Source: Alcanivorax sp. DP30
Lineage (GTDB): Bacteria > Pseudomonadota > Gammaproteobacteria > Pseudomonadales > Alcanivoracaceae
Length of the DNA: 64,000 nucleotides
NCBI RefSeq assembly: GCF_009882945.1
Contig: NZ_WTUY01000003.1
Coordinates: 62,001-126,000 of the forward strand
Reading direction: 5' to 3'
Part shown: one piece after another, positions 1 to 64,000 of the stretch
Layout: each line of letters opens with the position of its first letter
Position numbering within the stretch: position 1 is the stretch's first letter
The notes under the pieces: model-generated
Told to the model about the DNA's origin: nothing
Databases searched by the model: none
The model's input: only the letters and a program-made list of their open reading frames with translations
Made by a program: the position numbers and the translations under genes

Positions 1-110
1 TTGAACAAGGCGCTTGCGGTGTCCTTGTCGCTGAGCCCATCCAGATCGTAAATCTTGCGGCCGCCCTCCAGGTCCGGAATGGTCTCAATATCGAATACCA
101 GTACGTTCAT
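1..110 (-). CDS. PolB-like 3'-5' exonuclease, N-terminal fragment
   Basis: The gene runs off the left edge, and about 36 N-terminal residues are visible from the ATG at 110. They read MNVLVFDIETIPD, the exonuclease motif I (D-I-E-T) of DnaQ/PolB-type 3'-5' exonucleases. In this family the Asp and Glu bind the catalytic metal ions. The start overlaps the stop of cysM by four bases, so the two genes are probably co-transcribed, cysM first. The remaining motifs lie outside the window, so substrate and activity cannot be judged. Confidence 0.7.
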   Translation of the reverse strand, partial: MNVLVFDIETIPDLEGGRKIYDLDGLSDKDTASALF

Positions 111-1012
111 GCCTGCTCCTCACTTGCCTGAAAGACGCCGGTGGAAAGATAGCGATCACCGCGATCGCAGATGATGGCGACAATCACCGCATTCTCCAGC
201 TGTTCGCTGAGGCGTAGCGCCCCCGCCACAGCACCGCCGGACGATACACCGCAGCAGATGCCCTCTTCGCGGGCCAGCCGGCGCATGGTCTGTTCCGCCA
301 GTGCCTGATCCATATCCATGACCAGGTCTACACGACGGTCGTCATAGATGGAGGGCAGGTATTCCTTCGGCCAGCGACGGATACCGGGAATCGCCGAACC
401 TTCCGTGGGCTGCAGACCCACAATCTGGATGTCCGGATTCTGTTCCTTGAGGTACATGCTGCACCCCATGATGGTACCGGTGGTCCCCATGGAACTGACG
501 AAGTGAGTAACCCCGCCCTCCGTATCACGCCAGATTTCCGGGCCGGTACTTTCGTAATGGGCCAGCGGATTATCCGGGTTGGCAAACTGATCAAGCACCC
601 GCCCTTCCCCACGGGCCTGCATGGCCTGGGCCAGATCCCGCGCCCCTTCCATACCCTCTTCCTTGCTCACGGAAATCAGCTCGGCGCCATAAGCGGCCAT
701 GGCATCACGGCGCTCCTGACTCTGGTTGGCCGGCATGATCAGCTTCATCCGGTAACCACGCATGGCAGCTGCCATGGCCAGGGCAATACCGGTATTGCCG
801 CTGGTGGCTTCGATCAAGGTGTCGCCGGGCCGGATCTCGCCACGGGCTTCTGCCTTGAGGATCATGTTCAGGGCCGGGCGATCCTTCACGGACCCTGCCG
901 GATTATTCCCTTCCAGCTTCACCAGAATGGTATTGGTGGTCTCGCCCGGCATCCGCTGCAGGCGTACCAGGGGCGTGTTGCCCACAGTCTGTTCGATGGT
1001 TTTCAGATTCAT
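107..1012 (-). CDS. cysM: Cysteine synthase B (O-acetylserine/thiosulfate sulfhydrylase)
   Basis: This is a 301-residue PLP enzyme that makes cysteine or S-sulfocysteine from O-acetylserine and sulfide or thiosulfate in the cytoplasm. Features seen are the N-terminal TVGNTPLVRL motif, the PLP lysine K43 in GSVKDR, the asparagine loop EATSGNTG, and the phosphate-binding glycine loop SSMGTTGT. Length fits CysM (about 300). An upstream in-frame start would add 57 residues. I chose the ATG at 1012 because it gives the family N-terminus MNLKTIEQTVGNTPL. The gene is divergent from gacS/barA, a neighbourhood also found in pseudomonads. Confidence 0.93.
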   Translation of the reverse strand: MNLKTIEQTVGNTPLVRLQRMPGETTNTILVKLEGNNPAGSVKDRPALNMILKAEARGEIRPGDTLIEATSGNTGIALAMAAAMRGYRMKLIMPANQSQERRDAMAAYGAELISVSKEEGMEGARDLAQAMQARGEGRVLDQFANPDNPLAHYESTGPEIWRDTEGGVTHFVSSMGTTGTIMGCSMYLKEQNPDIQIVGLQPTEGSAIPGIRRWPKEYLPSIYDDRRVDLVMDMDQALAEQTMRRLAREEGICCGVSSGGAVAGALRLSEQLENAVIVAIICDRGDRYLSTGVFQASEEQA

Positions 1013-1162
1013 GGCGCGAATTGTACCTAATTCCGTGGGCCTTGGCGGCACCTGTGAAAATGGCTTTGCTGTACCGGTTGCCGGCACCATGGCAGCGCCG
1101 GCATTCTCGGGCATAATGGACGCAAACAACCGCGAGTCATAACAACCGTCACCCGGGGATTC

Positions 1163-3859
1163 ATGGCAAAACAAAGTCTGCACTCACGCCTGATGATCAT
1201 GGCAGTCATGCCCGCCATGCTGGCTGCATTGCTGGTGGGCGGCTATGCGCTGATCAGTCACCTGGTCAACGTGCAGGACAGCAATGTCCGCCGACAGCAA
1301 CTGATCGCTGACAGTTTTGCCGCCCAGCTGGAAAGCATGCCCCTGAATGACTCCGCGGGTCAGCGGGCACTATTACGTTCCCTGTTGGAGGAAGAGGATG
1401 TGCGGGCGGCCAACCTGACGTTCTACGATGGTCGCCCTCCCCAACATGCCGGCCCCCGACTGATTCCGCCCCCCAAAGGACTCACCCCAATAGATGGACG
1501 CCTGGATACCGGCCGGAGCTGGCAACTGCAGCGTGAGATTAACCCGGGCAACCCGGCCACCGTGACCATCGAATTTACCCGCCAGGGGCAATACGTGGCC
1601 ATACTGGAAAGCGTGGTTACGCTTATTCTGATCATGTTGGGTGTCGTCCTGGTGGCGATGGTTCCAGCCCTGCGCTTTGCCCGCCAGCTGACCCAGCCCA
1701 TTAACGAGATGGTATCGGCGGTGCATCGCATCCGTGACGGTGACCTGTCCATGAGTATCGATACCCGGGCCCGCGGCGAGTTGTCCGAGCTGGAAGTCGC
1801 CCTGCGTCAGATGGTGTCGGCCCTGGATGATGCCCAGACCGAACTGCAACAGAACGTGGATCAAGCCACCCAGGATCTGCGTGAAACCCTGGAAACCATC
1901 GAGATCCAGAACATCGAACTGGACATGGCTCGCAAGGAAGCCCTCAAGGCCAGCCAGATCAAGTCAGAATTCCTGGCCAACATGAGCCATGAAATCCGTA
2001 CCCCGCTCAACGGTATTCTCGGTTTCACCAAGCTGCTTGAGCGTTCTGACATGACCCCCCGTCAGCAGGATTACCTGAGCACCATCCACAAGAGTGCCGA
2101 CTCCCTGCTGGCGATCATCAACGACATCCTCGACTTCTCGAAGATCGAGGCGGGCAAGCTTTCCCTGGAGCACAGCCCCCTTAACCTGCATGACCTGATT
2201 GAAGATGTGCAAACCATGCTCGCTCCCATGGCCCAGGAGCGAGGACTTGAACAGGCAGCCATCATCTATTCTGATGTCCCGCTGAACCTTCTCGGTGATT
2301 CACAGCGCATCCGCCAGGTGCTCACCAACCTGATCAGTAACGCCATCAAGTTCACGGACACCGGGTCGGTGGTCGTGCGGGCCATGCTGGAAGAAAACCG
2401 CGGCGCAGAGGCGGTCATCAAGATGACCGTCACCGACACTGGCAATGGTGTCAGCGCGGAGCAGCAAAAGTCCTTGTTCAACGCCTTCACCCAGGCTGAC
2501 CAGAGCGCCCGCCGCCAGGAAGGCGGTACCGGGCTGGGGCTGGCCATCAGCAAGCGGCTCGTGGAGGGCATGGGCGGTGAGATCGGCATTGAAAGCAGTG
2601 AAGGAAATGGCGCTACCTTCTGGTTTACCCTGCGGGCAGAGCGGGATCCCAAACAACGCCCTGCCATGTTCACCGAAGAACTCAGACACAAGACCGTAAC
2701 GCTGGTAGAAACGGATGAATACGGTCGCCTGGGCCTGTACCACATGCTCAGCCACTGGCAGATGGAAATCCGCGAATATCACAGCCTCAAGCACCTCATG
2801 GACGCCGCCGACCAGGGTGAACTGGTAAAGACCGATTTTCTGGTGGTGGGTACACCCAATCTGAACACCAACCCGGATCTGCAGCAGCAGGTGGAAGATC
2901 TTGCCGCCCTGGGCAACCCCATGCTGCTGCTCAGCAACAACCCGGAAACCGTCTCTCGCTGGCTCGAGGATTTGCCCCATTGCCAGGTGCAGGGCAAACC
3001 CGCTACCCGGCAACGACTGCTTAACGCCCTGCTCGCCCTGAGCGGCGAAGAGGACGTGGACAGTCTCGCCATTCACCCCACCCTGGAACTGGAGCATCCC
3101 GTTTCGGTGATGGTGGTGGATGATCACCCCGGCAACCTGAAACTGGCGCGGGTCTTCCTGGAGGAACTGGGCGTGGATGTCACCGCCTGCGACAGCGGTG
3201 CCAGTGCCCTGGAAGCCTTCGCGGCAGAAGACTTTGATCTGGTATTCATGGATATCCAGATGCCCGGCATGGATGGCAAGACCACCACCGCCCAAATGCG
3301 GGCACAGGAAAGTGGTAGCAAGCACACCCCGATCGTGGCCCTCACAGCCCACGCTCTGGAAAACGAACGCCGGGATCTGCTCGACAGTGGGCTGGATGAC
3401 TACCTGAGCAAACCCATCAGCGAGAAGCAGCTTCGCCACACCCTGGAGAAGTGGGTACTCAGAACCACCCGCGACGATCTGATCCAGAAGCCAGAAGAGC
3501 CCGATGCCAGCAATCTGGAGGTCTTTGATGCCGCGCTGGCCCGACGCCGTGCCGGCGGCCGGGAAGCCCTCGCCAATGAAATGCTGACCATGCTGCTGGA
3601 CAGCCTGAGTCATGATCGGCCGGCCATTTCTGCCGCCTTTGATGGTGGCGATGACGACGCCCTGCTGGAAAAAGTGCACAAGCTCCACGGCGCCACCCGC
3701 TATTGCGGCACACCCCGGCTGGAACACGCGGCAAAAGCACTTGAGGAAGCGCTGAAAACCGGCGTCCCACGCGACAAGCTGGGGCCGCTGGTCATCACCC
3801 TCTGCGATGAAATCTGCGCGCTGGAGCATTACTGCCAGGCATCGGAAGTCACCGAATGA
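1163..3859 (+). CDS. barA: Hybrid sensor histidine kinase GacS/BarA
   Basis: An 898-residue tripartite sensor kinase of the inner membrane. Order of parts: TM1 about 11-33, periplasmic loop to about 146, TM2 147-170, HAMP about 171-225, HisKA with phospho-accepting H276 in [10 protein letters not shown], HATPase about 380-500, a degenerate receiver-like segment about 515-640, a receiver with D697 in [11 protein letters not shown], and a C-terminal Hpt domain with H839 in VHKLHG. In the family it phosphorylates GacA/UvrY, which activates CsrA-sequestering small RNAs. csrA itself lies at 63.3 kb. The divergent neighbour is cysM. Both the gacS and barA names are used for this protein. Confidence 0.93.
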
Positions 3860-3908
3860 ATACCGAAGCCGTGGTCTGGCAGAGAAACCTCGATTAAACT
3901 CGCCCACC

Positions 3909-5003
3909 ATGCGCGACAATACCCGTGATTACCTCAACCTGTTTCTTGACGACATCCCCTTATTGGATGTCCGCGCCCCTGTGGAATTCAGCAAGGGCGC
4001 TTTCCCCAATGCCACCAACCTGGCCCTGATCAACGATGACGAACGGCATCAGATAGGTATCTGTTACAAGCAACACGGCCAACAAGCCGCTATCGATCTG
4101 GGCAATACACTGGTCTGTGGGGAAGAACGGGAGCGCCGCATGCTGGCCTGGCGCGAATGGTGGCAAACCCACCCCCAGGGCTACCTTTACTGCTTCCGTG
4201 GCGGCCTGCGCAGCCAGACCACCCAGGCCTGGTTACGGGAAGCAGGAATTGACGCACCGCTGATCACCGGTGGCTACAAGGCCATGCGCAACTTCCTGCT
4301 GGAAGAAATGGAAAAATGCATAGCCGCCCTGCCCTTCGAGATCCTTTGCGGTCGCACCGGTTGTGCCAAAACCCGGGTGATCGAAGCCCAGCCCAATGCC
4401 CTGGACCTGGAAGGCCTGGCCCACCATCGCGGCTCCGCCTTCGGCCGCCGCCCGGGCGGACAGCCCAGCCAGATCGATTTTGAGAATGCCCTGGCGATTG
4501 CACTCATCAAGATGCGCGCCAGTGATTATCCGACCGTGCTGCTGGAAGATGAAAGCAAGCTTATCGGGCGCTGCCACCTGCCCTTCTCCCTGCAGGACAG
4601 GATCAAGTCCCGCCCCCGCATCATCATCAACGAATCTCTGGAATCCCGGGTGCAAGTGACGCTGGAAGACTATGTGGCAGGACCACTGGAAGAATACCGC
4701 CAGCATTTCGGTGACCAGCAAGCCCTGAAGTATCTGGGAGATGAATTGCTTGCGGCCATGGACCGCATCAAGAAGCGCCTCGGTGGATTGCGCTATCAAC
4801 AGCTGCGCCAACAACTGGAAGAAGCGCTGGCCGTGCAGGCCATCAACGGGGAAACAGAACTGCACCGTGAATGGATTCACGCGCTGCTGGCAGACTATTA
4901 CGACCCCATGTACGACTACATGCTCGCCAAGCGAGAAGGAAACATTCTCTTCGAAGGAAGCCGGGACGAAGTCTCGACATTCCTGAATCAACGCCGGGGC
5001 TGA
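3909..5003 (+). CDS. mnmH: tRNA 2-selenouridine/geranyl-2-thiouridine synthase
   Basis: A 364-residue protein of the SelU/YbbB family. It replaces sulfur by selenium, via a geranylated intermediate, at the wobble 2-thiouridine of tRNAs for Lys, Glu and Gln. An N-terminal rhodanese domain carries the active-site Cys at C95 (YLYCFRGG). A P-loop follows at about 148-155 (GRTGCAKT), and the family length of about 365 is matched. I used the ATG at 3909 rather than an in-frame start at 3807 inside barA, because the protein then begins at the rhodanese domain. The selenophosphate donor gene selD is not in this window. Confidence 0.9.
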   Translation: MRDNTRDYLNLFLDDIPLLDVRAPVEFSKGAFPNATNLALINDDERHQIGICYKQHGQQAAIDLGNTLVCGEERERRMLAWREWWQTHPQGYLYCFRGGLRSQTTQAWLREAGIDAPLITGGYKAMRNFLLEEMEKCIAALPFEILCGRTGCAKTRVIEAQPNALDLEGLAHHRGSAFGRRPGGQPSQIDFENALAIALIKMRASDYPTVLLEDESKLIGRCHLPFSLQDRIKSRPRIIINESLESRVQVTLEDYVAGPLEEYRQHFGDQQALKYLGDELLAAMDRIKKRLGGLRYQQLRQQLEEALAVQAINGETELHREWIHALLADYYDPMYDYMLAKREGNILFEGSRDEVSTFLNQRRG

Positions 5004-5087
5004 AGCCTTCCCGCCCACTCCTATCCTTTTCCAGCTCCAATAACCAGAGCTGTAGCGACTGGCGGTTGCCTACAGCGCAGACCCATC

Positions 5088-5109
5088 AGTCACACTGGTC
5101 AATGTGACT
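5088..5109. promoter_or_regulatory. Perfect 7-bp inverted repeat upstream of the acyl-CoA dehydrogenase pair
   Basis: AGTCACA and TGTGACT are separated by eight bases, 56 bases before the first dehydrogenase start. The arms resemble CRP half-sites facing the wrong way, so this is not a normal CRP box. It is a candidate operator for an unidentified regulator. Confidence 0.4.
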
Positions 5110-5164
5110 ATCCCCTTCGCCGTCATAATCGAGTGCATTCGATATAACAACAGAGGCAACACCC

Positions 5165-6472
5165 ATGGCTAAAGATGCAGTTGGTTATGCGCTCACCGCG
5201 CTGAACCGCCTCGCCAGTTCCGAAGTGCTGGACAAGATGGGCATGCGCAAGAGCGTCGAGCGCCTGGCCTACACCCTCACCAAGAGCGGCTTCCAGGTCA
5301 TCACTACCACCGCGCGTACCTTCAAGTCCGACAAACCGGGCAGCAAACCGGCACGTCTCAATGCCCCCGGTCACACCCGTGATCTGTTCGATCTGGGCAT
5401 TACTGACGAACAGCAAATGATTCGTGAAAGCATGCAAGCCTTTGCTCGCGAAGTGCTGCGTGAGCAGGCAGAGCACGCTGACGCTGAACAAAAGACCGGC
5501 GATGAGGTACTGGCCCAGGCGCAGGAACTGGGGCTGAACTTCTTTGCAGTACCGGAATCACTGGGCGGTGCCGCCAGTGAACGCTCCACCGTGACCACCA
5601 TGCTAATCGCCGAAGATCTGGCACACGGTGATATGGGACAGGCTGTCGCCATCCTTGCACCCATGAGTGTGGCCAACGCACTCACCCAATGGGGCACCGC
5701 CCTGCAGCAGGACAAGTACCTGAGCGCCTTTGCGGAAGAGAACCCGCCCAAGGCCACCATTGCCGTGAGCGAACCGCGCCCGCTGTTCGATCCCATGGCC
5801 CTGCAGACTACCGCCCGCCAGGACGGCAACGAGTATGTGCTCAACGGGGAGAAATCCCTGGTGCCTCTGGCCGGAGAAGCCGAACTGTTTCTGGTTGCCG
5901 CCCAGACTGACGAAGGCCCCGCCGTATTCATCATCGAGGGTGGCACGGAAGGCCTGACAGTGGGCGAGGATCCTTCAATGGGGATCCGTGCCAGTGCCCA
6001 GCGCCCGCTGAAACTGGACAACGTGCGCGTGTCTGCCGAGAACCGCCTGGGTAATGGTGACTTCGATTACCGCGCCTTTGTGGATCTGGGCACCCTCGCC
6101 TGGTGTGCTCTGGCCATCGGTACCTGTCAGTCCGTGCTCGATTACGTGGGCCCGTACTGCAATGAACGCACCGCTTTCGGCGAGCCCATCAGCCACCGCC
6201 AGGCCGTGGCGTTCATGATTGCCGACATGGCCATCGAGCTGGATGCCATGCGCATGCTCACCTACCGCGCTGTGTGTCGTGCGGAACAAGGCAAATCCTT
6301 CCAGCGTGAAGCCCACCTGGCCCGCACCCTGGTAAAAGACAAGGCCATGAAGATCGGCACCGACGGCGTTCAGCTGCTCGGCGGCCACGGCTTCACCCAT
6401 GAATACCCGGTCGAGCGCTGGTACCGGGATCTGCGTGCCATTGCCGTCGCCTTCGGCGGCCTGCACCTGTAA
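5165..6472 (+). CDS. Acyl-CoA dehydrogenase family protein (first of a pair)
   Basis: A 435-residue FAD-dependent acyl-CoA dehydrogenase-like protein. It carries an N-terminal extension of about 70 residues before the usual alpha-helical domain (FDLGITDEQQMIRESMQAF). The central beta domain and C-terminal four-helix domain are recognisable (LLGGHGFTHEYPVERWYRD). The chain stops about 15 residues later, without the FEGTxQI segment that holds the catalytic glutamate in medium-chain dehydrogenases. The next gene has that segment and begins 14 bases downstream. The two products may therefore form one hetero-oligomeric beta-oxidation enzyme, which is an inference. Substrate chain length cannot be told. 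Confidence 0.85.
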   Translation: MAKDAVGYALTALNRLASSEVLDKMGMRKSVERLAYTLTKSGFQVITTTARTFKSDKPGSKPARLNAPGHTRDLFDLGITDEQQMIRESMQAFAREVLREQAEHADAEQKTGDEVLAQAQELGLNFFAVPESLGGAASERSTVTTMLIAEDLAHGDMGQAVAILAPMSVANALTQWGTALQQDKYLSAFAEENPPKATIAVSEPRPLFDPMALQTTARQDGNEYVLNGEKSLVPLAGEAELFLVAAQTDEGPAVFIIEGGTEGLTVGEDPSMGIRASAQRPLKLDNVRVSAENRLGNGDFDYRAFVDLGTLAWCALAIGTCQSVLDYVGPYCNERTAFGEPISHRQAVAFMIADMAIELDAMRMLTYRAVCRAEQGKSFQREAHLARTLVKDKAMKIGTDGVQLLGGHGFTHEYPVERWYRDLRAIAVAFGGLHL

Positions 6473-6486
6473 GGAGGGTCAATAAC

Positions 6487-7692
6487 ATGAATATCGAGAT
6501 TCCCAAGAAGTTCAAACCCCTGATCAACAACGCCTATCAGGTGGCTCAAAGCACCCTCCGCCCGCTGTCACGCAAGTACGACCGTGGCGAGCACGAGTAC
6601 CCCAAAGAGCTGGATATGCTTGCCTCGGTACTGGATGGCTTCAATGAGGGCGACCCGGCCAACTCCGCCGGCGCCGCCACCACTGGCAGCGGCAAGGTAC
6701 AGGACGACGGCAGCGTCAAGAACGGTTCGAATATGGGCGTGTGCCTCGGCGCCATGGAAATGTGCTACGGCGATACCGGGTTCCTGCTTGCCATGCCTCG
6801 TCAGGGCCTGGGCAATGCAGCCATCGCCGCCGTGGCCAACGACGAGCAGCTGGAACGCTTCAAGGGCAAGTGGGCCGCCATGGCTATCACTGAACCCAGC
6901 TGTGGTTCCGACTCCGCAGCCATTCGCACCACGGCCAAGAAAGACGGCGATCACTACGTTCTCAATGGAGAGAAAATCTATGTGACGTCTGGTCAACGCG
7001 CCGACTGCGTGGTGGTTTGGGCCAGCCTGGATCCCAAACTGGGACGCGCCGCCATCAAGTCCTTTGTAGTGGACTGGGGCACCCCCGGCATGGAGCTGGC
7101 GCGCCTGGAGAAAAAGCTGGGTATCCGTGCCTCCGACACCGCGGCCATCAACTTCAATGATTGCCGGGTACCGGCGGAAAACCTGTTGGGTAGCCCGGAG
7201 ATTGACACCAAGAAAGGCTTTGCCGGTGTCATGGAAACCTTTGATAACACCCGGCCACTGGTCGCCGCAATGGCTATCGGATGCGCCAAAGCCTCACTGG
7301 AGCGTATCAAGGAACTACTGAAAGACCATATTCAGTATGACTACAGCAAGCCGGTAGACAACTGTTCCGCCATTGAAGCCGAAATCTACAAGATGGAAGC
7401 AGACTGGGAAGCCGCCTACTGGCTGGCAGTGAAGGCCGCCTGGATGGCAGACAACAAGAAAGCCAACACCCTGGAAGCCTCCATCTCCAAGGCCAAAGCC
7501 GGCCGGGTGGGGAACGCCATCACCCTGCGCTGTGTGGAACTGGCTGGCACGCTGGGCTACACCGAGGATGAACTGCTGGAGAAGTGGGCTCGCGACTCGA
7601 AGATTCTCGATATCTTCGAAGGCACCCAACAAATTCAGCAGCTGGTGATTGCCCGCCGGGTACTGGGTTTGAGCTCAAAAGAACTGAAGTAA
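6487..7692 (+). CDS. Acyl-CoA dehydrogenase (second of a pair)
   Basis: A 401-residue FAD enzyme catalysing alpha,beta-dehydrogenation of acyl-CoA, the first step of beta-oxidation. It shows the substrate/FAD motif AITEPSCGSD, the NGEKIYVTSG strand, and the C-terminal IFEGTQQIQ motif with E378 at the position of the catalytic base. A strong ribosome-binding site (AAGGAGG) lies in the 14-base gap after the previous dehydrogenase, so the two are translated from one message. Full family length. The preferred acyl chain is not evident. Confidence 0.9.
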   Translation: MNIEIPKKFKPLINNAYQVAQSTLRPLSRKYDRGEHEYPKELDMLASVLDGFNEGDPANSAGAATTGSGKVQDDGSVKNGSNMGVCLGAMEMCYGDTGFLLAMPRQGLGNAAIAAVANDEQLERFKGKWAAMAITEPSCGSDSAAIRTTAKKDGDHYVLNGEKIYVTSGQRADCVVVWASLDPKLGRAAIKSFVVDWGTPGMELARLEKKLGIRASDTAAINFNDCRVPAENLLGSPEIDTKKGFAGVMETFDNTRPLVAAMAIGCAKASLERIKELLKDHIQYDYSKPVDNCSAIEAEIYKMEADWEAAYWLAVKAAWMADNKKANTLEASISKAKAGRVGNAITLRCVELAGTLGYTEDELLEKWARDSKILDIFEGTQQIQQLVIARRVLGLSSKELK

Positions 7693-7710
7693 CATCTGGC
7701 AAACCGGATG

Positions 7711-7732
7711 CGCTGCCCCGACAGGGGCAGCG
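7711..7732 (+). terminator. Hairpin after the dehydrogenase pair
   Basis: A 9-bp G+C stem (CGCTGCCCC / GGGGCAGCG) with a GACA loop sits just after the stop. There is no T-tract, so it may stabilise the 3' end rather than terminate alone. Confidence 0.5.
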
Positions 7733-7781
7733 TCACCCGACCACCCGACGCCCTATCCCCGCCGCGTAAACCCACACAGCT

Positions 7782-8219
7782 CTATCGCCACAGAAACCCT
7801 GCAAAAAGCACCAGAAACCCACCCACCTCGGCAACAATCAACAGCACCATGAACAGCACCATACTGGCGCCCGGCACGTGGACGCTGCCCAGTTTATGGG
7901 GAGACTGCAGCTGGTTGCGAGTATCCTGCATGTAGCCATGGAGGATGTAACTGCCCACCGCCAGGCCAAAAAACACCACGCTGGCCAGCACAGCCACCGT
8001 ATTTACCGCATTGCTCCAGACACTGAGCGCGGCAAACCGCTCCAGCACCAGACAGGCAAAGGCGTACATCAGGCTGGCTCGGTGAGCCACGTCCACATAA
8101 TAGTGCGCGCGGGACTTTTCACTTTGCGCGATCTGCCAGTATTTCCAGATCCCGGTTAACAACCCGGTCAGGAAAAACAGGCCACAGGCCCACAGGGCCA
8201 ACTCTGCTGCGTTCATCAT
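7782..8219 (-). CDS. Four-helix integral membrane protein, function unknown
   Basis: A 145-residue protein with about four hydrophobic segments (near 8-25, 45-65, 70-92 and 118-143) and short loops. I do not recognise a named family. The start overlaps the stop of the ArsR-type regulator gene upstream (ATGA), which implies translational coupling and a shared regulatory purpose. The two-gene unit is divergent from an old-yellow-enzyme homologue across a palindromic operator region. The name HPP-like or DUF would be a guess. Confidence 0.75.
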   Translation of the reverse strand: MMNAAELALWACGLFFLTGLLTGIWKYWQIAQSEKSRAHYYVDVAHRASLMYAFACLVLERFAALSVWSNAVNTVAVLASVVFFGLAVGSYILHGYMQDTRNQLQSPHKLGSVHVPGASMVLFMVLLIVAEVGGFLVLFAGFLWR

Positions 8220-8545
8220 GCGCTCTCCAAATCAAAGAATGCGGCCAGCTGCGCCTGCATGGCAGGCTCCGCATGACAGTAACGGCGGCGCCCAACCCGC
8301 TCCACCCGAATCAGGCCCGCCTCGGCCAGTTCGCGCACATGGTGAGAGACTGTGGGTGCACCAATATTGAGACGCTGCATAAAATCCCCAAATGCACAGC
8401 CTGCCGGCACCTGATTCAGGTCAGCCTTACCGTGTTCACGGCAGTGAGAGACAATCACCTGATAAATGCGTAAACGATTGGTGTTGGCAAGCGCCCGAAA
8501 TGCGCCTGCCAGCTGCTCTGCCGCCTGTGTGTCCTTCTGTGCCAA
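8216..8545 (-). CDS. ArsR/SmtB-family winged-helix regulator
   Basis: About 109 residues in the usual ArsR layout: dimerisation helices (ALANTNRLRIYQVIV), recognition helix NIGAPTVSHHVRELAEAGLI, then the wing VERVGRRRYCH. One cysteine at CREHG and another at AGCAF exist, but no classical CxC metal site is clear, so the ligand is unknown. I chose a TTG at 8545 because AAGGG lies seven bases before it. An upstream TTG at 8563 has no ribosome-binding site. The gene probably represses itself and the divergent flavin oxidoreductase through the repeats at 8568-8614. Confidence 0.85.
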   Translation of the reverse strand: MAQKDTQAAEQLAGAFRALANTNRLRIYQVIVSHCREHGKADLNQVPAGCAFGDFMQRLNIGAPTVSHHVRELAEAGLIRVERVGRRRYCHAEPAMQAQLAAFFDLESA

Positions 8546-8567
8546 AACAAAAACCCTTCGCAAAATG

Positions 8568-8614
8568 GTTTGACGAATATCAAACTAACCAATAGTTTGA
8601 TCAACATCAAACTA
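8568..8614. promoter_or_regulatory. Operator cluster between arsR-type gene and OYE gene
   Basis: A perfect 9-bp inverted repeat, ATCAAACTA (8579-8587) and TAGTTTGAT (8593-8601), is followed by a third identical half-site at 8606-8614. It is preceded by GTTTGA at 8568-8573, which pairs with TCAAAC. Four related half-sites in 47 bases between divergent genes mark the likely binding site of the adjacent ArsR-type protein. Confidence 0.65.
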
Positions 8615-8648
8615 AACATCCAGTCCAATATCGTACCGGGAGGCCATC

Positions 8649-9902
8649 GTGAGTTACGCCGACACCCTGAAACAGTCCCTTGCCCTGCCCTGCGGCGCCA
8701 GCATCCCCAATCGTTTCGGCAAATCCGCCATGAGCGAAGCTCTGGGCACCATCGACAATCACGTCACCCCAGCCCTTGAAACCCTATACGGCCGCTGGTC
8801 TGACGGTGGAACCGGCCTGTTGATTACCGGCAACATCATGATCGACCGAAACCACACCGGCGAACCCAACAATGTGGTGCTGGAAAACGAAAATGATATG
8901 CCCATGCTCAAACGTTGGGCCGAAGCCGGCAAACGCCAGGGCAACCAGATCTGGGTGCAGCTCAACCACCCGGGGAAACAGATTCCGCGTATGCTCGCCA
9001 GTGGCGACACCCTGTCTCCCTCCGCCGTGCCGTTTAACAAGGATCTCAAGAGTGCGTTCAAGACGCCCCGCGCCCTGACAGAAGAAGAGATTCGCGACAT
9101 CATCAAGCGCTTCGCCACCAGTGCCACCATTGCCAAAAAAGCCGGCTTTACCGGGGTGCAGATCCACGGAGCCCACGGCTATCTGGTCAGCCAGTTCTTG
9201 TCCGGCCACCACAACCAGCGTGACGATCAGTGGGGCGGCTCACTGGAAAACCGAATGCGCTTCCCGCTGGAAGTCTATCGCGCCATCCGCAAGGCCGTGG
9301 GTGATGATTATCCGGTAAGCATCAAGCTGAATTCCGCTGACTTCCAGCGCGGCGGCTTCACCGAGGAAGAGTCCATGGCCGTGGCCCAGACCCTGGCCGA
9401 GGAAGGCCTGGATCTGTTGGAAATTTCCGGCGGTAACTATGAAAACCCGACCATGGCCGGCGCCAAGGGCGTGCGTGAAAGCACCGTAGCCCGTGAAGCG
9501 TATTTCCTGGATTACGCCAACACGATCCGTGAGCGCGTCTCCATCCCGCTGATGGTCACCGGCGGCTTCCGTTCCGCCAAGGCCATGGCAGAAGCCGTGG
9601 AGAGCGGCGCCACCGACATCGTCGGTATCGCCCGGCCGCTGGCCGTAGAGCCGGACCTGCCCAAACGCATTCTCGCTGGCCAGGAAGGCGTGGTCAGCCG
9701 CGTCACTCCGCGCAAGACCGGCATCAAGATGATCGACGAAATGGCCATGATGGAAGTCTCATGGTTCTCCCGTCAGCTCCATCGCATGGGTAAGGGCCTG
9801 GACCCCAAACCGGACGAAAGCGTACTGCTTTCCCTGTTCAAGGTGATTGCCGGAATGGGCATGGGCAGTTTCCGCACCCGGCGGATGCGAGCTAACACCT
9901 GA
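8649..9902 (+). CDS. NADH:flavin oxidoreductase, old yellow enzyme family
   Basis: A 417-residue single-domain FMN barrel enzyme. Family marks include the LITGNIMID strand, QLNHPGKQ, the active-site helix VQIHGAHGYLVSQFLSGHHN with its His pair region, DQWGGSLENRMRF, and the C-terminal phosphate site (VTGGFRSAKAM, GIARPLAVEPDLP). Such enzymes reduce activated C=C bonds using NAD(P)H. The gene begins with GTG, preceded by GGGAGG. It is divergent from the ArsR-type gene and followed by a good terminator, so it is probably a single-gene transcript controlled by that regulator. Confidence 0.9.
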   Translation: MSYADTLKQSLALPCGASIPNRFGKSAMSEALGTIDNHVTPALETLYGRWSDGGTGLLITGNIMIDRNHTGEPNNVVLENENDMPMLKRWAEAGKRQGNQIWVQLNHPGKQIPRMLASGDTLSPSAVPFNKDLKSAFKTPRALTEEEIRDIIKRFATSATIAKKAGFTGVQIHGAHGYLVSQFLSGHHNQRDDQWGGSLENRMRFPLEVYRAIRKAVGDDYPVSIKLNSADFQRGGFTEEESMAVAQTLAEEGLDLLEISGGNYENPTMAGAKGVRESTVAREAYFLDYANTIRERVSIPLMVTGGFRSAKAMAEAVESGATDIVGIARPLAVEPDLPKRILAGQEGVVSRVTPRKTGIKMIDEMAMMEVSWFSRQLHRMGKGLDPKPDESVLLSLFKVIAGMGMGSFRTRRMRANT

Positions 9903-9954
9903 AAGCAATTAATAGTTAATAATGAATAATTAATAATGAATAATTAATAACGAA
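9903..9954. repeat. A+T-rich repeat, copy 1
   Basis: Tandem TTAATAGTTAATAATGAATA-type units directly after the OYE stop and directly before its terminator. The same sequence occurs at 31463-31490, inverted at 31590-31618, and at 35252-35280. Confidence 0.7.
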
Positions 9955-9961
9955 ACAAAAA

Positions 9962-9985
9962 AAGCCCCGCAATGCGGGGCTTTTT
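9962..9985 (+). terminator. Intrinsic terminator of the OYE gene
   Basis: AGCCCCGC AAT GCGGGGCT followed by TTTTT. A run of A on the other side could make it work in both directions. Confidence 0.85.
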
Positions 9986-10294
9986 GTTAGTTCATCGCCG
10001 TTTTTCGGGAAAAGTCTGATTTAATCCTCCCTCCCCCCCTTTCCTTGGGAGCGTCGCTGGCGGCGCGACTCGAGACCAGAAACAAAAGCGTTTTCACCAC
10101 AGAGAACACAGAGAAAACCGACTTCCCCAGTGATCTCTGTGTCCTCTGTGATAAATCTGCCTTTAATGACGTTGGCAATCGCGCCGCGAGCGACGCTCCT
10201 ACGTGACGGTCTTTGATGTGAGCCATGCCCTTAAATTCGCGAGGAGCCTTTTTCATTTCCTTGTAGCTTGCGGCTTGAAGCTTGCAGCTGCCTG
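9986..10294. repeat. Intergenic space with CACAGAG palindrome and shorter repeats
   Basis: No gene seen. ACCACAGAGAACACAGAG at 10096-10113 faces its inverted form (CTCTGTGTCCTCTGTG) at 10135-10150. Related pieces occur at 24405-24422, 30331-30360 and 61714-61725. Before the fadH stop there is an AGCTTGCGGCTTGAAGCTTG stretch, a type of short repeat also seen near 24713. Confidence 0.55.
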
Positions 10295-12395
<2,101 letters not shown>

Positions 12396-12466
12396 GATAG
12401 CATCAGAGACACCACAGGCTTCCCGCATCAGGCAACACGCGAAAGGCCCGAAAAGACAGGACACGC

Positions 12467-13060
12467 ATGACACAGAGCGCCCGATACCACCATGGAGACC
12501 TGCACGACACCCTGCTGCAGGAGGCCAATACCCTGCTCAATGAACAGGGCGTGGAGGGCCTGTCTTTGCGCAAGCTGGCGGAGCGGGCCGGTGTGTCCCG
12601 TACCGCGCCTTATCACCACTTCCGCGACAAGAATGCCCTGCTTTGCGCCCTGGCCACCCGCGCCTTCGCCCAACTGGACGCCCTTATTCAGCGTCAGCTG
12701 GACACTGCTGCAAGCGAGCCTGATATCCAGGCCTTTGTGATCGAATACCTGCGTTTTGCCACCGAAAACCCGGAACAATACGAGCTGATGTTCGGCCGCA
12801 CATTGTGGAAAAGCGGTGAACCTACTGCAGAACTGAAGGCCATTGCCTATCGCAGTTTCCGCCACTACGCCGAAGGTCTCAGTGCCCTGCTGCAGGGGCG
12901 CCTGCCCGTTGGCACCGACCCTCTGCGTGTTGCCCAGGCAAGCTGGGCGACTATCCACGGCCTTTGCCGTCTCACCATTGATGGCATCTATGTGAACCAG
13001 GAAGACATGGAAGCCGTGAGCCAGCAGGCTGTCGCCCTGATCATGGCCGCATTGAAATAG
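12467..13060 (+). CDS. TetR/AcrR-family transcriptional regulator
   Basis: A 197-residue regulator. The N-terminal helix-turn-helix covers about residues 12-55 (LSLRKLAERAGVSRTAPYHHFRDKNAL), a standard TetR signature. The remaining helices form the ligand and dimer domain and contain an IHGLCRLTIDG segment typical of the WHG-type C-terminal family. It lies 153 bases from the divergent fadH gene, so it probably controls fadH and itself in response to an acyl-CoA or related lipid. That ligand is an inference. Confidence 0.88.
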   Translation: MTQSARYHHGDLHDTLLQEANTLLNEQGVEGLSLRKLAERAGVSRTAPYHHFRDKNALLCALATRAFAQLDALIQRQLDTAASEPDIQAFVIEYLRFATENPEQYELMFGRTLWKSGEPTAELKAIAYRSFRHYAEGLSALLQGRLPVGTDPLRVAQASWATIHGLCRLTIDGIYVNQEDMEAVSQQAVALIMAALK

Positions 13061-13247
13061 TTACTACCCTGTTCCGCAGCACCTCCCTGAAGTGCCTCAT
13101 TGCGAAAAAATCTTCACTGATAAGTCCCACACCTGGCCGGATACGACGGATACACCGCGATTAACGACCCTCTGACGACTCTGGTCATGTCACTCCCGGG
13201 ACCATTGAGGCAGCCTGAGAATAAGGGAGAGACAGAAGACGAGAACC

Positions 13248-15356
13248 ATGAAAACAATACCCACGTTCTGCCGAGTCTGTGAACCATCCTGCGCCCTGGT
13301 GGCCCAGGTAGAAGACGGGAAAGTACAACGCCTGCAACCGGACAAGGACCACCCGGTGACCCGGGGCTTTGCCTGCCACAAGGGCGTCAATTACCTGGCC
13401 ATTCACCAGGACCCGGATCGTCTTGATGCTCCGCAGGTTCGCAAGGGCTCGCGCCAGCCCGGCGAAGGCGAATGGCAGACGCTGGACTGGGACAACGCCA
13501 CCGCCGACGTGGCCGCCGCTCTCAACCGGATTCGCGAGCAACATGGTGACGACGCTGTGGCAGGCTATATTGGCAACCCCACGGCTTTCAACGCCTTGGG
13601 CAGTCAGGCCATTGGCGAATTCTTCATGAGCCTGGGCAGTCGGCGGGTGTTCAACTCCGGCACCCAGGATTGCGCCAACAAGTTTGCCGGCGGGGAAGCC
13701 GTGTTTGGTACCAGCACCCTGCACCCGTTACCGGATTTCGATCACACCGATTGCCTCCTGATTTTTGGCGAGAACCCCAAGGTCTCGCATATGAGTTTTA
13801 TCTCCATTGCCGACCCCATGGCCAAAATCCGTGCGGCCTGCCAACGTGGCGCCAGCGTTTACTACATCAACCCGCGCAGGATCGAATCCGCCAGTCCCAG
13901 GACCGGCGAGGTGATCCAGATTCTTCCTGATACCGATCTTTATTTGATGGCGGCACTGCTGCATGAGATTGATGTGCTGGGGCGCTTTGATGAAGAGGTG
14001 CTTCATGAGCATGGCAAGCATGTGCGGGAACTGCGTGACTTTATCGCCCCCTACTCCGCCGATGCAGTGGCAGAGGTCGTGGGGCTGCCCGCACAACAGA
14101 TTCGCGCCCTGGCCGATGAATTCAGTGGCGCAGAACGGGCCTCCGTGCACATGTCCACCGGGGTGAACATGGGTCGCCATGGCACCCTGTGCTACTGGCT
14201 GCTGCAAATGCTCAGTTTCGTCACCGGCAATCTCGACAAGAAGGGCGGCAACTTCTACAGCGAAGGTTTCTACCCTGCCGCCAAGGCCGGACGGGTGCGC
14301 AGCGACAAGGTGTTCTTCAACAGCAACTACGGCGAGATGCGTCTGATCCGTGGCGCCCTGCCCGGCAACTTGCTGCCGGACCTGATTCTTGATGACGACA
14401 ATCCCATTCGCGCGCTGGTGGTGATCGCCGGCAATCCACTGCTCAGCGTCGGCGGCGAAGCTCGCTGGCGCCAGGCGCTGGAGAAACTGGAACTACTGGT
14501 GGTCATTGATCTGTTCCGCAATGCTACCGGCGAATACGCCCATTACCTGCTGCCGTCGGCGGACATGCTGGAGCGGCCAGATCTCAATATCTGTGGTTTG
14601 GGCATGCAGTACCAGCCCTATGTGCAATACACGGATGCGGTGGTGTCACCGGCAGCAGAACGCAAGGAAGAATGGTGGATTCTGTCGCGGCTGCTGCAAC
14701 AGATGGGCATGCCGTCATCCCTGCTGGATCAGCCCGGTAATCCGTTTGGTCGTCTTGAACACATGATGTCGCGGCATAACCTGACTGTGGACAGCCTGAA
14801 GGCGGCCCCCTCGGGTACCGCGGTGCTCAATACCCAATCCATTGGTCGCTTCTTTGACGATTTCCTGCAGACCGATGACAAGCGGGTGGACTGTTGCCCG
14901 CCACTGTTCAGTGAATCCATGGCCCTGGCGAATCATCAGTTTACAGAGATCAAGAACGCCGCCCCGGCGTTCCGACTGATCAACCTGCGGACCAATTACA
15001 TGCACAACAGCTGGTACCAGAATGTGCCGAAACTGAAACGCGGCAAACATGATCACAACCCGCTGCACATGAGCCCCGAAGATATGGCGGCACTGGGTCT
15101 GAACGATGGTGACAGCCTGACGGTAAGCAACCAGTACGGTGAAGTGAAAGCCCAGGCGCGGGCCGATGACACCCTGCGTCCAGGCGTGGTGGCCATGACC
15201 CACGGCTGGGGCAACCAGAAAACCCCCGGCATGACCGTGGCCAACCGCTACCCCGGCGTCAACATCAACGCCCTGCTGCCCAATGGCCCCGGTAGCTACG
15301 AGAAGTTGAGCAACCAGGCGTTCATGAGTGGGGTGCCGGTGGATATTCGCACCTGA
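13248..15356 (+). CDS. Molybdopterin oxidoreductase of the formate dehydrogenase/DMSO reductase superfamily
   Basis: A 702-residue bis-MGD enzyme. The N-terminal 4Fe-4S motif uses C8, C11, C15 and C43. C142 in SGTQDCANKF stands where formate dehydrogenases and periplasmic nitrate reductases carry the Sec or Cys ligand of molybdenum. The C-terminal molydopterin-dinucleotide domain is present (LRTNYMHNSWYQN, VAMTHGWGN). There is no twin-arginine signal, so the enzyme should be cytoplasmic. No electron-transfer subunit or cofactor-synthesis gene is adjacent. The substrate is unknown. Many genomes annotate such proteins loosely as formate dehydrogenase or nitrate reductase. Confidence 0.85.
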   Translation: MKTIPTFCRVCEPSCALVAQVEDGKVQRLQPDKDHPVTRGFACHKGVNYLAIHQDPDRLDAPQVRKGSRQPGEGEWQTLDWDNATADVAAALNRIREQHGDDAVAGYIGNPTAFNALGSQAIGEFFMSLGSRRVFNSGTQDCANKFAGGEAVFGTSTLHPLPDFDHTDCLLIFGENPKVSHMSFISIADPMAKIRAACQRGASVYYINPRRIESASPRTGEVIQILPDTDLYLMAALLHEIDVLGRFDEEVLHEHGKHVRELRDFIAPYSADAVAEVVGLPAQQIRALADEFSGAERASVHMSTGVNMGRHGTLCYWLLQMLSFVTGNLDKKGGNFYSEGFYPAAKAGRVRSDKVFFNSNYGEMRLIRGALPGNLLPDLILDDDNPIRALVVIAGNPLLSVGGEARWRQALEKLELLVVIDLFRNATGEYAHYLLPSADMLERPDLNICGLGMQYQPYVQYTDAVVSPAAERKEEWWILSRLLQQMGMPSSLLDQPGNPFGRLEHMMSRHNLTVDSLKAAPSGTAVLNTQSIGRFFDDFLQTDDKRVDCCPPLFSESMALANHQFTEIKNAAPAFRLINLRTNYMHNSWYQNVPKLKRGKHDHNPLHMSPEDMAALGLNDGDSLTVSNQYGEVKAQARADDTLRPGVVAMTHGWGNQKTPGMTVANRYPGVNINALLPNGPGSYEKLSNQAFMSGVPVDIRT

Positions 15357-15642
15357 CGCTATAGATGAAACCGCTGCGGAAGCTTGCTTGCAGGCAAGCT
15401 CCTACGGGAAACCCGATGGGCCGTATTAGCGGTTTGAGCCCCCAGCCCAGCGGCCAGGCAGCACCCTCGCGGCCAATATACCAATGTGACACAATTCTCA
15501 TAGCTCAGAGACGCACCTATTGAATTTATTGTTACCCCCTAAAAAATGGGGGATATGCAATGAGGGATTTGCGATTAACCAATTCCACATTACTGCGCCA
15601 TGGGGGGATTTGGGACACAGTAATGCGTTGAGAGGAATGCCA
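15357..15642. repeat. Intergenic space with REP-like unit
   Basis: GCTTGCTTGCAGGCAAGCTC at 15382-15401 is a REP-like palindrome whose relatives occur at 33636-33660, 42471-42492 and 60362-60388. A TTG-initiated in-frame extension of the next gene (from 15520) passes through part of this space but has no ribosome-binding site. Confidence 0.5.
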
Positions 15643-16758
15643 ATGGAAGCCTTGCTGGATTTCGTGGGGGAAATCTATGAAGCCGCCTACAAGCCCGATC
15701 ACTGGGATCATGTGGTGGAACGCCTTTGCTGTGATTTGCTGAAGGCCAAGTCAGGGGCCTTATTGTTCGAAGACAGACAAACCAACACTCGCAGCATGAT
15801 TGGTGCCTACGGTCTTCCCGCTGCTGTTCGGGCGTCATACCGATTCGGTATCGCCAAATACGACCACACCTTCCAGCTGCAACGGGAAATGCCGGTCGGT
15901 GAAGCATCACAAATCACCGATGCCGAACAGGTTCGCAAGAACCATCCCTTCTATTACCGAATGATCCTCAAACCCAACGACATTGGCTTTATTTCTGCCA
16001 TCAACATCTATAACGACGACGAATGGCATGTGGGTATCGGACTACACCGCTCCTTTTCCGCACCGCCGTTTTCCAAGCAGGAGTGCAAGACGCTACAGCT
16101 ACTCTATCCACACTTCAGCCGTGCTCTTCGCATCCACCGGGAATTTCATCGTCTTCGCACTCGCCAACAATCACTCCATGAAGCGCTTTCCCGCTTCATG
16201 GTGGGCCTGATTATTCTCGGCCCGGATGGCAGGGTCACCTATAAAAACCCGGTTGCTGAGCAGCTGATGACGCAGCACGCCGGGCTGACACTCCATCAGG
16301 ACAGACCCAAGGCGCACTATGCCGATGAAGACCAGCGCCTACAGCGCCTGATCAAGAAACAACTACACAGCGACCCCGGCAATGTGGATAACCGCACGGA
16401 AGCGCTGGGGGTGCATCACCCGGATCGTGAAATGAACATGAATATTATTGTTACGCCCCTCGCTGGAGCCGATAGGCTTTCGGAGCAACCTGGCAGCGTT
16501 GGACTCTACCTTTCGGACCCGGATTCCGCTTTGAACCTGCCCGCCACAGCACTGCAGTCGCTATACAACATGACGCCAAAGGAAGCCAATGTGGCCATCG
16601 CGCTGTCCAATGGTTTGTCCCCCAGCCAGATCAGCGAACAGCATGGCGTCTCCATCGACACCGTTCGATCCCAGCTGAAAAGCATTTATTCCAAGATGGG
16701 GGTGAACAAGCAGCAAGACGTAATCCGGGTACTACTATCCAGCGCACAGGTGCAATAG
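15643..16758 (+). CDS. LuxR-type helix-turn-helix regulator with N-terminal sensory region
   Basis: About 371 residues from the ATG at 15643, which has GAGG seven bases upstream. Two other in-frame starts exist, an ATG two codons earlier and a TTG at 15520. The C-terminal 60 residues form a LuxR/GerE DNA-binding domain (LTPKEANVAIALSNGL-like, then SIDTVRSQLKSIYSKMG). The middle has a PAS-like stretch (FMVGLIILGPDGRVTYKNPVAEQ) and the N-terminal 190 residues look like a ligand-binding domain. No autoinducer synthase is nearby. It is a lone gene followed by a two-way terminator. Confidence 0.83.
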   Translation: MEALLDFVGEIYEAAYKPDHWDHVVERLCCDLLKAKSGALLFEDRQTNTRSMIGAYGLPAAVRASYRFGIAKYDHTFQLQREMPVGEASQITDAEQVRKNHPFYYRMILKPNDIGFISAINIYNDDEWHVGIGLHRSFSAPPFSKQECKTLQLLYPHFSRALRIHREFHRLRTRQQSLHEALSRFMVGLIILGPDGRVTYKNPVAEQLMTQHAGLTLHQDRPKAHYADEDQRLQRLIKKQLHSDPGNVDNRTEALGVHHPDREMNMNIIVTPLAGADRLSEQPGSVGLYLSDPDSALNLPATALQSLYNMTPKEANVAIALSNGLSPSQISEQHGVSIDTVRSQLKSIYSKMGVNKQQDVIRVLLSSAQVQ

Positions 16759-16825
16759 AGCTCAGGACTCTGAGCATGCCTTCCAGATACCCGGCAAGGG
16801 GCAGAGCCTGTTGTCATCGCACAGC

Positions 16826-16857
16826 AAAAAAAACCGGCCACGAAGGCCGGTTTTTTT
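16826..16857. terminator. Bidirectional terminator between luxR-type gene and thiolase
   Basis: ACCGGCC ACGAA GGCCGGT with eight A before and seven T after, placed between convergent genes. Confidence 0.9.
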
Positions 16858-16872
16858 AAAGCTCAGTAGCGA

Positions 16873-18159
16873 TTACTTCTCGAGGATCGCTACCACGCCC
16901 TGACCGCCAGCTGCACACACAGAGATCAGTGCACGGCCGGAGCCTTTTTCGTTCAGCAGCTTGGCCGCGTTGGCGATGATACGGCCACCGGTAGCAGCGA
17001 ACGGGTGACCGGCTGCCAGAGAGGAGCCTTTCACGTTCAGCTTGCTGCGGTCGATGCTGCCCAGCACCTCTTTGCGACCCAGGGTTTCCTTACAGAACTT
17101 TTCGTCTTCCCACATCTTCAGGGTAGACAGTACCTGGGAGGCAAACGCTTCGTGGATTTCGTAGAAATCGAAGTCCTGCAGGGTGATGCCTGCCTTGTCC
17201 AGCATGCTCGGTACCGCATAGGCCGGGGCCATCAGCAGGCCTTCTTTCTTGCCGATAAAGTCTACAGCGGCGGCTTCACCCAGGGTCAGGTAAGCCAGCA
17301 CCGGCAGACCACGTTCCTTGGCCCACTCCTCGGTGGCCAGCAGTACCGCAGAGGCACCATCAGTCAGCGGAGTGGAGTTGGCCGGGGTCATGGTGCCGTC
17401 TGGACCACCGAAGCAGGGCTTCAGGGTAGCCAGTTTTTCCAGCGTGGAATCGCCACGCATGTTGTTGTCGCGGGTCAGGCCCTTGAACGGCGTGATCAGG
17501 TCATCCTGCCAGCCATCTTCATAGGACTTGGCCAGGTTCTGGTGGGATTTCCATGCCAGCTCATCCTGCTCTTCACGGGGGATGGCCCACTCTTTGGCGG
17601 TAATGGCCTGATGATCACCCATGGCCAGGCCGGTGCGCGGCTCGCCGTTCTTGGGGATATCAGGCATCAGGGATTTCGGATTCAGCAGCTTCAGGCCCAG
17701 CTTGGCACGCTCGCCATTGGTCTTGGCACGGTTGAGCGCCATGAATACCTTGCGCGCGTCTTCGTTAACGCCCAGGGGCGCATCAGAAGTGGTGTCCACA
17801 CCGCCGGCAATGGCGCAATCGATTTGACCCAGAGCAATCTTGTTGGCCACCAGAATGGCCGCTTCCAGACCGGTACCGCAGGCCTGCTGCAGATCATAGG
17901 CCGGGGTTTCCGGAGCCAGCTTGGAACCCAGCACACATTCGCGTACCAGATTGAAGTCACGGGCGTGCTTCATCACCGCACCCGCGGCCACTTCATCAAT
18001 CTTTTGACCATGCAGCTTGAAACGATCGACCAGGCCATCAATGGCAGCGGTCAGCATTTCCTGGTTGCTGGTATCAATATAGGCAGTGTTGGAACGGGCA
18101 AACGGGATACGGTTACCGCCAATAATGGCAACCTTGCGTACGGCTTTACCTGCCAGCAT
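16873..18159 (-). CDS. Acetyl-CoA C-acyltransferase (thiolase)
   Basis: A 428-residue thiolase. It cleaves 3-ketoacyl-CoA with CoA, or condenses acyl-CoAs in reverse. The nucleophile is C94 in LQQACGTGLEA, the His motif is YEIHEAFA, and the second catalytic Cys lies in ISVCAAGGQG with the preceding GHPFAATGGR loop. The longer size and sequence style resemble FadI-type or mycobacterial FadA-type enzymes. I chose the ATG at 18159 with AGAGGA upstream. The gene is divergent from a FabG4-like reductase. Such thiolase plus long FabG pairing suggests a ketoacyl-CoA module. Confidence 0.9.
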   Translation of the reverse strand: MLAGKAVRKVAIIGGNRIPFARSNTAYIDTSNQEMLTAAIDGLVDRFKLHGQKIDEVAAGAVMKHARDFNLVRECVLGSKLAPETPAYDLQQACGTGLEAAILVANKIALGQIDCAIAGGVDTTSDAPLGVNEDARKVFMALNRAKTNGERAKLGLKLLNPKSLMPDIPKNGEPRTGLAMGDHQAITAKEWAIPREEQDELAWKSHQNLAKSYEDGWQDDLITPFKGLTRDNNMRGDSTLEKLATLKPCFGGPDGTMTPANSTPLTDGASAVLLATEEWAKERGLPVLAYLTLGEAAAVDFIGKKEGLLMAPAYAVPSMLDKAGITLQDFDFYEIHEAFASQVLSTLKMWEDEKFCKETLGRKEVLGSIDRSKLNVKGSSLAAGHPFAATGGRIIANAAKLLNEKGSGRALISVCAAGGQGVVAILEK

Positions 18160-18278
18160 AAGTATGTCCTCTAACAGAATCAGGGCAGCCACCTGTGGTG
18201 GCATCGGTGGCCAGCGCGACCACGGGTATTCACTACTTAGAGCGCAGTCTACTCCCCAGCGTCAATGCCTCATTGGCT

Positions 18279-18292
18279 CAAACGACTGTTTG
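18279..18292. promoter_or_regulatory. PsrA-type palindrome in the thiolase/fabG4 promoter region
   Basis: CAAAC GACT GTTTG is a perfect palindrome (TCAAAC/GTTTGA when extended by one base). It matches the published Pseudomonas PsrA consensus G/CAAAC-N2-4-GTTTG/C. It lies in the 327-base divergent region, so a long-chain-fatty-acid-responsive TetR repressor may control both genes. No psrA gene is in the window. The rest of the region shows no gene. Confidence 0.55.
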
Positions 18293-18486
18293 AACTTGGG
18301 GGCCGGTCAATACACCGGCAACATTGCAGTGATTCAATACGCGCCAGTGTGCGACAGGGCCTGCTTTTTGGCCCTACGAAAGAAGACTGATTTTCCCACT
18401 TCTTTCGCTGGCACCCCTTTAAACCCGCTCCGGTTGGCATAAGGTTAACCGGACACATTCATCTCACGATGGCGAAGGACAGAATC

Positions 18487-19905
18487 ATGAGCGATACCTA
18501 TCAGGCGATTGCCAATTCTCCCATGGGCAAGGCGCTGTTTGGCGCAATCAATCTCCCCATTCCGGTCATTCTGGACCGCTGGCAGCCGGGTCAGGCCTCC
18601 TTTATCAAGGGCCGTGTACTGGTCGGCGCCGCCAATGGCTCCACTGGCATTGATGCCATTCTGTCCACTCTGAAAGGTGCGCCGGAAGCCCAGCTGAGCG
18701 TCCTGGCCAACACCAGCACCGCCACTGAGCTGCAGCAAAAAGCCGGCAAGGCCGGTGTGGATGCGGAGAACTACACCGCTACCCGCGAAGACGATGCCAA
18801 GTTCAAAGGTCTGGTTTTCGATGCCACCGGTATCCAGAACCCGGACGAACTGAAAGCCCTGTGGGAATTCTTCCACCCGGTGATCCGCAAGCTGGAAAAA
18901 TGCGCCCGTGTTGTTGTGATCGGCCGCACCCCGGAAACCCAGTCCGGCGCTGCCCGAGTGGCCCAGCGTGCTCTGGAAGGGTTTACCCGATCCGTGGGCA
19001 AGGAAATCAAGAAGGGCGCAACTGTTCAGCTAGTCTATGTGGATGAAGGCGCTGAAGCTCAGCTGGCCTCTCCCCTGCACTTCTTCCTGTCACCCAAGTC
19101 TGCCTATGTTTCTGCACAGGTTGTGCGCGTGACCAAGTCTGGCTTCAAGGCCGCCAAGTTCGATTGGAACAAGCCCCTGGCCGGCAAGAAAGCCCTGGTC
19201 ACCGGTGGTTCCCGTGGTATTGGTGCGGCCATCGCTGAAGTGCTGGCCCGTGACGGTGCTACCGTGACTGTGCTGGATATCCCGCCCATGGCTGAAGACC
19301 TGAGCAAGGTTGCTGGCCAGATTGGCGGCGACACCCTGGAGCTGGATATCACTGCACCGGAAGCACCGGACGCCATTGCCGCCAAGGGCAAGGAAATCGG
19401 TGGTTTCGACGTAATCGTCCACAATGCCGGCGTGACCCGCGACAAGATGCTCGGCAATATGCCGGAGAAATTCTGGGACATGGTGCTGGACATCAACATC
19501 GCCAGCCAGCTGCGCATCAATGAAAAATTGCTCGCCGATGGCGCCATCAACAAGGGCGGCAGCATCATCTCCATCAGCTCCATTGCCGGTATTGCCGGTA
19601 ACCTGGGCCAGACCAACTATGGCGCCTCCAAGGCTGCCGTGATCGGCATGATCGACGCCTTCAAGGATGACTACGCCGAGAAAGGCATCACCATCAACGC
19701 CGTGGCTCCGGGCTTCATCGAAACCCAGATGACCGCTGCCATTCCCTTCACTATCCGTGAAGCAGGCCGTCGCATGAACGCCATGAGCCAGGGCGGTCAG
19801 CCGGTAGACGTGGCCGAAACCATCGCCTTCTTCGCCAGCCCGGCCTCCCAGGGCCTGACCGGCAACGTTGTGCGGGTGTGTGGTCAGATGCTGCTCGGGG
19901 CATAA
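18487..19905 (+). CDS. FabG4-like (high-molecular-weight) 3-oxoacyl reductase
   Basis: A 472-residue protein with a degenerate N-terminal Rossmann-like half and a C-terminal short-chain dehydrogenase domain. The latter has the cofactor motif VTGGSRGIGAA, the NAG motif (VHNAGVT), catalytic serine region SISSIAG, and the YxxxK pair in TNYGASKAAV. This two-domain architecture is that of mycobacterial FabG4, which reduces 3-oxoacyl-CoA with NADH. The start is the ATG at 18487 (AAGGA upstream). It shares a divergent control region with the thiolase gene, consistent with joint action on ketoacyl-CoA. Confidence 0.88.
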   Translation: MSDTYQAIANSPMGKALFGAINLPIPVILDRWQPGQASFIKGRVLVGAANGSTGIDAILSTLKGAPEAQLSVLANTSTATELQQKAGKAGVDAENYTATREDDAKFKGLVFDATGIQNPDELKALWEFFHPVIRKLEKCARVVVIGRTPETQSGAARVAQRALEGFTRSVGKEIKKGATVQLVYVDEGAEAQLASPLHFFLSPKSAYVSAQVVRVTKSGFKAAKFDWNKPLAGKKALVTGGSRGIGAAIAEVLARDGATVTVLDIPPMAEDLSKVAGQIGGDTLELDITAPEAPDAIAAKGKEIGGFDVIVHNAGVTRDKMLGNMPEKFWDMVLDINIASQLRINEKLLADGAINKGGSIISISSIAGIAGNLGQTNYGASKAAVIGMIDAFKDDYAEKGITINAVAPGFIETQMTAAIPFTIREAGRRMNAMSQGGQPVDVAETIAFFASPASQGLTGNVVRVCGQMLLGA

Positions 19906-19961
19906 ACTCAAGCAGGCATCACGCTTCTCGCAACAGGGAAGCCTGAGCCCACCACAAAAGA

Positions 19962-19987
19962 GCCGCGCCGCAAGGTGCGGCTTTTTT
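19962..19987 (+). terminator. Intrinsic terminator of the fabG4-like gene
   Basis: GCCGCGCC GCAA GGTGCGGC with one mismatch, followed by TTTTTT. Confidence 0.85.
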
Positions 19988-20080
19988 GTGGCCGCTCCGT
20001 GGCGAAAACAATGCCCCGAGGGCACGCTCCTGCAACGGCTTCACTGGCTATGGTGTGATGCATGAGGCGTGCAGCCCCCC

Positions 20081-20114
20081 AAAAAAAAGACCCCGCCGGG
20101 TATCCGGCGGGGTC
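20081..20114 (-). terminator. Intrinsic terminator of the desaturase-like gene
   Basis: An 11-bp perfect stem (GACCCCGCCGG / CCGGCGGGGTC) around a four-base loop. It is followed on the minus strand by eight T. Confidence 0.92.
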
Positions 20115-20163
20115 CTGAAATCCAACGCTCTCCCGAGATGACGTTGGGCACACTACTCTCGAA

Positions 20164-21117
20164 TCAGGCTGCTTCCGGGGCCTTTTTCTGTTCTTCAATG
20201 GCGGCTTTTTTCGCTGCTTTGGCTTCGGCTCGCGCTTTTGCCTTGGCGGCGCCACCTGGCATGAAGTTACGCACATCCCAGTAGAAATAACGCTTGAGGA
20301 CACTGTTGGCTTCCTCTTCATTCTGCCGCCAGCCATACATCTTCGGCTTTTCCTTCTCGATGGCCAAAGTGCCGAAAATCAGCCAGTCATAGATCGCCAG
20401 GGTCGAAGTCACATTCTTGGCAGAATTGGGACCACGGGAGTGGTGATGGTGGTGCTGGGTCGGAAAGGTAATGATGTGCGCCAGCGCCCACATGGTCTTG
20501 CGTACCCAGGCCCACTGGTGATTGTGAAAATACAGGTCCCAGTTCCAGTTCACATGGGTCTGGGCTGCCCACAACCCCTTGAAGGCAGTAGCAACCAGGA
20601 AAACTTCCACCAGCCCCAGATACAGACAAACCAGCTGGAACGTGTAGTTGGGCATGATGAACCACCAGGCCCAACCATTCACAAAGGTCTGGGTAACAGA
20701 CAGTTGCCCCTTGTTGTCCTGACCGCCGGCCAGGTGATGGGGGCGATGACTCATCTTGTAGAACGCCTGAATCCACTGCAGCACCTTGTTGTTGGGGCGG
20801 CGGCTGTGAGCAAACAGGTGGAAAGAGCCATGCAGGAATTCTTCGATACAGAAGAAGCCAATGAGTGTCGGCCAGAAATACTCGTTTTGCAGCCAGGCAA
20901 GGGAACCGGCACTACCCGGAAACAGCCCCGTGAGCCCCACGGTGATCAGCAACAACACCAGCGGGCGCTGAATAGCGACCATCATGAAGGTGGCAAGAAA
21001 CGCGACTTTCCAGTCCTGGCGAGTCTTTCGACCATCGCGGGTTCGGCCTGCAAAAACCTCCCAGATGGCGGTGACGATAATGAAAGCGGTGACCGACAAG
21101 GTCAGTAACTGGTCCAT
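20164..21117 (-). CDS. Sterol desaturase/fatty acid hydroxylase superfamily protein
   Basis: A 317-residue membrane di-iron protein. Hydrophobic segments fill roughly residues 2-20, 40-75 and 90-110. The histidine boxes are HGSFHLFAH, MSHRPHH and QHHHHH, as in the ERG3/fatty-acid-hydroxylase family that uses O2 to hydroxylate or desaturate lipids. The C-terminus is a lysine/alanine-rich tail (AKAKARAEAKAAKKAA), unusual for the family. I chose the ATG at 21117 with GGGAG upstream. The gene is divergent from a LysR regulator that may control it. The lipid substrate is unknown. Confidence 0.85.
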   Translation of the reverse strand: MDQLLTLSVTAFIIVTAIWEVFAGRTRDGRKTRQDWKVAFLATFMMVAIQRPLVLLLITVGLTGLFPGSAGSLAWLQNEYFWPTLIGFFCIEEFLHGSFHLFAHSRRPNNKVLQWIQAFYKMSHRPHHLAGGQDNKGQLSVTQTFVNGWAWWFIMPNYTFQLVCLYLGLVEVFLVATAFKGLWAAQTHVNWNWDLYFHNHQWAWVRKTMWALAHIITFPTQHHHHHSRGPNSAKNVTSTLAIYDWLIFGTLAIEKEKPKMYGWRQNEEEANSVLKRYFYWDVRNFMPGGAAKAKARAEAKAAKKAAIEEQKKAPEAA

Positions 21118-21206
21118 GGGTAGTCTCCCGTTTGTTGTTATGCGCCCCACCAAAGTAGACAGGCTGTACTTATTTTTCTAATCGATATTTGATATATGTA
21201 ATATCC

Positions 21207-22112
21207 ATGAAGCTGAACTTACGAAGTGTCGATCTGAATCTGCTGCCGGTGTTTGCCGCCATCATGGAAGCCGGGCAGCTGTCCCGTGCCGCCGAGCAGC
21301 TGGGCATGAGCCAGCCCGCCATCAGCGCAGCCCTGCAGCGACTGCGCCATACTTTCCGGGATGACCTTTTCGTGCGCACCCGTCAGGGCATGGAGCCAAC
21401 ACCCCGCGCCCGGGAGCTGCATGCCCAGCTTGCGCCGCAACTCAATGCACTCCGTGACGCCCTGGATCCTGGCAACCGATTCGACCCAGCTACCAGTGAG
21501 CGCCATTTCCGTATCATTAGCGTGGATTACTTTGAGATGGTGGTACTGCCGCCACTGCTGGCGCGAATCCGGAAACAGGCCCCCGACGTCCAGCTGGAGA
21601 TCATTACATCCAGCGACACCATGACCGACGACCTGCACAAGGCCAGGGCAGACCTGGCTGTGGACGCCTTCTTGCCGGATGATGACCGCCTGCAGCGAGA
21701 GGTACTGCTGGAAGAAGAATTGGTGGTGGTAGCCCGAAAAGACCACCCGATGCTGAAAGGACGATGCAGCAAAACGCAATTTCTGAAAGCCGAGCATGTG
21801 GTGCTTCCCGACCGCAACCGCCGCCTGCCACTGGACCAGATTCTCAATGCACCCGGCTGGCAACGCCGAACGGGCGCCCGTGTCACCCAGTTTGCCAGCA
21901 TGCTGGCCACCGCCGCGGGCTCCGACATGATAGCCACCGCACCCAAACGCCTGGCCAACCAGTATGCCGCAGCCCTGAACATTCAGGTGCTGCCCTTCCC
22001 GGTACCGATTCCTCCTGTGCCTATTTATCTGCTCTGGTCCCCCTCCCGGGACCAGGATCCGGCACACCAGTGGCTGCGAGACCAGCTCGTCGCCACTCTG
22101 TCGGCCTTGTAA
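21207..22112 (+). CDS. LysR-family transcriptional regulator
   Basis: A 301-residue LysR protein. The N-terminal winged helix-turn-helix is clear (LNLLPVFAAIMEAGQLSRAAEQLGMSQ), and the substrate-binding domain covers about residues 90-295. The sequence style (DLNLLPVF, DLFVRT) is that of the NodD/NahR/LinR-like subgroup. I used the ATG at 21207 because LysR proteins usually begin a few residues before DLNLL. A TTG six codons upstream is possible. The 89-base divergent spacer with the desaturase-like gene probably contains its site. Confidence 0.88.
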   Translation: MKLNLRSVDLNLLPVFAAIMEAGQLSRAAEQLGMSQPAISAALQRLRHTFRDDLFVRTRQGMEPTPRARELHAQLAPQLNALRDALDPGNRFDPATSERHFRIISVDYFEMVVLPPLLARIRKQAPDVQLEIITSSDTMTDDLHKARADLAVDAFLPDDDRLQREVLLEEELVVVARKDHPMLKGRCSKTQFLKAEHVVLPDRNRRLPLDQILNAPGWQRRTGARVTQFASMLATAAGSDMIATAPKRLANQYAAALNIQVLPFPVPIPPVPIYLLWSPSRDQDPAHQWLRDQLVATLSAL

Positions 22113-22183
22113 GTGTGGAACCCGGCCTTGAATCGAAGTCCAATCATCACCACATACTGAATACACTCCTCACAGGATTGCCC

Positions 22184-22681
22184 ATGAGTTTTGGCCGCAT
22201 TTTCTTTTTTATCTTCGGTTTCGCCCTGCTGGAAGTGCTGGTGCTGGCCAAGGTGGCCGGCCTGATCGGCTGGCCAATTACTATCATCGCCACTGTGGCC
22301 ACCGCTCTGCTGGGCAGCTACCTGTTCCGCAGCCAGGGGCTGGAAACCTGGGTACGTCTCAACCGGAAAATGCAGCAAGGCGAAATGCCCGGTCAGGAAA
22401 TGGTGGAAGGCATCATGCTGTTGCTCGGCGGCGCCCTGCTGATCACCCCCGGCTTCATCACTGATGCGGTGGGCTTCGCGTTGCTACTGCCCACCTCCCG
22501 CCGCTTGATGGCCCGCAAGGTCATCGACAAAGGCACCCTGCAGAGTTTCACTTCTGTGCAAGGTGGCGGCTTCAGCTACACCAGCTATACCCGCACCGGT
22601 GGCAACCCTTTCCAGCAGCCCACCAAGCCAGACGATGGCCATATCACCATTGATGGCGAGTCCCGCCGGGAAGACAAATAG
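22184..22681 (+). CDS. fxsA: FxsA-family membrane protein
   Basis: A 165-residue inner-membrane protein with hydrophobic segments near 5-25, 28-46 and 80-105. The conserved ITPGFITDAVGFALLLP segment identifies FxsA, named for suppression of phage T7 exclusion by F plasmid when overproduced in E. coli. The C-terminal tail is polar and likely cytoplasmic. An open frame extends far upstream through the LysR gene, but the ATG at 22184 gives the family N-terminus MSFGRIFFFIFG. Physiological role is unknown. Confidence 0.88.
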   Translation: MSFGRIFFFIFGFALLEVLVLAKVAGLIGWPITIIATVATALLGSYLFRSQGLETWVRLNRKMQQGEMPGQEMVEGIMLLLGGALLITPGFITDAVGFALLLPTSRRLMARKVIDKGTLQSFTSVQGGGFSYTSYTRTGGNPFQQPTKPDDGHITIDGESRREDK

Positions 22682-23023
22682 GAGATTCTGCAACTATGCC
22701 GTTTGCCGAAGAAGCATGCGGACTAAACCTGTGGGAACCGGAGTGCAATGAAGGTAACAGCCGAGGGCTGGCCCGAAGGATGAGCAAAGCGAATAACTTG
22801 CTTGCAAGCGATCCGAGCCTCATCCAGGGATGAGTGGCGATTTTCTAAAGGCACAACACTACAGATAGTGCGGGCTGTCTGATTTTCGAAACTCGTGACT
22901 TGAAACTCGTCTCCTCATTGCTTCCCTGTGCCATTCATCGTCACCGGTTAGGAAGCACTCGCTGTCCCTGCTAGACTTCGCCTCCCCGGCCCCGGCGGCC
23001 GGCCGATTTGCTGCGGAGGCCCC
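22682..23023. repeat. Intergenic space with GAGTTTCGAA-type repeat remnant
   Basis: No gene seen. TTTTCGAAACTCGTGACTTG at 22883-22902, followed by another GAAACTCGT, is related to the palindromes at 46486-46560 and 62960-63030. A CTTGCTTGCAAGCGATCC stretch near 22798-22815 resembles the REP-like family. Confidence 0.45.
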
Positions 23024-24352
23024 ATGCCCCCCACCCTGCTCAATCCCGTTGTCTGGTCCGTGCTGCTCCTCATGGGGCTGAGCCTGGCCCGCATGAATGT
23101 GGTGCTGGCACTGCTGTGTGCGGCGCTGGTGGCCGGTCTTGGCAGTGGGCTGGACCTTTCCGGCACGCTTGCCGCATTCAGTGACGGCCTCGGCGGTGGC
23201 GCCAATATTGCCTTGAGTTATGCGTTGCTGGGTGCCTTTGCCGTTGCCATTGCCCGCTCCGGCATTACCGAATGGCTGGCAGGTCGCATTATCGTTCGCC
23301 TGGGCGGCACCCCGGCGCCCTCCCAGCTTCGCCGTATCCGCACCCTGGTGCTCAGCGTGCTGCTGGTCGCCGCGATCATGAGCCAGAACCTGGTGCCCAT
23401 TCATATCGCCTTTATCCCGATTCTGGTGCCCCCCCTGCTGGAAGTGATGCACCAGTTACGCCTGGACCGACGTCTGGCCGCCTGCGTGCTAACCTTCGGC
23501 CTCATCACGCCGTACATGGTGTTGCCGGTGGGCTTTGGCAGCATTTTCCTGCACACCCAGCTGGGCCCCAGCATGGCAAAGGCCGGTCTGGCGCTGGACA
23601 AGGCCGACCTGCCCATGGCCATGCTCCTGCCCGCCGCCGGGATGGTTTTCGGTCTGTTGCTCGCGTTTATCCGCTACCGCAAACCCCGTGATTACCAGCC
23701 CGTGCACTTGCCAGGTGAAGAACAGCATGCGCCGCTTTCTGCGCGGAATGTGCTGGTGGCTGCGGTGGCGTTGATCGCTGCTCTGGTGCTTCAGCTGTAC
23801 AGTGATTCCATCATCCTCGGCGCCCTGGTGGGTTTTCTGGTCTTTACTGCCGGTGGCGTGGTGCCCTGGAAAGAGTCACAGGATGCATTTACCCAGGGTG
23901 TGAAAATGATGTCGCTAATCGGCTTTATCATGATTGCGGCCAACGGCTATGCCTCCGTCGTTCAGGCAGGAGGCCAGGTACCGGTGTTGGTGGAAGCGGT
24001 CACCAGCGGTTTGCAAAGCCCGCCCCTGGCGGCGGCATTACTGTTGTTGCTGGGCCTGTTCGTGACACTGGGGATTGGCTCGTCATTTTCGACTATTCCG
24101 ATTATCACTACCCTCTACGTACCACTCTGCATTGCACTGGGTTTCTCTCCGCTGGCCACCGCGGCGCTGGTGGGCAGCGCGGCCGCTCTGGGTGACGCCG
24201 GCTCCCCGGCCTCCGATTCCACCCTGGGCCCCACCGCCGGCCTCAACGCGGACGGTCAGCATGATCATATTCGCGACACAGTGATTCCCACCTTTATTCA
24301 TTACAACCTGCCACTGATGGTGGCAGGCTGGCTGGCAGCGATGTGGCTTTAA
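23024..24352 (+). CDS. NhaC-like Na+/H+ antiporter family protein
   Basis: A 442-residue, very hydrophobic protein with about 11-12 transmembrane segments, matching the YuiF/NhaC-type family by the motifs AIMSQNLVPIHIAFIPI and GIGSSFSTIPIITTLYVPL, and the conserved LGDAGSPASDSTLGPT loop. These proteins belong to the ion transporter superfamily and are thought to exchange protons with sodium or organic substrates. The ATG at 23024 follows GCGGAGG. The gene appears monocistronic. The actual substrate is not evident. Confidence 0.82.
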   Translation: MPPTLLNPVVWSVLLLMGLSLARMNVVLALLCAALVAGLGSGLDLSGTLAAFSDGLGGGANIALSYALLGAFAVAIARSGITEWLAGRIIVRLGGTPAPSQLRRIRTLVLSVLLVAAIMSQNLVPIHIAFIPILVPPLLEVMHQLRLDRRLAACVLTFGLITPYMVLPVGFGSIFLHTQLGPSMAKAGLALDKADLPMAMLLPAAGMVFGLLLAFIRYRKPRDYQPVHLPGEEQHAPLSARNVLVAAVALIAALVLQLYSDSIILGALVGFLVFTAGGVVPWKESQDAFTQGVKMMSLIGFIMIAANGYASVVQAGGQVPVLVEAVTSGLQSPPLAAALLLLLGLFVTLGIGSSFSTIPIITTLYVPLCIALGFSPLATAALVGSAAALGDAGSPASDSTLGPTAGLNADGQHDHIRDTVIPTFIHYNLPLMVAGWLAAMWL

Positions 24353-24530
24353 CGCAGCATGCGGCACGCAACGCGCTTAAAACGAAAAGCTTAAAGGCGG
24401 ATTTACCACAGAGGACACAGAGCTCACTGAGGAAAACAAAGGGTTTGCTCCGTGCCTCATGCCTCTGTCCACTCTGCGCTAACAACGCAATTGACCGTCA
24501 ACCATTAGCCTGCCTACGGAGTCGCTGCAA
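24353..24530. repeat. Intergenic space with CACAGAG repeat
   Basis: ACCACAGAGGACACAGAG at 24405-24422 is a copy of the repeat seen at 10096 and 30340. No gene seen. Confidence 0.5.
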
Positions 24531-24672
24531 GAGTTCCCTTCCAGGGGGCGAGTCCGAGTTCAAGCGAGGGCTTATCGCCCTTGGGTCGATTCCGTGCTTC
24601 GCACGGTTCGTCCCCTGGAAGGGAACTCCTACTTGCTTGGCACAGGTGATTATTAACCTGCCAAGCAAGTAG
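24531..24672. repeat. Compound inverted repeat element
   Basis: Two adjacent palindromes. GAGTTCCCTTCCAGGGG (24531-24547) pairs perfectly with its complement at 24612-24628, enclosing small hairpins (CCGTGC TTC GCACGG). Immediately after, CTACTTGCTTGGC (24629-24641) pairs with GCCAAGCAAGTAG (24660-24672). The first arm recurs at 33545-33561. It looks like a small non-coding mobile or REP-like element. No transposase is present. Confidence 0.6.
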
Positions 24673-24748
24673 GCTGCCCACGATCCCTACAAGACAAACC
24701 CCTTCCCGCGTTGTAGCTTGTACCTTGAGTCTTTTTCAAGGACACGCC

Positions 24749-26224
24749 ATGGCGCGCCACAATTTTCTTGCCCGGCTGGAAGCGCTGGGCAATCGACTTC
24801 CGCATCCAACATTACTGTTTGTCTGGCTCTGCCTGTTGCTATTACCGCTCACAGCCGTGCTGCAGGGACTTGGCCTGACCACAACCCATCCGATCACTGG
24901 CAACACGGTGGCGGTTCGCTCGCTGGTGGATGGCGAAGGCCTGCGCTATCTGTTCACCTCGCTGGTGGGCAACTTTACCGGTTTCGCCCCTCTGGGCGTG
25001 GTGCTGGTGGCCATGCTCGGGTTAGGCGTAGCCGAGCAATCAGGTTTGCTCTCCGTCAGCCTCGCCGGACTGGTAAAGCGAGCCTCGGGGAAAATGCTGG
25101 TGATCACGGTGGCCTTTGCCGGGGTGCTCTCCAGCCTCACGGTGGATGCCGGTTATGTGGTGCTAATTCCCTTGGCAGGGCTGGTCTTCCAGCTGGCGGG
25201 GCGCTCACCGCTGGCGGGCATCGCCACCGCCTTTGCGGCGGTCTCCGGGGGCTTCAGTGCCAACCTGCTGGTCGGGCCGGTGGATGCCACCCTGGCCGGA
25301 CTGACCACCGAAGCCGTGGCCCTGGTGGATCCCTCCCGCACCGTGGAAGCCACGGGCAACTACTGGTTCATCATCGCCTCAACCTTTGTGGTAACTGGCC
25401 TGGTGAGCATGGTCACCTTGCGACTGACCGAACCTCGACTGGCACACCAGGGAAACAACGTACCGGTAAGCGTTGAGGCTCCGATGAGCGACCCACGCGC
25501 TTTACGCTGGACCCTGACCGCCCTTGCCGTTCTGCTCCTCGCCATTGCCTTGCTGGTGGTGCCTGCCCAGGCCCCCCTGCGCCATCCGGATACCGGCAGC
25601 GTACTGGGTTCGCCGTTTATTCATGGGCTGGTGGTGATCGTGGCGTTAATCGCCGGAGTGTGCGGCGCCGTCTATGGACGGGTCAGCGGTCAGTTCCGAA
25701 GCAGCGGCGATATCATTACGGCCATGGAAACCACCATGGCCTCCATGGCCGGCTATCTGGTGCTGATGTTTTTTGCCGCCCAGTTTGTCGCCTGGTTCAA
25801 CCACAGCCAGCTTGGCCTGGTACTGGCGGTAGAAGGTGCGGCCTGGTTAGGCAGCCTCGCCATTCCCAAGGTTGCCTTGCTGCTGTTGTTTGTCCTGCTG
25901 GCAGCCGCCATCAATCTGATGATAGGCAGCGCCTCGGCCAAGTGGTCCATCCTGGCACCTATCTTCGTGCCCATGCTGATGCTCATCGGCATCGACCCGG
26001 AAGCTACCCAGGCCGCCTATCGGGTGGGCGATTCCAGTACCAACATCATCACCCCGCTGATGCCCTACTTCGTACTGGTGCTAGGCTTCGCCCGCCGCTA
26101 CCAGCCAGACACCGGCATCGGCACCCTCATGGCCATGATGCTGCCTTACAGTCTCACGCTGTTATTGGGATGGTCGGTGTTGCTGGGGGTGTGGATCGGG
26201 TTTGGATGGCCGTTGGGGCCTTAA
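24749..26224 (+). CDS. AbgT-family transporter
   Basis: A 491-residue protein with about 12 transmembrane segments. Family marks include the amphipathic N-terminus FLARLEALGNRLPHP, the SAKWSILAPIFVPMLM motif, and the GDSSTNIITPLMPYF helix hairpin. AbgT proteins import p-aminobenzoyl-glutamate, or export sulfonamides by proton exchange. Which one applies here is unknown, since no aminobenzoyl-glutamate hydrolase gene is adjacent. The start is the ATG at 24749 with AAGGA upstream. The gene ends before a two-way terminator. Confidence 0.88.
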   Translation: MARHNFLARLEALGNRLPHPTLLFVWLCLLLLPLTAVLQGLGLTTTHPITGNTVAVRSLVDGEGLRYLFTSLVGNFTGFAPLGVVLVAMLGLGVAEQSGLLSVSLAGLVKRASGKMLVITVAFAGVLSSLTVDAGYVVLIPLAGLVFQLAGRSPLAGIATAFAAVSGGFSANLLVGPVDATLAGLTTEAVALVDPSRTVEATGNYWFIIASTFVVTGLVSMVTLRLTEPRLAHQGNNVPVSVEAPMSDPRALRWTLTALAVLLLAIALLVVPAQAPLRHPDTGSVLGSPFIHGLVVIVALIAGVCGAVYGRVSGQFRSSGDIITAMETTMASMAGYLVLMFFAAQFVAWFNHSQLGLVLAVEGAAWLGSLAIPKVALLLLFVLLAAAINLMIGSASAKWSILAPIFVPMLMLIGIDPEATQAAYRVGDSSTNIITPLMPYFVLVLGFARRYQPDTGIGTLMAMMLPYSLTLLLGWSVLLGVWIGFGWPLGP

Positions 26225-26227
26225 AGA

Positions 26228-26379
26228 CAGCTGCGAGCTGCTAGCTACGAGCTGCGAGGAAAAGATAAACCCATCGTCGGATTCGGGTATTTATCCCACA
26301 GCCTGAATTCCTGACAATAAAAAACGCGCCATTCGGCGCGTTTTTTACTCGCAGCTCGTAGCTAGTAGCTCACAGCTGC
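26228..26379. repeat. Inverted GAGCTGCGAG-type repeats flanking a terminator
   Basis: CAGCTGCGAGCTGCTAGCTA from 26228 has its inverted counterpart (CTCGCAGCTCGTAGCTAGTA) from 26348. The two arms surround the terminator at 26323-26346, the same layout as the A+T-rich repeats elsewhere in the window. Confidence 0.55.
26323..26346. terminator. Bidirectional terminator between abgT-type and DUF4870 genes
   Basis: AACGCGCC ATTC GGCGCGTT with A-tract before and TTTT after, between convergent genes. Confidence 0.9.
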
Positions 26380-26381
26380 TT

Positions 26382-26768
26382 TTAGTTAATCAACCGAATC
26401 GTCAGCGGGTAACGATAGGCAATCCCGTCGTTGGCTTTCAGCCCGGCGATGATGGTCACCACCAGCCAGAAAATGCCGAGGATCGGCAGCAGGATAGCGC
26501 CGATCACTACGAAGGTGAGCAGGAAACAGACGAAGAAGGCAATCAACATGGTGATGTTGAAGTTCACCGCTTCCTTGCCCTGGTCATCTACAAAGCTGCT
26601 TTCATCTTTCTTGACGACCCACATGATCAGGGGACCGATCAGGTTGCCAAAAGGAACGATGAAACCGATTAATGCAAGCAAATGGCAGGCCATGGCCTGC
26701 CCCCGTTCTTCCTTGCTCGGTGCTGCTTGCTGCTCTGCGCCGCCTTGAGTTTGTTCAGTATCTGTCAT
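26382..26768 (-). CDS. DUF4870 (Tic20-like) membrane protein
   Basis: A 128-residue protein with a charged, glutamine-rich N-terminus and about three transmembrane segments (near 28-50, 72-92 and 95-112). The segments MACHLLALIGFIVPFGNLIGPLIMWVVKKD-like and DDQGKEAVNFNIT identify the DUF4870 family, which is distantly related to Tic20. Function is unknown. It is a single gene between a two-way terminator and queF, in the same direction as queF but separated by 56 bases. Confidence 0.85.
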   Translation of the reverse strand: MTDTEQTQGGAEQQAAPSKEERGQAMACHLLALIGFIVPFGNLIGPLIMWVVKKDESSFVDDQGKEAVNFNITMLIAFFVCFLLTFVVIGAILLPILGIFWLVVTIIAGLKANDGIAYRYPLTIRLIN

Positions 26769-26824
26769 GGTGTGCTTTCCCTGTTTGATAACAACGTCCG
26801 ATTATAGACTTCTCTGTACAATAT

Positions 26825-27649
26825 TTACTGCCGTACAGTTCTCCGATTGGGCAGCGCCTGTTCGCTGTTGGAGCGAAACGGGTTGATATCGATACCTCCA
26901 CGACGGGTGAAGCGTCCATACACCGTTAAATGGCGAGGCGAGCACTGGGCCATAAGATCTACAAACATCTGCTCAATGATCTGCTCATGGAAACCCTGAT
27001 GATTTCGCAGGGACACCACATAACGTAGAAAGCTGGCCGGGCTGATGGCACGTCCAGTGTAACGCACCACCACCGTGGCCCAGTCAGGCTGATTGGTTAC
27101 CGGGCAATGACTGCGCAGCAGATGGGAATACAACTGGCCGGTCTGCTCTGGGCCCTGGTCACACAACAGAAGATCAGGATTGTAATCGTAGTGTTCAAAG
27201 TTCAGGTCAATGGTGTCGACACATTGCCCCTTGTCTTCCCAGAGAGGCAGCCGGGCAGCATCTTCAAGAGAGAACAGCAGCACCTCAATATTGCCACCAA
27301 CCGTCTGTCCCACATCTTTTTCGATGGCCGCTCTTACCTCATCACGGTTGGCAAACCGTGTGTTGGCAAACGAATTGAGATACAGCTTGAGAGATTTTGA
27401 TTCGACAATATTCGGCGTGGTACAGGGAATACGTAGTTCGCACATGGCCACTACCGGCTTGCCCTTCTCCGTAAGCCAGGACAGCTCATAAGCATTCCAG
27501 ATATCCGTGCCGTGGAAAGGCAACGCAGTGTCTTCCAGCTCCAGTGACTCACGGGCGTCCCAGCGCGGCACCGGACACAGCAGGGCCGGGGTGTACTCAT
27601 CCACATAATCGCTGGAGCGTCCCAACGGGGTATCTTTCAAGTAACTCAT
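26825..27649 (-). CDS. queF: NADPH-dependent 7-cyano-7-deazaguanine reductase
   Basis: A 274-residue long-form (YqcD-type) QueF. It reduces the nitrile of preQ0 to the amine preQ1 in queuosine synthesis. The catalytic Cys and Asp are C182 and D189 in [11 protein letters not shown], which correspond to C190 and D197 of the E. coli enzyme. The NADPH/substrate motif [12 protein letters not shown] is present in the N-terminal half. Length is close to the E. coli protein (282). It is the last gene before the DUF4870 gene, and no other queuosine gene is adjacent. Confidence 0.95.
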
Positions 27650-27712
27650 ACTCTCTCTCCCGGGCCTGTATCCCTTGCCTCAATAAATCCCTTTCATGAC
27701 TTTCCATGATAG

Positions 27713-28486
27713 TTAATGTCGGATGCCGGTACCACGTCGCAGCATCCACAACGCGATCACAAAAAACACCGCCACAAAGCCGGCAATGGTGGCCAGCGAG
27801 GCATACACATTCACGTCGCTGACACCCAGTACGCCATATCGGAAGGCATTTACCATGTACACGATGGGATTGGCCAGGCTCACCGTGCGCCAGAACTCCG
27901 GCAACATATCAATGGAATAAAACACCCCGCCCAGATAGGTCAGCGGTGTCAGCACGAAGGTCGGCACAATCGAAATATCATCAAACTTCTTGGCAAGAAT
28001 GGCATTGATAAAGCCACCAATGGAAAACAGCGCCGCCGTCAGCACCACCACAACTACCGTCACCATCACATGCTGCAAGGATAGATGGGTGAAGAAAAGA
28101 CTCAGCATACTGACGATCAGCCCCACCAACATGCCACGCACCATCCCCCCCACAACAAAACCACCGAGGATAATCCAGGAAGGCATGGGAGAGACCAGCA
28201 TTTCCTCGATGGAATGCTGGAACTTGGTGGAGAAAAAAGAACTGACCACGTTACCGTAGCTGTTCTGGATCACGCTCATCATGATCAGGCCCGGCACGAT
28301 GTACTGCATGTAATCGAAGCCGCCCATTTCCCCTACCCGGCTACCAATAAGGTTGCCGAAAATCACGAAATACAGCGTCATGGTGATGGCCGGCGGCAGC
28401 AATGTCTGCGGCCAGATGCGGGTGAAGCGACGGATTTCCTTGGTCACGATGGTCAGGAACGCGACCCATTGCTCGCGAGGGCTCAT
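27713..28486 (-). CDS. yadH: ABC-2 type exporter permease (YadH-like)
   Basis: A 257-residue inner-membrane permease with six hydrophobic segments and the ABC-2 signature near its end (PLTYLGGVFYSIDMLPEFWRTVSLANPIVYMVNAFRYG). The start overlaps the stop of the ATPase gene (ATGA), so the pair forms one exporter. YadGH-type systems are widespread, with unproven substrates that are often suggested to be lipids, polysaccharides or drugs. No glycan genes are adjacent to narrow this down. Confidence 0.9.
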   Translation of the reverse strand: MSPREQWVAFLTIVTKEIRRFTRIWPQTLLPPAITMTLYFVIFGNLIGSRVGEMGGFDYMQYIVPGLIMMSVIQNSYGNVVSSFFSTKFQHSIEEMLVSPMPSWIILGGFVVGGMVRGMLVGLIVSMLSLFFTHLSLQHVMVTVVVVVLTAALFSIGGFINAILAKKFDDISIVPTFVLTPLTYLGGVFYSIDMLPEFWRTVSLANPIVYMVNAFRYGVLGVSDVNVYASLATIAGFVAVFFVIALWMLRRGTGIRH

Positions 28487-29415
28487 GCAGATACCTCCCC
28501 TGCAAGATTCTTCTCTACCAGACGCACGAACAATTCTTCCAGCCGGTTCGCCTTGTTACGCATACTCATCACTTCAAATTGCTGATCCGCCAACGCCACA
28601 AACAGCGTATTGAGGCTCTGCGTCTTGGGCACCGCCACTTCCAGGGTCTGGGAATCCTTCAACAACACCTCAAAGCCATCCAGGACGGGAGCGGACTCAA
28701 CCGGCCTGGCCAGATCGAGAATAAACGTTTCCACCTGCAGCTTTTCCAGCAAGGCACGCATGCTGGTGTTTTCCACAATAGTGCCGTGATCAATGATAGC
28801 GATATTGCGGCACAGGGATTCGGCTTCTTCCAGATAGTGGGTGGTCAGAATGATCGTCTTCCCCTCCTGGTTGATGCGGGTAAGGAAATCCCACATGGAA
28901 CGGCGCAGCTCGATATCCACCCCGGCGGTGGGCTCGTCCAGAATCAGCAGATCCGGCTCATGCACCAGTGCACGGGCAATCATCAGTCGTCGCTTCATGC
29001 CACCGGACAAGGTGCGAGACTGCATGTCGCGCTTTTCCCACAAGCCCAGTTGACGGAGATACTTCTCCGCCCGCTCTCGTGCCAAGGGTGCCGGGATACC
29101 GTAAAAACCCGCCTGGGTCACCACGATATCGAACACCTTTTCAAACTGGTTAAAGTTGAACTCCTGCGGCACCACGCCAATTTTTTTCTTGGCCAGTGAG
29201 CGCTCGGCATCCAGAGAATGGCCAAAGATACTGACCTCCCCCCCGGTTTTGTTTACCAGCGAACTGATCACGCCAATGGTGGTGGATTTGCCTGCCCCAT
29301 TAGGGCCCAGCAGGGCAAAGAAATCCCCCTGCTTCACCTCAAGATCAATGCCCTTGAGCGCCTCAACGCCATTGGCATAAGTCTTGGTGAGATTACGAAT
29401 CGTCAGCGCTGACAA
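28483..29415 (-). CDS. yadG: ABC transporter ATP-binding protein (YadG-like)
   Basis: A 310-residue ATPase. It shows Walker A GPNGAGKST, the Q-loop region VPQEFNFNQ, signature LSGGMKRR, Walker B LLILDEPTAG and the H-loop LTTHY. The C-terminal extension of about 90 residues is usual for exporters with ABC-2 permeases. The start appears to be TTG at 29415 with GAGGTGA upstream, giving MSALTIRNLTKTY. It overlaps yadH by four bases. The cell component is the cytoplasmic face of the inner membrane. Confidence 0.92.
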   Translation of the reverse strand: MSALTIRNLTKTYANGVEALKGIDLEVKQGDFFALLGPNGAGKSTTIGVISSLVNKTGGEVSIFGHSLDAERSLAKKKIGVVPQEFNFNQFEKVFDIVVTQAGFYGIPAPLARERAEKYLRQLGLWEKRDMQSRTLSGGMKRRLMIARALVHEPDLLILDEPTAGVDIELRRSMWDFLTRINQEGKTIILTTHYLEEAESLCRNIAIIDHGTIVENTSMRALLEKLQVETFILDLARPVESAPVLDGFEVLLKDSQTLEVAVPKTQSLNTLFVALADQQFEVMSMRNKANRLEELFVRLVEKNLAGEVSA

Positions 29416-29459
29416 GATTCACCTCGAATTTGGATGACTAAAAAGAAAAGCAGACAGGC

Positions 29460-30128
29460 TTACAGAGCACAGTGGCCATGGTCGCCGCGCCAGATCCAGT
29501 GCATCCGGCCAGATGAAAACCATACCCACAGCCCCTCCATCATCCACGGCCAGTCCTCTTCGGTAATCTGTCGGCGGCCATGTAGCTCGGCCACCAGCAC
29601 CGCAAGAATAGTGTCGTGGGTAACATGAACATTGAGATGTCCTGGGCTGGGTTCCCGCTCCTGAAGATAGGTGGCCAGTTTGGCGCGCCCTTCGGCGGGT
29701 GAAAGCATGCCCTCAAACGGCTCCTGGAGATGCTGATTGAGGAACCTGAATGCCCCAAGTTTGAAGAAGGTGGGGCCGATTTCGTTGATATCAACCACAT
29801 AACACCCCGGCTCCACCAGAGTCGTGTCGACCTCAATATCCTCCGGGGTCTCAACCATCAGACCGGCTTTCACCGCGCCCTCAGCCATGGCCTTGGCAGT
29901 GTTTACGCAACGGCCCACCGGGCTGGAATAAAACGCCTCCACCGGGCGATTCAATTTAGCGCCCCAATCCCGCGCCATCTCCACCCCTTCCGGAGTCAGC
30001 GGCAGGCGGTAATCCGCAAACCCATTCTTGGCCAGCTCCCGCACAGAATGGCGGGTGAGCAGATGGACAGGCTTGTCCTTCGGCAGGAGATTGAGGGCTT
30101 CCAGTAATCGCGGGTGCAGGCGGGCCAT
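29460..30128 (-). CDS. Histidine phosphatase superfamily protein
   Basis: A 222-residue protein of the phosphoglycerate-mutase-like fold. The N-terminal motif reads LLTRHSVRE, so the usual R-H-G is R-H-S, with the catalytic His retained. A second Arg lies in SSPVGRCVNTA. The late motif VTHDTILA (H-D) is the acid/base site found in branch-2 acid phosphatases. The substrate is unknown. It follows yadGH on the same strand but lies upstream of them by 44 bases, so they may form one transcript. Confidence 0.82.
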   Translation of the reverse strand: MARLHPRLLEALNLLPKDKPVHLLTRHSVRELAKNGFADYRLPLTPEGVEMARDWGAKLNRPVEAFYSSPVGRCVNTAKAMAEGAVKAGLMVETPEDIEVDTTLVEPGCYVVDINEIGPTFFKLGAFRFLNQHLQEPFEGMLSPAEGRAKLATYLQEREPSPGHLNVHVTHDTILAVLVAELHGRRQITEEDWPWMMEGLWVWFSSGRMHWIWRGDHGHCAL

Positions 30129-30330
30129 AGTCGTATCACTTCTGGTCAGCCCTCAGTGTAGGCAGCTATGGACGGAATGCCAATGGTGGAAAGGAATGGA
30201 TGGAGAGGAACGAGCAGCGAGTGACGAGTTGCGAAAATCGTTGGAGAGAGCAGCCTGTTGTATCTTGCTCCAAAACAGGCCCGACAGCACAAAGAACAGG
30301 GGGGCACAGAGCAACCCCACACTGTTTTTC

Positions 30331-30360
30331 CTCAGTGACCTCCGTGATCTCTGTGGTAAA
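30331..30360. repeat. CACAGAG-family repeat copy (inverted)
   Basis: CTCAGTGACCTCCGTGATCTCTGTGGTAAA is the inverted form of the copies at 10096 and 24405. The spacing between this repeat and the histidine phosphatase contains only degenerate GAGCAGCGAGTGACGAG-type sequence. Confidence 0.5.
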
Positions 30361-30411
30361 CCAGCCTTTAGGGTTTTGAATTCTGCCGTGAAGCCGCCAC
30401 TGCGCGGCCAT

Positions 30412-30436
30412 AAAAAAAGGGACCCGATTGGGTCCC
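30412..30436 (-). terminator. Terminator of the tRNA operon
   Basis: GGGACCC GATT GGGTCCC read on the minus strand and followed by seven T, ten bases after the tRNA-Gly CCA end. Confidence 0.92.
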
Positions 30437-30445
30437 TTCTTTATT

Positions 30446-30521
<76 letters not shown>

Positions 30522-30554
30522 TTGTCTTGCTGCCAGCTTACGCTAACGAATAAG

Positions 30555-30630
30555 TGGCGTCCCCTAGGGGAGTCGAACCCCTGTTACCGCCGTGAAAGGG
30601 CGGTGTCCTGGGCCACTAGACGAAGGGGAC
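30555..30630 (-). tRNA. tRNA-Glu (anticodon TTC)
   Basis: The minus-strand 76-base gene starts GTCCCCTTCGTCTAGTGG and ends GGGGACGCCA. The anticodon loop is CCTTTCACG. It is the first gene of a two-tRNA operon with tRNA-Gly, 33 bases apart. Confidence 0.97.
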
Positions 30631-30663
30631 CCGGGCTTGACGTGGTACGTCAAAGCGGCGCGT

Positions 30664-30692
30664 AGAATAGGTATCTGAGCACCCTTCGTCAA
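30664..30692 (-). promoter_or_regulatory. Sigma-70 promoter of the tRNA operon
   Basis: On the minus strand, TTGACG (30692-30687) and TATTCT (30669-30664) are 17 bases apart, and the -10 box lies 33 bases before tRNA-Glu. A T-rich stretch precedes the -35 box. Confidence 0.8.
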
Positions 30693-30803
30693 GGAAAAAT
30701 TTTGTCCTGACTCACCATTGACCCAAAAAAGTCACGCTGCTCTGATAAACAACAGCAGAAACATGCAAACCGCTTAAAAAACATTCAGTTATCGGGAGAG
30801 ACC

Positions 30804-31463
30804 ATGACCATCAAACTGTACGGCGCCGCCCTGTCGCCCTTTGTCCGCAAGACCCGTGTTGCACTGGCCCTGAAGGGTATTGAATACGAATCCGTACATG
30901 TGGATCCCACCAGTCTTCCCGAAGGCTACGAAAAGATCAGCCCCATGAAGCGGATCCCGGCACTGGAAGTGGATGGACAGTTCCTGGCGGATTCCGCCGC
31001 CATCTGTGCCTGGGCGGAGAAGATCAACCCTGAGCCAGCACTCTACCCCACCGATGCCATGGAACTGGGCCGTACCGTCTGGTTCGAGCGTTTTGTGGAT
31101 TACGACCTGGCCATGCGCTGCACTTTCGCCGTGTTCCGCAACCGGGTAGTCATGCGCTTGATCGGCAAGGAGTGTGATGAGGAAAAGGTCCAGCACGCCC
31201 TGGAAACCACCATCCCCCCCCTGTTTGAGTACCTGGACGGCGAGCTGAAAGGCCGTGAATTCCTGGTCGGCGACAGCATGACCATCGCCGATATTGCCCT
31301 GGCCAGCCAGCTGGTCAATTTCCGCCATGGTGGTGAATCCGTGGATGCAGGCAAATACCCCCACCTGGCCGCGCATGTTCAGCACATGCATGCCCTGGAA
31401 CCTTTCGCCAAGACCATCGAGAAGGAATCCGGGTTTGTGCAGAAAGTGCTGGGAAATCAATGA
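30804..31463 (+). CDS. Glutathione S-transferase family protein
   Basis: A 219-residue soluble protein. An N-terminal thioredoxin-fold domain (LYGAALSPFVRKTRVALALKGIEYE) carries S11-P-F-V at the glutathione-activating position. The cis-proline region is KRIPALEVDG, and the glutathione-binding ADSAAICAWAE follows. The helical C-terminal domain has the usual GDSMTIADIALASQL motif. It is a single gene, started by an ATG with GGGAGAG upstream, and ends before a terminator hairpin. The electrophilic substrate is unknown. Confidence 0.9.
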   Translation: MTIKLYGAALSPFVRKTRVALALKGIEYESVHVDPTSLPEGYEKISPMKRIPALEVDGQFLADSAAICAWAEKINPEPALYPTDAMELGRTVWFERFVDYDLAMRCTFAVFRNRVVMRLIGKECDEEKVQHALETTIPPLFEYLDGELKGREFLVGDSMTIADIALASQLVNFRHGGESVDAGKYPHLAAHVQHMHALEPFAKTIEKESGFVQKVLGNQ

Positions 31464-31490
31464 ATAATTAATAATTAATAGTTAATAACG
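31463..31490. repeat. A+T-rich repeat, copy 2
   Basis: AATAATTAATAATTAATAGT, continuing TAATAACGACGCG. It starts at the GST stop codon and precedes the hairpin at 31520-31558. Confidence 0.7.
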
Positions 31491-31519
31491 ACGCGTTAGG
31501 GCACTTGTTTGCCTGAAAC

Positions 31520-31558
31520 GCAAGAGGCCGCACCCATCGCATGGGCGCGGCCTCTTGC
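31520..31558. terminator. Hairpin between convergent GST and GDYXXLXY genes
   Basis: GCAAGAGGCCGC pairs perfectly with GCGGCCTCTTGC across a 15-base loop. There is no long T-tract. It sits between two inverted A+T-rich repeats. A similar hairpin with shared bases occurs at 35309-35343. Confidence 0.65.
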
Positions 31559-31589
31559 ATTTGGCCTGCTGACACCTATACCGCGCAGC

Positions 31590-31618
31590 TATTAACTATT
31601 AATTATTCACTATTAACT
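31590..31618. repeat. A+T-rich repeat, copy 3 (inverted)
   Basis: CTATTAACTATTAATTATTC, continuing ACTATTAACT, is the inverted partner of copy 2. Its last bases supply the stop region of the next minus-strand gene. Confidence 0.65.
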
Positions 31619-32094
31619 CTCACCAGTGCCGCCCGCCCATTCGGCGCCACCTTTATCACTGCGACCGCGCCGTCACGCAGTTCCTTCTCCAGCGCCAGCG
31701 CTTTCTCTTTCGGTGCAAACAGGGCTTCAATACCAAAGAGGGCCCGGCGAGTATCTGCCCAGCGTGGGCCGGTCACCCGACCTCGCAGGTACAAGCCCTG
31801 TTCCGGCGGCTCGTGAAGCGCCTCCCCTGTGACCCACAGATCCCCCTCCTCAATCAGGGGCAGAAAAACCGGCTCTCCAGGCCTGAAATCAGCGCTATCG
31901 AGCGTCGTGAAGTCATAACCCAGCCGAGCATAGTTGCCCCTGAAAAGATCACGGGGATCCACTGGCCGGGTCTCCAGCCGCACTTCCTGACCCAGCCAGA
32001 GGGGATAAAATCCTTTCACGAATACCCCCGTCATGATTACCAGCTGCAGAATCACCGCAGCAATCAGAGCGGGTTTTAGCCATTGGTTACTCAT
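31603..32094 (-). CDS. GDYXXLXY-domain membrane-anchored protein
   Basis: A 163-residue protein with one N-terminal membrane segment (about 8-28) and a periplasmic domain. It carries RGNYARLGYDF, a variant of the GDYxxLxY motif that names the family. Function is unknown. It overlaps the stop of the upstream DUF2157 gene by eight bases, the usual partnership for this family. An in-frame start 22 codons earlier would lie inside DUF2157. The C-terminal residues VRVNSE are encoded by the A+T-rich repeat, so the tail may be a recent alteration. Confidence 0.83.
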   Translation of the reverse strand: MSNQWLKPALIAAVILQLVIMTGVFVKGFYPLWLGQEVRLETRPVDPRDLFRGNYARLGYDFTTLDSADFRPGEPVFLPLIEEGDLWVTGEALHEPPEQGLYLRGRVTGPRWADTRRALFGIEALFAPKEKALALEKELRDGAVAVIKVAPNGRAALVRVNSE

Positions 32095-33388
32095 GGCTCT
32101 GCTCCCCCTGCTGACGGTCACGCCAGTAACGGGCGGCACCAAACAGTATCGCCGCGGCAATCAGGAACATCACCGCGCCTCCCACATAGTCACCCACCAG
32201 ATCCACATAGCGGATCATGGCCAGGATCAGCAGCAAACCCACACCACTGTAGAAAAACTGACTCAACCCCTTTTCCAGACCCTGCTGAATCAGCACGATG
32301 GCCGAGCCCAGCACCAGCAAATTCACCATCAATGCCATGGGCAAAGCCAGTGCCTCGGCATCTGTGCCATGGAACAGCAGCAACAACAAGGGCGCGATCA
32401 TCACCAAACCGCGGGAAAGGGGATGGGCGTCGTTATGGCGCACCGCCAGCACCGCGGCCGGCACGGATGCCAGCAACCCACCCCACAACCCTGGATCCGC
32501 CAGGCCTGTCAGCTCATCCAGATAGGCTTCACAAAGCTCGACCAAGGTGAAAGGCACCAGCATTACCAGGTAGCCGCGCAGGGACCAAAGCGACAACAGC
32601 GTGCCAGCCCGTCGCAGATATGGCGAAGACGATGGCGCCAACCGATGACTGGCCATGAACAGCAAGGCCAGCAGCCCCATATTAAGGCTGATCATGCCGC
32701 CCTCGATTTCCGGGTGATACGGGTAGCCATACCACCAGCCCAAGAGTAGATTCAGCCAGCTCACCGCCAGCCCTACCGTCACCACCATCAGGCCAGCCGA
32801 CGCCGCCTGGTAAGCCACCGCCAGCGCCGCTGCAAGAAACAGCACCATCTCCAAAGGCGGTGAAAACTTGCCCTCACTGAGCATCCACAGCGTGGCAATG
32901 GCCAGCATCAGCATGGCCAATACCCGACTACGCACCAGCCAGGCCACAGGTACAATGCCCAGCGCCCAGTAAAACAACCCATCGGGGAAATGTTCACCAA
33001 GGTGGTAGATCTGTGCGATCAACATAATCGAGGCACCGTAGCTGATGCTGCCGACAAACAGCCAGCCCAGTCCGGCTTCGCGCTTGAGATATTGATGCAC
33101 CCCAATGCCATTGAGTGCCAGAGTGATGCCAATCAGGCCCAGCATGCGCAGGGCTCGGGGAATGTCCTCCCAGTTGGCAGACACCAGCAACAGCAATGCC
33201 ATACCCACAAATAACAACGCAATCCCCACCAGCACCTTGTAGGCCAGTGAACCGTCGCTGCCATCCTCCAGGCTGGTCCCGTAGCGGGCCAGAATGCGAT
33301 TTCCCTGCTCTGCACTGATATCCCCGTCTGCCACCCATTCACGGCATTCGGTCCGCAGCTCACGGCGCAGTAATCCGAGAAGTTGCAT
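32087..33388 (-). CDS. DUF2157 multi-pass membrane protein
   Basis: A 433-residue inner-membrane protein. The first 45 residues are a soluble helical region (ELRTECREWVADGDISAEQGNRILARYG) that defines DUF2157. About twelve hydrophobic segments follow. It is coupled by an 8-base overlap to the GDYXXLXY gene downstream, which suggests a complex of the two proteins. No biochemical role is established. The ATG at 33388 follows AAGGTG. Confidence 0.85.
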   Translation of the reverse strand: MQLLGLLRRELRTECREWVADGDISAEQGNRILARYGTSLEDGSDGSLAYKVLVGIALLFVGMALLLLVSANWEDIPRALRMLGLIGITLALNGIGVHQYLKREAGLGWLFVGSISYGASIMLIAQIYHLGEHFPDGLFYWALGIVPVAWLVRSRVLAMLMLAIATLWMLSEGKFSPPLEMVLFLAAALAVAYQAASAGLMVVTVGLAVSWLNLLLGWWYGYPYHPEIEGGMISLNMGLLALLFMASHRLAPSSSPYLRRAGTLLSLWSLRGYLVMLVPFTLVELCEAYLDELTGLADPGLWGGLLASVPAAVLAVRHNDAHPLSRGLVMIAPLLLLLFHGTDAEALALPMALMVNLLVLGSAIVLIQQGLEKGLSQFFYSGVGLLLILAMIRYVDLVGDYVGGAVMFLIAAAILFGAARYWRDRQQGEQSHE

Positions 33389-33675
33389 ACACCTTTCCTG
33401 TATTTTTTCTTGATAGAAACGCAGCGGGAGCAGAAAGGCAACGGCGGGTTGTTACGGGGAATGAAATGCGGTGTTTAATAGACACGCATCACGCTGCACT
33501 CAATACGCGCCTGACCAGGATATGACCGCTTGTTGAAATGGCAGGAGTTCCCTTCCAGGGGACGAACCTCGCGAAGCGAGGCGACCGAAGAGAGTTTATC
33601 GATGCGGCTCTGGAATCTCTTCCTCGCTTAGGCCCGGATCGCTTGCAGGCAAGCTCCCACAGCGACGGGGAGCGA
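33389..33675. repeat. Intergenic space with compound-repeat fragment and REP-like unit
   Basis: GGAGTTCCCTTCCAGGGG at 33544-33561 repeats the arm at 24531. A REP-like GGATCGCTTGCAGGCAAGCT at 33636-33655 follows, 15 bases before the stop of the ATP-grasp gene. No gene is seen between. Confidence 0.55.
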
Positions 33676-35163
33676 CTACACCGGCAGGCCGATGCGCTTC
33701 GCTTCCAGCCGACGCAGGAATTCCAGCATCACCTGCCGATAAAGATCCTCGCCCAGCCAGGCATCTTCCACACCGGCATCGATGTTGGGATTGTCATTCA
33801 CCTCGATCACCACCACGTCATCGCCGGACTGTTTCAGGTCCACACCGTAGAGACCATTGCCCATCAGTCGCGCCGCCTTCAGCGCAATTTTCAGCACCTT
33901 GGCAGGGACTTCCTGCACCGGCAGAGTGCGACTGTTGCCGGACTCGGTCTTGCCACTGCTCTGGTGATGATAAATCTGCCAATGGCCCTTACTCATGAAA
34001 TACTGACAGGCAAACAGCGGGCGGTTGTTGAGCACGCCGATTCGCCAATCGTAATCGGTGTACATGAACGCCTGGGCCAGCACCACCGAAGACTGTTTCA
34101 GATAGCCGGCCAGCGCCGCGGCAAGCTCATCGCGGGTAGCCACCTTGCTGATACCACGGGAAAAACTACCATCCGGTATTTTCAGCACCATGGGCAACTT
34201 GAGCTCGTCGACCAAGCGATCGATCTGGGCATCATCATCCGAGAACACAAACGCCGTCGGCGGCACTGGCACCTTGTTGGCCTGCATCAGCTCGGCCAGA
34301 TAAATCTTGTTGGTGCAACGCAGGATGGAGCCCGGATCATCAATCACCACCATGCCCTCCTGCTCTGCCTTGCGTGCAAACTGGTAGGTGTGGTGATCCA
34401 GCGCCGTAGTCTCACGGATGAACAGGCCATCATACTCACCCAGCCGGGTGTAGGCATCGCGGCCCACCATATCCACACGGATACCCAACTGGCGACCCGC
34501 CTTGATAAAGCGTTTCAATGCACTCTTGTCGCTGGGAGGCAGGGCTTCCTGTTCATTGACCAACATGGCCAGCTCGTAACGGTCGCTGCGACGACGACGG
34601 GGATTGCGCCACACCCGGGCATTGAACTGTTCCAGGGCCTGGGCAAACTGGTCTTCCTGGTTGCCTTTCAGCTGTTTGAGCGTCACTGGCTTCAGGGCTT
34701 CAATGCTCCAGCTGTCGCGACGACGAAATTCTACCTTCAGCAATGGGCACGGCAGCTGGTCAAAGATCTGACGACCCAGATCACCCAGTCCTTCCTGATC
34801 CGTTTGACCAAAGAACAACAGCAAAGTGAAGCGATCCGAGGCACTCCCCTTGCGCTTCATGGCTTTGTCCAGTGCCACCTCAAACTGATCAAAGTGCAGG
34901 CCGTACAGAGCCTTGCGGCTCAGATCATTCACCGTGCGTACCGAAGGCATCACCCGCTGGCCACGGGCTTCCGCCAAAAGCGAGCAATAGTAGCCTGGAC
35001 TCAGGTATTTATAGCTGCGGCACAGGTTGATGACCTGCACCTTTTTGTCCGTACAGACCGGCTGGCCCGCCTGCAGATACTCACGGGCAGACAACAAATG
35101 GCGGGCGGGATAGTAGGCGGCCCAGTCGGCGGGATCGTCTACCAGAATGATGACCTGACTCAT
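33676..35163 (-). CDS. RimK-like ATP-grasp ligase with N-terminal RLAN-type domain
   Basis: A 495-residue protein. The C-terminal 230 residues are a RimK-type ATP-grasp domain, with KIPDGSFSRGI, EQ-like AQAFMYTDYDWRIGV, and the metal-binding VIEVNDNPNIDAGVED. Such enzymes ligate an amino acid or peptide to a carboxylate using ATP. The N-terminal 200 residues match the domain that precedes ATP-grasp in a subset of RimK homologues. That subset often sits beside a peptidase or acetyltransferase gene. None is adjacent here. The ATG at 35163 was chosen over one five codons earlier. The acceptor is unknown. Confidence 0.85.
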   Translation of the reverse strand: MSQVIILVDDPADWAAYYPARHLLSAREYLQAGQPVCTDKKVQVINLCRSYKYLSPGYYCSLLAEARGQRVMPSVRTVNDLSRKALYGLHFDQFEVALDKAMKRKGSASDRFTLLLFFGQTDQEGLGDLGRQIFDQLPCPLLKVEFRRRDSWSIEALKPVTLKQLKGNQEDQFAQALEQFNARVWRNPRRRRSDRYELAMLVNEQEALPPSDKSALKRFIKAGRQLGIRVDMVGRDAYTRLGEYDGLFIRETTALDHHTYQFARKAEQEGMVVIDDPGSILRCTNKIYLAELMQANKVPVPPTAFVFSDDDAQIDRLVDELKLPMVLKIPDGSFSRGISKVATRDELAAALAGYLKQSSVVLAQAFMYTDYDWRIGVLNNRPLFACQYFMSKGHWQIYHHQSSGKTESGNSRTLPVQEVPAKVLKIALKAARLMGNGLYGVDLKQSGDDVVVIEVNDNPNIDAGVEDAWLGEDLYRQVMLEFLRRLEAKRIGLPV

Positions 35164-35251
35164 GAAAAGTCCTGACAAAAAGAGGCGTCACGAAGGGGCG
35201 CCAATAATCGCGAATGTAGGGCCTTTGGGAGGGGGAGAGCAAGTGAAATTA

Positions 35252-35280
35252 ATAGTTAATAATGAATAATTAATAACGAC
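35252..35280. repeat. A+T-rich repeat, copy 4
   Basis: TAATAGTTAATAATGAATAA and the following TTAATAACGACGCG match copies 1 and 2. The inverted partner CGCGACGTTATTCATTATAT lies at 35369-35388 and overlaps the 3' end of ccmE. Confidence 0.7.
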
Positions 35281-35308
35281 GCGGACCGGCTCCTCTGGCC
35301 TCTAAACG

Positions 35309-35343
35309 CAGAAGCCGCGCCCATGGTCTGGACGCGGCTTCTG
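35309..35343. terminator. Hairpin downstream of ccmE
   Basis: CAGAAGCCGCG pairs with CGCGGCTTCTG around a 13-base loop, between convergently arranged A+T-rich repeats. No strong T-tract, so termination strength is uncertain. Confidence 0.6.
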
Positions 35344-35375
35344 GGGGAGGGAAAACACCACGCTAACACGCGACG

Positions 35376-35837
35376 TTATTCATTATATTCACCACCTTTC
35401 TTCGCCCCCGGATGCCCGGCCTTTTCCAGAGCGTCCTGCACTTCCGGCGGCATGTAGGTTTCATCATGCTTGGCCAGCACTTCTTCCGCCTCGAAACGGG
35501 ACGTGCTGATCAAGGTACCGTTGGCCACAATGCCTTGCCCTTCGCGGAACAGGTCCGGCAGGATGCCCTGATAGTGAACGGTGAAGCTGCCCTTGCCATC
35601 GGTGATGTCGAAGGCCACATCCAGGGTTTCCTCGTTGCGTTTTACCGACCCGTCTACCACCAGGCCGCCGACCCGCATCTGGGCACCCAGGGGGGCCTCA
35701 CCGGCCACCACCTGCTGAGGGGTGTAGAACAGATTGATGTTCTGGCGCAGGGCATAAAACATCAGACCCACCGCAATGCCCAGGCCCACCAGTACCGCCA
35801 GCACCAGAATCAGCCGTTGCTTTCGTACGGAATTCAT
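35376..35837 (-). CDS. ccmE: Cytochrome c maturation heme chaperone CcmE
   Basis: A 153-residue periplasmic protein anchored by one helix (about 9-29). It carries heme covalently before transfer to apocytochrome c. The heme-binding H124 and nearby Y128 are in [10 protein letters not shown], matching H130 and Y134 of E. coli CcmE. The start overlaps the ccmD stop (ATGA). The last residues, GEYNE, are encoded by the inverted A+T-rich repeat, so the natural tail may have been altered. It ends the ccmABCDE operon here. Confidence 0.95.
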
Positions 35838-36013
35838 TTGTCTACCTCAGCTCTGCGCTGCTGTCGCGCAAGGGTTTGTCGTACCCGTCCCTGTCCACGT
35901 AGTGCCAGCACCATGCTGGTGATCACCAGAAACGCACTGATTCCGTAGGCGCTCCACACATAAAAACCATGCTTGCCCATGGCCAGAAAGTCGGCAAAGG
36001 ATTCAAATGCCAT
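35834..36013 (-). CDS. ccmD: Heme exporter protein CcmD
   Basis: A 59-residue membrane protein that I translated by hand. It reads [20 protein letters not shown], then one transmembrane helix (about 20-40) and a basic tail ([10 protein letters not shown]). The F-x-x-M-G-x-H-G-x-Y-V-W signature is typical of CcmD, which helps release holo-CcmE from the CcmABC complex. It lies between ccmC (one-base gap) and ccmE (ATGA overlap). Confidence 0.93.
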
Positions 36014-36014
36014 A

Positions 36015-36773
36015 TTACTGGTCTCCTTTCCGAATCAGGGTCTGCACCCACTTGCTGCGACGCTCGCGCCACTCCACTTCGGTACGGGCGCGGACCAATA
36101 CATTCACCGCATACAGCAGCCACATCCCCAGCATGCTGATCAACAGCGGATATTTCATGGCCGGGTTGATGGTGGATTCCCCAAACAACTTGAGCGTGGA
36201 TCCCTGATGCAGGGTCTGCACCCATTCCACCGAATATTTCACGATCACCACATTAATGACCCCGACAATGGCCAAAAGCCCTGCCGCCCGCGCCGCCTGA
36301 CGGGGCTCGCGGATCACGTTCTGCAGGGCGATCACACCCACATACATGAACAACAGGATCAGCATGGAGGTCATCCGTGCATCCCACTGCCAGTAGGTAC
36401 CCCATGTCGGCTTGCCCCACAGGGAACCGGTAATCAGGGAGATTGCCGCCAGAGCCGCGCCGAAAGGGGCGATGGCCTTGAGCATCACCTCCGCCATCTT
36501 CATGCGCCACACCACCGCCACCAGGCCGGATACGCCCAGGGCCATATAGCCCATCAAGGCACCGCTTGAGGCCGGCACATGAATGAAGATGATGCGGTAG
36601 CTGTTGCCCTGCTGGTAATCACTGGGTGCAAACACCAGCCCCCAGACCAGGCCTGTCACCAGGGTAATCAGGGCGATCGGGGTCAGCCAGGGCAGCACCC
36701 TGGAACTGAAGGTATGAAAATAACGCGGGGATCCCAGCATGTGATACCAGCGTTTGATCGTTTGCCAGACCAT
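36015..36773 (-). CDS. ccmC: Heme transporter/ligase component CcmC
   Basis: A 252-residue inner-membrane protein with six helices and the tryptophan-rich heme-handling loop WGKPTWGTYWQWDARMTS between helices 3 and 4. Conserved histidines lie in the periplasmic loops near IFIHVPAS and TLHQGST. CcmC loads heme onto CcmE. The ORF begins directly after ccmB ends, as part of an uninterrupted ccmABCDE operon. Confidence 0.95.
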   Translation of the reverse strand: MVWQTIKRWYHMLGSPRYFHTFSSRVLPWLTPIALITLVTGLVWGLVFAPSDYQQGNSYRIIFIHVPASSGALMGYMALGVSGLVAVVWRMKMAEVMLKAIAPFGAALAAISLITGSLWGKPTWGTYWQWDARMTSMLILLFMYVGVIALQNVIREPRQAARAAGLLAIVGVINVVIVKYSVEWVQTLHQGSTLKLFGESTINPAMKYPLLISMLGMWLLYAVNVLVRARTEVEWRERRSKWVQTLIRKGDQ

Positions 36774-37439
36774 TTAGTTTCCTGAACTGATTTTGAGACC
36801 TGCCGCCACCGCCAGAGGGCCAAGGCTGGCAGTGAGCGCCAATAGCGCCCCGAGTATCGCCAGTACACCCGGTACTGGACCGCCTTCCACGGCGGTACGA
36901 ATCACCCCGGCGCCAAAAATCAGCACCGGGATGTAAAGCGGCAACACCAGTACCGCCAATAATATGCCTCCCCGGTTCAGCCCCACTGTGAGCGCCGAAC
37001 CGATGGCACCAATCACGGTCAGTGCCGGGGTTCCCAGGAGCAGACTGAGCATCACCACACCCAGTACCCGGTCGGGCAGTTGCAGCATGTGTGCCAGCAC
37101 CGGGGATACCAGAACCAGCGGCAATCCGGTGAGCAACCAGTGGGCCAGCAGCTTGGCGGTCACCGGCACCACCGTCATCACCGGTGAGGTGAGCAGCTGT
37201 TCGAGCACCCCGCTCTCCTGATCGCGACGGAACAGGCCATCCAGCGACAGCATCACCGCCAGCAGCGCGGCCACCCAGAGCACCCCTGGGGCGATCAGCG
37301 CCAGGGTCTCCGGCCTGGGCGAAATGGCCAGAGGAAACAGGCTGATCACCATGACGAAGAAAAACAACGGATTGATGATCTCCGCCGGGCTTCGCCACAA
37401 CACCAGCAGCTCACGGGACAGGGCCGCACGGAACGCCAT
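36774..37439 (-). CDS. ccmB: Heme ABC exporter permease CcmB
   Basis: A 221-residue inner-membrane protein with six helices. Family marks are the N-terminal LSRELLVLWRSPAEIINPLFFFVM and the FRRDQESGVLEQLL segment. It partners the CcmA ATPase to power release of holo-CcmE. The ATG at 37439 overlaps the ccmA stop by one base (TAATG). A longer open frame upstream lies inside ccmA and is not used. Confidence 0.95.
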   Translation of the reverse strand: MAFRAALSRELLVLWRSPAEIINPLFFFVMVISLFPLAISPRPETLALIAPGVLWVAALLAVMLSLDGLFRRDQESGVLEQLLTSPVMTVVPVTAKLLAHWLLTGLPLVLVSPVLAHMLQLPDRVLGVVMLSLLLGTPALTVIGAIGSALTVGLNRGGILLAVLVLPLYIPVLIFGAGVIRTAVEGGPVPGVLAILGALLALTASLGPLAVAAGLKISSGN

Positions 37440-38056
37440 TATGCCCGCACCTCCGCTCTGCCCTTGGCCAGATGCAGTCTGCGCACACCGTCGCCCACCT
37501 GATGATGGGAGGTATACAGCACCAAGGTACCGGCATCCGCTGCCTGCTGAATCTGTGCATCCAGCTGCGCCACGCCGTCCTGATCGATGGCGGTATAGGG
37601 CTCGTCGAGCACCCAAACGCCCTTACGCTCCAACCACAGCCTGGCCAGCGCCACCCGGCGCTTCTGACCCGCAGACAGATGTGCCGCCGGCACATCCTCG
37701 AAACCACGCAACCCCACCGCCGACAGCGCCGCCATGGGATCCCCGGACTGGGCGCCCAGGGCGCAGGTAAAACGCAGATTTTCCAGCGGAGTCAGCTCTT
37801 CACGCACTCCAGGCTGGTGGCCCAGGTACAGCAATTCGCTGCGCCAGCTTTCATCCCACCACTCACGCCGCCCCTCATAGAAGCCGTGCAGGCCCACCAG
37901 AATCCGCAACAGGGTGGTCTTGCCGGCCCCGTTGGCCCCGGTGATCTGCCAGATCTCACCGGCCCGGGCAGTCAGGGAGACATCACGGAACAGCTCGCGA
38001 TCATCACGTTCGCATTGCAATTGTTCGAGTGTCAGTCGAAGGGTGGTATCGGACAA
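37439..38056 (-). CDS. ccmA: Heme ABC exporter ATP-binding protein CcmA
   Basis: A 205-residue ATPase with Walker A GANGAGKTT, signature LSAGQKRR, Walker B VWVLDEP and the H-loop SHH. I chose the TTG at 38056 because AGGGAG precedes it by about eight bases and the length then fits CcmA (about 205). A GTG at 38092 gives a longer form without a ribosome-binding site. It is the first gene of ccmABCDE. CcmF, CcmG and CcmH genes are not found downstream. Confidence 0.92.
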   Translation of the reverse strand: MSDTTLRLTLEQLQCERDDRELFRDVSLTARAGEIWQITGANGAGKTTLLRILVGLHGFYEGRREWWDESWRSELLYLGHQPGVREELTPLENLRFTCALGAQSGDPMAALSAVGLRGFEDVPAAHLSAGQKRRVALARLWLERKGVWVLDEPYTAIDQDGVAQLDAQIQQAADAGTLVLYTSHHQVGDGVRRLHLAKGRAEVRA

Positions 38057-38188
38057 AATCGGGCTCCCTGAAACAGCGCCGGAGTATATCACGGGTAGCA
38101 GGCGTGAGGCTTGATGGACGACAGGGATGCTTGATTAACTGACCGGCTCCGCTAGCCTGTGGCAAAGACCTTTACCCCCGGAGCCTTA

Positions 38189-38740
38189 ATGACACGTTTT
38201 CTGCTACCCCTGGTGACCCTTTTTCTCCTGGCCGGATGCGGCGAGGAGAAGCCACTCGCCACCGTCAAACAGGTGGATCTGAAGCAATACGCCGGCACCT
38301 GGTATGAGATCGCCCGGCTACCCCAATGGTTCCAGCGCGGCTGCTACGACTCCACTGCAACTTACAGCCTCAATGACGACGGCACCGTGAAGGTGGTTAA
38401 CCGCTGCCAACGTCAGGGCGAAGACAGCAGCGAGGCGGAAGGCACTGCCCGAGTGGTCCCGGAATCCGGCAACGCCAAGCTCAAGGTCCGCTTCGATAAC
38501 TGGTTCTCCCGGCTCATCCCCACCATCACCGAGGGTAACTACTGGATCATCGCCCTCGACCAGAATTACCAGACCGTAGTGATCGGCGAACCCAGCCGCG
38601 AATACCTGTGGATTCTGGCCCGCCAGCCGCAACTGCCGGACGACCAGTATCAGGCCCTGGTGCAAGTGGCCAGAAGCAAGGGCTTCCCGGTAGAACAACT
38701 GGAACGCAACCGTGACCTGCGCCCCCAACGCCATGATTGA
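38189..38740 (+). CDS. blc: Outer-membrane lipocalin (Blc-like)
   Basis: A 183-residue lipoprotein. The lipobox LLAGC places the lipidated cysteine at C17, with G-E-E after it and no Asp at +2, so outer-membrane sorting is expected. The lipocalin motif GTWYEIARLPQWFQRG and the late strand TEGNYWIIALD are clear. Blc-type proteins bind fatty acids or lysophospholipids. The ATG at 38189 has GGAG upstream. The stop overlaps the start of the DUF4279 gene. Confidence 0.92.
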   Translation: MTRFLLPLVTLFLLAGCGEEKPLATVKQVDLKQYAGTWYEIARLPQWFQRGCYDSTATYSLNDDGTVKVVNRCQRQGEDSSEAEGTARVVPESGNAKLKVRFDNWFSRLIPTITEGNYWIIALDQNYQTVVIGEPSREYLWILARQPQLPDDQYQALVQVARSKGFPVEQLERNRDLRPQRHD

Positions 38741-39137
38741 ACACCACGTCTATTTTGCCATCTTCGGTTTTGACCACGACCCCGCCCAGCTGGATGTGCT
38801 GATGGGACAAAGCGCTGATGACTACTGGCGCGAGGGGGAAAGCTTCAGCGCCACTGTGCCCGAGGCATTACGCCGCGAGAATCGCTGGATTATTTCCAGC
38901 CAGCTGGACGAAACCGCCAGCCACCGGGATCATTTCGAGAAACTGCTGCTCAAGTTGCAACGCCTCCACTCGCAACTGGACAACCTCCCCGATGACTACC
39001 GTTACGGCATCGGGGTCTCACAGTACTTTTTCATGGACGATCCAACCTTCTACCTGCCCGATGAGATTCTTGAGGGTTTCAAGGCACTCGGATTCGACAT
39101 CAGCTTTGACCAACTGGGACTGGACCATGGCGCTTGA
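38733..39137 (+). CDS. DUF4279-family protein
   Basis: A 134-residue soluble protein. The N-terminal strand HHVYFAIFGFDHDPAQLDVLMG and the later SQLDE segment fit DUF4279, an alpha/beta family with no known activity. The start lies inside the end of the lipocalin gene and the stop lies inside the start of the CYTH gene, so the three genes are translationally linked. The choice of the ATG at 38733 over one seven codons earlier rests on the family N-terminus. Confidence 0.78.
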   Translation: MIEHHVYFAIFGFDHDPAQLDVLMGQSADDYWREGESFSATVPEALRRENRWIISSQLDETASHRDHFEKLLLKLQRLHSQLDNLPDDYRYGIGVSQYFFMDDPTFYLPDEILEGFKALGFDISFDQLGLDHGA

Positions 39138-39597
39138 AATTGAACGCAAGTTTCTTGTTCGCGACACCGGCATCACCGACACCCTGCCCGGCGAACGCCT
39201 GACACAGGGCTACCTGAGCCACGACAAGAACGCCACCGTACGTGTACGCATTGCCGGCCACAGCGCCTGGCTCACTATCAAAGGCAAAACCACCGGGGCT
39301 ACTCGCGCCGAATTCGAATATCCCATTCCCACAGACGATGCCCAGGCCATGCTCGCCGACCTGTGCGGTCAGGGGGTTATCGACAAGACGCGCTATCGTC
39401 TGCCACAGGGAAACTTATGCTGGGAAATTGACGTTTTTCACGGCGACAATGACGGTCTTGTGGTGGCAGAGATTGAATTACCCAGCGAAGACACTCCATT
39501 CGAAAAACCCGACTGGCTAGGGGAAGACGTCACAGGTGACGTTCGCTATTACAACAGTGCGCTGAGCGCCACGCCCTTCAAAGACTGGCAAGAATAA
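39127..39597 (+). CDS. CYTH-domain phosphatase/triphosphatase
   Basis: A 156-residue protein made of a CYTH barrel. The hallmark ExExK is E4-I-E6-R-K8 at the N-terminus. Further charged strands follow (TVRVRIAGHSAWLTIKGK, EIDVFHGDNDGLVVAEIEL). These proteins hydrolyse inorganic triphosphate or organic triphosphates in a tunnel with bound Mg. It overlaps the DUF4279 gene by 11 bases. The length matches the short single-domain bacterial forms rather than E. coli YgiF. Confidence 0.9.
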   Translation: MALEIERKFLVRDTGITDTLPGERLTQGYLSHDKNATVRVRIAGHSAWLTIKGKTTGATRAEFEYPIPTDDAQAMLADLCGQGVIDKTRYRLPQGNLCWEIDVFHGDNDGLVVAEIELPSEDTPFEKPDWLGEDVTGDVRYYNSALSATPFKDWQE

Positions 39598-39694
39598 CAA
39601 GCATACGGGATCTGCCAGTTTTTCTCTCTGGCGGCAGCATGACAACGGCGTCAAGGATTACGAGCCCACAAACAACATGACAGGATTGCCCCTG

Positions 39695-40246
39695 ATGACG
39701 AATCTGAAAATCGCCCTGCTGAGCGCCAGCCTTCTGCTCCTGGCCGGCTGCATTCCCACCATCAAGAAACAATGGGATGTGCAGCCCGTAGAAGGCACGG
39801 TTGTGGATGCCGAAACCGGCCAGCCGATCGATGCCGCCACCATCATCAATCTGGATGACCCGACACTCACTACCCGCACCGACGACAACGGCCAATTCAG
39901 CATTGAGGAGCAAACCCACACCGGGTTCCACATGATGATGGCCGCCAGTTCAATGGATACCCAGACCTGGCGGATCAGCCACCCGGATTACCCGGATGCC
40001 GTAGCACAGACTCGCACCATGATCCCCCCCATTTCCCGGGAATTACACACACTTACTATTCCCCTGTTCAAAGCGCTGCCGGACTCACCCGACAATTGCC
40101 CGGACTATGGTTACCTGCTCAAGCTCGGGCAATGGCAGGCCGACAAGCAGATGGAAATGCACTTCGTGGAACCGCCCAGCTGCCATGACCCGGAGGCTCT
40201 GGATGCGCTCTATGAGGTATGGTTTCCCGAGCTCGACACTGAATAA
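39695..40246 (+). CDS. Predicted lipoprotein with carboxypeptidase-regulatory-like domain
   Basis: A 183-residue lipoprotein with lipobox LLAGC (C19). The mature N-terminal half (VEGTVVDAETGQPIDAATI, then TDDNGQFSI) is a carboxypeptidase-regulatory-like beta-sandwich, as found in many surface or periplasmic proteins. The second half, with a DNCPDYGYLL segment and a paired PSC, is not recognised. The ATG at 39695 has AGGA nine bases upstream. Another ATG lies six codons earlier. Function unknown. Confidence 0.8.
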   Translation: MTNLKIALLSASLLLLAGCIPTIKKQWDVQPVEGTVVDAETGQPIDAATIINLDDPTLTTRTDDNGQFSIEEQTHTGFHMMMAASSMDTQTWRISHPDYPDAVAQTRTMIPPISRELHTLTIPLFKALPDSPDNCPDYGYLLKLGQWQADKQMEMHFVEPPSCHDPEALDALYEVWFPELDTE

Positions 40247-40404
40247 GGGCCGCCCAGGGACGGGTAACGGAAATCCCCAAGTCACACCTCTGGCAAGACC
40301 GACATAAATGAGTAAAATGCCTCCGACACCAGCGGCAGGCGCCTGCGCGGTTTTGCCACACCCTCCTCGGGGGGAACCGGCGCCAACCTGACACCCAACC
40401 CATG

Positions 40405-40449
40405 CCCGGGGACGACCCCGATCACGGCATTATTCCGGGGACGACCCCA
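40405..40449 (+). ncRNA. Guanidine-II (mini-ykkC) riboswitch
   Basis: Two near-identical stem-loops, GGGG ACGA CCCC at 40408-40419 and at 40437-40448, are separated by 17 bases. The twin hairpins with ACGR loops are the signature of the guanidine-II riboswitch. The ribosome-binding site AGGAG (40453-40457) begins four bases after the second hairpin, so ligand control of translation is expected. The next gene is the guanidinium exporter, the usual target. Confidence 0.93.
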
Positions 40450-40463
40450 TGCAGGAGTTCTGT

Positions 40464-40781
40464 ATGGCATGGGTCTATATCTTTTTTGCCGGCTTACTGG
40501 AAATCGGCTGGGCCCTCGGCCTGAAAGCCAGCGAAGGGTTTACCCGCCCGCTTCCCACTGTTTTCACTCTGATCGCCGCCGCGTTGAGTTTCTGGTTGTT
40601 GGCCCTGGCCATGCGCGACCTCCCCGCCGGTACCGCCTATGCGGTGTGGAGCGGCATCGGAGCATTCGGCACCGTTGTGCTGGGCATTGTCCTGTTTCAG
40701 GATGCGGTCAGTGCCCCTCGCCTGCTGTGCCTGGGCCTGATTCTGGCCGGCATCATCGGACTGAAAATGTTTAGTTCCTGA
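40464..40781 (+). CDS. gdx: Guanidinium exporter, SMR family
   Basis: A 105-residue four-helix membrane protein of the small multidrug resistance family, subtype Gdx (formerly SugE). The central E13 in FFAGLLEIGWALGLK is the proton/guanidinium binding site, and the conserved KASEGFTRPLPT loop follows. Homologues work as antiparallel dimers that exchange two protons for one guanidinium. The ATG at 40464 has AGGAG six bases before it, directly downstream of the guanidine-II riboswitch. Confidence 0.95.
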   Translation: MAWVYIFFAGLLEIGWALGLKASEGFTRPLPTVFTLIAAALSFWLLALAMRDLPAGTAYAVWSGIGAFGTVVLGIVLFQDAVSAPRLLCLGLILAGIIGLKMFSS

Positions 40782-40863
40782 ACTCAGGCGACAAGGGGCG
40801 TGTCCATGTTACCGGTTCCCTGTAACATGGCCGCCACGTCCCTCCCGCTAATACAGGTTTTTC

Positions 40864-41328
40864 ATGCTCAATAATGACGTTTTGCGCCGCGTTCGATATA
40901 TCTTCGACTTCGACGATCACCGCATGATCGGAGTCTTCGCCGAAGCGGGCGAAACCGTCACCCGGGAACAGATCAGCGACTGGCTGAAAAAGGACGACGA
41001 CCCGGCCTTCCAGAAGTGCAGCGATCGCACACTGGCCATTTTCCTCAATGGCCTGATCAATGCCCTGCGGGGCAAGAAACCGGGGCCGCAACCGGAACCC
41101 GAATCCCGCCTGACCAACAACATGATTTTCATGAAGCTGAAAATCGCACTGAATCTGCAGGCCGAGGATGTACTTGCCGTTCTGGAACTGGCCGACTTCC
41201 GCATGAGCAAGCACGAACTCAGCGCTTTCTTCCGCAAGTCCGACCACAAGCATTACCGGGAATGCAAAGACCAGATCCTGCGCAATTTCCTCACCGGGTT
41301 ACAGCGACAGTTTCGCGACGGGGAATAA
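40864..41328 (+). CDS. yehS: DUF1456 (YehS-like) protein
   Basis: A 154-residue protein made of two copies of a DUF1456 repeat. The first starts NNDVLRRVRYIFDFDDHRMIGVF and the second NNMIFMKLKIALNLQAEDVLAVL. Both end in an LRNFLxGL-type helix. YehS of E. coli is the family reference and has no known function. It is a single gene. The ATG at 40864 gives the family N-terminus MLNNDVLRRVRY. Confidence 0.9.
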   Translation: MLNNDVLRRVRYIFDFDDHRMIGVFAEAGETVTREQISDWLKKDDDPAFQKCSDRTLAIFLNGLINALRGKKPGPQPEPESRLTNNMIFMKLKIALNLQAEDVLAVLELADFRMSKHELSAFFRKSDHKHYRECKDQILRNFLTGLQRQFRDGE

Positions 41329-41520
41329 CCGCTCTCACGCCGGCTATCGAACCCCGTCGCCAGCGTTACGGCAGAGTCTCGTCTCCCCCCATCAGCGCCA
41401 TGCCAGCCATGGCACCACTGAACGCAATGCCTTGGCCGTGCAATGAAAATGCTCGGGGCGGGGCGAGCGTATTGCAAACCTGGCAGCCTGCATTCCCGCC
41501 GCAAGGCCGCTCGCCACGCT

Positions 41521-42450
41521 TTATGGTTCGTTGCCTTTCACCGCCTTCACTCCACTTAATGTCTTGAAGCAGGTGGCCTGCGCGGTGTCATTGAATTCCT
41601 GAATGTAGGGTAACCCCTCATCCTCGATACGCACTGCCGCATACAGCGTCCGCCACACGCCCTTTTCCCCCAGCCGCACCGTCTTGAGCAAATCATGCTC
41701 GGTGTACTCGGTCAGCGCCCAGCTCGGCAATGCGGCAACGCCGCGGCCTGCGGCAACCAATTGCGCCATCATGGGCGTCAGCTCAGCCGTGCGAATTGCG
41801 GCCGGTTCCACCCGAGCCGGTTCCAGAAATACGGAAAACACATCCAGCCGTTCGCGTTCCACCGGATAGGTAATCAGGGTCTGCTCGGCCAAATCCTCCG
41901 GCTCCATCCACTTCTGGGCCGCCAGCGGCGAGCGCACCGACACCGCCAGCACCAGCTCATAGCGAAACAGGGGAAGATACTTCACTGCGTCGTTCGCCAC
42001 CGGATCGGAGGTAATCACCATGTCCAGATCGCCACGCAGCAGCGCCGGTAATGGAGCAAAACTGAACGCAGCCGACAGATCCAGTTCCACCTCCGGCCAG
42101 TGTTCGCGAAACGCATCCAGGGCGGGCATCAGCCACTGGAAACAGGAGTGGCAATCAATGGCGATATGCAGCCGACCCGACTGCCCTTCCGCCAGCCGCT
42201 TCAGCTCCCGCTCCGCCTGCTGCACCTTCGGCAGGATCTCCTCTCCCAGCGCCAACAATCGCGATCCGGCAGCGGTAAAGCGCACCGGCCGGGAGCGTCT
42301 GACAACCAGCTCCACCCCCAGACGGTGTTCCAGATCTTTCAACTGGTGCGACAGGGCCGACTGGGTGACATGCAGCCGTTCCGCCGCCTCCACCAGGGAG
42401 CCGGCTTCATCAATGGCACGAAGTGTGGCGAGGTGTCGTAATTCGAGCAT
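41521..42450 (-). CDS. metR: LysR-family regulator MetR
   Basis: A 309-residue regulator of methionine synthesis. The N-terminal helix-turn-helix is LATLRAIDEAGSLVEAAERLHVTQSALSHQ. The co-inducer domain starts HIAIDCHSCFQWLMPAL, which is characteristic of MetR. In enterobacteria it responds to homocysteine and activates metE and metH. The ATG at 42450 follows GGAGG. It is divergent from the mesX–mesD operon, which makes that operon its probable target here. Confidence 0.92.
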   Translation of the reverse strand: MLELRHLATLRAIDEAGSLVEAAERLHVTQSALSHQLKDLEHRLGVELVVRRSRPVRFTAAGSRLLALGEEILPKVQQAERELKRLAEGQSGRLHIAIDCHSCFQWLMPALDAFREHWPEVELDLSAAFSFAPLPALLRGDLDMVITSDPVANDAVKYLPLFRYELVLAVSVRSPLAAQKWMEPEDLAEQTLITYPVERERLDVFSVFLEPARVEPAAIRTAELTPMMAQLVAAGRGVAALPSWALTEYTEHDLLKTVRLGEKGVWRTLYAAVRIEDEGLPYIQEFNDTAQATCFKTLSGVKAVKGNEP

Positions 42451-42833
42451 GAAGACCTCCAACGTTTTTTGCGGGAGCTTGCCTGCAAGCGAAAAAAGGC
42501 CGCCCGAAATAATTGAGACAAACTAATAGTTAGCGATATTTTTTTGATTCTGCCTCAAGTCGGCTCACCAGCACAACAGCCGAAACGGGGCCGTCCAGGG
42601 GCCCCTCAATACAGCGACGGCCCCCATCCCATCAACGACGCCTTCGACCTGCAGGCGGACATCCGAATGACAGCGCCAGGCGACCAAGCATGAGCTCATC
42701 TCATGTTTCGATGAAATAATACCAATTACCCTCAAGTAACGCCTTGGGCATAATGGCCGCAAATCACGCTTCATCGCGTTTTACCAACCGCGATGCGAAC
42801 CACGACAAGCACCGACACGGACGCCCTGGCACC
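42451..42833. promoter_or_regulatory. metR–mesX divergent control region
   Basis: No gene seen. A REP-like GCGGGAGCTTGCCTGCAAGC lies at 42471-42490. ATGAGCTCAT (42690-42699) is a 10-base perfect palindrome, followed by CTCATGTTTCGATGAAA, a weak MetR-like TGAA/TTCA arrangement. The in-frame region before the mesX ATG has no good ribosome-binding site for an earlier start. Confidence 0.4.
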
Positions 42834-43811
42834 ATGAGCAATGAATTCACCTTCAGCATCAAACGCATTTATTTCGATGAGGATTACCGTCCAGCCGACA
42901 ACACGCGCATTACCACCAACTTTGCCAACCTGGCGCGGGGAGAGCGGCGCAAGGAAAACCTGCGCGACACCCTGACCATGATCAACAATCGGTTTAACGC
43001 GCTGGCCCATTGGGACAACCCCAATGGCGACAGGTACGTCGTGCAGCACGAGATTGTGTCCGTGGATATCGATATTGAAGGCAATGGCGAAACCTTCCCG
43101 ACCATCGAAATCCTGAAAACCACCATCTTTGACCGGCACACCAACAAACAGATTGAAGGGGTGGTCGGGAACAACTTTTCCTCTTACCTGCGGGACTATG
43201 ACTTCAGCATCGCCCTGCAGAACCATAACAAGGACCAGCCGCACTTCAGCATCCCTGAGGATTTTGGTGATCTGCACGGCAAGCTATTCAAGCATTTCGT
43301 CAACTCAAGTGCTTACCAGGAAAACTTCAGCAAGCTGCCGGTGATCTGCATCAGCGTATCGGATAACAAAGTGTACACCCGCACCGAGAACCACCATCCC
43401 GTGCTGGGATTTGAGTACCTGCCCAATGAATCGTCACTGACCGAAAGCTACTTCAAGAAAATGGGGTTGAGCGTGCGCTACTTCATGCCGCCCCACAGCG
43501 TGGCGCCGCTGGCGTTTTTCTTCTTCGGCGACCTGGTGAACGATTACACCAATCTGGAGCTGATCAGCACCATCAGCACCATGGAAACGTTCCAGAGAAT
43601 CTATCGGCCCGAGATTTACAACGCCAATTCCGAAGCGGGCAATCGCTACCAGCCCAGTCTGAAGCACTCTGACTACTCTCTTACCCGCATTCATTACGAC
43701 CGGGAAGAGCGCAGTCAATTGGCCGTCAAGCAAGGCAAATTCACTGAAGAGAACCTGATCGAGCCTTACCGGACGGTGCTGAATCAGTGGTCTGCGAATT
43801 ACGGTATTTAA
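42834..43811 (+). CDS. mesX: DUF1852 protein, putative oxygenase MesX
   Basis: A 325-residue soluble protein of family DUF1852. The name MesX comes from work on folate-independent methionine synthases, where it is required together with the core enzyme MesD and oxygen. Recognisable stretches are SIKRIYFDEDYRP, TTNFANLARGERRKENLR and MINNRFNALAHWD. No cofactor motif is evident to me. It is followed after 22 bases by the mesD gene and then by a flavin reductase gene. It lies divergent from metR. I chose the ATG at 42834 for the family N-terminus. Confidence 0.85.
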   Translation: MSNEFTFSIKRIYFDEDYRPADNTRITTNFANLARGERRKENLRDTLTMINNRFNALAHWDNPNGDRYVVQHEIVSVDIDIEGNGETFPTIEILKTTIFDRHTNKQIEGVVGNNFSSYLRDYDFSIALQNHNKDQPHFSIPEDFGDLHGKLFKHFVNSSAYQENFSKLPVICISVSDNKVYTRTENHHPVLGFEYLPNESSLTESYFKKMGLSVRYFMPPHSVAPLAFFFFGDLVNDYTNLELISTISTMETFQRIYRPEIYNANSEAGNRYQPSLKHSDYSLTRIHYDREERSQLAVKQGKFTEENLIEPYRTVLNQWSANYGI

Positions 43812-43833
43812 CTCATACACGGCAGAACAAATC

Positions 43834-44859
43834 ATGAAACGATTGTTACCCACATCCACGGCGGGCAGCCTACCCAAGCCCAGCTGGCTGGCCGAGCCCG
43901 AAACGCTCTGGTCTCCCTGGAAGTTGCAGGGCGATGAACTCATCGACGGCAAACAGGATGCCCTGCGCCTAAGCTTGCACGAACAGCAGCTGGCCGGCAT
44001 CGACATCGTCAGCGATGGCGAACAAACCCGTCAGCACTTCGTCACCACCTTTATCGAGCATCTGGACGGGGTGGATTTCGAGAAACGGGAAACGGTCAAA
44101 ATTCGCGATCGCTACGATGCCAGTGTGCCCACCGTCGTGGGGGCGGTTAGCCGTCAAAAGCCGGTGTTTGTGGACGATGCCCGATTTCTGCGGGAGCAGA
44201 CCCGACAACCGATCAAGTGGGCCCTGCCCGGCCCCATGACCATGATCGATACGCTTTACGATGCCCATTACAAAAGCCGGGAAAAACTGGCTTGGGAATT
44301 CGCCCGGATCCTCAACCAGGAAGCCCGAGAGCTGGAGGCAGCGGGTGTCGACATTATTCAATTCGACGAGCCCGCCTTTAATGTGTTCTTCGATGAGGTG
44401 AATGACTGGGGCGTGGCTACACTGGAAAAAGCCATTGAAGGGCTCAAGTGCGAGACCGCCGTGCATATCTGTTATGGCTACGGCATCCAAGCCAATACCG
44501 ACTGGAAAAAGACGCTGGGCTCGGAGTGGCGGCAATATGAAGAAGCTTTCCCCAAGCTACAGGCTTCCAGCATCGACATGGTTTCTCTGGAATGCCACAA
44601 CTCCCATGTCCCCATGGATCTGATTGAGTTGATTCGCGGCAAGAAAGTGATGGTGGGCGCCATCGATGTGGCGACCCACACCATTGAAAGCCCCGAGGAA
44701 GTTGCCAACACCTTGCGCCAGGCGCTGCAGTTCGTGGATGCCGACAAGCTTTACCCGTGCACCAACTGCGGCATGGCGCCGCTGCCTCGCCAGGTTGCCA
44801 GAGGCAAGCTGCGCGCATTGAGTGCCGGTACCGAGATCGTCCGCAATGAACTTGCCTGA
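43834..44859 (+). CDS. mesD: Core methionine synthase MesD (MetE C-terminal-like)
   Basis: A 341-residue protein equivalent to the C-terminal catalytic barrel of MetE, without its folate-binding N-terminal half. The zinc ligands appear to be H211 and C213 (HICYG), E253 (SLECH) and C312 (TNCG). The substrate motif LPTSTAGSLPKPSW opens the chain. It methylates homocysteine to methionine using a donor other than methyltetrahydrofolate. For MesD the donor was not known when described. It is coupled to mesX upstream. Confidence 0.87.
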   Translation: MKRLLPTSTAGSLPKPSWLAEPETLWSPWKLQGDELIDGKQDALRLSLHEQQLAGIDIVSDGEQTRQHFVTTFIEHLDGVDFEKRETVKIRDRYDASVPTVVGAVSRQKPVFVDDARFLREQTRQPIKWALPGPMTMIDTLYDAHYKSREKLAWEFARILNQEARELEAAGVDIIQFDEPAFNVFFDEVNDWGVATLEKAIEGLKCETAVHICYGYGIQANTDWKKTLGSEWRQYEEAFPKLQASSIDMVSLECHNSHVPMDLIELIRGKKVMVGAIDVATHTIESPEEVANTLRQALQFVDADKLYPCTNCGMAPLPRQVARGKLRALSAGTEIVRNELA

Positions 44860-44942
44860 ATCCTGTGGAAAGAACGAGCGCCAGATCGCGCCGTCGCTTC
44901 CCTGAGCTACCCGTTTGCGTTACACCCTATTCTGGAATCACT

Positions 44943-45452
44943 ATGTCACTGACCACCACGGCCATCGACCCTCTGCAGTTTCGCAAAGCGCTCGGCCATT
45001 TCGCCTCCGGGCTCACTGTGATTACCTCGCACATCGATGACGAACCCATCGGCTTTACCTGTCAGTCGTTCTACAGTGTATCGACAGCCCCGCCGCTGGT
45101 GTCATTCAGTGTGAAGCGCGATTCTTTCAGCTTCCCCAAGATCCGTCGTGCGGGCCGGTTTGCGGTGAACATCCTCTCTGACGAACAGGCCGCGGTATCC
45201 AACCTCTTTGCCCAACAGGGCGCGGACAAGTGGAAAGAAACCGATTGGACAACGTCTCCTCTGGGCAACCCGGTGATTGGTGGCAGCCTGCACTGGCTGG
45301 ACTGTGACATTCATGCCGAACACGAGGCCGGCGATCACCTGATCGTGATTGGGGAAGTCCGAGCGCTGAGTCTGCAGCAGCCCAACACCACACAGCCCCT
45401 GCTGTACTTCAAAGGGCAATACTGCAATCTGGACGCCTCGGTTACCAGCTGA
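44943..45452 (+). CDS. Flavin reductase family protein
   Basis: A 169-residue FMN-binding split-barrel protein. The motifs FRKALGHFASGLTVIT, GFTCQSFYSVSTAPPLVSFSV and FAVNILSDEQ are typical of NAD(P)H:flavin reductases that feed reduced flavin to partner monooxygenases. It lies 83 bases after mesD in the same direction. I infer that it supplies reduced flavin to MesX. The ATG at 44943 was chosen over an upstream one because it starts the conserved fold. Confidence 0.88.
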   Translation: MSLTTTAIDPLQFRKALGHFASGLTVITSHIDDEPIGFTCQSFYSVSTAPPLVSFSVKRDSFSFPKIRRAGRFAVNILSDEQAAVSNLFAQQGADKWKETDWTTSPLGNPVIGGSLHWLDCDIHAEHEAGDHLIVIGEVRALSLQQPNTTQPLLYFKGQYCNLDASVTS

Positions 45453-45617
45453 GGCCCTTTACGCCCAGTCACCCCGAATCCAGCATGGGTTTAACGGGGT
45501 ATTTCGCATGGGAAAATGATTATCGGGCATGAACCCGCGCAGGCAACGGCAGACTCTCGCCATCCCATTCTAACTGTTACTACATCGCCAACATTTGTGG
45601 CTTGCCAAGGTTTTAAT

Positions 45618-46400
45618 ATGGAATTTTTGCTTTATTTGGTTCTGGGTGCAGCGGCCGGGGTATTGGCCGGTCTGTTTGGGGTCGGCGGCGGCATCATCAT
45701 CGTGCCGGTACTGGTTCTGAGCTTTACCGCCCAGGGCGTCGACCCGCAAGTATTGACCCATCTGGCCGTTGGCACTTCACTGGCCACCATCGTGTTCACT
45801 TCCATCAACTCCGTCATGGAGCATCACCGCAAAGGGGCTGTGCAGTGGCCCATTGTGGCCTGGATGACTGTGGGTATCCTGGTCGGCGCGGGGCTTGGCT
45901 CGCTCACTGCCGCGTCAATTCAGGGCCCGATGCTGCAGAAGATCATTGGTGTATTTGCCGTCGTTATTGCCATTCAAATGGCGCTGGATCTGAAACCAAG
46001 AGCCAGCCGTGCGGTGCCTGGCAAGCTGGGGCTAACGGCCGCAGGCGGAGTCATTGGCTGGGCCTCGGCGATCTTTGGCATCGGGGGCGGCACCCTGAAT
46101 GTGCCTTTTCTCACCTGGCGCAGCCTGCCCATGCAACAGGCGGTGGCGACCTCCTCCGCGTGCGGACTGCCCATTGCCGCTGCCAGCGCCTTGAGCTTCA
46201 TGCTGATTGGCTGGAGTCAGCCACAATTACCCGAGTGGAGCCTGGGGTACGTGTATCTTCCGGCCATGGTGGGTATCGCGTTTACCAGCATGTTCTTTGC
46301 CCGTTTTGGGGCACGTTTGGCACACAGACTCTCGCCGCGCCTGCTAAAGCGCCTGTTCGCCCTGTTGCTGCTTTGCGTGGGGGGGAGTTTTCTCGTTTGA
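45618..46400 (+). CDS. TauE/SafE-family sulfite/organosulfur permease
   Basis: A 260-residue inner-membrane protein with about eight helices in two homologous halves. Each half has the glycine-rich family motif, GLFGVGGGIIIVP and IFGIGGGTLNVPF. Members export or import sulfite, sulfoacetate and related anions. It lies 165 bases after the flavin reductase gene on the same strand, so a sulfur-related role beside methionine synthesis is plausible. The ATG at 45618 is supported by the predicted first helix and by AAGG upstream. Confidence 0.88.
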   Translation: MEFLLYLVLGAAAGVLAGLFGVGGGIIIVPVLVLSFTAQGVDPQVLTHLAVGTSLATIVFTSINSVMEHHRKGAVQWPIVAWMTVGILVGAGLGSLTAASIQGPMLQKIIGVFAVVIAIQMALDLKPRASRAVPGKLGLTAAGGVIGWASAIFGIGGGTLNVPFLTWRSLPMQQAVATSSACGLPIAAASALSFMLIGWSQPQLPEWSLGYVYLPAMVGIAFTSMFFARFGARLAHRLSPRLLKRLFALLLLCVGGSFLV

Positions 46401-46485
46401 GGCGCACATGAGACGCTATGCCTTACGGATGTCGTGGTAACGTTTGCAGGGCAATGAGTGCAATGCTCAGTTGCAAGGGACGAGG

Positions 46486-46560
46486 CACGAGTTTCGAAAT
46501 TCAAAAACCTGCAATCCTTACTGTTTAAAGGTTTTCGCAACTCGAAACTCGCTTCTCGTC
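46486..46560. repeat. GAGTTTCGAA palindromic repeat
   Basis: CACGAGTTTCGAAATTC near 46486-46502 and GCAACTCGAAACTCGCTTCT near 46539-46558 form inverted arms. A related pair occurs at 62960-63030 and a remnant at 22883. Confidence 0.6.
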
Positions 46561-46564
46561 CTCC

Positions 46565-47731
46565 TCAGCTTTCTGCCTGATCCTCGATCACTTTCAATAA
46601 CCGATCCGGGCCCAGTTCCACCGGCTTCGGCTCACCGGGCAATTCCCAATGACCGGCATGACGCTCGTCAGGCTTGCTGTCCATCAATGGGAGGCTGGTG
46701 AGATCGGCCAGGGCATCACGGAACAAATCCGTGCGGTAGCACTGCGCGGCAAACGTCTGCTTTTCTTCCAGAGAGCATTGCCGCCAGCGCTGCATTTCTT
46801 CCAGCATGAAACGGGCATCCGAACGCCAGGGGAAATTGGCATGGAAACCGGCAAACACATGGAAATGATGCGCCGGAAACGGCTGACCGGTTAGCCCACC
46901 CGGCAAGCGCTGACTGAACGGCGCACGAATGATTTCCGCCGGCACATCCAGCCACGCCGGATGCGCCAGCAATGACAGACTGTCCACCAGATTTTCATCG
47001 GCATAACAGGCCGCTTTATACAGGGCACGCAACATGGCGCGGTGTTCATCCGGGTGGCGGGCCACCCAATCGCGTGACACGGCCAGCACCTTCTCTGGCG
47101 CATTTTCCCAGATCTGATAGCCCGACAGGATACAGTGCCCCGCTCCGGTGAGCGCCGCCAGACTGTTCCAGGGCTCCCCCACACAGAAGCCATCGATATG
47201 CCCCATGCGCAGGTGATCTACCATCTGCGACGGCGGCAAGACCACCAGTTTCACATCATGATCCGGGTCCAGCCCGGCCACACTCAGCCAATGCCGAAGT
47301 TGGTAGCTGTGGCAGGAAAACGGGAAAACTACCGCCAACACCAGAGGGGCCTCGCCTCCACTTGCGCGTGCCGCCACCAGCTTGTTCATGGCGCTAGCCA
47401 TGTCGTTGGCCGTGGGCCCTTCGGACAGTGCACACAACCCCTGAAACAACATGGGAGACACCGTAATGGCGTTACCGTTCAGGCCCATGGAAAAGGCGGT
47501 GGCCAGAGGTTTCTTGATGCAGCCCAGCCCCAGAGAGGTGGCCAGCATCATTGGCGCCAGCATGGGCGCGGCATCCAGCTGGCCCACCAACAGGCGATCA
47601 CGCAGACTGGCCCAGCTCCATTCCGGCTGCAATTCCACATCCAGACCTTCAGCGGCGAAAAAACCCGCTTCCTGAGCGACGGCAAGGGGAAGGCTGTCTG
47701 TCAGCGGCATATAGCCGATACGGATTTTCAT
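46565..47731 (-). CDS. nasS: Nitrate sensor NasS (NrtA-like)
   Basis: A 388-residue protein homologous to the nitrate-binding lipoproteins NrtA/CmpA but without a signal peptide, so it is cytoplasmic. It starts MKIRIGYMPLTDSLPLAVAQ and keeps ligand-site segments (SMGLNGNAITVS, GFCVGEPWN). In Azotobacter, Pseudomonas and Paracoccus, NasS binds nitrate or nitrite and otherwise holds the antiterminator NasT inactive. nasT is just upstream. The start overlaps the stop of a small reading frame (ATGA) at 47728. Confidence 0.9.
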   Translation of the reverse strand: MKIRIGYMPLTDSLPLAVAQEAGFFAAEGLDVELQPEWSWASLRDRLLVGQLDAAPMLAPMMLATSLGLGCIKKPLATAFSMGLNGNAITVSPMLFQGLCALSEGPTANDMASAMNKLVAARASGGEAPLVLAVVFPFSCHSYQLRHWLSVAGLDPDHDVKLVVLPPSQMVDHLRMGHIDGFCVGEPWNSLAALTGAGHCILSGYQIWENAPEKVLAVSRDWVARHPDEHRAMLRALYKAACYADENLVDSLSLLAHPAWLDVPAEIIRAPFSQRLPGGLTGQPFPAHHFHVFAGFHANFPWRSDARFMLEEMQRWRQCSLEEKQTFAAQCYRTDLFRDALADLTSLPLMDSKPDERHAGHWELPGEPKPVELGPDRLLKVIEDQAES

Positions 47732-47883
47732 GAGTCCTGCTCCGCCAGTACCTGACGCCGAACACTGGGTGCCGGACGCCGTAAAGGTTCACACAATTCA
47801 ACGGGAGGCCTTGCCCTGCTGACCGGTTTGGAGGAACTATCCACCAAACTACGGGACTTTTTCAAAGGCATCACACGTCGCAT
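47728..47883 (-). CDS. Possible 51-residue arginine-rich protein between nasT and nasS
   Basis: The ATG at 47883 has an ideal AAGGAG seven bases upstream. The frame continues for 51 codons and ends with an ATGA overlap on nasS, which is the layout of a real, translationally coupled gene. The product is rich in Arg, Ser and Pro (MRRVMPLKKSRSLVDSSS), with no membrane segment. I know no homologue. It may be a short regulator, or a leader that couples nasS translation. Confidence 0.5.
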   Translation of the reverse strand: MRRVMPLKKSRSLVDSSSKPVSRARPPVELCEPLRRPAPSVRRQVLAEQDS

Positions 47884-47932
47884 GTTTTCTCCTTGTTTTG
47901 CGTCAGGCATCCGACTTCAGGCCTCCAGCATT

Positions 47933-48592
47933 TCATCCCTGGGCCTTCAGCATCTCTGCATAATCCAGTACTGAACGGGCCACCTGTATCAGGGGCTGGC
48001 CGGTATTCATGGCCTGGCGTCTCAGGGTGCTGTAGGCATCCTGTTCATTGAGGCGGCGGCGCTGCATCAACAGTCCTTTCGCCCGTTCGATAATCTTGCG
48101 CTCAGCCAACGCTTCCCGGGTTTCTTCCAGTTCTTCCCGCAGAGCCTGGTATTCCCGGAACCGGGCAGTGGCCACCCGCATCACGCCACGCACCCGGGTC
48201 AGGTCGGTTTCACCGGCCACATAGGCACTCACACCGGCACGCAGGGCCGCCACCACCAGCTCTTCATCATCCTGATTACAGAACATGACCATGGGGCGCG
48301 GAATATCCCGCTGCACCAGCGCCATGCTTTCCAGAGTGTCACGATCCGGAGCATCCATATCCACGATAACCACATCCGGATTGCTGCTGCGCACCTTCTC
48401 CGCCAGGCCGGCGGCGCTGGTCAGACGGCACAGGATCTCGTGGCCCTCATCAATGAGAGCCCGCTCGAGGATCGCGGCGCGCGGTGGCTGGTCATCAACC
48501 AGCATGATTTTCAGAGCCATAACGTCGGGGGCATCCGAACCAAAAGAGTTACCGGATTGATTTGCAACGGTTGTGCCAGTCACGTCTTCCAT
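47933..48592 (-). CDS. nasT: ANTAR-domain antiterminator NasT
   Basis: A 219-residue response-regulator-like protein. The N-terminal receiver (KIMLVDDQPPRAAILERAL, with D in VIVDMDAPD) is followed by an ANTAR RNA-binding domain at about 150-210 (AERKIIERAKGLLMQRRRLNEQDAYSTLRRQAM). ANTAR proteins bind pairs of short hairpins and prevent a terminator from forming. The partner is NasS. A matching leader lies upstream of nrtA (53677-53799). A shorter form could start at the ATG at 48520. The upstream region has NtrC-type boxes. Confidence 0.92.
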   Translation of the reverse strand: MEDVTGTTVANQSGNSFGSDAPDVMALKIMLVDDQPPRAAILERALIDEGHEILCRLTSAAGLAEKVRSSNPDVVIVDMDAPDRDTLESMALVQRDIPRPMVMFCNQDDEELVVAALRAGVSAYVAGETDLTRVRGVMRVATARFREYQALREELEETREALAERKIIERAKGLLMQRRRLNEQDAYSTLRRQAMNTGQPLIQVARSVLDYAEMLKAQG

Positions 48593-48633
48593 AACCTATT
48601 GTTTTCAAGTGTGTTTTATTTTTCACCAATAAA

Positions 48634-48665
48634 GCACCGGAAAAGTGCACGCAAACAGTGCACTT
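48634..48665. promoter_or_regulatory. Overlapping NtrC-type boxes upstream of nasT
   Basis: Two matches to GCAC-N7-GTGC overlap: 48634-48648, and TGCAC-N7-GTGCA within the perfect 8-bp inverted repeat 48643-48650/48658-48665. A third half (GGTGC) follows at 48669. They lie 42-74 bases before nasT. No correctly spaced sigma-54 promoter was found between them and the gene. Confidence 0.6.
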
Positions 48666-49086
48666 CCCGGTGCCAAAACGACCGGTTTCAGGCGGACATC
48701 AATAGTCCGCTGCGTCGATCATCGCCATCCGCTTCTGGCCCTGCGCTTCCATGCTGCCCTTGAATAGCAGCCTGAGGCCCGGATCATCGGTAAGTGGAAC
48801 AGGGCTGCTGCCTGGCCCGCGATGCTTCCAATCAACGCTCTTGTGCCTGTGCAATCGGTTCCGGAGTCATGGAGTTTCCTTGTGGTAAACGCATTGGGTG
48901 TTTGGCGAGTCAACGCAAAAGCTTGAACGGCGCCGCCCCCCTCCCACACAACAGCGGCCTCAACCTGATATCGGCAGAGACCTCTCGGCGGCATCCCCTC
49001 AACCTGCTTGCCAAGTCCAACTCATGAAATCCAGATGTCATGGATGCCCATACTCCAAGCGCGGACCGACCTGACAATGCCGCAGA
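48666..49086. other. Non-coding stretch between nasT control region and porin
   Basis: No gene with a convincing ribosome-binding site or family likeness is seen. Short open frames on both strands are rich in Arg, Ala and Ser, as expected by chance in G+C-rich DNA. The porin gene ends at 49087 without a clear terminator. Confidence 0.5.
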
Positions 49087-50265
49087 TCAGAATTTCAGTT
49101 CTGCCCAGGCCCAGTACTTGCTGGTATCAGACTTGAAGTCATCGGCGCTGTAGTCGGCGTATTTCAGACCCACCACGTAATTCTGTCCGATCGGGCGCGC
49201 TACCAGCACATTGGTTTCCGTACCGTAGTCAGTGCTACCTTCGTTGGACTTGAAGTCATGGAACACGGCCAGCAGTTTGAAGCCAGCCACCTTGCCGCCC
49301 ACAGACACGAAGGTATCTTCCAGACCATCCGCCGGGGTCGCCAGGAACTGATCTGACCAACCGTTAAAGGCATGCTTGGTAGCCAGTGGGGTCTGGAACG
49401 CGACAGTACCGTCATCGGAACCAAGCACTTCCTGTGCCACTTTTACTGTCACTCCAGCCACTTGTGCGCCCAGCTCGGCAAAGTAGTACTCGGTATCACC
49501 GGCTTCTACTTCCTGCTGCGCCCCTTCCAGCGTCAGCAACAGTTTCAGGGAATCCAGATCAAAGGCACCGGCATAACGCAGACCGAAAGTGTCGTTGTCG
49601 GAATCGGGCACATTGTCGGTTTCCAGCAAATAGCCGTAAGCAGTTAGAGAGCCACCCGGCGCGCCGGCCCAGCTTGCATTGAACAGATAGTTGGACGTAT
49701 TGGCGTCATACAGGGGGGTGATGCCGTTCACCTGGGTCAGGTACGCCGTGGAAAATTTCAGATCACCGACACCATAATCCAGCTTGGCGCCGTCAAACGT
49801 TTGTTCGTCCTGACGCCACCCCACATTGCCCACAAAGCGCGCGTTGTCATAAATGATGCGTTGACGACCGTACGTAGCGACCAGACCTTCCAGCGCATCG
49901 CTACCGGTATAGCGGATGGCTGCGCGGTTCAGTTCGGTGACTTCCGGATCCGCAATGATCGGGTAGCCCGCCTGCTCCGGGGCAAAGTTATCCACCTGGC
50001 CAACGATACGGGTGTCTTCGAACTCACCCATCACATCAAAACCGTAGAGCTTGCCACTCTGGTAACCCAAACGGGTACGCAGAGTGAGCGCCTGACCTTC
50101 ATCAGTGACGCCATCAATGTCCACTTCTTCATACCGCAGGCGCATGTTCAGCAGTGGTGTACCGTCTTTCAGTGCGGTGATAAAGGCGTCGTCTTCGGCG
50201 TTAGCTGTACCTGAAAAACCTAGCGTGGACAGAAGGACACCGGCAGCAATGGCAGAATATTTCAT
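49087..50265 (-). CDS. Outer-membrane porin-like beta-barrel protein
   Basis: A 392-residue exported protein. The signal peptide runs MKYSAIAAGVLLSTLGFSGTANAED, with cleavage after ANA. The mature chain consists of alternating amphipathic strands and ends in WAWAELKF, the C-terminal phenylalanine used for outer-membrane barrel assembly. It fits the alginate-export/OprB-like porin families only loosely. It is the last gene after nrtA–nrtB–nrtD on the same strand (about 125 bases after nrtD), so I infer a nitrate-linked outer-membrane channel. A tandem ATG at 50268 is an alternative start. Confidence 0.8.
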   Translation of the reverse strand: MKYSAIAAGVLLSTLGFSGTANAEDDAFITALKDGTPLLNMRLRYEEVDIDGVTDEGQALTLRTRLGYQSGKLYGFDVMGEFEDTRIVGQVDNFAPEQAGYPIIADPEVTELNRAAIRYTGSDALEGLVATYGRQRIIYDNARFVGNVGWRQDEQTFDGAKLDYGVGDLKFSTAYLTQVNGITPLYDANTSNYLFNASWAGAPGGSLTAYGYLLETDNVPDSDNDTFGLRYAGAFDLDSLKLLLTLEGAQQEVEAGDTEYYFAELGAQVAGVTVKVAQEVLGSDDGTVAFQTPLATKHAFNGWSDQFLATPADGLEDTFVSVGGKVAGFKLLAVFHDFKSNEGSTDYGTETNVLVARPIGQNYVVGLKYADYSADDFKSDTSKYWAWAELKF

Positions 50266-50392
50266 CATCGTTTCCTCAACACTTCCCAAAATTAAAAAGT
50301 TAACGTCGTAAATTCAGGGCGCACCTTCCCTGTTCCCGCTTTTCGGTGCGCGAAAAAAGCGGAAGAGTTAATCCAGGTTTTATGCGTTTAAA

Positions 50393-51232
50393 TCAGGCCC
50401 GTTTACGTGCCGCCTCAGCGTTTTCGCTATTGCGTTTCGGCATCGGCTCTACCTTGCGCTGCTTCTCATACAGGAACTGAAGCACCTGCTGACGGCAGCG
50501 TACAAAGGTCGCGTCATCCGCCAGCGCAAGGCGATCCCGTGGACGTGGAATATCCACATCGAGAATTTCGCCGATGGTGGCGGACGGGCCATTGGTCATC
50601 ATTACAATGCGGTCGGACAGCAATACCGCTTCATCCACATCGTGGGTGATCATGATTACCGTGGTTCCGAGTTGTGCATGGATTTCCATCAGGGAATCCT
50701 GCAAGTGAGCACGGGTCAGGGCATCCAGTGCACCAAAGGGTTCATCCATGAGCAGCACCTGGGGCTGCATGGCCAGCGCCCGGGCAATCCCGACACGTTG
50801 CTTCATGCCACCGGAAATTTCGTCCGGCTTCTTGTGCATGGCATGGGCCATGTGAACCAACTCCAGGTTATGCTCCACCCAGTCACGAATTTCCGTCTTG
50901 CTTTTGGTCTTCTTGAACACCTGCTTGACCGCCAGCTCCACATTTTCGAATGCGGTCAGCCAGGGCAGCAGCGAATGGTTCTGAAATACCACTGCCCGTT
51001 CCGGACCCGGTTCAGTCACTTCATGCTTGTCCAGAATCACACCACCATCGGTGGCCTGAAGCAGGCCCGCGACGATGTTCAGTACGGTGGATTTACCGCA
51101 TCCGGAGTGACCGATCAGCGAGACAAATTCGCCGGACTCTATTTTCAGATTCACATCTTTCAGCGCTTCGAACTGGCCTTTCGGCGTGTCGAATTTCATG
51201 CCGACGTTGGAGAGTTCCAGTAATGCTTTCAT
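50393..51232 (-). CDS. nrtD: Nitrate ABC transporter ATP-binding protein
   Basis: A 279-residue ATPase of the nitrate/sulfonate/taurine type. It shows Walker [11 protein letters not shown]-loop [17 protein letters not shown], signature [16 protein letters not shown], Walker [13 protein letters not shown] and H-loop MITHDVDEA. It lacks the C-terminal nitrate-sensing domain of cyanobacterial NrtC. It lies 16 bases after the permease gene and uses AGGAG before its ATG. With nrtA and nrtB it forms the importer. Confidence 0.92.
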
Positions 51233-51248
51233 GTCGTTTCTCCTATCC

Positions 51249-52250
51249 TTAGCGCTGCACGGAAGATTTGTCCCACACCAGAGCGCGCTGCAGCATGAGC
51301 ATCAGGCGATCCAGCAGGAAACCGATCAGACCAATCACGATCACGGCCACCATGATCCGGCCCAGAGACTGGGAACTGCCGTTCTGGAATTCATCCCAGA
51401 CGAATTTTCCCAATCCCGGGTTCTGCGCCAGCATCTCTGCGGCAATCAGCACCATCCAGGCAATACCCAGACTCAAACGCAGACCGGTGAACATCATTGG
51501 CAGCGCAGAGGGCAGTACGATCTTGCGTACATGGCTCAGCGCGTTAAGACGCAGCACCATAGAGACATTGGTCAGATCCTGGCTCACAGATGTCACCCCC
51601 ACCGAAGTGTTCATCAGGGTCGGCCACAGACAGCAGAGCGAGACGGTGAACATGGACGTCAGGAACGACTTGGCCACCAGTGGATCATCCGTGACATACA
51701 CCGCACTCACCACCATGGTTACCAGCGGCAACCAGGCCAGCGGCGAAACCGGCTTGAACAGCTGAATCAGGGGGTTCATGGCCGCATGGGCTGTGCTGCT
51801 CAGGCCGATAACAATGCCCAGAGGAATCGCGATCGCGGAGGCCAGCAGGAAGCCACTCATTACCGTGATCAGGCTGGTGCCAATCTGATCAAAGAACGTC
51901 GGCGCACCGGTGTAACTCCGGTAAACCGGTTCCCATTCCGGCTGCTGCTGCAACCGGGAGGCAATGTATTTTTCCTGGCGTTCATGGAATGCCGCTTCCT
52001 TGGCTCGGGACGCCTGGTGCTCATCCACCAGAGATCCCGCCTGCTCCCAGACATCAACCGGTCCCGGGAACTGCCCCAGCGAGGTGTCAATACGCTGGGC
52101 TGCCAGTTGCCAGAGCAACAGGAAGGTCGCGATACCCATCACCGGCCAGATCAATTGGCGCAGCAGTGCCTGCCACTGGTCACCAGTCATCTTGCCGGTG
52201 GCCAACGCGCGGTAGGGTTCCATCCAGGTCGGGAAAGTCAGGGTCACCAT
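51249..52250 (-). CDS. nrtB: Nitrate ABC transporter permease
   Basis: A 333-residue inner-membrane permease with about six helices. A long periplasmic or cytoplasmic insert at about 70-125 is rich in charged residues. The EAA-type loop LNALSHVRKIVLPSALPMMFTGLRLSLGIAWMVLIAAEM is characteristic of the NrtB/TauC group. The ATG at 52250 follows GAGGAG. It lies 28 bases after nrtA and 16 bases before nrtD. Confidence 0.92.
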   Translation of the reverse strand: MVTLTFPTWMEPYRALATGKMTGDQWQALLRQLIWPVMGIATFLLLWQLAAQRIDTSLGQFPGPVDVWEQAGSLVDEHQASRAKEAAFHERQEKYIASRLQQQPEWEPVYRSYTGAPTFFDQIGTSLITVMSGFLLASAIAIPLGIVIGLSSTAHAAMNPLIQLFKPVSPLAWLPLVTMVVSAVYVTDDPLVAKSFLTSMFTVSLCCLWPTLMNTSVGVTSVSQDLTNVSMVLRLNALSHVRKIVLPSALPMMFTGLRLSLGIAWMVLIAAEMLAQNPGLGKFVWDEFQNGSSQSLGRIMVAVIVIGLIGFLLDRLMLMLQRALVWDKSSVQR

Positions 52251-52278
52251 GATTGCTTCTCCTCAGGTGAGCGCGCCC

Positions 52279-53640
52279 TTAAAGCGCGTCACCCTCTTTC
52301 AGGCCAATCGGAAACTTCGCCAGGTAGTCGTTAGGCTTGCGGCCGTCGTAGGTGATGTTGTCGATAAAGCCTTTCTGCGGCGGCTTGAAGCCGTCTTCAG
52401 AGGCGAAATCGGGGAACTGGTCAGCCGGGATCTTGCCTTCGGCGATCAACGCCTTGGCAGCCTGGGCATAGATGTCCGGGCGATAGACTTTCTTGGCCAC
52501 ATCCATGTACCAGCTATCCGGCTTGGTATCGCTGATCTGGCCCCAACGACGCATCTGGGTGAGATACCAGATGGCATCGGAGTAGTAGGGATAGGTGGCG
52601 TTGTAACGGAAGAACACGTTGAAATCCGGCACCTCACGCACGTCACCTTTTTCGTACTCGAAGGTGCCGGTCATGGAGTTGGCGATCACGTCATAGTCCG
52701 CGCCTACATAGTTCGGCTGGGACAGAATCTTCACCGCTTCCGGGCGGTTGGCGTTGTCGTTCTCATCCAGCCACTTGGCCGCACGGATCATCGCCTTGAC
52801 GACACGTATGTGAGTGTTCGGATACTTGTCGGCCCAGCCCTTGCTCACACCGAATACTTTTTCCGGGTTGTTTCTCCAGATTTCATAGTCGGTAATCACC
52901 GGTACACCGATACCCTTGAAGACCGCTTGCTGGTTCCAGGGCTCACCCACGCAGTAGCCATAAATAGTGCCGGCTTCAAGGGTGGCCGGCATTTGCGGCG
53001 GCGGCGTCACGGACAGCAGCACATCAGCCTGCAGCTGGCCACTGGTGTCGCCCTTGTGCGGCGCGTAGTAACCGGGATTCAGGCCACCGGCAGCCAGCCA
53101 GTAACGCAGCTCGTAGTTATGGGTGGATACCGGGAATACCATGCCCATGTTGAAGGGCTTGCCTTCGGCCCTGTATTTCTCGACGACTGGCTTCAGGGCG
53201 TCGGCCTTGATCGGGTGCACCGGCTTGCCGTCTTTCTCCGGAATGTTCTTCTTCATTTCTTCCCACACCGCATTGGAAACGGTAATGCCGTTACCGTTCA
53301 GATCCATGCTGAATGCGGTAATGATGTGGGCTTCGGTGCCGTAGCCGATGGTGGCACCCAATGGCTGGCCAGCGAGCATGTGCGCGCCATCCAGCTGACC
53401 GTCAATGACCCGGTCCAACAGCACTTTCCAGTTGGCCTGGGCTTCCAGGGTCACGAACAACCCTTCTTCTTCAAAGAAACCTTTCTCATAGGCCACAGCG
53501 AGCGGTGCCATATCTGTCAGCTTGATGAAGCCGAACTTCAAGTCAGCCTTTTCCGGCCAGCCCACAGAGTCGTTCGCCATGGCGTTGGCCGAGAGCCCCA
53601 GCGTCAGTGCAGTCATTGCTGTGCGAATAAACTTTTTCAT
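52279..53640 (-). CDS. nrtA: Nitrate-binding protein NrtA
   Basis: A 453-residue periplasmic protein with signal peptide [24 protein letters not shown]. Conserved ligand-site segments are [41 protein letters not shown] and [17 protein letters not shown]. It delivers nitrate to NrtB–NrtD. There is no lipobox, unlike the cyanobacterial lipoprotein. It is the first gene of the transport operon. It is preceded by a sigma-54 promoter and a hairpin/terminator leader, so expression should depend on nitrogen status and on nitrate through NasS–NasT. Confidence 0.94.
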
Positions 53641-53676
53641 CTGTCTTCCCTCTTTTGCCAGCTATCGCGCAGGCAT

Positions 53677-53799
53677 AAAAAAAGCGCTCAGGGAATCCCG
53701 TCATCGTTGACCGGATGCCTTGAGCGCCTTTGCTCGAATCTGCTCGTGATCGCCATTGATCACGAAGATGTATTGGGATCACAGCGCTGTTGCTGTGAT
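53677..53799 (-). promoter_or_regulatory. NasT (ANTAR)-controlled attenuator leader of the nrt operon
   Basis: Read on the minus strand there are three structures. Hairpin A is an 8-bp stem, 53799-53792 with 53785-53778, loop AACAGC. Hairpin B is a 7-bp stem, 53764-53758 with 53751-53745, loop AATGGC. The last is a long intrinsic terminator (53727-53684, GCGCTCA...TGAGCGC) with seven T. Two six-base-loop hairpins before a terminator is the known ANTAR target. Loop B has the consensus A1 and G4; loop A has A1 only. Confidence 0.85.
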
Positions 53800-53810
53800 G
53801 TCCTGACTAA

Positions 53811-53827
53811 GGCAATTGCTGTGCCAA
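53811..53827 (-). promoter_or_regulatory. Sigma-54 promoter of the nrt operon
   Basis: The minus strand reads TTGGCACAGCAATTGCC, an excellent match to TGGCAC-N5-TTGC with the GG and GC exactly 10 bases apart. Transcription would start near 53800, right at the first leader hairpin. Confidence 0.88.
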
Positions 53828-53993
53828 CTTTGAAAACCTCCTGTTTTCATAGGGTTAACGATTCACCCTGCCTGCACTCACGATGACCACGCCCATAAAT
53901 TGCACAAGCGGCACTGTTGTGAATCATTTCTCGGTCACCAAAATGCGTCACTGCCATGCAGCAAAGCCGAACACACCCCGCAGAGCCTCTTTT

Positions 53994-54010
53994 TGCGCCA
54001 GCATGGTGAA
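53994..54010. promoter_or_regulatory. Degenerate NtrC-type site upstream of the sigma-54 promoter
   Basis: TGCGCC AGCAT GGTGAA differs from TGCACC-N5-GGTGCA at two or three positions. It lies about 195 bases before the expected start, a usual enhancer distance. The rest of 53828-54155 shows no gene. Confidence 0.35.
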
Positions 54011-54155
54011 AAAATGACGCACCGGTTGCGACCAAAGGCCAATTATCACTGAGGGAAATAATGAACATCATTCGAAAGGTGCAGAGCAACACCCTGCGAC
54101 CTGCTAGGCTGCACCTCACATGACAACAGCCCCGATGATTGACCGAGAGCCCAAC

Positions 54156-55310
54156 ATGGCCCAACACGACAAAGACGCCCTTCGCATTGCCCTGGCCGGC
54201 GCCTTCAGTCTGGTCATTGCCCTCGGTATTGGTCGCTTTCTCTTTACCCCCGCCCTGCCCGACATGATTGCCGATACCGCACTGACGGCGGTGAGTGGCG
54301 GCTATCTGGCGGCGGTGAACTATGGCGGTTATCTACTGGGTGCCATGCTTGCCATGCTGGTACCAGCCCATCGTGCGCGCACTGCTTTTTGGGCTGCTCT
54401 GTGGGTCAGTGTTATCTCCAGTGTGCTAATGGGGCTCAGCGATACCTTTATGCCCTGGGCCATCAACCGTTTTCTGGCCGGGGTGGCCAGCGCCATTATC
54501 ATGGTCAACGGCTCCGCCCTGGTGCTCGGCGCCCTGCCCAACCATCTGCGCGCCCGGCTGGGCAACATTCATTACGCCGGCATTGGCCTGGGTATCAGCA
54601 TCGCCGCCCTCACCGTGGCGCTGGTGGAATCCCTGCAAGGGAGCTATCCCTTCATGTGGTTTGCCTGCGGCGCGCTGGCGCTTGGCTTCATGGCGTTTCT
54701 GCGCGTGATTCCCGCCCTGCCCCACGCCAGTGAACATGCCCATACCCGCGTACCGGTGAACCGCAAGGCGCTGGGTTTCCTCATTGCCAGTTATTCTCTT
54801 GCCGGGTTCGGCTACATCACCAGCACCACTTACCTGCCGGTGATCGCCAAACAACAACTGCCCGGACTGGACAGCGCCGCCTTCTATACCTGGCTTGCCG
54901 TGGGTCTGGCGGCCATCCCCGCCAACCTGCTGTGGGGCAAACTGGCCAGCCGTGCCGGCGAACGCAATGCGTTAATGATGGCGTTAATCGTCCAGGCCAT
55001 TGGCGTCAGCGCCCCCGCCTGGCTCCCGGGTCTTGCTGGGCTGGTCACCAGCGGTCTGCTGGTAGGCGCCACCTTTACCGCCGTTGTGGCCCTCAGCATG
55101 TACTGCGGTCGTCAACTTGCCCCCCACGCCGCCAGCATGGCACTGGGCGCGCTGACGGCCTGTTATGGCATCGGGCAGATACTGGGGCCGGTGGTCACAG
55201 CAAGGATGCTGGAAAGCAGTGGCAGTTTTGCACCGGGATTGCTGGGAGCGGCGGTCGCGCTGATTGGGGCTGCGGTGCTGTTACTCCCCCTGAGTCAGGA
55301 GCGGTTCTAG
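54156..55310 (+). CDS. YbfB/YjiJ-family MFS transporter
   Basis: A 384-residue membrane protein with 12 predicted helices. The first-helix region ALAGAFSLVIALGIGRFLFTPALPDMI and the SYSLAGFGYITSTTYLPVIAKQQLPG segment at helix 7 are characteristic of the YbfB/YjiJ subfamily. Substrate unknown. The ATG at 54156 has GAGAG six bases upstream. An ATG at 54120 would add 12 residues. It is divergent from the nrt operon but its own function need not relate to nitrate. Confidence 0.85.
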   Translation: MAQHDKDALRIALAGAFSLVIALGIGRFLFTPALPDMIADTALTAVSGGYLAAVNYGGYLLGAMLAMLVPAHRARTAFWAALWVSVISSVLMGLSDTFMPWAINRFLAGVASAIIMVNGSALVLGALPNHLRARLGNIHYAGIGLGISIAALTVALVESLQGSYPFMWFACGALALGFMAFLRVIPALPHASEHAHTRVPVNRKALGFLIASYSLAGFGYITSTTYLPVIAKQQLPGLDSAAFYTWLAVGLAAIPANLLWGKLASRAGERNALMMALIVQAIGVSAPAWLPGLAGLVTSGLLVGATFTAVVALSMYCGRQLAPHAASMALGALTACYGIGQILGPVVTARMLESSGSFAPGLLGAAVALIGAAVLLLPLSQERF

Positions 55311-55429
55311 GGAGCGCTGCAGCTCTTCATACCGTGCGCCCCATGCATGTTGACGGCGATTCCTGAATAATAGAACGCAAGTGCAGAATCATGGTGCAGG
55401 CAGACACCAACCATCATCAGGGGGAATCC

Positions 55430-57064
55430 GTGAAAAAAATAGCTGGCTGGTTGCTTGGCATTGCCATTGTTTATATCGGTTTTACTTATGTTCAGGCCCG
55501 AGATCCGCAATATTTCGCTGAGGGCTATCAGGATTGCTCAGGGCCAGCCTGTGTTGGCATCCTGCTTCGCTCCATGCAGGCCGATGAGAGCTATACCACC
55601 GTCATTTCCGATAACGACAAGGTCAACAGCAAGGGCAAACCGCTGGGCAGTCTAACCGGCTATCTGATTCAGGACAGAGCGAATTACCATCGCTTTGGCA
55701 AAGCCGACAGCGAAGACAACGGCGACACCCTATTCACTACCACCGCAGCACGGTCAGGAATGGCATCCATGATCGATGCCGGTTACTTCGACCCGCACCT
55801 TGAAGACAAGGCCAGACAAGGCACCGTTGGCGTGACGGTTTTTGTGTTCGGTGACACCCTGGTAGCCACTGAGAACAGCAGCTATGAAGCTAGCAAGAAA
55901 GAAAAAATGATTCAGGAAGCCGTTATCGCTTCCATAAAAGAAGGCCCAGAACAGCAACCCTCACAAGCCTCACCTGAACAAGAGGCAAAACCGACAGCCC
56001 CCGGACATGGCCTCACGCTGATCGCCACCCCATCAAGAGACTTCCTGTTCCGGCACAGCTATGCCGGGGAAATTATTGGCGTCTCCCGTGACCACCGAAA
56101 AGTCATCAAGGTCTTCCCCGGTAAAGGACACGCTGTTCTCTACGAGGAAAAGCGCGAGCACTACAACATCAACCAGGTTGTACTCCTTGCTGATGGAAGC
56201 GCTCTGGCTTCCATAGAAATCGCGGGGTGCAGCACCTGCCACAGCCTGCTCAAACTCGATGGCACTGAACAAACCTGGATTTACGAAGGCCCCAGCCCCA
56301 ACCAGCAGGGGGTATTTGCAAGAAACCGTGCACAAAACCAGTCCATACAACGACTATCCCCTTCCGGTGATGGCTCAGCACTGATTAAGTATGTGCGACA
56401 TGCCTCACCTAACAGCCATCAAAGCAAGCCCTCCCACCATATCGACTTGATTCATCACAGCGGGGAAATCATCAAGCTATTTGAAAACAGAAGCCTGGAC
56501 CTTGGCCTGAACGGCGACATTCTGGTTTCAATCAATGGCAGAAGACCTCACTCTCACTGGGTCATTCAGGGCAAAAAAGCCGTACGCTTTTATGATGATC
56601 GCATGGGCACCCAGCTATACCGGGCAGAGTTCAAGGCAGGCTCTGTTCTGTACACCGACAACGACGGAGACCTGGTCTACTTCGATGGCAGCCGCAATCA
56701 CAATCTGGGCTCCGCCAAGGGCTTTCGGGAAGCGGCCCTCGATCCCACAGGCAAGACCGTCGCCCTTGCCCGCACGATCACCAGCGACACCCCAGGCAGA
56801 GACTGTTACCGGTACTGCTATCTGATTGAGCGTTTCAGTAATGGTCAGAGCCAGGTGCTGGCTCAGGAAGACGACAGCATGGTTGGCTTCGTAATCGCCA
56901 ATGGCAATATCTACTATTCAATGAACCGGGGAATTACCGGCTACAAGGGCAGCCAAAAGGAATACTTCAAGGGCTACCCGGCAACTCCGGCAATCCCGTT
57001 AAAAAATGGGCAGGTTATCCTGGAAAGAAATCGGGGCATTTACCCAAAAATTGTCGGCTTCTGA
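55430..57064 (+). CDS. Uncharacterised exported protein, possibly with a beta-propeller and a CxxCH motif
   Basis: A 544-residue protein from a GTG at 55430 with AGGGGGA upstream. An ATG at 55391 would add 13 polar residues. The N-terminus is a signal anchor (MKKIAGWLLGIAIVYIGFTYV). The body alternates short strands and turns (NQVVLLADGSALASIEI, YTDNDGDLVYFDGS), like a WD- or SMP30-type propeller. C267-S-T-C270-H271 has the form of a c-type heme site, though no cytochrome fold surrounds it. Other Cys pairs (CSGPAC, CYRYC) suggest disulfides. No named family recognised. Confidence 0.75.
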   Translation: MKKIAGWLLGIAIVYIGFTYVQARDPQYFAEGYQDCSGPACVGILLRSMQADESYTTVISDNDKVNSKGKPLGSLTGYLIQDRANYHRFGKADSEDNGDTLFTTTAARSGMASMIDAGYFDPHLEDKARQGTVGVTVFVFGDTLVATENSSYEASKKEKMIQEAVIASIKEGPEQQPSQASPEQEAKPTAPGHGLTLIATPSRDFLFRHSYAGEIIGVSRDHRKVIKVFPGKGHAVLYEEKREHYNINQVVLLADGSALASIEIAGCSTCHSLLKLDGTEQTWIYEGPSPNQQGVFARNRAQNQSIQRLSPSGDGSALIKYVRHASPNSHQSKPSHHIDLIHHSGEIIKLFENRSLDLGLNGDILVSINGRRPHSHWVIQGKKAVRFYDDRMGTQLYRAEFKAGSVLYTDNDGDLVYFDGSRNHNLGSAKGFREAALDPTGKTVALARTITSDTPGRDCYRYCYLIERFSNGQSQVLAQEDDSMVGFVIANGNIYYSMNRGITGYKGSQKEYFKGYPATPAIPLKNGQVILERNRGIYPKIVGF

Positions 57065-57083
57065 TTCAGTAACTCTCCGGCCA

Positions 57084-57488
57084 TCAGGATTCAAGCGTCC
57101 TGGTGGCCGCGCTCCGAACCCACACCGGCATGGCTGCAAACAGCAACAAGGCAATCAGGTAGGCAACTCCGGACACCGGGTCACGCCCCAGAATGTATTC
57201 GCGGATGCTTTGTCCCAAGGCCACAGTCAAGCCCAGTTCGCCCCCCACCATCAACAGCAACGCCATACTCCCCATCCCTAATCTCTGAGATAAAGACAAC
57301 GGAGAAAAGTAGCCCACCAGCCAACGCGCCGCCCAGAAACTCGCCAGCACCATGAACGGCAACTCCACGAGCTCGGCCCAGCGTTCGCCCAGCCGGGGCA
57401 CCAGCAAGGGGATGCGGATCATGGCCAGGCTGAAGCCAATGGCGAAGATCAAGGCAAAATAAACAATAGCGGCTTTGAGCGTTTGCAT
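57084..57488 (-). CDS. Four-helix membrane protein, function unknown
   Basis: A 134-residue hydrophobic protein with about four segments (near 5-25, 42-58, 70-92 and 105-125), and conserved-looking polar turns (RLGERWAELVELPFM, SREYILGRDPVSG-like). The ATG at 57488 was chosen over a GTG nine codons earlier. I do not recognise the family. It is convergent with the preceding exported protein, 20 bases apart. Confidence 0.7.
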   Translation of the reverse strand: MQTLKAAIVYFALIFAIGFSLAMIRIPLLVPRLGERWAELVELPFMVLASFWAARWLVGYFSPLSLSQRLGMGSMALLLMVGGELGLTVALGQSIREYILGRDPVSGVAYLIALLLFAAMPVWVRSAATRTLES

Positions 57489-57602
57489 GGCATAGGCCTG
57501 AGGATTGATCGGCACACCTGTCGTTAATTGAACTCCATATATTTAAGACAGGGAATATTCAATGTCATAGCCGGAAAAGGGGAACGACACAGCACACAAC
57601 GG

Positions 57603-58196
57603 TTAGCCCATGGCCACAAATCCATCCGCAGCAGACACATCGCCCAACCATCTTTTGACCGCGGGATAGTCCGCAAGGTCAAAGCCACCTTCGTGGGCAA
57701 CATGGGTATAGGCAAACAGTGAAATATCCGCCGTGCTGATATCCTCACCCACCAGGAATGGCGATTCACGTAACTGAAGCTCCATCACCTTGAGAGCTTT
57801 GTGCCCGCCTTCCTGCTTGGCCGCATACTCCTCCACCCTTTCCTCGGGCAAGCCAAGATACTTATTGATGAAACGGGCAACGGCAATGTAAGGCTCGTGG
57901 CTGTACTGCTCGAAAAACTGCCACTGCTGTATACGGGCCTGAACGAGGGGATCGTCAGGATAAAGCTCCGAACCTGCCGCCAGATAATTGATGATAGCGT
58001 TGGACTCAGACAGAAACCCGTCATCAAGCTCCAGCAAGGGGATCTTTCCGTTTGGATTACGTGCAAGAAACTCAGCTGAGCGAGTCTCTCCGGCAAGAAT
58101 ATCCACTTCGACCCAATCGTATTCCAAACCCAGCAGATGACAGACCAGCTTCACCTTGTAGCAGTTTCCAGACTGACTATCTCCATAGATTTTCAT
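57603..58196 (-). CDS. Glutathione S-transferase family protein
   Basis: A 197-residue soluble enzyme. The thioredoxin-like domain (MKIYGDSQSGNCYKVKLVCHLLGLEY) has S10-G-N-C at the glutathione-activating site, then NPNGKIPLLELDDGFLSESNAIINYLA. The helical domain has FLVGEDISTADISLFAYTHVA. This resembles the GstB/theta-like bacterial type. The ATG at 58196 has AAGGAG upstream. The gene follows a quinol-monooxygenase-like gene on the same strand after 26 bases, so the two may act on the same reactive compound. Confidence 0.9.
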   Translation of the reverse strand: MKIYGDSQSGNCYKVKLVCHLLGLEYDWVEVDILAGETRSAEFLARNPNGKIPLLELDDGFLSESNAIINYLAAGSELYPDDPLVQARIQQWQFFEQYSHEPYIAVARFINKYLGLPEERVEEYAAKQEGGHKALKVMELQLRESPFLVGEDISTADISLFAYTHVAHEGGFDLADYPAVKRWLGDVSAADGFVAMG

Positions 58197-58222
58197 GCTA
58201 TCTCCTTTGCGTGATCAATATC

Positions 58223-58531
58223 CTAAACCGTACGCGCACCGCTGACGTCATAGGCGATGAAATGCCGCTCCAGCAAACCATGCTCTCTGGCGGCCTCCCG
58301 CCAGGGCGTGATATGCGGAGCAGAAAGGTGGGCATCCAGCGACCGGCGATCCGGCCACAGCTCGGAAAAGCGAAGCAGCCCAGGTTCATTCAGGTCTTCC
58401 GCAACATCGTAAGCAATACAACCATCGTGGATTTTGGTGGCTCTGACAAACTCGTCCAGAAAGGGACGAATCGCAGGGATTGAGCCAGGAGGAAAGCGCA
58501 GGAAGCCGAAGACGGCCACATTTACATCCAT
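58223..58531 (-). CDS. Antibiotic biosynthesis monooxygenase (ABM)-domain protein
   Basis: A 102-residue ferredoxin-like-fold protein. The strand VNVAVFGFLRFPPGS, the GCIAYDVAEDLNEPGLLRFSELW pair and the helix DAHLSAPHITPWREAA fit the ABM family of dimeric cofactor-free oxygenases such as YgiN. A GTG five codons upstream is an alternative start. It lies just upstream of a glutathione S-transferase gene on the same strand. Substrate unknown, perhaps a quinone. Confidence 0.85.
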   Translation of the reverse strand: MDVNVAVFGFLRFPPGSIPAIRPFLDEFVRATKIHDGCIAYDVAEDLNEPGLLRFSELWPDRRSLDAHLSAPHITPWREAAREHGLLERHFIAYDVSGARTV

Positions 58532-58604
58532 GTTTGAACATCTCACTAATGAGGAAGTTTGGTTATCTTTGAATATGCGCCGAAGGCAGGCTTTCAGGCA
58601 CGGG

Positions 58605-58970
58605 TTATGCTGCCAGGACTCTACTCACAATCCATGCAATAAAGCCAAAAGCAGCAACGGCCATTAGAGGCAGCATTATCAAATCCGAGATCCATGGCCA
58701 CTTCTCTTTCCGAGCTTCTTCAGCAGCCACATTGAACTCATCCATACTGACAGGGCAGGATATTTCATGGGAATCATCCTGCATGAATCGGCAAGCATCC
58801 ACGAACTGGTGATCCAGACATACCCAAACAGTATAAACATCCGCAAGCAGGAATCCTGGAGCTGGCCCGGAGTGCTCCCCACCGATATAGACAGGGACAC
58901 CGTTTGACTCCAAAGCAAACTTTGCGTTTAAAGCCTCTGTTCTATCAATGGTACTGAACAGTTTTCGCAT
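58605..58970 (-). CDS. DUF2007-like protein with C-terminal membrane anchor
   Basis: A 121-residue protein. The first 70 residues (LFSTIDRTEALNAKFALESNGVPVYIGGEHSG) resemble DUF2007, a PII-like small domain proposed to act in signalling. A predicted helix at about 97-118 anchors it in the membrane. A good ribosome-binding site, GGAAGGGA, precedes the ATG. It is a single gene next to an A+T-rich foreign-looking gene. Confidence 0.75.
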   Translation of the reverse strand: MRKLFSTIDRTEALNAKFALESNGVPVYIGGEHSGPAPGFLLADVYTVWVCLDHQFVDACRFMQDDSHEISCPVSMDEFNVAAEEARKEKWPWISDLIMLPLMAVAAFGFIAWIVSRVLAA

Positions 58971-59018
58971 CGTCCCTTCCTAACGCCGCATTCAGCGGCT
59001 TTCGCTATACAATTTTTG

Positions 59019-60089
59019 TTATGAATTTTTTATGCTCTTAATTAAATTTCCTATCTGCTCCACACCATCAAAAGTGCTCGGCAATTTTTCTGGGTCAGAA
59101 AGGACTCCGCTAAAAATAAGACTTTCGAACTTGTCTAAGGCGCTTGAATCCTGCTTCTTCATCTCAGAAGAATATCCAGTGTAACTTTGAATAAATTGGC
59201 AGAGCGTTTGCCTCAGCTCAATTTGCATTATCTGCGCCTTAACTGATCTATGATTTAGAAGTATGACCCTAAAGAAATAGATAAGAATGATTTCTATGGA
59301 AATTACAGGAATAAGAACAAGCAAGTGCTCCATTCCTAAAGTATTTCCCTTATAAATACCTGTTACAGCCAAAACTATCTCAGTGACCAATGGAGCCAAG
59401 ATAAGCAACCCCATCCCAATTAGTGACAAGAATAACCAAAAAGCTTCTTTAGCCTTTTTTTCTGCCAATTGAGAAAATCCTTGGTACAGACCTACGAAAT
59501 TAAATCCGATTTTATACTCTTCTAGCTTGTCTTTTAGTGTCTGGGCAGCCTCCTCTTTGGATATGATTTCACCATCCCATTGCTCTTTTAGCTTTTCAGC
59601 TTCAAACTTCTTTTGTTCGAATTCTTTGAAGACACCTATATTTGCGTCATTAATAAAATCTTTTGCAATATTTGCCGGCATGACATAAGAGGCATATATT
59701 ATCTGCGACCTCACATCGCCATCCATTTCTCCAACATCATTCTCTATTTTACTTTTGAGTGACCTTAGCTCCATGCCTAGTTCTTTACCCGGCCCCACAA
59801 GAAAATCGAATTCACATAGAAATCGATAGGCTATGCAGTAGATATGATCAATATGTGTTGGTTTTGACTGATCAAATTCCCTTAGCCAATGAAGAAACTG
59901 GTCACCGACATGCCTAATATTGAAAGTGCACCTTTCGTCCCAGTCTTCTGGCGACTTATAAATGTATCCAATTATTTCTCTTGAGATCGACAAGCGCGTT
60001 GCTCTTGTTTCATCTTCTATATGTGCAGCTTCAGCTTTACTTAGAAATCTTGCTAGAACTTTCGCATTGTCTTCATTCTTAAAGAACAT
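59019..60089 (-). CDS. Low-G+C membrane protein of unknown function
   Basis: A 356-residue protein in strikingly A+T-rich DNA compared with all neighbours, a sign of horizontal transfer. A soluble helical region of about 215 residues includes a coiled-coil-like stretch (KKFEAEKLKEQWDGEIISKEEAAQTLKDKL). Two membrane helices follow (about 218-240 and 258-278), then a polar C-terminal part of 80 residues. I recognise no family. The ATG at 60089 has GGAG five bases before. No integrase or partner gene accompanies it. A role in phage defence is possible but unsupported. Confidence 0.8.
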   Translation of the reverse strand: MFFKNEDNAKVLARFLSKAEAAHIEDETRATRLSISREIIGYIYKSPEDWDERCTFNIRHVGDQFLHWLREFDQSKPTHIDHIYCIAYRFLCEFDFLVGPGKELGMELRSLKSKIENDVGEMDGDVRSQIIYASYVMPANIAKDFINDANIGVFKEFEQKKFEAEKLKEQWDGEIISKEEAAQTLKDKLEEYKIGFNFVGLYQGFSQLAEKKAKEAFWLFLSLIGMGLLILAPLVTEIVLAVTGIYKGNTLGMEHLLVLIPVISIEIILIYFFRVILLNHRSVKAQIMQIELRQTLCQFIQSYTGYSSEMKKQDSSALDKFESLIFSGVLSDPEKLPSTFDGVEQIGNLIKSIKNS

Positions 60090-60810
60090 CAATACTCCAT
60101 TTATCCACGATCAACTCATAACAGTTTATTCAATTGCAGATGCGATATAACACTTTGCTGTATATCTCCACCCACAATCTTCCCTGGCCCCACACCAAAA
60201 CAAAGCCAGATCAGTGGGTTATCAGACACACAAGAATCACTCTCACCCGACTTTTCTTGCATCCGCTTTTCTGAAAAACCAACTTATCTCAATCACTTAC
60301 AAATTTATGTAAGCCATATCCTACAAATTCAACTTGCGCGCGGGTGAAAAGCGGTCGCCATGGATCGCTTGCAGGCTAGTTCCCACAGCAAGCTTGAGCG
60401 TTTGCGCGAAAAAGAACGCCAATGCCATCCGCACGGCACCTTCCCCGTTAGAGTGAGTCGAGGAACGGAGCCCGGTGACGGCGTAGAGCAAAAAACCTGT
60501 CTGAGCGGAGCGAGTCTTTTTTGCGTCCGTCACAGGGCGAGTACCGGAGTGTGCCTGCGGAGCAGGCCGAACGAAGTCGGGGCGCGGGGGAGTCCAGAGG
60601 GGTGTCGCGTAGCCCCCCCTTTGGGCCCGTCCGGCGAGGACACCCACATATCATGGTGCGATGACATATCAGCAGATGCCGTGAGGCGGGCGGCGGTTGA
60701 GTGAACAACTATCAATTTTCTGTCACTTGCTGGAACGGTTGTGCAAAGACCAAAATGAGACACCTTCTTTAATTAGTCTCACTGCGTTTTTCGCAGAAGG
60801 AGCGCACGAC
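60090..60810. other. Long intergenic region next to the low-G+C gene
   Basis: The first 230 bases are A+T-rich and look like the gene's upstream region. From about 60330 the sequence becomes G+C-rich, with a REP-like GGATCGCTTGCAGGCTAGTT (60363-60382) and a 300-base stretch rich in GAGCGGAGCGAG, CGGGGCGCGGGGG and CCCCCCCTTTGGGCCC motifs. Frames through it are not convincing proteins. It could be the edge of an acquired segment. Confidence 0.45.
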
Positions 60811-61698
60811 ATGGCTACCCCTTCCAATAACAAAGCCAGCCCCATAGCCCTTGGCCCTGATTCCCTGGCCTGGAAACATGCCGGTGACAACCTTCAACTG
60901 CTGATGGCGGGTACCACCTTGCTGCTGCAGGTTTCACACCCGGTAGTAGGTACCGGCGTGGGTGACCACTCCGTGTTCAAGGAAGACCCCTGGGGCCGTT
61001 TGCAACGTACTACCGAATGGGGCCTGCGCCTTCTTTATGGCGGTCAGGATGGCTCCCCGCAAGCGGGCCAGGATCTGCGCGAGATGCACCGCAATATCAA
61101 GGGTGCCGATGAGAAGGGGCGTAAGTATTTTGCGCTGGACCCGGAGGCCTATGCCTGGGTGCACATGACCACTTACTACACCATGGTCACCAGCCAGCGA
61201 TTGTTTGGCGAAAAGCCCTTCACCGCCGGCGAAGAGGCGCAGCTGTTGCAGGAATGGGTGCAGCAGGGGCGCGTGCTGGGTATTCGTGATCAGGACATGC
61301 CGCAGACCGTTACGGCTTTCTGGGATTACTTCAACAACATGGTGGAGACCCGTCTGGAGAACTCCGATACCGCACGCTACCTGCTGGATGTGAGCCTCAA
61401 GAAAGTGAAGAAAACACCGCAGCTGGCGATGATGCCGGACTGGATGTGGCAGCGGATTTACAGTGTGCTGGGCAAGAACGCCACCTTGGCCACCTACGCC
61501 ACCCTACCCCCGGCGCTGCGCAAGGTGCTACACGTGCACTGGACCGGCCGACTGGCACGGCGCTTCGAACGCCGCCGCCGCGTAATTCAGAAACTGGCGA
61601 AACTGGTGCCCGCCAAGTACCGCTATCTGCCACCGGCTTACCTGGCTGTGACCGGTCAGCTAGATCGCTTCCGTCCGGTGGTGAAGAAAGCGGCTTAA
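60811..61698 (+). CDS. Oxygenase MpaB/Lcp-family (DUF2236) protein
   Basis: A 295-residue, mostly helical protein. The segments LLMAGTTLLLQVSHPVVGTGVGDHS and YAWVHMTTYYTMVTSQRLFGEKP carry the conserved His residues expected to hold a heme b in this family, which includes rubber oxygenase Lcp and the mycophenolic acid enzyme MpaB. The start is the ATG at 60811 with AAGGAG upstream. An in-frame start at 60697 lies in non-coding sequence. It appears monocistronic. Substrate unknown, likely a long unsaturated or isoprenoid chain. Confidence 0.83.
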   Translation: MATPSNNKASPIALGPDSLAWKHAGDNLQLLMAGTTLLLQVSHPVVGTGVGDHSVFKEDPWGRLQRTTEWGLRLLYGGQDGSPQAGQDLREMHRNIKGADEKGRKYFALDPEAYAWVHMTTYYTMVTSQRLFGEKPFTAGEEAQLLQEWVQQGRVLGIRDQDMPQTVTAFWDYFNNMVETRLENSDTARYLLDVSLKKVKKTPQLAMMPDWMWQRIYSVLGKNATLATYATLPPALRKVLHVHWTGRLARRFERRRRVIQKLAKLVPAKYRYLPPAYLAVTGQLDRFRPVVKKAA

Positions 61699-61777
61699 GT
61701 CAGGTTAAGAGGTTTACCACAGAGATCGCGCCGCCACCGAGCGCAGCGAAGGAACACCCGCAGCGCTGTGACAGGTT
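61699..61777. repeat. CACAGAG-family fragment between convergent genes
   Basis: TTTACCACAGAGATCGCGCC near 61712 is a truncated copy of the repeat at 10096. No clear terminator stem with a T-tract was found. Confidence 0.4.
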
Positions 61778-62782
61778 TCAAGCGTCCGGTGTAATGTAAA
61801 ACCGCATCACGCCAATTATCTGATTGTCTTCCGTGCGCACTTCCACTCGCCAACTGCCTGCCGACGGCACCGGAATGTGACGTTTGTGAGACCAGGTGCG
61901 GAAACCGGATTCTCGTCCCCCGTAAACCTTGAGCGGGATACGATCCACCTGTTCGCCATTGTGAAACCAGTAGTGATAAACCTGCTGGCCCAGCCCCAAC
62001 GGCGCCTTGATGGCCGTATAGGCATACAGGCCCTCTTCCACTTCCTTGCTGCTGAACACTTCTCCGCTGACCAAGGGTTGTCGTTCTGCGCGATTGAACG
62101 ACAGCGCCATGGCCCGCTCCTCCAGTGACAGGGTAAGAGGCGGCACCAGGGGCGCCAGCCAACGGGGCGATAACGCAATCATTAGCGAAACGGCCACCAG
62201 GCCGGCCCAGCGAAACCATTTACGCGGCCCACCGACACGCCAGAAACTGGGCAACGCGAACAGGGCGGTCAGCCAGCCTGCCCAGGTCAGGGCAGTATCG
62301 GTTTGCCAATGAAAGATCAGCGGCAGCAACACCAGCAGGGCCACGAACAGGGCCCAGGCGTGGAAGCCAAAATACAGGGCGCGGTGACGGGCCAGCCAGA
62401 AGTAGATCGGATCAATGATGCTCATCAGCGCTGCGCTGATCACCAGGGTGGTAAAGCCGATATATTCCGCCCCGCCGGACCACTGCAGTAACACAAACGG
62501 CAGACTGAAAAAGAAGGCTTCCTGGTGGACAGCCTGCAAAATGAGCTTGAGCAGCCCCTGGGAGACATTTTCCATGGCTGTGCCGGCAAAACGTTGCTGC
62601 CACAGCCCCTCTGTCAGCAACAGTAGCCAGCTGAGCACCAGAAAACCGGTAAGCACTGCTGCCAGCCAGGGCTGGCGCTCCACCAGAAAGTAACTGCCCA
62701 GGCCAAGCGCAAAGCTGACCACCGCCCACAGGTGGCGAATGCGGTAAAGGGAATCTGACAGGGACTGCAGGGCCAGAGGCAA
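61778..62782 (-). CDS. DUF5924 membrane protein with C-terminal DUF2914
   Basis: A 334-residue protein. Six or seven hydrophobic segments fill about residues 15-210. The C-terminal 110 residues form a beta-rich DUF2914 domain (YHYWFHNGEQVDRIPLKVYGGRESGFRTWSHKRHIP, then GSWRVEVRTEDNQIIG). Domain order and length agree with the DUF5924/DUF2914 arrangement common in gammaproteobacteria. Function is unknown. It is convergent with the MpaB-family gene. Confidence 0.82.
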   Translation of the reverse strand: MPLALQSLSDSLYRIRHLWAVVSFALGLGSYFLVERQPWLAAVLTGFLVLSWLLLLTEGLWQQRFAGTAMENVSQGLLKLILQAVHQEAFFFSLPFVLLQWSGGAEYIGFTTLVISAALMSIIDPIYFWLARHRALYFGFHAWALFVALLVLLPLIFHWQTDTALTWAGWLTALFALPSFWRVGGPRKWFRWAGLVAVSLMIALSPRWLAPLVPPLTLSLEERAMALSFNRAERQPLVSGEVFSSKEVEEGLYAYTAIKAPLGLGQQVYHYWFHNGEQVDRIPLKVYGGRESGFRTWSHKRHIPVPSAGSWRVEVRTEDNQIIGVMRFYITPDA

Positions 62783-63100
62783 GGGGGTTCTCCGTTTATG
62801 AGTGCCAATTGGATGCTACTTTGCAGGCGGGGTTCCTGCGATGACGGACATTTTAGGAGAATTAACAACCTCGTTCAGGGCGCAGTTCCGTTCGCAGGGG
62901 CGCACATCTCTCCTTTACCCCGTGGCCCAGCCTGTCAGGGTGAACAGCTGAGTAACGAGTGACGAGAAGCGAGTTTCGAAAGGCAAAACCAGCACCTCAT
63001 TGAGCGGTTTTCGAATCTCGTTGCTCGTTGGCGCTCGCTTGGCCCAGGCAAGCCTGACTCTTGCAAAATGCGGAGAGAAATTTATCGCGGCTCCAGAAAC
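62783..63100. repeat. Intergenic space with GAGTTTCGAA palindrome
   Basis: GAGAAGCGAGTTTCGAAAGG near 62963-62982 faces GGTTTTCGAATCTCGTTGCT near 63005-63024, a copy of the element at 46486-46560. No gene seen. Confidence 0.55.
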
Positions 63101-63128
63101 AAAAACGCCCCGCAGTGCGGGGCGTTTT
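63101..63128 (-). terminator. Terminator after tRNA-Ser
   Basis: ACGCCCCGC and GCGGGGCGT form a 9-bp stem. On the minus strand TTTTTG follows. Confidence 0.88.
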
Positions 63129-63135
63129 CATAATA

Positions 63136-63225
63136 TGGCGGAGAGGGCGGGATTCGAACCCGCGATACAGTTTCCCGTATGGCTCCTTAGCAGGGAGCTG
63201 GTTTCAGCCACTCACCCACCTCTCC
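63136..63225 (-). tRNA. tRNA-Ser (anticodon GCT)
   Basis: The minus-strand gene is 90 bases with a long variable arm, as for serine tRNAs. It begins GGAGAGGTGGGTGAGTGGCT, has anticodon loop CTGCTAA, T-loop GTTCGAATC and an encoded CCA end. It lies downstream of csrA, as in Pseudomonas. Confidence 0.97.
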
Positions 63226-63331
63226 GGAATGCGGTACTGCTCGAGTCAGGAAAATTTGCACTCTTGATTGGTGCTGTTTCCAAACTCGCCGCGCATCATA
63301 ACGATTTTACGGAGAAAATACAGCCCAAAAA

Positions 63332-63520
63332 TCAGACAGACTCGCTGTCTGATGACTTTTCGTGCTGAATCCGCTGATAAATTTCTTCCCGGTGTACCGC
63401 AACCTCTTTCGGTGCGTTCACACCGATACGTACCTGGTTACCTTTTACACCAAGAACGGTGACGGTGACTTCGTCACCCACCATCAGGGTCTCTCCAACT
63501 CGACGCGTAAGAATAAGCAT
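63332..63520 (-). CDS. csrA: Carbon storage regulator CsrA
   Basis: A 62-residue RNA-binding dimer. It starts [20 protein letters not shown], and the RNA-contact residues R6-R7 and R44 (in [10 protein letters not shown]) are present. It blocks or activates translation by binding GGA motifs near ribosome-binding sites. Its own leader has several GGA motifs (GGACCCCAGGAGGGA) over the ribosome-binding site, so self-control is likely. lysC lies upstream and tRNA-Ser downstream. GacS/BarA, which controls CsrA through small RNAs, is encoded at 1.2 kb. Confidence 0.97.
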
Positions 63521-63795
63521 GATGATCCCTCCTGGGGTCCTTGTTGTCCGTGAGCGCAGTCCGTATCGGGGCTAGCGGGCTCCGTCAAAGACGGTTCCTT
63601 GGTTCAGGGACCATTTAACCCACCCCACATACGGGGGCGGCATTATGACTGAATCTGATTCTCAAGTCTTGCCAGTAGCAGGAGAAAAACCTACCGGTCG
63701 TCGCCCCGTACCTACCGTGGGAGCCCTTCCAACACCCTTGTCAGACAGCATCAATGCCGCCAGACAGGGAGCGGGAAGAGCCCGCCAGACAAGGA
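63521..63795. other. lysC–csrA intergenic region
   Basis: A 275-base spacer on the minus-strand transcript. GGA-containing leader of csrA lies at 63521-63560. Imperfect stems with CCCGCCAGAC/GCCAGACAGG elements near lysC could end its message. No gene seen, and the plus-strand frame at 63645 has no family likeness. Confidence 0.45.
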
Positions 63796-64000
63796 TCAAC
63801 CCTCAGGCTGGTCCAGTTCGAAGGCGGAGTGCAAGGCACGAACTGCCAGCTCCAGGTACTTCTCGGCGATGACCACAGACACCTTGATTTCAGAGGTGGA
63901 GATCATCTCGATGTTGACGCCTTCGTTGGCCAGGGTCTCGAACATCTTGGCAGCTACACCCGCATGAGAGCGCATGCCTACGCCGACCAGGGAGACCTTG
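63796..64000 (-). CDS. lysC: Aspartate kinase, C-terminal fragment
   Basis: The last 67 or so residues of an aspartokinase are visible, and the gene continues past the right edge. They form the end of the ACT regulatory domains, with [20 protein letters not shown], the conserved [14 protein letters not shown]-type strand (here [14 protein letters not shown]) and [13 protein letters not shown] at the C-terminus. LysC phosphorylates aspartate at the head of lysine, threonine and methionine synthesis. The position upstream of csrA agrees with the gammaproteobacterial lysC–csrA order. Confidence 0.93.

Follow-up and report, generated by a model that had tools for sequence, protein, structure and literature searches.

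A group of five genes in the genome of Alcanivorax sp. DP30 is best explained by a mobile cassette linked to MetR that replaces metE, in which MesX would act as a reduced-flavin oxygenase and TauE as an accessory sulfur-anion permease. We regard this explanation as probable. The genes lie at positions 41521-46400 of the window, the whole stretch of 64,000 nucleotides that was analysed. The core pathway has been published already; what is new here is the comparative evidence, i.e. the exchange of genes at one slot, the lineages of the linked reductases and the linkage to TauE.

A first-pass annotation of the window had proposed a five-gene set, metR / mesX-mesD-fre-tauE, and we confirm all five open reading frames at the positions it gave as well as their Pfam families. 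The LysR-type regulator metR (41521-42462, minus strand; PF00126/PF03466) is divergent from the other genes, and adjoins metE in those members of the genus that carry MetE. On the plus strand, mesX (42834-43811; DUF1852/PF08908), which encodes a putative methyl-supplying oxygenase, is separated by 22 bases from mesD (43834-44859; PF01717, NF006589, 3RPD), which encodes a core methionine synthase without the folate domain. These are followed by fre (44943-45452; PF01613) for an HsaB-like flavin reductase and tauE (45516-46400; PF01925) for a permease of the TSUP/TauE-SafE family. The listed frame of mesX opens at 42744, and the ATG at 42834 fits the family match and the homologues; the frame of fre opens at 44865, with homologues starting near 44943, and homologues place the probable start of tauE at 45618. 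A nasS-like gene (46565-47731, minus strand), itself outside the pathway, is the right-hand boundary of the slot that holds either metE or mesXD.

Judged by family, adjacency and residues, MesX and MesD are members of the MesD/MesX system of Price et al. 2021 (PMC7857596). The two genes are neighbours in 128 of 132 loci, as determined by clustering. MesX matches PF08908 over the full length of the profile (1-323 of 323, 588.7 bits), so the identification of the DUF1852 protein as MesX holds. Across 140 sequences 88 residues of MesX are invariant, including C172, H188 (140/140; H148 is nearly so, at 139/140) and the acidic residues E16, E92, D100, D121, D123, E194, D233, D237, E260 and E292. 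A Pfam search at E-values up to 10 returns PF08908 alone, and a profile search of the PDB gave a single match with an E-value of 0.6, i.e. no sequence relative among solved structures; neither search linked MesX by sequence to a known flavin-dependent oxygenase. MesD scores 127 bits against PF01717, 703 bits against NF006589 (cut-off 392) and 679 bits against PDB 3RPD, which Price et al. term a MesD structure, so that it classes with MesD and not with MesA-C. The earlier description of a MetE-like core without the folate half was correct, as Pfam finds PF01717 and no N-terminal folate domain, and the zinc ligands H211, C213, E253 and C312 are present in the sequence. E253 and C312 align with a glutamate and a cysteine of the MetE structure 1U1H, while the H-x-C pair is shifted in that alignment and was matched by eye. 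The homocysteine-binding residues named by Price et al. correspond to S12, E63 and D178, renumbered by eye from 3RPD.

According to Price et al. (PMC7857596), MesD/MesX is a folate- and B12-independent, oxygen-dependent methionine synthase that requires both MesX and O2. With the mesXD genes of S. koreensis, E. coli makes methionine needing neither B12 nor MetF, provided that oxygen is present, and MesXD alone functions there in glucose minimal medium. The pair without fre or tauE lets E. coli mutants in metE and metF grow again, so fre and tauE are not essential in that host. The same text leaves the methyl donor and the MesX cofactor open; we found no later answer on either in the literature searched, and the parts consulted of two papers on core methionine synthases (PMC12366255, PMC12478193) contain nothing on MesX or MesD. 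The need for oxygen, the open identity of the donor and the flavin idea, all put forward in the first-pass annotation, fit this picture, but they are not new, being the proposal of Price et al., who had also remarked on the flavin reductase neighbour and a redox role.

What the window has in common with that system are the two core proteins, the residues for zinc and homocysteine, a flavin reductase next to them and a presumed dependence on oxygen. It differs in carrying TauE and a divergent MetR within a single cassette and in occupying the slot of metE; the words "TauE" and "permease" do not occur in the main text of Price et al. The regulator likely works as MetR, judging from synteny. It was named MetR because of its metE-adjacent synteny in relatives, and is 82-92% identical to the metR beside metE across the genus, but it scores just 286.2 bits against the NCBI MetR equivalog model, under the cut-off of 382. 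The call of a MetR on the opposite strand is thus upheld by position and synteny, but not by the equivalog model.

Upstream of mesX, an alignment of five MesX-positive genomes of the genus contains conserved blocks (42691-42756, plus strand) that may be MetR sites or a promoter. These are a TGAGN5CTCA dyad (42691-42703), which is a possible MetR site, and the blocks TGAAATAATACCAATT (42712-42727) and TTGNGCATAATGG (42744-42756), all on the plus strand; a consensus promoter scan did not report them. Exact copies of TGAAN5TTCA are absent from the window, where the best matches carry two mismatches; of 131 loci, 34 have one upstream of mesX, whereas letter shuffles average 1.1. MetR control of PF08908-metE2 was predicted by Leyn et al. 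2014 (PMC4239095), who call PF08908 a hypothetical reductase; the site in the window itself is degenerate. Neither "flavin" nor "TauE" occurs in the main text of that paper.

One line of comparative evidence comes from the slot itself. Among 17 genomes of the genus, metE is found in 12, the block mesX-mesD-fre-tauE in 5 and both in none, and the two alternatives share one slot between metR and nasS. In the metE genomes metR lies beside metE in 11 of 12, as does nasS, both misses being at contig ends; the five MesX-positive genomes all lack metE, which fits methionine synthesis by MesXD, and all have MetH. A nasS tree of the genus needs four changes of state, three of which are forced by starred branches; our trees were built by a quick method and have many weak forks. 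Compared with genome G010 in 200-base steps, the window is 89.5-99% identical across 42924-46323, against 64.5-79.5% in metR and 77-85% in nasS. Identity breaks of this kind delimit a block of exactly mesX-mesD-fre-tauE shared by G000 and G010, a block of metR plus all four genes shared by G006 and G009, and a change of metR and the synthase genes between the close pair G010 and G008. On this sequence evidence mesX-mesD-fre-tauE (42834-46400, plus strand, from the breaks against G010) is a transfer unit, which ties the flavin reductase and the permease to the pathway. Co-transfer of the four genes marks a unit of inheritance, and is no proof that each gene is needed. The order mesX-mesD-fre-tauE-LysR also recurs on two plasmids of Acinetobacter variabilis, both of mobilizable type.

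The cassette thus takes the place of metE in the metR-metE divergon, with the same slot and regulator. However, MetE depends on methyl-tetrahydrofolate and contains a folate domain that the MesD of the window lacks. Close relatives with either metE or the four-gene cassette at one slot are a natural experiment on replacing metE, and suggest that one recombination event may shed the need for B12 or methyl-folate.

The product of fre in the window scores 147.1 bits against PF01613. Reductases of this family occur at 26 of 132 mesX loci, always 3′ of mesD and on the same strand. An MsuE-type FMN reductase, unrelated to PF01613, occurs at another four loci in two families, upstream of mesX at three and between mesX and mesD at one, and neither type is found at 40 metE loci. 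With related loci taken as independent, the comparison of 30/132 with 0/40 gives a Fisher p of 2e-4; in an evenly drawn sample the count is 7/44 (p 0.013, or 0.026 without the window), kin loci again being taken as independent. There is no linked flavin reductase at 102 of the 132 loci; at 11 of the 132, the stretch breaks off near mesXD. The expected conservation of the reductase next to mesXD is therefore not universal, but far above the metE control. In the tree, for which unlinked reductases and TauEs were sampled by likeness to those of the window, the PF01613 reductases at mesXD loci form three groups, and starred branches force at least two changes. By sequence, the flavin reductases adjacent to mesXD belong to two unrelated folds and about four lineages. 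Of the 46 genomes in the family of the window, the 8 that are MesX-positive all carry an orthologue of fre (68-100% identity); the other 38 have none, although one of them encodes a relative with 29% identity. For A. baumannii AB5075, a decrease of 8.3 log2 units in DUF1852 with B12 has been reported, alongside one of 2.5 log2 units in a flavin reductase gene whose number differs by two (PMC12892962).

TauE is a commoner companion of mesXD than the flavin reductase, and one unremarked in the literature searched. The TauE of the window scores 191.1 bits against PF01925 (cut-off 32.6). A TauE gene lies within 2 kb at 52 and within 4 kb at 54 of the 132 mesX loci, leaving 78 with none within 4 kb, compared to 0/40 metE loci. 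The Fisher p for 52/132 is 7e-8, with related loci taken as independent; the even sample gives 11/44 (p 5e-4), or 10/43 without the window (p 0.001), with kin loci treated in the same way. Again the linkage that had been expected is far from universal, but well above the metE control. The cassette TauE (at least 85% identity) is found in six genomes of the window's family, all MesX-positive, and is missing from two of the eight MesX-positive genomes there. The linked TauEs fall in several clades, with a fewest-changes count of five, four of them forced by starred branches. We rejected the idea that they are one orthologue group, as the tree needs at least four changes and as, in one family (f16; G143, G227, G296, G111 and G376), unlinked TauEs are 40-44% and linked ones 38-39% identical to that of the window.

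We propose that MesD methylates zinc-bound homocysteine, a role that its residues and the family activity reported by Price et al. (PMC7857596) suggest, and that MesX would provide the methyl group through a step that depends on O2. By analogy with two-component flavin oxygenases, MesX may use free reduced flavin from the co-encoded NAD(P)H:flavin reductase, and cells without a linked reductase presumably draw on a general one. TauE would most likely carry a sulfur oxyanion that supports the pathway, either sulfate or thiosulfate in, or sulfite out. The selective gain would be that methionine can be made in air with neither B12 nor methyl-folate. Well-known two-component flavin-dependent monooxygenases are HpaBC, HsaAB and SsuDE/MsuDE. 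The likeness to these is the small separate reductase (HsaB, RutF/HpaC or MsuE type) beside a putative oxygenase. In contrast to them, MesX resembles no known oxygenase component in sequence, and its use of flavin is putative.

The recurrence of two unrelated folds and several reductase lineages fits free reduced flavin better than iron. It is therefore rather unlikely that MesX is a metal-dependent (e.g. non-haem iron) oxygenase whose reductase reduces ferric iron or recycles a flavin shuttle. H188, H148, C172 and the many invariant Asp and Glu residues would suffice for a metal site, and no test of the cofactor was seen in the parts consulted of Price et al.; however, inspection of MesX by eye revealed none of the 2-His-1-carboxylate spacings of known families. 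The same separate recruitments (at least four forced changes for TauE, some three groups of PF01613 and a reductase of unrelated fold), along with the lack of any of these at 40 metE loci, 20 of them in genomes that carry mesXD, make it improbable that fre and tauE are mere passengers, moving along with mesXD without serving it. That reading draws on the absence of both genes from most loci and on their dispensability in E. coli (Price et al. 2021). Furthermore, co-occurrence within the genus may amount to few events, because the four genes move together there.

The role of TauE is more finely balanced. Members of TauE/SafE are reported to export sulfite or sulfoacetate and one to import sulfate (PMC11535334). 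An E. coli cysA mutant grows again when given a TauE homologue from P. fluorescens, which was taken as sulfate uptake, and the gene of a relative is found among those for sulfate assimilation (PMC11535334). There is close to an even chance that TauE is a plain sulfate or thiosulfate importer that feeds homocysteine synthesis, unrelated to MesX chemistry. This differs from our preferred explanation only in the role of TauE, and the two overlap. A general sulfur supply should, however, favour TauE beside metE too, where it was not found. That the permease points to an organosulfur methyl donor is speculative: MesXD alone works in E. coli (PMC7857596), and sulfate import, as seen for a relative (PMC11535334), would imply a role in sulfur supply rather than methyl chemistry. 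A bolder idea remains a long shot: MesX may represent a novel class of oxygenases that use reduced flavin, oxidising a sulfur-containing metabolite and passing its methyl, or a one-carbon unit converted to methyl, to homocysteine on MesD, with TauE exporting the sulfur anion released (e.g. sulfite). If true, this chemistry would account for the repeated presence of both TauE and MsuE nearby. We also considered that use of MesXD starves the cell of sulfur, and rejected this, as B12 raised sulfur-acquisition genes in A. baumannii while lowering DUF1852. It is very improbable that MesD takes its methyl group from folate, via MetF or an MTHFR-like protein (PF02219 + PF12225). The MTHFR-like gene is near 10/132 mesX and 0/40 metE loci (p 0.12 alone), and was found in at least 2 of 398 genomes of the phylum, both MesX-positive and linked; the window's family has three second PF02219 matches, each beside mesX. 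Against this, a folate domain is missing from MesD, growth of an E. coli metF mutant is rescued by MesXD (PMC7857596) and the window's genome contains no second PF02219 match. A genome-wide link between MesX and the MTHFR-like protein was dropped, since the protein was found in just two genomes, both of one genus; the survey considered no more than three candidates from each genome, and its negatives are therefore not firm.

For our preferred explanation, the comparison narrows the tests: reduced flavin is a recurrent companion of mesXD and TauE a more frequent one. Other neighbours were tallied with Pfam at loci without a PF01613 reductase, for proteins of 80-520 residues (106 of 146 called downstream and 96 of 127 upstream, those omitted being mainly short or second neighbours). 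Among the families listed were the MsuE type, short-chain dehydrogenases (6/96), the PF02219 domain (3/96) and a ferredoxin-reductase-type NAD-binding domain (2/96). Of 53 loci scanned, two have a cobalamin riboswitch immediately 5′ of mesX. QueH, a B12-independent tRNA modification enzyme, is encoded close to mesXD in 4 of 132 loci and on all four Acinetobacter plasmids examined, a hint at a broader island of B12 independence. Finally, two records named Acinetobacter phage carry DUF1852, and are probably mislabelled bacterial sequence.

The first-pass annotation proposed a five-gene module for methionine synthesis at this locus, and all five genes are present with clear Pfam assignments. A LysR-type regulator, probably metR (41521..42462, reverse strand), lies divergent from a forward-strand cassette (42834..46400) that encodes MesX (PF08908, 'Putative oxygenase MesX'), MesD, which is the catalytic half of MetE without the folate domain, a flavin reductase (PF01613; fre) and a TauE permease (PF01925). 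MesD scores 703 bits against NF006589 and 679 bits against PDB 3RPD, which is named as a MesD structure by Price et al. 2021 (PMC7857596). The zinc residues H211, C213, E253 and C312 are as had been noted, and S12, E63 and D178 are present as homocysteine residues. Homologues suggest that mesX, fre and tauE start at 42834, 44943 and 45618. An Rfam search at gathering scores found no riboswitch in the cassette. Among 140 MesX sequences (lowest pairwise identity 55%) 88 positions are invariant; because these include H188, C172 and many acidic residues, a metal in MesX is possible.

The core of this finding is already published. The dependence of MesD on MesX and oxygen was demonstrated by Price et al. 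2021 (PMC7857596), and PF08908-metE2 was assigned to the MetR regulon by Leyn et al. 2014 (PMC4239095). With B12, DUF1852 (MesX) of A. baumannii AB5075 is reported to fall by 8.3 log2 units, and a gene for a flavin reductase, two numbers away, by 2.5 (PMC12892962). Two strains apparently escape N2O toxicity via MesD homologues (PMC13059711). The observation behind the first-pass annotation stands, and its interpretation holds in part and was largely in print. Our analysis adds two things: metE is exchanged for a defined block, and flavin reductases and TauE permeases have each been recruited repeatedly and separately. It also documents the zinc and homocysteine residues and the linkage of reductases and TauE.

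Across 46 genomes of the family, MesX is found in 8, MetH in 45 and MetF in 44, and 34 match the folate domain of MetE. Within the genus MesX and MetE are mutually exclusive: five of 17 genomes have MesX without MetE and 12 have MetE without MesX (Fisher p = 1.6e-4, a value in which the kinship of the genomes leads to overstated independence). Both occupy one chromosomal slot, in the order lipocalin, CYTH, SMR, metR, then either metE or mesX-mesD-fre-tauE, followed by nasS and nasT. In the 12 MetE genomes, metR adjoins metE in 11 and nasS does so in 11, with both misses at contig ends. The older occupant of the slot is probably metE, because MetE sits in the same place in another genus of the family (genomes G017 and G018). 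A nasS tree (18 rows) needs four changes of state between metE and the cassette, and its starred branches force three. The metR tree (22 rows) needs one change, with a support of only 47, as expected if metR often travels with the cassette. Another family member, G029, has kept metE beside metR and carries mesXD at a different place.

Identity breaks along the locus delimit the transferred unit. In 200-base steps, the window and the mesXD genome G010 are 89.5-99% identical over 42924-46323, with 64.5-79.5% in metR and 77-85% in nasS. By gene, the values are 95% for mesX, 98% for mesD, 96% for fre and 94% for tauE, against 77% for metR, 81% for nasS and 83% for nasT. Genomes G006 and G009 share a block, 98% identical, from ahead of metR to just past tauE; the right flank is 84% identical, and to the left of the block no match was reported. 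For the close pair of G010 and the metE genome G008, both outer flanks are 93-94% identical and metR is 79% identical. The flavin reductase and TauE therefore lie inside the block that replaces metE.

The right flank of the slot is a nasS/nasT-like pair (46565-48592 in the window), an NMT1-like binding protein and an ANTAR regulator by Pfam. On the left flank, a Guanidine-II riboswitch (40404-40781; 38.8 bits, gathering score 32) lies directly ahead of a small multidrug-resistance-type transporter gene, which probably encodes a guanidinium exporter.

The neighbours of mesX were counted at 132 mesX loci: the window, 80 from genome contigs (the top 80 among at least 593, biased toward near relatives) and 51 stretches from further genomes. 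Eleven of the 132 stop near mesXD, which can only lower neighbour counts. An even sample consists of 44 loci, the window included, for the 44 MesX genomes among 398 evenly drawn genomes of the phylum. The control is 40 metE loci, drawn from 67 hand-picked genomes of which 42 have MetE (two omitted); half of the control loci (20/40) lie in genomes that also have mesXD. As judged by clustering, mesD adjoins mesX in 128 of 132 loci. The exceptions include two loci of Pseudoalteromonas luteoviolacea with no mesD in reach, L080 and L087; in both mesX is intact, and the genes that follow it are of the beta-lactamase family in L080, and FeeM-like and leucine carboxyl methyltransferase-like in L087. 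Further exceptions are locus L079, where mesD is in pieces, and L174, whose mesX is fragmentary.

Within 2 kb of mesXD, a PF01613 reductase occurs at 26 of 132 loci (even sample 3/44), an MsuE-type FMN reductase at 4 of 132 (4/44) and TauE at 52 of 132 (11/44), and the metE control has 0/40 for each. Fisher tests of mesX against metE loci, in which related loci are not independent, give p = 2e-4 for any flavin reductase (even sample 0.013; without the window 6/43, 0.026) and 7e-8 for TauE (even sample 5e-4; without the window 10/43, 0.001).

The linked reductases are of several origins. A PF01613 tree (30 linked and 20 unlinked sequences) shows three groups and three changes, at least two of them forced: an HsaB-like group that holds the window's copy, a RutF/HpaC-like group in Acinetobacter and Cellvibrio, and one in Rhizobium and Shinella. 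The MsuE type has a different fold (PF03358); the copy at locus L153 scores 248.6 bits against TIGR03566 (cut-off 212.5), and that at L173 is assigned by Pfam only. In one genus this type lies upstream of mesX (three genomes); a fourth genome, from another family, has it between mesX and mesD. Free reduced flavin is what these reductases have in common, and their recruitment gives the flavin proposal of Price et al. 2021 its main new support; in our reading MesX would use reduced flavin. In the window's family, an orthologue of fre (68-100% identity) is present in exactly the eight MesX genomes, and one other genome has a 29% relative. In the even sample, 19 of the 44 MesX genomes have no relative of the window's reductase, even at E 1e-8; a dedicated reductase of this type is therefore not a general feature.

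The TauE permeases at mesXD likewise fall into separate groups, namely a Vibrio/Pseudoalteromonas type (mostly upstream and divergent), an Endozoicomonas/Colwellia type, a type from Cellvibrio and genome G119, and that of the window. Their tree, with 52 proteins linked to mesXD (within 5 kb) and 40 unlinked ones, needs five changes, of which starred branches force four. No paper tying TauE to MesD/MesX was found in the literature searched, which holds only a minority of subscription papers and no bioRxiv preprints. Export of sulfite or sulfoacetate is reported for members of the family, and import of sulfate for one (PMC11535334); the permease of the cassette probably moves a sulfur anion. The lack of TauE at metE loci favours a link with MesX itself, and the fact that MesXD works in E. 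coli argues against a strict need for TauE.

A LysR gene lies within 2 kb of 40 of 132 mesX loci (even sample 17/44) versus 38 of 40 metE loci. An exact TGAAN5TTCA is found within 350 bases of mesX at 34 of 131 loci, versus 1.1 (maximum 3) in letter shuffles. Upstream of mesX in the window the matches are degenerate only, and five genomes of the genus share three conserved blocks. A cobalamin riboswitch directly precedes mesX on the same strand at two of 53 loci scanned (L009 and L172); at a third, L114, it is on the opposite strand, ahead of the LysR gene.

QueH, described as a B12-independent epoxyqueuosine reductase (PMC10378866), is near mesXD at 4 of 132 loci versus 0 of 40 metE loci, and on all four Acinetobacter plasmids examined, which hints at an island of B12-independent enzymes. 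The loci are L106, L107, L117 and L173, and L260, L263, L264 and L265. Eleven of 209 plasmid records with MesX were examined; two of the Acinetobacter plasmids have the order mesX-mesD-fre-tauE-LysR, and the other two have mesX-mesD-fre with no annotated TauE.

An MTHFR-like protein with a PF12225 (DUF5981) end is encoded near ten of 132 mesX loci (L065, L067, L072, L107, L117, L124, L125, L127, L157 and L158) and on three of the four Acinetobacter plasmids (L260, L263 and L265); in the phylum sample it occurs in two of 398 genomes, both MesX-positive. Two Alcaligenes loci may hold metE and mesXD in tandem: between its LysR gene and mesX, L088 has a MetE-sized reading frame (763 aa) that weakly matches the MesD profile, and L104 shows the same pattern of matches. 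Genome G127 has an intact mesX and, elsewhere, a second copy (L174) that is fragmentary and comes with a weak mesD match. On a Pantoea piersonii plasmid (NZ_CP115896.1, H33 in our plasmid matches) the mesX match is split in two and overlies an annotated IS1-like transposase. DUF1852 also occurs in CAKLQH020000007.1 and CAKLQF020000011.1, two records that bear the label Acinetobacter phage and are probably mislabelled bacterial sequence.
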